A stretch of 22,020 nt of DNA, taken from the IMG/VR virus record IMGVR_UViG_3300017737_000096, positions 1 through 22,020 of that record; one strand, given 5' to 3'. Origin of the DNA: a virus. Shown here piece after piece: positions 1-22,020 of the stretch. A program made the translations under genes and the position numbers. Under the pieces are notes generated by a model that saw only the letters and a list, made by a program, of their open reading frames with translations, was not told the origin of the DNA and ran no database searches. Position 1 is the stretch's first letter; every line of letters begins with the position of its first letter.

Positions 1-192
1 AGGGACTCCACTGCCGTGATCTGTTCCAGAAGACACATTTAGACTATCGTTTAAAACGGCAGCATTAGTTGCAAAAACCCACGCCTTCGCCAACCCCTGT
101 TCCAGAGACATAGTAGCAGTAGCACCAGCCGTTACGGTGATGTCGTTGGCGGTGGTCTTGCCAGTGAGGGTATCTACTTTTATCTCAGACAT
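1..192 (-). CDS. Tail-fibre-type protein, N-terminal part (cut by window edge)
   Basis: The ATG at 192 opens a frame that stays open to the window edge, giving 64 residues beginning MSEIKVDTLTGKT. The N-terminus (MSE, basic residue, DT, hydrophobic, T) matches the start of the next gene upstream (192-572), and both continue with a block reading AKA(W/F)VF, so the two are tandem paralogues. The start codon shares its A with the upstream TGA stop (TGATG), which favours translational coupling. Short fibre modules of this kind sit after the main tail fibre in marine phages as I recall them; the exact role (adhesin tip, fibre cap) is inferred. The C-terminus lies outside the window. Confidence 0.75.
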   Translation of the reverse strand, partial: MSEIKVDTLTGKTTANDITVTAGATATMSLEQGLAKAWVFATNAAVLNDSLNVSSGTDHGSGVP

Positions 193-572
193 CAGGCTAA
201 GTCTCCGTGAAAAACAACGCAATTACTGTGCATATCGATTAAAGTTCCAGTACCGAAATTTGTAGAACCATAACCTTTGGTTGTTATGTTAGGGGTATCC
301 AAACCATTGCTATCTTCTCTGTTGGTGAAAACAACGCGAACATAGCCTGATGTGCCTGTCATAGCATAATAAGCATCATCAAAAGCATTCGTTACTGCAA
401 TGTCAAAATTTCCTGTGGCACTATCTGTGATTGAACTAACGCCGAAACTACCCCTGTTAATGTTGTTGGCTTGGTCATAAAAAACAAAAGCCTTCGCAGC
501 ACTTTGCTTAGTCAGGGTAACTGGACTGGTGCCATTACTCGCTGTGATTGTGTCTGCTCTTAACTCGCTCAT
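192..572 (-). CDS. Short tail-fibre-associated protein
   Basis: 126 residues, beginning MSELRADTITASNG, followed by Ser/Thr/Gly/Asn-rich sequence with alternating hydrophobic residues typical of beta-structured fibre proteins. No transmembrane segment or catalytic motif is visible. The start ATG overlaps the upstream stop as ATGA (569-572) and the stop overlaps the next start as TGATG. Its opening resembles the partial gene at 1-192, pointing to duplication. Position after the main fibre gene suggests a distal fibre or receptor-binding role. This is inferred from context and composition rather than from a recognised domain. Confidence 0.75.
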   Translation of the reverse strand: MSELRADTITASNGTSPVTLTKQSAAKAFVFYDQANNINRGSFGVSSITDSATGNFDIAVTNAFDDAYYAMTGTSGYVRVVFTNREDSNGLDTPNITTKGYGSTNFGTGTLIDMHSNCVVFHGDLA

Positions 573-1033
573 GCTATCACCAGATTACCGCCGGATGTTA
601 CCGTCAGTGTTACCCCTGTTGCTACAGTCAATGGCCCAGCAGCCAGTGCGTTTTCATCTGCGTCAATGGTTGTATTGGTGTCTAGCTGCTTCTGATGCAC
701 ACGGAAGATGTCACCGCCGCCAGCGTTAATCTCACCATTCTCACCCTTGAAGGTACCGCCGCCGCCGCTGTTGGTTGATGTTACAAGGGCTTTACCTTGA
801 AAGTTTACATAGAAGTCATCAGTAGCAACAATGCTGCCTGTCATAGATAAGCTAGTGCCGTTTACAGTGTATGCAACAGTAGGTTCCTGACGGACATTGT
901 TTACAAAAACTTCTATTTCTGCAGCATTACCTACGGGATGGTCTAGCGTAAAGGACGTACCAGTGCCACCAGTCAAGTCCTGATAGGCCATTGCTGTGGT
1001 TTGTACTGCTGGTGATAAGCCAAGATAAGGCAT
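569..1033 (-). CDS. Tail-fibre protein
   Basis: 154 residues. The N-terminus (MPYLGLSP) is of a kind that opens many phage fibre proteins. The middle contains a beta-rich stretch around residues 30-75 with an EVFVNN motif and LSMTGSI, and the end reads ATGVTLTVTSGGNLVI, a repeat-like strand common at fibre C-termini. An AAGGG ribosome binding site lies about 10 bases before the ATG. An exact sigma70 consensus promoter overlaps this start codon, so transcripts from it would begin inside codon 3 or 4; the in-frame ATG at 991 could then serve as a second start. Function is inferred from composition and location in the fibre cluster. Confidence 0.75.
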   Translation of the reverse strand: MPYLGLSPAVQTTAMAYQDLTGGTGTSFTLDHPVGNAAEIEVFVNNVRQEPTVAYTVNGTSLSMTGSIVATDDFYVNFQGKALVTSTNSGGGGTFKGENGEINAGGGDIFRVHQKQLDTNTTIDADENALAAGPLTVATGVTLTVTSGGNLVIA

Positions 1034-1060
1034 TATACTCTATCCCTTACGTAATGTCAA
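1032..1060 (-). promoter_or_regulatory. Exact sigma70 consensus promoter overlapping the fibre start codon
   Basis: Minus strand: TTGACA at 1060-1055, a 17-base spacer, and TATAAT at 1037-1032. The -10 box overlaps the ATG at 1033 and the -35 box lies in the last codons of the upstream gene (Leu-Asp-Ile-Thr, stop). Predicted transcription start is near 1025. It would feed the distal part of the fibre cluster. The match is 12 of 12, but part of it is constrained by coding, so activity is inferred. Confidence 0.6.
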
Positions 1061-1391
1061 GATGGCTGAGAACAACATCTGCAGATGATGCTGTATCAGA
1101 TGTTACAGTAAGTGTATCACCCGGCTCCATAACAACCTTTTGGTCTCCACCAACCACAACTAAAGAACCACCAACTGGAATAGGTGCTGCTTTAACAAGG
1201 TGAACATTGTCAACTGCACCGCTAGTACGTCCAGAGCCATTCAGCTTTACGTCTACAGTGATTTGAGTTGTCACGATGTTAGCAATACTTAGTCCAATAA
1301 TGGTGGTTTCTGTGCTTGATGGACAGGTGTATATGGTAGCTGCACCAGTGCCTACTGCCGTATCTGTCTCACATAAAAAAGCGTTTGCCAT
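1047..1391 (-). CDS. Beta-sandwich virion protein of the fibre cluster
   Basis: 114 residues, beginning MANAFLCETDTAVG. Motifs include IIGLSIAN near residues 31-38, ITVDVKLNGS, PIPVGGSLVVVGGDQKVV and a closing EPGDTLTV...ADVVLSHLDI, an alternating-strand pattern typical of small phage structural proteins. A GGAG ribosome binding site lies 7 bases upstream of the ATG, and an exact extended -10 promoter precedes it. The overall strand order resembles the protein at 20073-20432, so the two may share a fold. I recognise this as a recurrent small protein near phage fibres but not a named family. A decoration, fibre-cap or baseplate role is possible. Confidence 0.75.
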   Translation of the reverse strand: MANAFLCETDTAVGTGAATIYTCPSSTETTIIGLSIANIVTTQITVDVKLNGSGRTSGAVDNVHLVKAAPIPVGGSLVVVGGDQKVVMEPGDTLTVTSDTASSADVVLSHLDIT

Positions 1392-1413
1392 ATTTTACTC
1401 CAAATGTACACTA

Positions 1414-1442
1414 ATTATACCATATTTGTAATGGTTTGTCAA
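1414..1442 (-). promoter_or_regulatory. Exact sigma70 promoter with extended -10
   Basis: Minus strand: TTGACA at 1442-1437, exactly 17 bases, then TATAAT at 1419-1414, preceded by TGG (extended -10 element). It sits in a 61-base gap between the main fibre and the 114-residue gene, one of the few real intergenic spaces here. Transcription would start near 1407 and give a short leader containing the GGAG site of the next gene. All 12 bases match consensus outside coding sequence, making this the best-supported promoter in the window. Confidence 0.85.
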
Positions 1443-1452
1443 GTACTTTTTA

Positions 1453-3234
1453 TTATCCTAATGCAATAGCTAGTGCAACTGCTGCACCATTTGCGAATGC
1501 CTGTGTAGACACGGTTCCTGATTCATCAGCAAATGTGAAGATTCTGTTTGATGTCGGGTCTGTAATTGCAAGAGTAGTTGTAACGCTATCTCCTGTTGTA
1601 GAACCGTCAAACACAATACCTGTGTCAGACAGATTACCGGCTGAACCCAAGCTACTATCTACGTATGCTTTAATAGACTGCTGTGTAGCAAGGGCAGTGT
1701 CGCTATTAGATGACAAATTATCTTGGTCAAGAATAGCTGTTACTGTTGAGCCACTAGCAAGTGTTAAATTACTGAACGTAGCTGCCGCTGCACTGTTAGC
1801 ACCAATTGTTGTGCCATCAATCTCACCACCAGCAATGTCTACTTTAGTAATGTCAACTTCACCAGTGCCGTTTGGTGTAGGTGCAATGTTACCATTAGTA
1901 TCTGTAGATGTAATGGCGTTACCATTTAAGTTTAGATTGTCTACCTGCAATTCTGTAATAGCACTACTTGCACCGATTGACACACCATCAATAGTTCCAC
2001 TATCAATATCAGCTTTAGAAATGTTTACTTCGCCAGTACCGTTTGGTGTTAAATTAATATTACCATTGGTATCTGTGCTGATAATAGTGTTACCGTCAAC
2101 ATTAATATTACCAATGGTTGCACCGCTACCATTTAGCTTCAAGCGTTCTGCTGCTGTAGCACCTGCTGACATAGTTTTGAATACCATGTCAAATTCTTCA
2201 GATGTAGGTGTCAAACCTGTAGCTACAGATTCAATAACGCCGCCTGTTTCAATTGTGCTTGCTGCAGTCTCAGTTGAAAACTCAACACCTACACCAATAC
2301 CCACAGCAGGTGTGCCTGTGCTTTTAGCTTGCAGCTTCAGTACATCTGTAACACCGTTGGTAGTAGCATTTTCTACATCAAGTAGAACACCGACATCAGC
2401 TTGGTGTGTAAGCGTTACCTCACCGTCAGCACCTAGATTAATAACAGCAGCATCAGAAGATAATGACACATCATCATTTACTACAAGGTCATCTGATACT
2501 GTAACACCTGTTGATGTAACTTCTAGCTTTGTTGCACCGCCCTGCTGTAATTTAAGACTGCCAGTGCCAGCGTCATTAATAATGCTATCACTTGCATTGT
2601 GAAATATTTCTAGGTCATTACCTGTACCAAATCTAATCTTATCATTGTCAATAAGGTCAATGCCTGTGCCAGCAGTAACATTACCGTTAGCTAGTATTTC
2701 ACTAAGTTCGTTAGCACCAGCTATTTGCCCATCAACATATGCTTTGATTGATTGTTGTGTAGCTAGTGACGTATCACTATTGGACACAAGATTGTCTTCA
2801 TCAAGGATAGCAGTGACTGTAGCACCGCTTGCCAGTGTCAAATTTGTACTTGCTGTAAGATTAGTAAACGTACCTGCTGCAGCAGAATTAGCACCAACGA
2901 TTGCCCCATCAATAGCACCTGCATCAATATCTACAGTGGGAAGATTAGCTGTGCCTTGAAGATGTAAGTCTTTAAACTTTAGTCCTGTTGTACCTATATC
3001 TAATGTGTTATTACTTTTTGGTTTAATGTCTGTAGTGCTTGCCACAAAATCTTGGGCAGGTCCAAGTACAGTAACAGGACCACCTTCACCAGATGTTCCG
3101 TCATGTGTATGACCACTGCTACTATTAAAGGCAGCTTCAATGGCATCATATTCACCATCGAAGTCAGCGGCGTTAATAATGTTACCATCAGCAATATTAT
3201 TGATGGTATCGGTTCTAGTGTAGCCTGTTCCCAT
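1453..3234 (-). CDS. Main tail fibre protein, repeat-rich
   Basis: 593 residues. Residues 1-53 contain an N-terminal attachment-like module: a DTINNIADGNIINAADFD segment, then GHTHDGTSGEGGP, which I recall from podovirus fibres that dock on the tail. The rest is Thr/Asn/Ser/Gly/Asp-rich with internal repeats: ATVTAILD...LATQQSIKAYVD at about 134-168 and 492-526, STDTNGNI...NGTGEV at about 383-417 and 440-474, and three IDG..IGA.SA segments. A NDLEIFHNASDSI motif near 206-219 is common in marine phage fibres. It presumably forms a trimeric fibre that binds the host surface. An AAGG site precedes the ATG and it follows the nozzle gene by 5 bases. No chaperone-like C-terminus is seen; shorter fibre genes follow. 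Confidence 0.85.
   Translation of the reverse strand: MGTGYTRTDTINNIADGNIINAADFDGEYDAIEAAFNSSSGHTHDGTSGEGGPVTVLGPAQDFVASTTDIKPKSNNTLDIGTTGLKFKDLHLQGTANLPTVDIDAGAIDGAIVGANSAAAGTFTNLTASTNLTLASGATVTAILDEDNLVSNSDTSLATQQSIKAYVDGQIAGANELSEILANGNVTAGTGIDLIDNDKIRFGTGNDLEIFHNASDSIINDAGTGSLKLQQGGATKLEVTSTGVTVSDDLVVNDDVSLSSDAAVINLGADGEVTLTHQADVGVLLDVENATTNGVTDVLKLQAKSTGTPAVGIGVGVEFSTETAASTIETGGVIESVATGLTPTSEEFDMVFKTMSAGATAAERLKLNGSGATIGNINVDGNTIISTDTNGNINLTPNGTGEVNISKADIDSGTIDGVSIGASSAITELQVDNLNLNGNAITSTDTNGNIAPTPNGTGEVDITKVDIAGGEIDGTTIGANSAAAATFSNLTLASGSTVTAILDQDNLSSNSDTALATQQSIKAYVDSSLGSAGNLSDTGIVFDGSTTGDSVTTTLAITDPTSNRIFTFADESGTVSTQAFANGAAVALAIALG
1657..1761 (-). repeat. Fibre repeat B, copy 2
   Basis: Encodes residues 492-526 of the fibre: LASGSTVTAILDQDN then LATQQSIKAYVD. 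It matches copy 1 at 2731-2835 at all but about four residues, while the two copies differ at many synonymous DNA positions, so the duplication is old or maintained by protein-level selection. Confidence 0.75.
1813..1917 (-). repeat. Fibre repeat C, copy 2
   Basis: Encodes residues 440-474 with the core STDTNGNI, PNGTGEV and an IDG end. It pairs with copy 1 at 1984-2088. The repeat reads like a module of a beta-helical or triple-stranded shaft. Confidence 0.7.
1984..2088 (-). repeat. Fibre repeat C, copy 1
   Basis: Encodes residues 383-417 with the core STDTNGNI, PNGTGEV and an IDG end. It pairs with copy 2 at 1813-1917, with about ten residue differences over 35 positions. Confidence 0.7.
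2731..2835 (-). repeat. Fibre repeat B, copy 1
   Basis: Encodes residues 134-168, LASGATVTAILDEDN then LATQQSIKAYVD. It is nearly identical in protein to copy 2 at 1657-1761, with about 325 residues of different sequence between the copies. Confidence 0.75.
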
Positions 3235-3239
3235 AGTTT

Positions 3240-5216
3240 TTACCTTCTATCGTTTAATCCATATTCAACTGTCAGTGCATCAATTGAGTATGGTGGGTTT
3301 TGGTCATTTGATTCAAACTGAAATGACACTGTAAATCCTGAACCAACAACTTGTGTCTGAAATAGTTTTAGTAGCTTTGTACCAAATCGTGTGACACCAA
3401 ATGTTCCGCTACCAAAGAAACCAACAGTACCCTGCGTGTTCAAGATGCTAATTGGTGCGGGTTGTATTGTACCCTGACTATCAAAGTCCAACTTCAAACT
3501 TACATCAAATGCGACACTACCTTGCGGGTCAGTATACAAAAACAGTTTGTAAAATGTCTTGCGTTTACGTGGGTCACTGATTGGCAAATGCGGTGTAGCA
3601 AAGGTAGTTTGAATATTCAAACCATCAAACGAGTTGCCACTTTCCATCTGGTATAAGTAGCCATCATCATTTGCAAATAGTATTACTTCTACGTTTTGGT
3701 TATAGTCACTATCCGCTACGTAAGCCCGTATGCCTCGTGTCTCTGCCCAAGCCATGCCCTCACCACCTTGAGGCGCAAACTGTGTTGCTAGTATACCTTG
3801 AGCATTTTCCTGCGTAATATTATTGTTATAACCAAGTATTCTATACTGTGATTTCTCACGAATTACACAACTTGTAAATGACGTGTTTGCAGAAATAAAA
3901 CCTGTCATTGTATTTTGGATTGTTTTAGATACAACAGCTAATCCAAAGTCACCTATTCTATCTGTTCCGCTAAGTAGTCTTAACCCGTCTGGGCCAAGAA
4001 ACATTACGTCACCACCTATTTCTTGTACAGTATCTGAATCAATACACCCAATGTCTACTGTAATTGGCTGCATTGAAAAGTCTGCAATAGTAGTGCCTGT
4101 TAGCTGGTGAATACTGTTTTCAGTAAAGATAATTAATTGTTGTCTAAACACAGTCAGTGCAGTAATTGTACCACCAACATTTATACTTCCTGAACCATTG
4201 GCTGCTGAAAAGTCTGTGTCTGTATATGGCGCAGTAAATGTTACTGTCGTACCTTTAGCAAAGAATAAATGGTTTTTAACTTCTGCTACAAAGGTTGCAC
4301 CAATTACATCTGTAGGTGCATCTAATAATACTGTAAACGTAGTATTGTCATAAAGTGCTGGTTCATTTAACCCATCAACAATTGCAATCTTTTCCGTGCC
4401 ATTAAAGTTATACTTAGCAAATCTAGTTTTGTTGGCATTTTCTCTGCTTGTTGATAAGAAAGTAATTACTGCATCATCTGCTGGACTACTTGCAAGTGCT
4501 GGGTTAATTGCTAATGTAGCACCGCCTGATGACACTGTTGCGTTTGCTGTGACTGTGTAAATTAAATCTACACCAGCAATTTTAAATGCGTCACCTGCTT
4601 GTGGTGCAGAATCCAAACCATCTATTATTAGACTGCTACCAGTTTGACTAGCACCATTTACAAGTGGTGTACCATAATCAGGCACGTTAATCTTTGTAAA
4701 GCCACTGCCACCAGTTTTAAATATGTCAGCATTTTTACAGACAACGGCACTGTCTTCCCATGCTGCAACACCTATAGCTAAATAATTAGATGTTGTTGTT
4801 TTAAAAGTTACAGCCGCTGCATTTGCAGGACTGCTGGCTAATGTAGTTGTAAGAGTTAATGTGGCTCTGTTATTTGTAGCATCGAATGTAACACCACCAG
4901 ATGCAATAGTATAAGTGCCAGTAACTCCTGCTATTTCTAATGTATCACCAGCAACTGGTGTAGTATGTATTGAAGCTACTATTAAGGTTGTACCGCTTTG
5001 ACTAGCACCGTGTACTACAGGTGCGCCATAAGGTGGAATAATAGCACTATCGTATTTATCATATCCTTCAATGCGTCTGTAACCACCCTCAACAGAAGGC
5101 TCAAAGTTACGTAGTATTCGTGCGCTTCCCGGTGCGTTTGTACCTTGCTGCAAAGGGGAAAGGTTTGTTATAAGACCACCACGAAACTCGACTGGATAGG
5201 TTTGCCATGCATCCAT
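3240..5216 (-). CDS. Tail nozzle / stem protein (tubular protein B-like)
   Basis: 658 residues. The N-terminus (PVEFRGGLITNLSPLQQG, then PGSARILRNFEPS and GGYRRIEGY) is the pattern I recall from podovirus nozzle proteins that extend the tail below the adaptor. Residues about 62-140 and 180-256 are two copies of an inserted Ala/Thr/Ser-rich domain. The central part contains FLGPDGLRLLSGTDRIGDFG, a propeller-like motif of these proteins. The C-terminal third (FYKLFLYTD, VSFQFESND) is beta-rich. An AAGAGG site lies 8 bases before the ATG. It sits between adaptor and fibre, the expected order. A T7 gp12-like role in the tail tube and fibre attachment is inferred; identity with a specific family is not proven here. 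Confidence 0.8.
   Translation of the reverse strand: MDAWQTYPVEFRGGLITNLSPLQQGTNAPGSARILRNFEPSVEGGYRRIEGYDKYDSAIIPPYGAPVVHGASQSGTTLIVASIHTTPVAGDTLEIAGVTGTYTIASGGVTFDATNNRATLTLTTTLASSPANAAAVTFKTTTSNYLAIGVAAWEDSAVVCKNADIFKTGGSGFTKINVPDYGTPLVNGASQTGSSLIIDGLDSAPQAGDAFKIAGVDLIYTVTANATVSSGGATLAINPALASSPADDAVITFLSTSRENANKTRFAKYNFNGTEKIAIVDGLNEPALYDNTTFTVLLDAPTDVIGATFVAEVKNHLFFAKGTTVTFTAPYTDTDFSAANGSGSINVGGTITALTVFRQQLIIFTENSIHQLTGTTIADFSMQPITVDIGCIDSDTVQEIGGDVMFLGPDGLRLLSGTDRIGDFGLAVVSKTIQNTMTGFISANTSFTSCVIREKSQYRILGYNNNITQENAQGILATQFAPQGGEGMAWAETRGIRAYVADSDYNQNVEVILFANDDGYLYQMESGNSFDGLNIQTTFATPHLPISDPRKRKTFYKLFLYTDPQGSVAFDVSLKLDFDSQGTIQPAPISILNTQGTVGFFGSGTFGVTRFGTKLLKLFQTQVVGSGFTVSFQFESNDQNPPYSIDALTVEYGLNDRR
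4449..4679 (-). repeat. Nozzle inserted domain, copy 2
   Basis: Encodes residues 180-256, beginning YGTPLVNGASQTG and ending LASSPADDAVITF. It is a diverged duplicate of the domain at 4797-5033, sharing YG.P.V.GASQ.G, AGD.(L/F).IAGV and LASSPA..A.(V/I)TF. Confidence 0.75.
4797..5033 (-). repeat. Nozzle inserted domain, copy 1
   Basis: Encodes residues 62-140, beginning PYGAPVVHGASQSG and ending LASSPANAAAVTF. It is tandem, with a roughly 40-residue linker, to the copy at 4449-4679. The sequence looks like a small beta-sandwich inserted into the nozzle core. Confidence 0.75.
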
Positions 5217-5228
5217 TGTGATAGCCTC

Positions 5229-5948
5229 TTAAATACCGAAGCCTGTACTTGCTCCGCCTGTAGCACCAGTAAGCATATACGACCTTACGTATGGTGTTCT
5301 ATTAATAAGTTGTGAACGCATATGCTTAATACCTTCGTCAAATTTTTCTTTCATTACCAATGCGTCTTGTGTGTTACCTCTAAAAAGATACCCGTAGTGC
5401 ATTGCACCATCTACAATAATATGTTGAAATCTTTCTGGTATTGTGGGAACGTCTGTCGCTGCAGACAAATCTGTTGGAAAGTTATAATATTCATAGACCA
5501 GTTCATAGGCTTTGTTTGGCTCTGGTGTCATAATAAATTTAAGGTCAGGTGCCTGTGCTACTTGGGTAGGCACACCCTGACCAAGAGATGAACTGTACTC
5601 TTGTTCTACATATCTATCTAAATAATCTTCGTATGCAATTTCAGTAAGTCGTGTGGTGGCGTTACCTAATGAGGTATTTTCTTTAATACGAAAAGACTTA
5701 AAATTAATAACTTTAGCATCTGTAGGAAATGCATAACGGCTAGTATTAGCTACTAAAGTTGTTTCTTGTGTGTTATGATTAAAAGGCCAAAAGTATTCTG
5801 ATTGATTTAAATATCTAATAGAGGCATTAACTGCATCTTTAGCTTGTGAGTAAAAGCCTGTAGCCGAAGCAAAATTAGCTGAACTGAGTTCTACCTCATT
5901 CAGCCTTCTGTTCACTGCATTTACTAAGCCAAGAAAATCATATGCCAT
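5229..5948 (-). CDS. Head-tail adaptor (tail tubular protein A-like)
   Basis: 239 residues. It starts MAYDFLGLVNAVNRRLNEVEL, a helical opening typical of podovirus adaptors that contact the portal, followed by SIRYLNQSEYFWPFNH and a beta-rich middle with TPEPNKAYELVYEYY. The C-terminal helices (IPERFQHIIVDGAMHYGYLFRGN..DALVMKEKFDEGIKHM) match the arrangement I know from gp11/gp4-like adaptors, and length is in the usual 190-250 range. An AAGGA site lies 6 bases upstream. It directly precedes the nozzle gene by 12 bases. The assignment rests on sequence pattern plus gene order. Confidence 0.8.
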   Translation of the reverse strand: MAYDFLGLVNAVNRRLNEVELSSANFASATGFYSQAKDAVNASIRYLNQSEYFWPFNHNTQETTLVANTSRYAFPTDAKVINFKSFRIKENTSLGNATTRLTEIAYEDYLDRYVEQEYSSSLGQGVPTQVAQAPDLKFIMTPEPNKAYELVYEYYNFPTDLSAATDVPTIPERFQHIIVDGAMHYGYLFRGNTQDALVMKEKFDEGIKHMRSQLINRTPYVRSYMLTGATGGASTGFGI

Positions 5949-5960
5949 GTTATGTCCTTA

Positions 5961-5994
5961 ATGAAAGTGAAGGGGCAAGTTGCCCTGCCCCCTC
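5961..5994 (-). terminator. Terminator-like hairpin after the decoration gene
   Basis: On the minus strand a 9-pair stem (arms at 5994-5986 and 5977-5969, one G-U pair, GC-rich) with an 8-base loop is followed by ACTTTCAT. The U tract is weak, so termination is probably partial. It lies in the 52-base gap after the decoration-like gene and before the adaptor, the place where a strong capsid transcript would be trimmed. Confidence 0.55.
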
Positions 5995-6000
5995 AACTAT

Positions 6001-6480
6001 TTAGGCAAGTGTGTCACGGTCTACTTCGTTAGCAGCCGTATCACCTTGGTCACTGATGTCCATCATTACAGCGTAAGCACGTAGCTTACCTGCTGTAAAT
6101 GACGCACCACTACCAGCCAATACAAAGTCAATTGTATCAGCAGTTGTAGATGGTGCTAATCCATCAATTGAAACCTGTGGAGCGTAAGCACCGTCAGTCG
6201 CACCATCAATGTCCAGTGCCGCAGCAAACTCATCGACATCACCACCAGTGAAGCCAAGAGCAGCAGTTGCATCTGTAGCCGTATTCATAGTTGCAGATTC
6301 TACAACTTGAAAACCTGCTGCCATGATTAGTGTGTTAGCAGGTACGGTAATTGCCTGAATAGTATCGCCGGGAGCAATGCTATTTGTAGTCAGGTCAATT
6401 GTCACATCAACATAGTACGGGTTACGTCCACGCTGTGAGTTCCCTGAAGCGGGATGAAGAAGTGCAGTAATGTTAGCCAT
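6001..6480 (-). CDS. Capsid decoration-like structural protein
   Basis: 159 residues, acidic, rich in Ala/Thr/Asp. It begins MANITALLHPASGNSQRGRN, followed by YYVDVTIDLTTNSIAPGDTI and PANTLIMAAGFQVVES, beta-strand patterns seen in small head proteins encoded right after capsid genes. A strong AAGGGGG ribosome binding site precedes the ATG and the gap to the capsid gene is 13 bases. The hairpin that follows suggests it is on the capsid transcript and made in similar amounts. A role as decoration protein on the outer capsid is inferred; a head-fibre or minor head protein is an alternative. Confidence 0.65.
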   Translation of the reverse strand: MANITALLHPASGNSQRGRNPYYVDVTIDLTTNSIAPGDTIQAITVPANTLIMAAGFQVVESATMNTATDATAALGFTGGDVDEFAAALDIDGATDGAYAPQVSIDGLAPSTTADTIDFVLAGSGASFTAGKLRAYAVMMDISDQGDTAANEVDRDTLA

Positions 6481-6493
6481 GTCTTATTCCCCC

Positions 6494-7549
6494 TTAAACC
6501 AAGTTAAACTTAGCGTTCACAAGTGCTTCTGGACGAAGAATCTTGCGACCGTACAAATGCATACCACGAACAATGTCAGCGAAGCTGTCAGGGTCACGAT
6601 ATGTCTCAGTCTTATTAATCTGCTCTGCAGTGGCTACAGCAGATGAATGTCCACCAACAATCACACCGTAGTTGGATGCGTTAGTACCACCAGTGGTATC
6701 TGAACCCGTTCCAATTGAAGGTAAGTTGTTTGAAACATACACTTGGAAGCCGTGCAAGTTATTGATTACCAGACCGTTTTGAAGGCCAGAACCACCAAAG
6801 TCTGAGTTCAAAAGTTTTGAATCTTCGTCCTTCAGTACTTCCATGAATACTGGGTCAATTACGAGCCAGCGGCCTTGAGTGTCCACATTTTGCTGGTCTA
6901 GCTTACGAGCCATGCGAGCAATAATCATGGTTGGATTAGCATTACCTGAACCCGGTACTGAAGAAGCACCCGGCAAGCGTGGCTGAATACCAATTGATGA
7001 ACCACCTGAACCGCCAAAGTCATCAGCTTCCAGCTTCATTGAAGACAGTAGTTCGTCTGTACCTGCAGTTGAAACAGCAACAGAACCATTTACAGTTGTA
7101 TTAACTGTGTCTGGTGCGCCGTGAATTGCAGACTGTTTGAAACCTGACAGGTAGCCAAGAACGTCTTGGTCAAACTGGTCAGCAAGGCGATACGCAGCAC
7201 GGTCGCTTGCCAGTGACTGGAAGTTTACGTGTGAGTGTGCCTCTTCAATGTCGTCAACCTTAAATGCAAAGTAGTTAGCTTTGTCAACTGTCAGATTGAA
7301 GTCTTCGTCATCAAGGTCTTGAGGAGTGATTGTAGTACCACGCTCATATGCCTTAACTGTAATCTCTGGTTCTTTGATGATTTTAACTGAATCGCCCATT
7401 GAAGCGATTTCACCAAAGTAATCAGAGTTGGTGATTGCCTCACAAACAGCGGCCTTGCGGAAAGCAAGTTGCACCTGTTTGGAGTAAATTACTGGTGAGA
7501 AATTACCATTAGGCAGGTTCCCATATCCAGCAGCGGAAGTAAAAGCCAT
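6494..7549 (-). CDS. Major capsid protein (HK97 fold)
   Basis: 351 residues from the chosen start. The sequence opens with MAFTSAAGYGNLPNGNFSPV, continues with a region rich in EITVKAYERGTTITPQDL (probable E-loop/P-domain) and ends with GRKILRPEALVNAKFNLV. Length and C-terminus fit podovirus capsid proteins of the HK97 fold. I start at 7549 rather than the ATG two codons upstream because the AGGAG site touches that first ATG but stands 6 bases from the second. It follows the scaffold gene and precedes the decoration-like gene. A near-consensus promoter 200 bases upstream and a hairpin downstream of the next gene suggest separate strong expression. Confidence 0.9.
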   Translation of the reverse strand: MAFTSAAGYGNLPNGNFSPVIYSKQVQLAFRKAAVCEAITNSDYFGEIASMGDSVKIIKEPEITVKAYERGTTITPQDLDDEDFNLTVDKANYFAFKVDDIEEAHSHVNFQSLASDRAAYRLADQFDQDVLGYLSGFKQSAIHGAPDTVNTTVNGSVAVSTAGTDELLSSMKLEADDFGGSGGSSIGIQPRLPGASSVPGSGNANPTMIIARMARKLDQQNVDTQGRWLVIDPVFMEVLKDEDSKLLNSDFGGSGLQNGLVINNLHGFQVYVSNNLPSIGTGSDTTGGTNASNYGVIVGGHSSAVATAEQINKTETYRDPDSFADIVRGMHLYGRKILRPEALVNAKFNLV

Positions 7550-7710
7550 TTCCATCTCCTGTTATTAGCTTTACAGATGCAAACATTACAAGTCTTAGCA
7601 GAGGCTGAATAACGTAGGGTGTGTATTCTAGTTAGGTGGCCGCCCAACTATTCAACAGGCCATGTTTATCAGGTAATCCGAAAGGGTTATTGTTGTTTGC
7701 TGATTGTAAA

Positions 7711-7770
7711 TGTAACTAAGTAGCTATCTCAGTTACACTTACCTGACTATAGTTATACTTAAAAATAACT
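7711..7770. promoter_or_regulatory. Operator-like inverted repeats around the capsid promoter
   Basis: Four copies of the half-site AGTTA(C/T) form two inverted repeats: TGTAACT at 7711-7717 with AGTTACA at 7731-7737, and AGTTAT at 7751-7756 with ATAACT at 7765-7770. The second repeat overlaps the -10 box (7752-7757); the first lies just past the predicted transcription start. The two plus-facing half-sites are 20 bases apart, about two helical turns. A repressor or activator site is inferred; an RNA hairpin in the leader is the alternative for the first repeat. Confidence 0.45.
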
Positions 7771-7779
7771 ACTTGTCAA
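7752..7779 (-). promoter_or_regulatory. Sigma70-type promoter for the capsid gene
   Basis: Minus strand: TTGACA at 7779-7774, a 16-base spacer, TATAAC at 7757-7752 (11 of 12 consensus). It lies in the 245-base non-coding stretch 7550-7794 between scaffold and capsid genes, the largest gap in the window. That gap otherwise holds the inverted repeats, a TGGCC/GGCCA dyad near 7640-7665 and the capsid AGGAG site, with no gene. The predicted leader is about 195 bases. Confidence 0.75.
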
Positions 7780-7794
7780 CTCTTTTTTACACAT

Positions 7795-8673
7795 TTATCT
7801 AGCAGAGCCAGATACATCATAGATAAACTTACCAGAACGGATAGCTTCCATGATTTCGTCAGACCGCTTTTCGTACTCTTGCGGTGACATCTTTTGTACC
7901 TGTGATTCCTTTAGATACGTAGTTGCCTCATTTTCCTGCGGCTTACTACGTGAATCTTTTGTCGATACAGACTTAGCTGCAGCTTTATCTGACTTAGGCT
8001 TTTCTTTACTGATGCCCATATCAGCTTTGTACAAGTCAATAGCTCTAGCGGCAGAACGTGCGTCATTGTCATTATCATACAGCGCATCTTGTACCCACTT
8101 AGGCTGTTCTTCTGCCCACTCGTGGAACTCATCACTGTCACGGATGTCACCAAAGTCTGGGTGAATACGCATTAGTTCTGCTTCAGCTTTTTCTTTTGAA
8201 GCACTAGACTGCAACTCATCAATTGCTTTCATACGTTCTTCCAGTGCTGTTGACTGTTCACGTGCCTTTTTCATAGCAATTGTTTCAACGATAGCCGCTA
8301 CATCTGGGTAGTCTGCTGCCCACTGTTCGATGTCCTCATCAGACTTAGGCAGTTTCATTTCTTTTTGTGCAGCTTGACTGAGTTGAGATTTTAGTGTTTC
8401 AATCTCTTTCTTTAACTCTTCAGACTGTTGTTGTTGATGCCTACGCAAGTCAGAGTAACGCTTCTTAAATGTTTTCTCTTCTGCGCTAGTAGGTTCAGCT
8501 TCTTCTGGTTCAGCAGTAGCTTCTTGCTCTACTTCACCTTTCTGTTCCTTCATCAACTGTTCTAGTTCTTCTTCTTCCATTTTACGTTTTTCTTCGTTAG
8601 TGTATTTACGATTTGCAAACGCAATCTTCTTTTCAGGCTTCATTTCTTCAGCCATAATAGCTTGTTCTGCCAT
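7795..8673 (-). CDS. Capsid scaffolding protein
   Basis: 292 residues from the ATG at 8673, which has an AAAGGAAG ribosome binding site about 9 bases upstream; the longer frame would need a TTG at 8736 without such a site. Highly charged and acidic in the N-terminal half, with long Glu/Lys/Gln-rich coiled-coil stretches. A FKKRYSDLRRHQQQQ segment near residues 67-81 is a motif I recall from T7-type scaffold proteins. The C-terminus is Lys/Arg/Ser-rich and ends YDVSGSAR, fitting a basic helix that contacts the coat protein. It directly precedes the capsid gene, the usual order. It guides prohead assembly and leaves before packaging. Confidence 0.85.
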   Translation of the reverse strand: MAEQAIMAEEMKPEKKIAFANRKYTNEEKRKMEEEELEQLMKEQKGEVEQEATAEPEEAEPTSAEEKTFKKRYSDLRRHQQQQSEELKKEIETLKSQLSQAAQKEMKLPKSDEDIEQWAADYPDVAAIVETIAMKKAREQSTALEERMKAIDELQSSASKEKAEAELMRIHPDFGDIRDSDEFHEWAEEQPKWVQDALYDNDNDARSAARAIDLYKADMGISKEKPKSDKAAAKSVSTKDSRSKPQENEATTYLKESQVQKMSPQEYEKRSDEIMEAIRSGKFIYDVSGSAR

Positions 8674-8785
8674 TGTTTGTACTTCCTTTTGTTGGGGCCA
8701 ACGTAGCCACGCCGGGGTGGGGGATGGGTAGGCCAACTAATTGTGGATTATTTTTAAAAGCTATTCCACTTTGCTTCATTTGTTT
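8674..8785. other. Short non-coding gap before the scaffold gene
   Basis: 112 bases with no convincing gene. It carries the scaffold ribosome binding site, a GTTGG/CCAAC dyad near 8690-8702 and an A/T-rich half. A TTG-initiated extension of the scaffold frame reaches 8736 but has no ribosome binding site and a Pro/Trp-rich sequence unlike the rest of the protein. Confidence 0.5.
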
Positions 8786-10285
8786 TTAACGGAAACTGCC
8801 GCCATAGCCGCCAGTGCTTCCGGGTGCGCCACCACCCATACTACCATGACCGCCGCCACTGCCGCTAGAGTCATTGCCGCCTTTATCGGGGCCGCTACCG
8901 CTACCTTTTCCCATAGCACTGTCATCAAATGATGTGCCTTGCTTACCTATATTTCCTGATGTTAAGTCACTACGTCCCGCAGCTTCTAGTGCTGCATCAA
9001 TTTCTGCTTGCACATCTGCAGAAACTGTACCTGTTTCTGCCATTGATTCAACAGCCGCTTGTTCTGCAGCAATTTCTGACCTTGACATATCTTCTTCACC
9101 ACGTCCCGGTCCTGTAAGTCCAGCATCTGCTTTATCTTCATTTTTTGTATCTGTGTGTGATGGGTCAAAATTATCATAATTTTCTTGTTGTGCGGGTGTC
9201 ATTTTATTATTATAAGTATCTTCGCTAACATAACCGCCACGCCAGCCTGACGAAATACCTTTACTTACAGTGTCTATCATATCGCTAATAGAAGCATAAG
9301 CTGCTCCCGGTGCCGCAACACCATTACCCGCAAAAGCAGAATCTACAGTCATCCCATGATTACCAACAGCAGTGCCTGTAGTTGGATTAATGTTTCCGGG
9401 TTTATAACCAAAAACACCATTTAATTTAACACCGTAGTTTTGTTCATACGCCATAACATTCAGTGCTTGTTGTTGACTTAATGCTATAGCACTTTGACCT
9501 GTGGCCCCAACAAACTGGCCTTTAGCAACCGCTTCAAGAGTAGCTTGGTCTAGTGTGCCAGTCATTCCTGATTGGGGTGCTTTACCAAATGCTGTAGGGA
9601 CATCAAACCCAAATGCACTAGCAATAACACCTAATGTACCACCACCGGGTATACCAGCGTATCCAGTAATGCCTAAATCTGATTGCGCCTTTGCTGCTGC
9701 CGCACTTAGACCGCCTGTACCTGTTCCTCTTGTTGTTGACAGTCCTTTATATCCTGTACCTGATACACCCACTTCTCTATCTCCACCGCCTTCATCACGA
9801 ACGGTTGTTTTACCAACAGTAGGTGCTACAGTTGTCTGTTCTTCTTCAGGTGCTGGTTGGTCTCCAATAGGACGATAGCCTTCAGGTATTGGATAAATAG
9901 GTCTACCATCTTTAAATGGTATTTGTAATGTCTGACCTGCATCGTTTATATATGTACGTAACTCATCGTATTGACCCGGTTTGCTGCCAACTGTTTCAGC
10001 AAAGGTAGGCAAGTTAGTTGTCTGCAAAGCCGTTTGAAACTGTGGACCAGTAAACTGCACGGGCTGGAAATAAGGTGTTGCACCACCATAAGGTGTGTAA
10101 CCTGTCTGTCCACCACTAGGAACTTGATAGCCAGCAATACCTGTACCCGGCAGTGTGTATGTTCCTGTGCGTGGGTCTACTTGTGTAGGCTGTGAATATG
10201 GCTGTGTAGGCTGCGGGATAACAGGTGGATTGTAACCACCAGTTTGAAATGCTCTAGCTGTTTGGTCTTTTACTGACTTTTTCAT
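8786..10285 (-). CDS. Low-complexity virion-like protein, Pro/Gly-rich ends
   Basis: 499 residues of unknown function. The first 150 residues are Pro/Gln/Thr/Tyr-rich (NPPVIPQPTQPYSQPTQ, then PYGGATPYFQP, and YPIPEGYRPIG). The middle is Gly/Thr/Ala-rich with a less biased stretch including LGVIASAFGFDVPTAFGKAP, and the last 60 residues are almost only Gly, Ser, Asp and Lys. No enzyme motif or confident transmembrane helix is visible. The start overlaps the upstream stop as ATGA. It lies between portal-linked genes and scaffold, where short-tailed phages often place internal virion or ejection proteins; that role is inferred only. Confidence 0.75.
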   Translation of the reverse strand: MKKSVKDQTARAFQTGGYNPPVIPQPTQPYSQPTQVDPRTGTYTLPGTGIAGYQVPSGGQTGYTPYGGATPYFQPVQFTGPQFQTALQTTNLPTFAETVGSKPGQYDELRTYINDAGQTLQIPFKDGRPIYPIPEGYRPIGDQPAPEEEQTTVAPTVGKTTVRDEGGGDREVGVSGTGYKGLSTTRGTGTGGLSAAAAKAQSDLGITGYAGIPGGGTLGVIASAFGFDVPTAFGKAPQSGMTGTLDQATLEAVAKGQFVGATGQSAIALSQQQALNVMAYEQNYGVKLNGVFGYKPGNINPTTGTAVGNHGMTVDSAFAGNGVAAPGAAYASISDMIDTVSKGISSGWRGGYVSEDTYNNKMTPAQQENYDNFDPSHTDTKNEDKADAGLTGPGRGEEDMSRSEIAAEQAAVESMAETGTVSADVQAEIDAALEAAGRSDLTSGNIGKQGTSFDDSAMGKGSGSGPDKGGNDSSGSGGGHGSMGGGAPGSTGGYGGSFR

Positions 10286-10830
10286 ATCGGCTGCACCTGT
10301 ACTTTATCACGCATATTTTCTGGTATATCTGAAATATCTGCAACAAAAGATGTTTCGCCCATGTATGTAACCATACCTGCTTTTGCTCTATCTCTTGGGT
10401 CTTGCATCTGTTGTTGCTGGTTAGGTATAGTAGGTGAAACGTAACCACCTTGCTGCATATTATACTCTTCTTCATCTTCCACGTCAAGGTCATACATATC
10501 AAATGGCAAGTCATCTTCTACGGTAGCTTCTTCGCTATTACCCATCTGACCCATAGCTTCCATCTGTGCCAAGCCTTGCTTTGCTTCTTGACGCATACGC
10601 ATTAAATTTTCAAGACCGATATATCGCACTACATCTGCAGGAAAAACAAACTCGCCTTCACTCAACTGAGCAGGAATGTCATCACGTACTTCTTCACGCA
10701 ATGAACCGGGCGGTACTTCGTTGCCTGATTCCTCATCAACCATACCGCCTTCATCCATAAGGCCACCCTCATCAAAGCCACGTTCTACAGGCTCAAAGAG
10801 TTCCATTTGTGTTGCCATACGTTTAGCCAT
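10282..10830 (-). CDS. Acidic conserved phage protein of unknown function
   Basis: 182 residues. The N-terminal part has DEGGLMDEGGMVDEESG followed by EVPPGSLREEVRDDIPAQL and SEGEFVFPADVVRYIGLENLM, a block I recall as strongly conserved among marine short-tailed phages though unassigned. The middle is very acidic (near residues 100-122) and a Gln-rich patch (QQQQMQDPRDRAKAG) follows. A GAAGGA ribosome binding site lies about 7 bases before the ATG. It is translationally coupled to the 499-residue gene by an ATGA overlap. Location between portal and scaffold suggests a virion or assembly role; an internal protein released on infection is possible. Confidence 0.75.
   Translation of the reverse strand: MAKRMATQMELFEPVERGFDEGGLMDEGGMVDEESGNEVPPGSLREEVRDDIPAQLSEGEFVFPADVVRYIGLENLMRMRQEAKQGLAQMEAMGQMGNSEEATVEDDLPFDMYDLDVEDEEEYNMQQGGYVSPTIPNQQQQMQDPRDRAKAGMVTYMGETSFVADISDIPENMRDKVQVQPI
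10459..10487 (-). promoter_or_regulatory. Candidate intragenic sigma70 promoter
   Basis: Minus strand: TTGACG at 10487-10482, 17 bases, TATAAT at 10464-10459 (11 of 12). It lies inside the 182-residue gene, about 170 bases before the 499-residue gene it could drive. The acidic coding sequence (Leu-Asp-Val-Glu, Glu-Tyr-Asn-Met) accounts for the bases, so chance is possible. Confidence 0.35.
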
Positions 10831-10834
10831 AGTA

Positions 10835-11050
10835 TTATCCTTCAGCTTGCGCTACGTCCTCACGTAAACGTCTTATCTTACGCAGTGCTTCAACAGCACC
10901 TTGTGCCTTATGCACAGTAATCATATTCTCAGATTGTTCTAATACTTTGTGTTGCTGTGCAATAAGCACATCTAAGTAATTACTGAAGTGGTCCCATTGG
11001 CGGTTGCTGCTGACCAGCCCCTTCAGCTTGCTGAGTATTTCCTTGTCCAT
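10835..11050 (-). CDS. Small helical protein overlapping the portal gene end
   Basis: 71 residues from the ATG at 11050, which has an AAGGA site 10 bases upstream; a GTG at 11071 is less likely. The sequence is helical: MDKEILSKLKGLVSS, then HFSNYLDVLIAQQHKVLEQSENM and VHKAQGAVEALRKIRRLREDV. About 70 bases at its start are shared with the end of the portal gene in another frame. Both frames look used: this one has a ribosome binding site and a heptad-like helix pattern, the other ends in a low-complexity Gln/Gly tail. I recall similar proteins downstream of portal genes in marine phages. Function unknown; a portal-associated or assembly factor is a guess. Confidence 0.75.
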   Translation of the reverse strand: MDKEILSKLKGLVSSNRQWDHFSNYLDVLIAQQHKVLEQSENMITVHKAQGAVEALRKIRRLREDVAQAEG

Positions 11051-13121
11051 TCGCACTAAATCCTTGTTCACCCGGTACAGGAACCTGTCCAGTACCTACG
11101 TTGCCACCACCTGCACCTGTTGGGTCCATTGCATCTGCACCCGGCGGTGGTGTCATACCACCCTGCTCTGGTTGCATTGGCTGTTGGAAGCCCTTCATAA
11201 TTTCTGCTTGCAGTGCAGCTTCGTCCATATTGTTGGTTACTTTGTCGGGGTCTAAGTCCATAGACTTTGCAATCTCACGGATTACATACTGGAACTTAGC
11301 AAAGGGTGCAAGTGCTGGATTACTTGCAATCTGTAAGAACTGCATTAAGCGTTGGCTACGTACTTCATTAGCCATAAGACTTTCTGTACCCCGTGCCTTA
11401 ACTTCTAAGTCTCCTTTGATTTCTGGGTCAAAGTCAAACTGCATATTAAAGCGGAAGAAACCTTCACCAAGTGGGCGAAGCAGATAGTCGTCTACATTCT
11501 TAATAACTGTTTTGGTGCTACCTTGTGCAGCACCCATTAGCATTGAGATACCTGAAGCTGTACGGCCTACACCAGATACACCTGTCTGTCCATGTGCAAA
11601 TGATGGGAAGCCTGTGCTTTCATCTGCCAGCACACGTGCTTTATCAAACAGCATCATGTTTTCAGAAGACACGTTAGGGAACTTTGTACCGAAGATAGCT
11701 TGACCCGGTGCGCCGCCCTGTCTGCGGAATACCTTGCCCGGATATAGTGACAAGTCCTGACCCGGCACTAGGTTTGTTTCGTCTACCTCAACAATCAAGT
11801 TGCCAGACAGTACAGCGTTATCAACAGCCATACGCATAAAGCCATTCATTAGTGTCTGCGTATCGTCCATGTTCTCTGCAATACCTACACCAAAGAATGA
11901 ATATGGGTTCAATTCATATGGTGCAGCAGAGTATGGAATCTTAGATGGCTTGAATGGATTAAGAACCATACGCATTAGTTTGCCGTTACAAATCCAAACA
12001 TTAGCTTGCAACTCATCAAACTCTTTTAGTTCTTTTGGAATATCTACGCCCTGCTCTTCAAGCAGTTCAGTATCAACCATGCCCCAATACTCAAGCACTT
12101 CAAAGCGGTCAACGCCATGCTCTGGTGCATAGTCGGCTAAATCATCTTCCCAATACTGCTTGGTGTAGTTTTCACCCATAGCAATAACTTCGTTGATAAC
12201 TTCGCCACGGAAGTATGGACGCTTCTTTAGGTTACGTAATTGTGTACGAGACATCTTGTGACGTTCAATCACATACTGTGCTTCATCCATATTGTTAGCA
12301 TCTGGGTCTGGGTAGAAGTTCCAGACAGATACGTGATTTACTTGTGGAATTGTTTTGAACAGTGGGTCATACTCGCCATCGTCATTCCAGTTAGGATATT
12401 CTTTGTCAACGGCAAATGGCCCCTTCATAACACCCGTACCAAACAATGCCATTTCAAATGCAGCATTACGCAGATGTTTAGTGGCACCAGACTCTTCTAG
12501 CTGGTCGTGTATCTTCTTTTGCATTTTCTTTGCAGCAATTAGTGCAGGGCTAAATGCAATAGAGGTAGGTGTCTTACCCGGCCCCTCTTTTAGTTTGTCA
12601 GCAACAGGTTCCAGTTTGCCTTCCAGCACCCCAAGTTTTTCTTGTAAGGACTGCGCTGTGGCTCCCGGCGGTAAGTCTTTGCCGTCACCCGCAAAACCGT
12701 AGGGACTAGAAAGAGCAGTTTCACCACGCAATTGTTCTGGTTCTTTAGGGTCAAAATGTACATCGGCAACAACCCCCTCTGGTAATTCAGTAGGCTCAAT
12801 AGATAAAGGAAAACGCTGGTTAGCAAACAGGACATCAACAATTTGCCCGTATGCTGCCAGCGTCTTAGTTTTTGTGACTTTGATAAAGACACGAGATTTT
12901 TCTGTTTCAGTAAATTGAACATCGGGACCATACAAACCACGATAATTGCGGTAGGCTTTTAGCCAGCGTTCTTCGTCCTGATACCTATAATCTTCAGACC
13001 GCTTGTAGCGTTCCATAATAAATGGGATGATATTACTTACATCTACATCGGATACGGATGTATCGTCACTGTCTTCCAGTGCGATAGCATCATCTTCAAT
13101 CATAATTTCATCTTCATTCAT
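10980..13121 (-). CDS. Portal protein
   Basis: 713 residues, in the range of podovirus portals. The N-terminus is acidic; IIPFIMERYKRSEDYRYQDE leads into helices and YGQIVDVLFANQRFPLSI. The C-terminal half contains FPSFAHGQTGVSGVGRTASG and ISMLMGAAQGSTKTVIKNVD, the wing/crown region that identifies these portals, followed by RPLGEGFFRFNMQFDF. The last 60 residues are Gly/Gln/Pro-rich and overlap the next gene. An AAGGA site precedes the ATG and the gene follows the large terminase by 11 bases, the standard order. It forms the dodecameric ring at one capsid vertex through which DNA is packaged and ejected. Confidence 0.9.
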   Translation of the reverse strand: MNEDEIMIEDDAIALEDSDDTSVSDVDVSNIIPFIMERYKRSEDYRYQDEERWLKAYRNYRGLYGPDVQFTETEKSRVFIKVTKTKTLAAYGQIVDVLFANQRFPLSIEPTELPEGVVADVHFDPKEPEQLRGETALSSPYGFAGDGKDLPPGATAQSLQEKLGVLEGKLEPVADKLKEGPGKTPTSIAFSPALIAAKKMQKKIHDQLEESGATKHLRNAAFEMALFGTGVMKGPFAVDKEYPNWNDDGEYDPLFKTIPQVNHVSVWNFYPDPDANNMDEAQYVIERHKMSRTQLRNLKKRPYFRGEVINEVIAMGENYTKQYWEDDLADYAPEHGVDRFEVLEYWGMVDTELLEEQGVDIPKELKEFDELQANVWICNGKLMRMVLNPFKPSKIPYSAAPYELNPYSFFGVGIAENMDDTQTLMNGFMRMAVDNAVLSGNLIVEVDETNLVPGQDLSLYPGKVFRRQGGAPGQAIFGTKFPNVSSENMMLFDKARVLADESTGFPSFAHGQTGVSGVGRTASGISMLMGAAQGSTKTVIKNVDDYLLRPLGEGFFRFNMQFDFDPEIKGDLEVKARGTESLMANEVRSQRLMQFLQIASNPALAPFAKFQYVIREIAKSMDLDPDKVTNNMDEAALQAEIMKGFQQPMQPEQGGMTPPPGADAMDPTGAGGGNVGTGQVPVPGEQGFSANGQGNTQQAEGAGQQQPPMGPLQ

Positions 13122-13132
13122 ATTGTTTTTCC

Positions 13133-14701
13133 TTAGTATCCAAAGGTTGCGTCTGCTACCTGCATACCGCCACCGGGTCTACCCATTGGGTCATAGTCGA
13201 ATATACTAAACCTTGGTCTGGACATTATACCATACCTAAGAGCATCATACAAGTGGTCTTCACTCTTTGTGTCAATGTCTTCTGGGTTTTTCTTGTCCAA
13301 CGGTATTGAGGGAAGTTGGGCCGTGAGGTTTGTGCAAGTATCAAAGAAAACAAGTCTAGGCTCCTCTGTAAATTCATCTATCTGTAGTCTGCGGTGTACT
13401 TCGTTCTTGCCAGCTACACGACTGCCCCTGCTTCTATCTGACGGACGCCAGCGACACCCACGACTAATCATTTGCTCCGCAAGAGAAGGACCAGTATCAC
13501 CACGCTTATGCCAAAGAGAACTGTCCAAAACACCGTACTTAATATTGCCATCTTCCGCTTCCAAATCCAGAATCATATCTGCCAAGTCTGTGGCAAGGAC
13601 TTTAGAAACGTAGAGTTCTCTATATACCACAAGTTGCTCAGAAGGCGCAACGGCAAACCAAACAACACCACTGTAGCTGCCGTAACCGTAATCGCAAGCA
13701 CGAAACTTAACCCAGTTACTAGGTATACGATAAGGCTCAACAACATGAACCCGCCTATCAAACTCAGTAAAAGCAGCACCTTCTTTAATATCCCAGTCGC
13801 CCTCAAGAAGCTGCCTACGCTGCTGTTCTGGAAGCGATAGGAGCATGGCTTCGTAATCACCTGCTTGTGCAAGGTATGGGTTATCAGAAAGTCTTGCGGG
13901 TATAAATCTTCTCTTGAATAAAGATTTTCCAGCCTTGCTATGTCCTGCTGGATAGCGGAGAACTTCTCCTGTGTCTGTGTCTGTTGCATCGAAGGCTCTA
14001 TTATATGGCGAAGGGTCAATGAACATTTTCTTGACCCAGTGATGACCTCTTCCGCCGGGGTTAGTCGTAGCCCTCATAAATATTGGCAAATCAGGTGCAG
14101 TAGACCGTAGACGAGAACGCATATAATTCCATGCGTATGGTGTGGCCCATTGTGTTAACTCGTCAAAGCCTATCCAGCTAAAGGCTAGACCCTGATAGCG
14201 CAATACATCATCATCTCTGTCGAGATAAGACATCCACAATCTTGCACCAGATGGCGCAGTCCACTGCATTTTTCTTTCTGACCATTTAATACCGGGCCAG
14301 ATTTTCGGGTACAACTCCTGCGACTTAAATATAAGTTCCCGCAACTCCTCTGTAGTGTGTCGCAACAGAAGCCCACTAAACTGTGGATGTCCCATGTAAC
14401 GTAATGGGTCAGCAAGCATAGCGTAGCTTTTACCACCACCTGCTGAACCGCCGTACAGTACTTCTCGTTCAGCCGCTGCTAGAAACTCTGTCTGTGGTCC
14501 CTCGTTTGGCTTGAACAAAACATTAGCGTGTTGTTCTATCTCGCTGCTGTCATATTCAGGTGATACAGTTTCCTGTATCTCAACCTTCGGCTTTTGAGCC
14601 TGTTCTTTGGTTACTGATTTCTTCCGCTTTGGCGATTGCCGTTTTCGCATATTCTGCCCACTTGCGGAGGCTTGCAGCTTGATTCTTACGTCTTCGCTCA
14701 T
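13133..14701 (-). CDS. terL: Terminase large subunit
   Basis: 522 residues. ATPase: Walker A GGSAGGGKS at 84-92, Walker B FSWIGFDE at 174-181, and the coupling motif ATTNPGG at 211-217. Nuclease domain: Asp337 (ACDYGYG), Asp393 (GVLDSS) and Asp486 (DHLYDALRYG) are in place for the RNase H-like metal site. It drives DNA into the prohead and cuts concatemers. The N-terminal 40 residues are basic and overlap the upstream gene by 122 bases; no good ribosome binding site is seen, and an ATG at 14650 is an alternative start that would still overlap. Length and motif order fit the family fully. Confidence 0.95.
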   Translation of the reverse strand: MSEDVRIKLQASASGQNMRKRQSPKRKKSVTKEQAQKPKVEIQETVSPEYDSSEIEQHANVLFKPNEGPQTEFLAAAEREVLYGGSAGGGKSYAMLADPLRYMGHPQFSGLLLRHTTEELRELIFKSQELYPKIWPGIKWSERKMQWTAPSGARLWMSYLDRDDDVLRYQGLAFSWIGFDELTQWATPYAWNYMRSRLRSTAPDLPIFMRATTNPGGRGHHWVKKMFIDPSPYNRAFDATDTDTGEVLRYPAGHSKAGKSLFKRRFIPARLSDNPYLAQAGDYEAMLLSLPEQQRRQLLEGDWDIKEGAAFTEFDRRVHVVEPYRIPSNWVKFRACDYGYGSYSGVVWFAVAPSEQLVVYRELYVSKVLATDLADMILDLEAEDGNIKYGVLDSSLWHKRGDTGPSLAEQMISRGCRWRPSDRSRGSRVAGKNEVHRRLQIDEFTEEPRLVFFDTCTNLTAQLPSIPLDKKNPEDIDTKSEDHLYDALRYGIMSRPRFSIFDYDPMGRPGGGMQVADATFGY

Positions 14702-14981
14702 TATTTAATCGTTTCCTCAACCCTACGTGTGAGATATATCTGCCAGTCTGTGTACTCAGCCAATTAGCTACTTCACGGTAGCTGTATTGATTTACGTGCT
14801 GTCTAGCTTTCTCTAACAAGTCCAATTCAATTTGGATAGGTTGAAGAATGTCGGGGTCTTCATCATCCTGTTTATATCCGAATGGTACAGTACGTGCAAT
14901 ACGTGGGATGGGTATCCATTCGTTTTCTTCTTTGATGTCTGTTGGCTGTGGTAGCTTCCACTTGCCTATGCTGCGTGTCAT
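14580..14981 (-). CDS. HTH-like protein upstream of the large terminase
   Basis: 133 residues. After WKLPQPTDIKEENEWIPIPRI and a PFGYKQDDED segment comes a helix-turn-helix-like block at about 57-92: EKARQHVNQYSYREVANWL, then RYISHVGLRKRLNNERRRKN, reminiscent of recombinase/transposase HTH domains. The C-terminus is basic and helical. It starts in an ATGA overlap with the previous gene and shares 122 bases with the start of terL in another frame. DNA binding during packaging is a reasonable inference, making it a second small-terminase candidate beside the gene at 15448-15822; a regulator is the alternative. Confidence 0.75.
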   Translation of the reverse strand: MTRSIGKWKLPQPTDIKEENEWIPIPRIARTVPFGYKQDDEDPDILQPIQIELDLLEKARQHVNQYSYREVANWLSTQTGRYISHVGLRKRLNNERRRKNQAASLRKWAEYAKTAIAKAEEISNQRTGSKAEG

Positions 14982-15448
14982 TTGTTTTTCTTTGAGCCGG
15001 GGCCAAATCTTGCAGAGCCTTGTCCAGCAGGAGTAGAACTAACTGCAGTCAAAAACGCACCAACACCGGGGATACTGCGCAAACCTAACTTAGCCGCAGC
15101 TTTTGCTAGTGTTTGTGGTTTTGCCCCTTTCATAATATCTCTTTGTCTTTTAATTAATTCTTGACGAACTTTTCTATCTCGTGTACTTAAATGGCTAGGA
15201 TTAATTTTTGTTAATCTATCTAACTCCATTTTTGCTGTTGCTGTTTTTGTTGCGTTTGTTCTGGCTAACACTTTAGTACGTTTTTCTTGTCTGGATTGTT
15301 CCCGCTTTTTTTGACTGCGCCGTTTAACTCTGTTATGCTCATCTGCTTCATATGCGGCAAGACCCGCACCTGCGGCTACCGTACCTACTGCAGCAGCGCC
15401 CAAGGCATTTTTTGCAGTGCGAGATTTATTTCTACCTTTAGGAGCCAC
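14978..15448 (-). CDS. Very basic small protein with a hydrophobic segment
   Basis: 156 residues from a GTG whose G is also the last base of the upstream TAG stop. It opens MAPKGRNKSRTAKNALG, then an Ala/Gly-rich hydrophobic stretch (residues about 16-32, AAAVGTVAAGAGLAAY) which could be a weak membrane segment, then a long Lys/Arg/Gln helix. The end is Gly/Ser/Pro-rich with GLRSIPGVGAFL. The GRNKSR motif also appears near the N-terminus of the protein at 21276-21548. Function unknown; membrane- or DNA-associated roles are both compatible. Confidence 0.65.
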   Translation of the reverse strand: MAPKGRNKSRTAKNALGAAAVGTVAAGAGLAAYEADEHNRVKRRSQKKREQSRQEKRTKVLARTNATKTATAKMELDRLTKINPSHLSTRDRKVRQELIKRQRDIMKGAKPQTLAKAAAKLGLRSIPGVGAFLTAVSSTPAGQGSARFGPGSKKNK

Positions 15449-15822
15449 TAGTCATCATCCTCTACAATAGCTTTAGGTGGCATAAGCATGACACCGCCTG
15501 ATGCTTCTACCTGCATCTTTTCTGTTTTCACCAGACCTACACGGTCAAGCAGTTCTTTAGCTGCAGACATCTTATCACGAATACCCAACTCAGTCGGGTC
15601 ATACAATGCACCTGTCATCGCCATCGCAGCTTTCGGCGCATTGCGAGCCATGTACATTTGTGTTGCCTCAAGGATTTCTTCTTTAAGACCTTTAATAATT
15701 TCCGAAGTACTAGAAGAGTCAGCATATCCCGCAATCTTTTTAGCTTGTACCATATCGCCGTTTGCCTGTTCAAACAAAACGTCTAAGAATACTTTTTGCT
15801 TCATTGTAAGTTCTCTAGCCAT
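15448..15822 (-). CDS. terS: Terminase small subunit-like protein
   Basis: 124 residues. The N-terminal part (MARELTMKQKVFLDVLFEQ, then NGDMVQAKKIAGYADSSS and EIIKGLKEEI) is the helix-turn-helix arrangement typical of TerS, in which repeated helices recognise the packaging site. A helical middle, with an RDKMSAAKELLDRVGLVK motif as found in many TerS proteins, ends in an acidic tail (VEDDD). The start shares a TAATG with the preceding 52-residue gene. One or two short genes separate it from terL, slightly unusual but within known variation. It would select phage DNA and regulate the large subunit. Confidence 0.75.
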   Translation of the reverse strand: MARELTMKQKVFLDVLFEQANGDMVQAKKIAGYADSSSTSEIIKGLKEEILEATQMYMARNAPKAAMAMTGALYDPTELGIRDKMSAAKELLDRVGLVKTEKMQVEASGGVMLMPPKAIVEDDD

Positions 15823-15980
15823 TAATCTGTAAGTTCCTTTACAAACTTCTTTACATTTTTTGCTGCCTTATTAATTTTATCCTCAATAGTATGAGGTAAA
15901 AAACTGGTTGTCTTATTTGGATTTTTACCTGTATGATACGTTTGACCTTTAGTACCTTTTACTTTAGTAATATATCCCAT
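15822..15980 (-). CDS. 52-residue basic protein
   Basis: A short frame from ATG 15980 to TAA at 15822, beginning MGYITKVKGTKGQTYHTG and ending KNVKKFVKELTD. It overlaps the lysozyme stop as TGATG and the small-terminase start as TAATG, so it fills the gap exactly and is almost surely translated. It is Lys-rich, with a predicted C-terminal helix and no membrane segment. The family is not recognised. Position between lysozyme and small terminase does not reveal a function. Confidence 0.75.
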   Translation of the reverse strand: MGYITKVKGTKGQTYHTGKNPNKTTSFLPHTIEDKINKAAKNVKKFVKELTD

Positions 15981-16465
15981 CAAAATTCTCCGTTGTGCAT
16001 TGCATTAGCCAGCTTTGTAGCCCGACCTTTTACCTGTCTAGCCCATCTGCTATCCAACATTTCCTTTGCGGCTACATCATACTGTTCTTCATGGATAGCT
16101 GCCCACATCTTTTTAAATTTACAAAGTCTAGGTACACCCAGATTAAATGCCATATCTATAACTATAAGTTGACGTACAGAGTCCAACCTGTCCACGCAAG
16201 GGTGCGCACGTACCAGTTCTTCCTCGACAATCTGCACGTCATTTGTTGCTAGATAGACCGCATCAGCTTCAGTGATTCCATATTCATACACGTGGTCAAT
16301 ACTAGGAATATCTAATTCATCTAGTTCCTGCTTTGTAATGCCACGGTCTTCTAGGTTTCGTCCGATACCAATAGTATCAATTCCAAGAGTGTCTTTATAT
16401 ACTTGCAGCTTTAAACCTTCTGCGGCTATAAGTTTTTCAATTAAGTAGTCTCTACGATATTTCAT
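15980..16465 (-). CDS. Endolysin, T4-type lysozyme (GH24)
   Basis: 161 residues from the ATG at 16465, which has an AGGGG site 10 bases upstream and forms an ATGA overlap with the preceding gene; a GTG nine codons upstream is less likely. The catalytic triad of T4 lysozyme is visible at the expected spacing: Glu16, Asp25 and Thr31 in EGLKLQVYKD...IDTIGIG. The end includes MAFNLGVPRLCKFKKMW and RWARQVKGRATKLANAM, matching the family C-terminal domain. No signal peptide, so release needs a holin, and holin-type genes lie just upstream. It cleaves the glycan strands of peptidoglycan to lyse the host. Confidence 0.92.
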   Translation of the reverse strand: MKYRRDYLIEKLIAAEGLKLQVYKDTLGIDTIGIGRNLEDRGITKQELDELDIPSIDHVYEYGITEADAVYLATNDVQIVEEELVRAHPCVDRLDSVRQLIVIDMAFNLGVPRLCKFKKMWAAIHEEQYDVAAKEMLDSRWARQVKGRATKLANAMHNGEF

Positions 16466-16656
16466 ATACCAACAGCCCCTATTATACCACACGTATAATT
16501 AATAGTTTTCCAAGCACCATCAGATGGTATGCTTTCATGTATAGCCTTTATTTCCAAACACTCAGGCTCACCATCAAACCACTGAATAGTCTGTTTATAA
16601 CATTCTCCTTGCGGAGTACAGGCTGTTAATACTAATGCCCAAATTATTGCAGTCAT
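16462..16656 (-). CDS. Small exported or lipoprotein-like protein of the lysis region
   Basis: 64 residues. A hydrophobic N-terminus (MTAIIWALVLTAC) ends in LTAC, which fits a lipobox with Cys13; three further cysteines follow. The remaining sequence (CYKQTIQWFDGEPECLEIKAIHESIP and DGAWKTINYTCG, read in two parts) I recall from small proteins next to holins in marine phages. Start and stop form ATGA overlaps with both neighbours. A short lipoprotein in a lysis cassette suggests an outer-membrane spanin-like role, but no matching inner-membrane partner overlaps it, so this stays speculative. A disulfide-rich periplasmic protein is the alternative. Confidence 0.75.
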   Translation of the reverse strand: MTAIIWALVLTACTPQGECYKQTIQWFDGEPECLEIKAIHESIPSDGAWKTINYTCGIIGAVGI

Positions 16657-16859
16657 TTTTGTTCATGCCCCATCCATACAGCAAAGGCACCAGTCATTGC
16701 ACCAACTACAGTAGATACGAATGCAGTCTGCTGTGTTGTAGCTGCTGGGCCTAAGTCCATAAACCACTGCACAACTTGATAGGCCATAAATGTCATAGCT
16801 AACATCATTGCTCTAGGTAGCAGTTTCCACGCTAGAATCTTTTCCATTGTGTACGTCAT
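16653..16859 (-). CDS. Small two-helix membrane protein, holin-like
   Basis: 68 residues with two likely transmembrane helices: about 13-33 (LLPRAMMLAMTFMAYQVVQWF) is split here by RAMM, and about 43-62 holds FVSTVVGAMTGAFAVW, ending GHEQK. The layout (two membrane segments, short, charged tail) fits a small class II-type holin or antiholin. It overlaps the holin upstream and the lipoprotein-like gene downstream by ATGA. An in-frame ATG at codon 5 offers a dual start, a known regulatory device in holins, but this is only a possibility here. Confidence 0.72.
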   Translation of the reverse strand: MTYTMEKILAWKLLPRAMMLAMTFMAYQVVQWFMDLGPAATTQQTAFVSTVVGAMTGAFAVWMGHEQK

Positions 16860-17239
16860 TTTTTACCAAAGAATTTTGTAGCTGAACGTACTCCAAAAGA
16901 AGCGGCAACGATAACGCCCAAGGAATATTGATACCACTCAGGCATTGCTTGTAACTGTAGGAATCCATTTGCCACCACCTCTTCCATGCCGGGAATAAAT
17001 GCCAGTATCAAGGGGATGCTGAAAAGAATAGTAAGCCACTCATCCTTCCATGAAGATGCGCTACCTTTAGCCATCTCCAAATCCCAGTCAATTTCACCCG
17101 TAGCTTTTTTCTGCATCACGATAGCTTCCGCTTCTGCTTTGGCTACACGTGTCTTTGCTTGGGCTTTCTTTTCTTCTACCTTGCCCGACATCCATGTGCC
17201 AGCAAGTTCTGCAATTGGTCCAATAAGTAAATTAAGCAT
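16856..17239 (-). CDS. Holin, GTA 3TM type
   Basis: 127 residues. An N-terminal amphipathic/hydrophobic part (MLNLLIGPIAELAGTWM) is followed by a charged helix, then DEWLTILFSIPLILAFIPG (about 66-84), and YSLGVIVAASFGVRSATKFF (about 104-123). The WKDEWLTILFSIP and LGVIVAASFGVRS blocks are the pattern I associate with the three-TM holin family found in gene transfer agents and marine phages (PF11351 from memory). It would permeabilise the inner membrane so the lysozyme can reach peptidoglycan. Start overlaps the upstream stop as TAATG. Confidence 0.8.
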   Translation of the reverse strand: MLNLLIGPIAELAGTWMSGKVEEKKAQAKTRVAKAEAEAIVMQKKATGEIDWDLEMAKGSASSWKDEWLTILFSIPLILAFIPGMEEVVANGFLQLQAMPEWYQYSLGVIVAASFGVRSATKFFGKK

Positions 17240-17487
17240 TAGGCTCCCCGTCTGAACTTTGCGGTTTTCTTTGATATACTTTTAGGCTGCTTGACGAATT
17301 GCTTACCAGCACGAGTTCCTGCTCTTTTAGCACGAGTGGTGGCGGCGTATTCTTGCGGCGAAAGCGATTTGATAGCAGCCTCTGGTAAGTAACGCTCACC
17401 TGTTTTGGCGGAAGGTTTCCCACTCTTGGTTCTCCACTTTTGCTTCGTCCAGTTCTTTAAACTTTGTTGTGGTGATTTTAATGCCAT
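17239..17487 (-). CDS. 82-residue basic phage protein, possibly leaderless
   Basis: 82 residues, strongly basic. The core (KWRTKSGKPSAKTGERYLP, then SLSPQEYAATTRAKRAGTR and KQFVKQPKSISKKTAKFR) is a widespread short phage protein that I recognise from marine phages without a firm function. No ribosome binding site precedes the ATG; the upstream promoter puts the transcription start at or beside the A of the ATG, so the transcript may be leaderless. It begins 20 bases after the coiled-coil membrane gene and couples to the holin by TAATG. DNA- or RNA-binding is plausible from charge. Confidence 0.8.
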   Translation of the reverse strand: MALKSPQQSLKNWTKQKWRTKSGKPSAKTGERYLPEAAIKSLSPQEYAATTRAKRAGTRAGKQFVKQPKSISKKTAKFRRGA

Positions 17488-17493
17488 GAATAA

Positions 17494-17522
17494 GTTATAC
17501 CATTATCCTACACAATTGTCAA
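17494..17522 (-). promoter_or_regulatory. Sigma70 promoter with extended -10 before the lysis genes
   Basis: Minus strand: TTGACA at 17522-17517, 17 bases, TATAAC at 17499-17494, with TGG before the -10 (extended element). 11 of 12 bases match. The -35 is read as Leu-Thr at the end of the upstream gene. Only 6 bases separate the -10 from the ATG at 17487. It would supply the holin, lysozyme and terminase genes. Confidence 0.75.
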
Positions 17523-17981
17523 GAGAAAAATTAAAAGACCTATACCTATAGCAGCTATTAGTCCTATACCTGCGGCAATCTTTATGTTCTCCATCATTTC
17601 ATTGTGCCGCTTTATTGCTTCACGTTTTGCTTGCAGCGCAGCTTCTTTTGCTTCTTGTATACGCTTAGTTCTAATATCTACAATACTTTGCCACGTACCG
17701 GGGCCAAAGCGTAAGTCAATCATAGTGCGCATCTCTTGTATTTTTTCTTGCGCTAGTCTAGCATCTATAACTTCTTGTGCTACAGATTGTATTCCAAACT
17801 GGTCGGCTATACCTGAACCAGATTTCTTAGCCCTTTGTTGCTGTACTTGCTTCTCGCCCTCAAGTAGATTGTCTACGTACTTTGCGATGTCGCCAATATC
17901 GTTGGCGGTATTGATGGTAGATTTAATACCATCTACGGCACTCTTCACCAGTGCAATACCCGCAAGGGCTTCTGCAATCAT
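17508..17981 (-). CDS. Coiled-coil protein with C-terminal membrane anchor
   Basis: 157 residues. An N-terminal weakly hydrophobic helix (EALAGIALVKSAVDGI) is followed by a long charged helical region rich in Gln/Lys/Glu including RFGPGTWQSIVDIRTKRIQEA, a motif I recall from marine phage proteins near lysis genes. The C-terminus is a clear transmembrane segment (GIGLIAAIGIGLLIFLLTIV). A GAGGAA site lies about 6 bases before the ATG. Topology (cytoplasmic coiled coil, tail anchor) would suit a lysis regulator or a virion membrane-associated protein. Function unknown. Confidence 0.75.
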   Translation of the reverse strand: MIAEALAGIALVKSAVDGIKSTINTANDIGDIAKYVDNLLEGEKQVQQQRAKKSGSGIADQFGIQSVAQEVIDARLAQEKIQEMRTMIDLRFGPGTWQSIVDIRTKRIQEAKEAALQAKREAIKRHNEMMENIKIAAGIGLIAAIGIGLLIFLLTIV

Positions 17982-18018
17982 CTCTGTTCCTCATTGGTTG
18001 GTTGATAGTCATTTGTTT

Positions 18019-19098
18019 TTATGCTGCCAGTGCGGGATTACTAGCATCCAGTTGCATCCACTTAGACCACTCTGCGTAGTAGTGGCGCATACCTACTTCA
18101 TCGTGGATTGTGCTATTTTCATGTCGTCCATGCAAGATGTTACGGGGTTCTGTACCTTCTCGCATTGTAGTACCTTGACCTGCGACACCAATCAGGTCTT
18201 CATGTAAGTTTCTACCAAACGGTCCCCAGATTGAGTTGTGATGTTTGATACGTGTCTGTCGTTCTTCAGGGGTATCTTTCTTTAAGCCGTAGCCACGGAA
18301 CTCAATTAGTACTTTGTTTGGTCCTAGCGGTGTTACGCTGTCACTACGATACGCACTGCCACGTAGGTTAAAGTTGTAGCCGGGAAATAAGTCTACCATA
18401 TACCACTGGTTAGGTGGAAGGTTAGGAAAACTGAGTTCTCCTCTGTCTTCAAAACCATCGTACTCTTCGTAGTTAACTGTAAAGCTACTGACGTTGACGT
18501 GTCCGTTATCGAATGGAATATTTTTTCTAGCAAAGTACTCATCGTTAAATCCTGACACACGGTTAAAGTAATGCATAAAGTCGTGGTAGAACTCTGAGTT
18601 AGTATCGTGCCACAATTTGTAGTTAGTGTCTATTACTGCCTTGTGATAGTGAAACACTTCCATCTCTTCAGTATCAATGGCATCAGCAATACAATCAAAC
18701 GCACCTGCTGTCCATTCATCTACGCTTTGTGTAGGGTTAGGGTCTAGTGTCACCCACACCATTCCGCCATGTTTTACTTCTGTGTTAAGTTTTACAAAGT
18801 CTTGCATTATAAATTGAACACGAGACATTGACCCAGAAGGAGTGGTGTGTTTATCCGTGTTGAGGTATCCCTGAATATAGTCACCATTGTTTATAGCTAT
18901 TACAGGTTTACCCGCAATAGATGTAGTTTTAAAATTACCCGCTTCTGGTAATTCAGACTTATGACACATAGGCACCCAAACTTTAGAAAATATGTTTTCT
19001 TGTTCCTGCTCATACAGGCTGTGGTCAGAATATATAAGTGAATTGATGTGTTCTACTTTAGGTTTCTTTGTCCAGTCTTTATGATTACGTGGTGCCAT
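18019..19098 (-). CDS. Rieske-type oxygenase homologue lacking the Rieske cluster
   Basis: 359 residues, against about 400-450 in ring-hydroxylating oxygenase alpha subunits. Residues 23-70 follow the family N-terminus (YEQEQENIFSKVWVPMCHKS, then ELPEAGNF and IAGKPVIAI). Where CxH and CxxH should bind 2Fe-2S, residues 78-118 run from GYLNTDKHTTPSGS straight to HGGMVWVTLDP; only two cysteines (45, 136) exist and neither fits. The catalytic domain remains: NYKLWHDTNSEFYHDFMH at 159-176 gives His172 and His176, Glu169 as the bridging acid, and Asp301 in HEDLIGVAGQG as the third ligand. So a mononuclear iron site is plausible but its normal electron supply is gone. It is intact, without frameshift, embedded in the late operon. 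Substrate unknown; a host-metabolism gene or a non-catalytic protein are both open. Confidence 0.85.
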   Translation of the reverse strand: MAPRNHKDWTKKPKVEHINSLIYSDHSLYEQEQENIFSKVWVPMCHKSELPEAGNFKTTSIAGKPVIAINNGDYIQGYLNTDKHTTPSGSMSRVQFIMQDFVKLNTEVKHGGMVWVTLDPNPTQSVDEWTAGAFDCIADAIDTEEMEVFHYHKAVIDTNYKLWHDTNSEFYHDFMHYFNRVSGFNDEYFARKNIPFDNGHVNVSSFTVNYEEYDGFEDRGELSFPNLPPNQWYMVDLFPGYNFNLRGSAYRSDSVTPLGPNKVLIEFRGYGLKKDTPEERQTRIKHHNSIWGPFGRNLHEDLIGVAGQGTTMREGTEPRNILHGRHENSTIHDEVGMRHYYAEWSKWMQLDASNPALAA

Positions 19099-19101
19099 AG
19101 T

Positions 19102-19296
19102 TTACTCTACAATCTCCAATATATTACCATCTTCTATTTTAACTTTTAATTCTTTGCAAGACCACTTTTCTGAATAGCCTACATTACGATGTATTTTTCT
19201 TCGGATAGAAAGACATTCAGAAAGCGAAGGGTACGGTGTGTATTCAACCTTCTCACCATTCATTACCAATAATAAAACAAAAGTAAGTTCAACCAC
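19102..19296 (-). CDS. Small protein with hydrophobic N-terminus
   Basis: 64 residues from a GTG at 19296 overlapping the upstream stop by 8 bases. A short hydrophobic start (ELTFVLLLVMNGE) suggests a signal peptide or membrane insertion, followed by a charged region with two cysteines (SLSECLSIRRK and EKWSCKELKVK). The fold resembles other small cysteine-containing exported phage proteins such as that at 16462-16656. No lipobox is seen. It ends 3 bases before the oxygenase-like gene. Function unknown; a spanin-like pair with the upstream membrane protein is a weak possibility. Confidence 0.65.
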   Translation of the reverse strand: MVELTFVLLLVMNGEKVEYTPYPSLSECLSIRRKIHRNVGYSEKWSCKELKVKIEDGNILEIVE

Positions 19297-19684
19297 CGTT
19301 CCGCAACTTCTCTATATTCTCTTCAAGGCTAGTAATCCGTTTTTCATAAAACTCTAGCGTTAGTTTTTGTTGCTGGTCATATGGTGCTTTACCGCCCTCT
19401 ATTTCATTCTGCAACTTTTCTAGTTCGCTAGCTATGTGTTCAATCAACATAAACTGTTCACTGTCTGCTGGTAAGCTACCCATCTCACCACGAGGCCACT
19501 TAATGCGGAACTCTGTATTTTGTTCCAAATCAGCCTCCATCATAGTGAGGCTAGTTTCTAGCTGATTCAGCCTTTCTATAATACCAAAGTATGCCCACGT
19601 TGCCACAGATGCGGCAGCAACCATGCTTATGATATTACGTAGAGGTAATGCAACCTCTGTATTCTCATTGAGTTTCGTTGGCAT
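19289..19684 (-). CDS. Membrane-anchored coiled-coil protein
   Basis: 131 residues. One N-terminal transmembrane helix at about 15-35 (LRNIISMVAAASVATWAYFG), then long heptad-like helices (RLNQLETSLTMMEADLEQ, and ITSLEENIEKLRN at the end) with a conserved-looking insert FRIKWPRGEMGSLPADSEQ. This topology (N-in anchor, periplasmic coiled coil) is shared by i-spanins, and the next gene overlaps it by 8 bases, but the partner lacks a lipobox. I recall the WPRGEMGSLPADSEQ block from marine phage proteins of unknown role. The ATG lies 20 bases inside the upstream gene. Confidence 0.72.
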   Translation of the reverse strand: MPTKLNENTEVALPLRNIISMVAAASVATWAYFGIIERLNQLETSLTMMEADLEQNTEFRIKWPRGEMGSLPADSEQFMLIEHIASELEKLQNEIEGGKAPYDQQQKLTLEFYEKRITSLEENIEKLRNGG

Positions 19685-19856
19685 TTGGTGTCACTGTTGT
19701 GCAAAAGCACTCTTCCCTTGAATTGTCAAACCCATGCTCTGTCAATGCCACATGGCATTTAGACAGCCACTTATGGGTGTCATGCACTTTTGTTTCTACC
19801 TCTACTGCATTGGCAGTTATGACGCAGAACATTACAACGCTAAGACTTGTAGCCAC
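19665..19856 (-). CDS. Small secreted cysteine-containing protein
   Basis: 63 residues if translation begins at the GTG at 19856, chosen because AGAAGG lies 6 bases upstream; ATG at 19832 (55 residues) and a GTG at 19922 are alternatives. The N-terminus SLSVVMFCVITANA looks like a signal peptide with cleavage after ANA, followed by a short domain with three cysteines (KCHVALTEHGFDNSREECFC). It overlaps the gene before by 17 bases and the gene after by 20. Likely periplasmic. Family not recognised. Confidence 0.6.
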   Translation of the reverse strand: MATSLSVVMFCVITANAVEVETKVHDTHKWLSKCHVALTEHGFDNSREECFCTTVTPNANETQ

Positions 19857-20064
19857 CGCCAGCCTTCTTATAAGCAGACGCAAGCATTTGGGCTTTACGT
19901 GCTGACCACTGACCTGCGCCACCGCCTTTAGTGCCAGCCTTGATACGATTAAACTGCCGCTTACGCATTGCAGGTTTTGTGTAGTTACCTGCAGCGTTTA
20001 CAGTCGAACCGCCTTTAGACATACGCATCTTTTTCTTTGCAGGTGCTTTCTTTCTAGGTGCCAT
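19840..20064 (-). CDS. Small basic QWSARKAQ protein
   Basis: 74 residues, very basic. It opens MAPRKKAPAKKKMRMSKGG, then a compact C-terminal module: TKPAMRKRQFNRIKAGTKG and GQWSARKAQMLASAYKKAGGGY. I recall this QWSARKAQ...GGGYK module in many marine phage and some giant-virus proteins, of unknown function. A clean AGGAG site lies 6 bases before the ATG. Charge suggests nucleic-acid binding. It starts 8 bases after the preceding gene. Confidence 0.8.
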   Translation of the reverse strand: MAPRKKAPAKKKMRMSKGGSTVNAAGNYTKPAMRKRQFNRIKAGTKGGGAGQWSARKAQMLASAYKKAGGGYKS

Positions 20065-20072
20065 AATTACTC

Positions 20073-20432
20073 CTATGCATTAGGGTCAAAGAACTCTTCA
20101 GCCGCCACTACAACTGTCAACTCATTTGCTGTGCCAGCAGCTACAATTATCTTATCACCTGCGTGTATGTACAAGGGTTTATCTACCGTGAATATATTTT
20201 CAGAAGACTTACCAGATACATTATGTGCAGAAAACAGTGTATGCGTTGTAGTTGTGGCAGCTTCGTGATACTTGAGTGTGTAAGCTATATTGCCAGAGTT
20301 GTCGTTGCTAATCATCAAGTTTTCTACGTGAGATGAAAAGTTTGCAGGTACGACATAGCAATCAGTGTCACCTGTAGTTGTAAGTGCTGTTGCGTGTGTT
20401 ACAAACTTTGAGCCGCCATTTAATACGGGCAT
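20073..20432 (-). CDS. Beta-rich structural-type protein
   Basis: 119 residues with no charged helices, Thr/Asn/Ala-rich strands (THATALTTTGDTDCYVVPA, ENLMISNDNSGNIAYTLKYH) and an end reading YIHAGDKIIVAAGTANELTVVV. The strand order and the PGD/AGD-like turn before the final strands match the protein at 1047-1391 in the fibre cluster, so a shared fold is likely though similarity is low. The ATG is in a TAATG with the 39-residue gene. A minor virion or decoration protein is the best inference. Confidence 0.7.
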   Translation of the reverse strand: MPVLNGGSKFVTHATALTTTGDTDCYVVPANFSSHVENLMISNDNSGNIAYTLKYHEAATTTTHTLFSAHNVSGKSSENIFTVDKPLYIHAGDKIIVAAGTANELTVVVAAEEFFDPNA

Positions 20433-20551
20433 TACTTATTCCAGTCTAGCACATCTCTGTGCTTCTTCCAGAACCAGTTACCAATAGCAGTGAAGGGCTT
20501 GCCCATATAGAGCAAGGCCCATCCAAAATATTTTACTGCTTGCTTCCTCAT
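20432..20551 (-). CDS. 39-residue small protein
   Basis: A short frame from ATG 20551 to TAA at 20432: begins MRKQAVKYFGWALLYMGK and ends KKHRDVLDWNK. It overlaps the previous gene as ATGA and the next as TAATG, filling the gap exactly. It is aromatic and basic, with an amphipathic or short membrane-associating helix (VKYFGWALLYMG). The family is not recognised. Tight coupling on both sides is the main evidence that it is real. Confidence 0.75.
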   Translation of the reverse strand: MRKQAVKYFGWALLYMGKPFTAIGNWFWKKHRDVLDWNK

Positions 20552-20766
20552 TTCTTTTTAGCCATCCCGCCACGCATCATTTTCTTTTTAGCCATTTTAG
20601 CCATTCCACCGCCACGCATACGCTTTGGTTGTACTGAGCCACCACGCATCATTTTCTTTGCCATTCCGCCACGTGCTTTATTTTGCACTGGAGTTTTAGG
20701 CAAAGGTATTCCTAATTCTTTTGCAAGTTTTTTTAATGCCGCCATTCGTTCTTCTCTACTAGCCAT
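20548..20766 (-). CDS. Small basic protein with MRGG repeats
   Basis: 72 residues. The first third is a normal helix (REERMAALKKLAKELGIP), the rest is built from Met/Arg/Gly/Lys repeats: RGGMAKKMMRGG, KRMRGGGMAKMAKKKMMRGG and MAKKK. The repeats recur as MMRGGM in the protein at 21550-21927. Such basic, flexible tails suggest binding of DNA or RNA or a capsid lumen role, but function is unknown. The start lies 8 bases inside the upstream gene. Confidence 0.75.
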   Translation of the reverse strand: MASREERMAALKKLAKELGIPLPKTPVQNKARGGMAKKMMRGGSVQPKRMRGGGMAKMAKKKMMRGGMAKKK

Positions 20767-21283
20767 TTCTAAGTTCCCTTCTATCTAATACTAGACTCTT
20801 ATACACTTCCTCTGGAAAGTGTTCGTAATACCCAGACTTTTCCAGACTCAATGCTGCATCGTCTAGCGTAGACAGTCTCTGTACAAACACCATGCAGTAC
20901 ACAAGACCCTCATCTGTTGCGTCCTCATCAACTAGGAAATCCAGACCCGCCTCTTCAGCGTCATAGTCTGGATGAAACACCATGAGGTGCATATCTTTAC
21001 CTGCTATAGACATGGCTTCGTTTATGCCATCGCAATACCCATCTAGGTATTCCATGTCAGGTAGGTATTGATTTGCCCACACTACTATGTCATAGTCGTG
21101 CTGCTCAAACTTTTTAACTTCAGCTATCAGACCCTCTAGCCCTGTATTAATACTAAAGGATACCTTATCGTCTAGCCATGCTTGTTTTGCATAGGGGCAG
21201 GGTGGTAGGCCGTTGAGTTTTGCATTTGGTACTTCAAGAAACTCATGTGACCACTTACGTATGTCAGCTTCTATCTCATGCAT
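20759..21283 (-). CDS. DUF1415-like protein with CPYAK and FHPDYD motifs
   Basis: 174 residues from the ATG at 21283 (8 bases inside the upstream gene); a TTG 12 codons earlier is less likely. Two landmarks, CPYAK at 29-33 and FHPDYD at 103-108, separated by an acidic middle (YLPDMEYLDGYCDGIN), match the pattern I recall of bacterial DUF1415 proteins (CPFAK ... FNDFLD ... FHPDYQ), whose function is unknown. Cys29 and His104 could bind metal or a cofactor, but this is inference. It is non-basic, unlike its neighbours, and looks like an enzyme rather than a virion protein. It may act together with the oxygenase-like gene downstream. Confidence 0.7.
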   Translation of the reverse strand: MHEIEADIRKWSHEFLEVPNAKLNGLPPCPYAKQAWLDDKVSFSINTGLEGLIAEVKKFEQHDYDIVVWANQYLPDMEYLDGYCDGINEAMSIAGKDMHLMVFHPDYDAEEAGLDFLVDEDATDEGLVYCMVFVQRLSTLDDAALSLEKSGYYEHFPEEVYKSLVLDRRELRNG

Positions 21284-21548
21284 AAGGATTACGTTTACGT
21301 GCGTTTCGTGTACGTGCAAAAGACCTATTGCGACTAGCTGGCTGTGTAGTTAAGTTACGTGGGCGATTATCACGTGGGTTTCCATTACGGTGAGCAACAT
21401 CTTTGCCAGCTACTTTAGCACCATTCTTTTTTGCTATGGTACGTGCAGCATTGCGTCCAGCACGGTTCTTTTTCTGTGCAGGTTTGCTGTGGTAGTTCGC
21501 ATACTCTTTTTTGTAGTTGCGAGATTTGTTTCTACCAGTGACAGCCAT
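21276..21548 (-). CDS. Basic protein with degenerate HNH-like motif
   Basis: 90 residues, Arg/Lys/Asn-rich. It starts MAVTGRNKSRNYKKEYANYH. Residues 50-66 (DVAHRNGNPRDNRPRNL) align with the beta-beta-alpha metal core of HNH proteins (DVHHxDGNxxNNxxxNL), but the first His is Ala52 and the Asp of DG is Asn55, so nuclease activity is doubtful. The C-terminus is RNRSFARTRNARKRN. A DNA-binding or packaging-associated role is possible. The gap to the upstream gene is 1 base. I recall similar short proteins across marine phages. Confidence 0.75.
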   Translation of the reverse strand: MAVTGRNKSRNYKKEYANYHSKPAQKKNRAGRNAARTIAKKNGAKVAGKDVAHRNGNPRDNRPRNLTTQPASRNRSFARTRNARKRNPYA

Positions 21549-21549
21549 A

Positions 21550-21927
21550 TTACTTGCCAGTGATTTTTTTGTAGGCTTCTGGGCTGGCAGCTTTGAGTGC
21601 CTTTAGGCCGGGGTTGTCTTTAACCATACCACCTGCTGCATACATATGTTCCTTGCCACCTGACATACCGCCACGCATCATCTTAGCTTTGCCTTTAGGC
21701 ATTTCAGCCATGCCTACACCAATAGAGATGACAGGTACTTTCTTGGTAGCCTTGCCGCCTTTAGACATTTTATTTTTGCCCTTAGTTTCTTCAGCTTGCT
21801 TCTGTTTAATCTTAGAACCAAACATTTTTTGTACAGCAGCATCACTCATATTGTTTTCCTGCCCATACTTGATAGCATAGGCTTGCAGTTCTGATGAAGA
21901 CATTTTGTCTAGTTTAGATTCAAACAT
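21550..21927 (-). CDS. Small protein with helical head and MMRGGM motif
   Basis: 125 residues. Residues 1-45 form a helical domain (FESKLDKMSSSELQAYAIKY, then MSDAAVQKMFGSKIKQKQ). A Lys/Gly linker with NKMSKGGKATKK and KAKMMRGGMSGGKEHMYAAGG follows in two parts, and the C-terminus reads DNPGLKALKAASPEAYKKI, a tail I recall from small marine phage proteins. AAGG lies about 9 bases before the ATG. Function unknown; the shared MMRGGM motif links it to the protein at 20548-20766. Confidence 0.75.
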   Translation of the reverse strand: MFESKLDKMSSSELQAYAIKYGQENNMSDAAVQKMFGSKIKQKQAEETKGKNKMSKGGKATKKVPVISIGVGMAEMPKGKAKMMRGGMSGGKEHMYAAGGMVKDNPGLKALKAASPEAYKKITGK

Positions 21928-21939
21928 TATTTTTACCTT

Positions 21940-22020
21940 TTACCATTTAACTTTATGTGACCAATACTTGGCAGACAGCTTAGTGGTCGGTTTCCCCTGC
22001 GCATCGTGTCTTGCGTAGTA
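21940..22020 (-). CDS. C-terminal fragment of a gene entering from the right
   Basis: An open frame from the window edge to TAA at 21940 encodes the last 26 residues, ending LSAKYWSHKVKW. It is basic and aromatic, like short marine phage proteins I recall with K-L-S-A-x-Y-W near the end. The stop is 12 bases before the next ATG, consistent with operon continuation. The rest lies outside the window, so no function is offered. Confidence 0.6.
   Translation of the reverse strand, partial: YYARHDAQGKPTTKLSAKYWSHKVKW

Follow-up and report, generated by a model that had tools for sequence, protein, structure and literature searches.

A perfect match to the sigma-70 promoter consensus runs across the junction of two genes in a viral genome and overlaps the start codon of a tail-fibre gene. 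Does this site work as a promoter, or is it a by-product of the codons and the translation start that it overlaps? Here, we addressed this question in the window (the whole stretch of 22,020 nt that was analysed) and in related viral sequences.

Sequence and geometry of the site

The site, hereafter promoter 2 (TTGACATTACGTAAGGGATAGAGTATAAT; 1060..1032, minus strand), reads TTGACA-17-TATAAT with zero mismatches (12/12, spacer 17), in agreement with the sigma-70 (RpoD) consensus of TTGACA and TATAAT separated by 16-18 bases. Its -35 hexamer TTGACA (1055..1060, minus strand) lies within CTT-GAC-ATT (L-D-I) at the 3' end of a 114-aa virion-protein gene (1047..1391, minus strand), whose last codons are CTT GAC ATT ACG TAA (L D I T stop). 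The gap from this gene to the following 154-aa tail-fibre gene (569..1033, minus strand) is 13 bases long (GGGATAGAGTATA), and the final two bases of the -10 hexamer TATAAT (1032..1037, minus strand) are the AT of the fibre ATG (1031..1033, minus strand), which gives TATAATG. The overlap of an exact promoter match with the fibre start codon, first noticed in a sequence-only reading, was therefore confirmed. Based on promoter geometry, transcription would start at 1025..1026 (minus strand), 6-7 bases past the -10 hexamer, and such transcripts would, as that reading had anticipated, lack the start codon of the 154-aa fibre gene.

Only two 12/12 sites were found in the window, promoter 2 and a second one termed promoter 1 (1442..1414), both on the minus strand. 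Their starts are 382 bases apart, close to the earlier estimate of about 380. Promoter 2 lacks the extended -10 motif (TGG) that promoter 1 usually has. Neither an Rfam family nor a tRNA was matched in scans of the whole window, which leaves the promoter reading without a competing RNA element.

The 154-aa gene was assigned to phrog_18673 (tail fiber protein, E 4.1e-8) and the 126-aa gene behind it (192..572, minus strand) to phrog_11355 (tail fiber protein). The ATG of the 126-aa gene overlaps the stop of the 154-aa gene, and it is the first complete gene translatable from a promoter 2 transcript. The 114-aa gene belongs to phrog_1276 / phrog_26609, and its homolog in Puniceispirillum phage HMO-2011 is gp42, annotated as a 'putative structural protein'. 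Its predicted structure bears a general resemblance to jelly-roll-like beta folds at low confidence (mean pLDDT 66), and a comparison with PDB sequences gave no match. Another gene of 119 aa (20073..20432, minus strand) also matches phrog_1276, the family of the 114-aa gene after promoter 1, and is possibly a paralog of the latter.

The phage and its expected polymerase

The window belongs to an HMO-2011-type marine podovirus. It shares 87.7% identity with HMO-2011 in the portal protein, and its gene order is that of the leftward structural module of HMO-2011 (amidase, fibre, gp42-like, fibres), in which the fibre array extends from gp43 to gp28. A ring-hydroxylating oxygenase gene (18019..19098, minus strand; Pfam PF00848) is located where HMO-2011 carries methanesulfonate monooxygenase. 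Since the annotation of HMO-2011 contains neither an RNA polymerase nor a sigma factor, the host polymerase is the expected reader of promoters in these phages.

HMO-2011-type phages are described as a dominant and widespread marine group (PMC9038755), and promoters and RNA polymerase are not mentioned in that paper. A pelagiphage transcriptome paper (PMC12753301) was not informative. Our literature search found no paper describing the promoters of HMO-2011-type phages and none on the overlap of a promoter with a start codon.

Promoter 1 is conserved upstream of the fibre array

Promoter 1 (1414..1442, minus strand) reads TTGACA-17-TATAAT with an extended -10 (TGG). Among relatives of the 114-aa gene, 106 upstream haplotypes could be scored; 63 of them have promoter 1 intact (12/12), and their 17-base spacers come in 31 different sequences, i.e., the boxes are kept while the spacer diverges, as expected of a sigma-70 promoter. 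The 43 haplotypes without it include a single 9/12 remnant at 17-base spacing, and in many others the gap is simply closed. In five relatives (L134, L083, L010, L086 and L088), promoter 1 and its gap are missing as a block and the upstream stop lies a few bases from the 114-aa ATG. Promoter 1 thus seems to come and go as a whole.

HMO-2011 itself (NC_021864) carries promoter 1 at 31754-31726, before gp42, and has only one other perfect site, at 53396-53368, upstream of gp71 at the head of the leftward gene block. TGG precedes the -10 hexamer in most copies of promoter 1 and in this head site. Judged by conservation in sequence, promoter 1 is clearly a genuine promoter, and together these sites look like a conserved host-type promoter class that would start and re-start the transcription of structural genes. 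A strong terminator-like hairpin (5995..5968, minus strand; 12 pairs, 7 of them G-C) is present between the adaptor gene and a 159-aa gene that adjoins the capsid gene. If transcription ended there in part, re-initiation at promoter 1 would be useful.

One further promoter-like site was noticed in the window at 17522..17494 (minus strand). It reads TTGACA-17-TATAAC with an extended -10 (TGG) and ends 6 bases before the ATG at 17487 of a conserved 82-aa gene (phrog_14910) with a weak ribosome-binding site, which makes it a candidate promoter for a leaderless mRNA. Its boxes are retained in one relative (L241) with an altered spacer and were not found in the other relatives examined.

Promoter 2 is restricted to one lineage

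We compared 94 haplotypes of the junction that links the 114-aa gene to the fibre gene. TATAATG is present in only 12 of them, all with a 13-nt gap, and the remaining 82 have no -10 hexamer; these other junctions mostly have gaps of 9-11 bases, such as GGAGTAGGCATG or GGATTAGCCAATG. Promoter 2 is absent from HMO-2011, as from most relatives. The sequence-only reading had held that synonymous divergence destroying the boxes in relatives would speak against the promoter. This is what is seen in most relatives, but the lineage of 12 haplotypes retains TATAATG while other gap bases vary. The -35 hexamer is TTGACA in 10 of the 12 and TTGATA in two. When all viral contigs were scanned for any 13-base gap after HLDIT-stop, no decayed form of the junction of this lineage was found.

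A diverged member (L144; 114-aa protein 77% identical, 53% of shared codons identical) still has promoter 2 at 12/12 although four of the nine other gap bases and almost half of the synonymous codons have changed, which is weak evidence of retention. Promoter 1 was present in all 16 haplotypes that carry promoter 2 and have readable upstream sequence.

Chance and coding constraint

In 73 low-redundancy relative loci (450 kb), there are 51 12/12 matches at a 17-base spacer, all on the coding strand, compared with one match altogether when the spacer is 14-16 or 18-20 bases long. A perfect match at 17 bases is thus not background in these phages. However, the 51 sites are homologous copies of a few sites and therefore do not demonstrate selection on promoter 2. 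A larger, redundant set of 876 kb yielded almost no perfect sites other than promoters 1 and 2.

The main rival explanation, which we consider a serious possibility, is that promoter 2 is incidental: its -35 hexamer would reflect the codons chosen for SHLDIT, the conserved end of the 114-aa protein, and its -10 hexamer the A/T-rich ribosome-binding context before the ATG. The match would then serve no selected function and have little effect. Other constraints indeed fix six of the 12 matched bases: the Leu-Asp-Ile codons dictate T.GA.A, and the start codon dictates AT. A figure of 1 in 4^12 therefore exaggerates the surprise. Of the 64 LDI-ending junctions without TATAATG, 21 have TTGACA as well; because TTGACA is so common without a -10 hexamer outside the lineage, the -35 hexamer is mostly ordinary codon choice. 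Among phages with promoter 1, the association of TTGACA with TATAATG was not significant (9/11 vs 17/32, Fisher's p=0.15; haplotypes defined on a slightly shorter stretch than in the set of 94). Compared with other codons of the lineage, those for Leu and Asp under the -35 hexamer showed no excess constraint: Leu is invariant, as many others are, and Asp is variable.

Near-perfect promoter-like sequences in coding DNA favor the same explanation. An 11/12 match in the window lies where an acidic protein stretch is encoded (10487..10459), with a 12/12 version in one relative (G004). In 10 of 11 distinct copies, the DNA for the LTSAVLNGTI motif of sibling fibre genes reads TTGACA-17-TACAAT, both in HMO-2011 (NC_021864, 32510-32482; about 1689 in L237) and in relatives; the box codons are nearly constant and the codons between them vary, which may reflect conserved codons or a promoter inside the gene. 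Recombination could, in addition, have spread a common junction block. Against an incidental origin stand the great rarity of perfect 12/12 sites at 17 bases elsewhere in these phages and the lack of any decayed TATAATG in the 13-nt-gap lineage. The case shows that a promoter match built by protein and start codons is less improbable than it looks.

Proposed role of promoter 2

The explanation we prefer, at about even odds (roughly 0.5), is that promoter 2 is a candidate lineage-specific, promoter-competent site at which the host housekeeping polymerase would start some transcripts, adding mRNA for the downstream fibre genes. An incidental origin is almost as likely. The perfect hexamers and the optimal 17-base spacing argue for activity. 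In the proposed scenario, the 13-nt gap placed TATA before the fibre ATG, exactly 17 bases from the codon-derived TTGACA, and the host housekeeping RNA polymerase may then start some transcripts near base 1025. Promoter 1 would be the main source of fibre transcripts. Because promoter 2 transcripts would lack the 154-aa start codon, they would mainly serve as extra mRNA for the 126-aa fibre gene and later genes, with a probably modest boost of these downstream fibres. A conserved promoter 1 before the fibre array and a lineage-specific second promoter inside it would give a simple picture in which fibre amounts are set by the host RNA polymerase alone.

It appears unlikely that promoter 2 is selected as a means of adjusting dosage through mRNA that bypasses the first fibre gene. 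If so, one phage lineage would make more of the later fibres in proportion to the 114-aa and 154-aa proteins.

It is very improbable that the junction is mainly a recombination linker for fibre gene swaps on which the promoter match rides along. In L131, L187, L008 and L031, near-identical junction blocks do sit between diverged versions of the 114-aa gene and differing fibre alleles, but swapped alleles are also joined by junctions with other gaps, so that the sequence of the promoter 2 junction is not necessary for exchange.

The sequence-only reading had further suggested that promoter 2 transcripts could use an in-frame ATG at residue 15 of the 154-aa fibre (989..991, minus strand) or express only the downstream fibre genes. 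The latter part stands as a possible boost, with a genuine promoter of the same direction upstream, while use of ATG 991 was not supported. Its Shine-Dalgarno pairing with the 16S tail is -2.0 kcal/mol, which is weaker than the median of random 20-mers (-3.8) and than the pairing of ATG 1033 (-5.2). Nor is this methionine conserved with the promoter: it is missing in eight of the 12 TATAATG fibres (one of which has GTG at that residue), present in the other four, and also present in 10 fibres without TATAATG. ATG 991 thus goes with the LSPAVQTTAM fibre allele and not with promoter 2. A switch between two fibre forms, the shorter one lacking 14 residues, is therefore scarcely credible: although ATG 991 keeps the frame and lies past the predicted transcript start, it has neither a ribosome-binding site nor co-conservation with the promoter, and its use would cost the MPYLG-like N-terminus, which is conserved across fibre alleles and is likely a virion anchor.

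Comparison with known promoters

The closest known counterpart is the HMO-2011 promoter before gp42 (NC_021864, 31754-31726), which shares with promoter 2 its hexamers, 17-base spacer, direction and location in the fibre array. This is promoter 1, which occupies its own intergenic gap, usually has TGG before the -10 hexamer and is conserved in diverged relatives, whereas promoter 2 lies across two genes and is confined to one lineage. Intragenic sigma-70 promoters within operons have consensus boxes in or at the edge of coding sequence and supply extra mRNA for downstream genes. The predicted promoter 2 resembles them in the position of its boxes at a coding edge; unlike such promoters in general, its -10 hexamer would remove the start codon of the gene that it overlaps.
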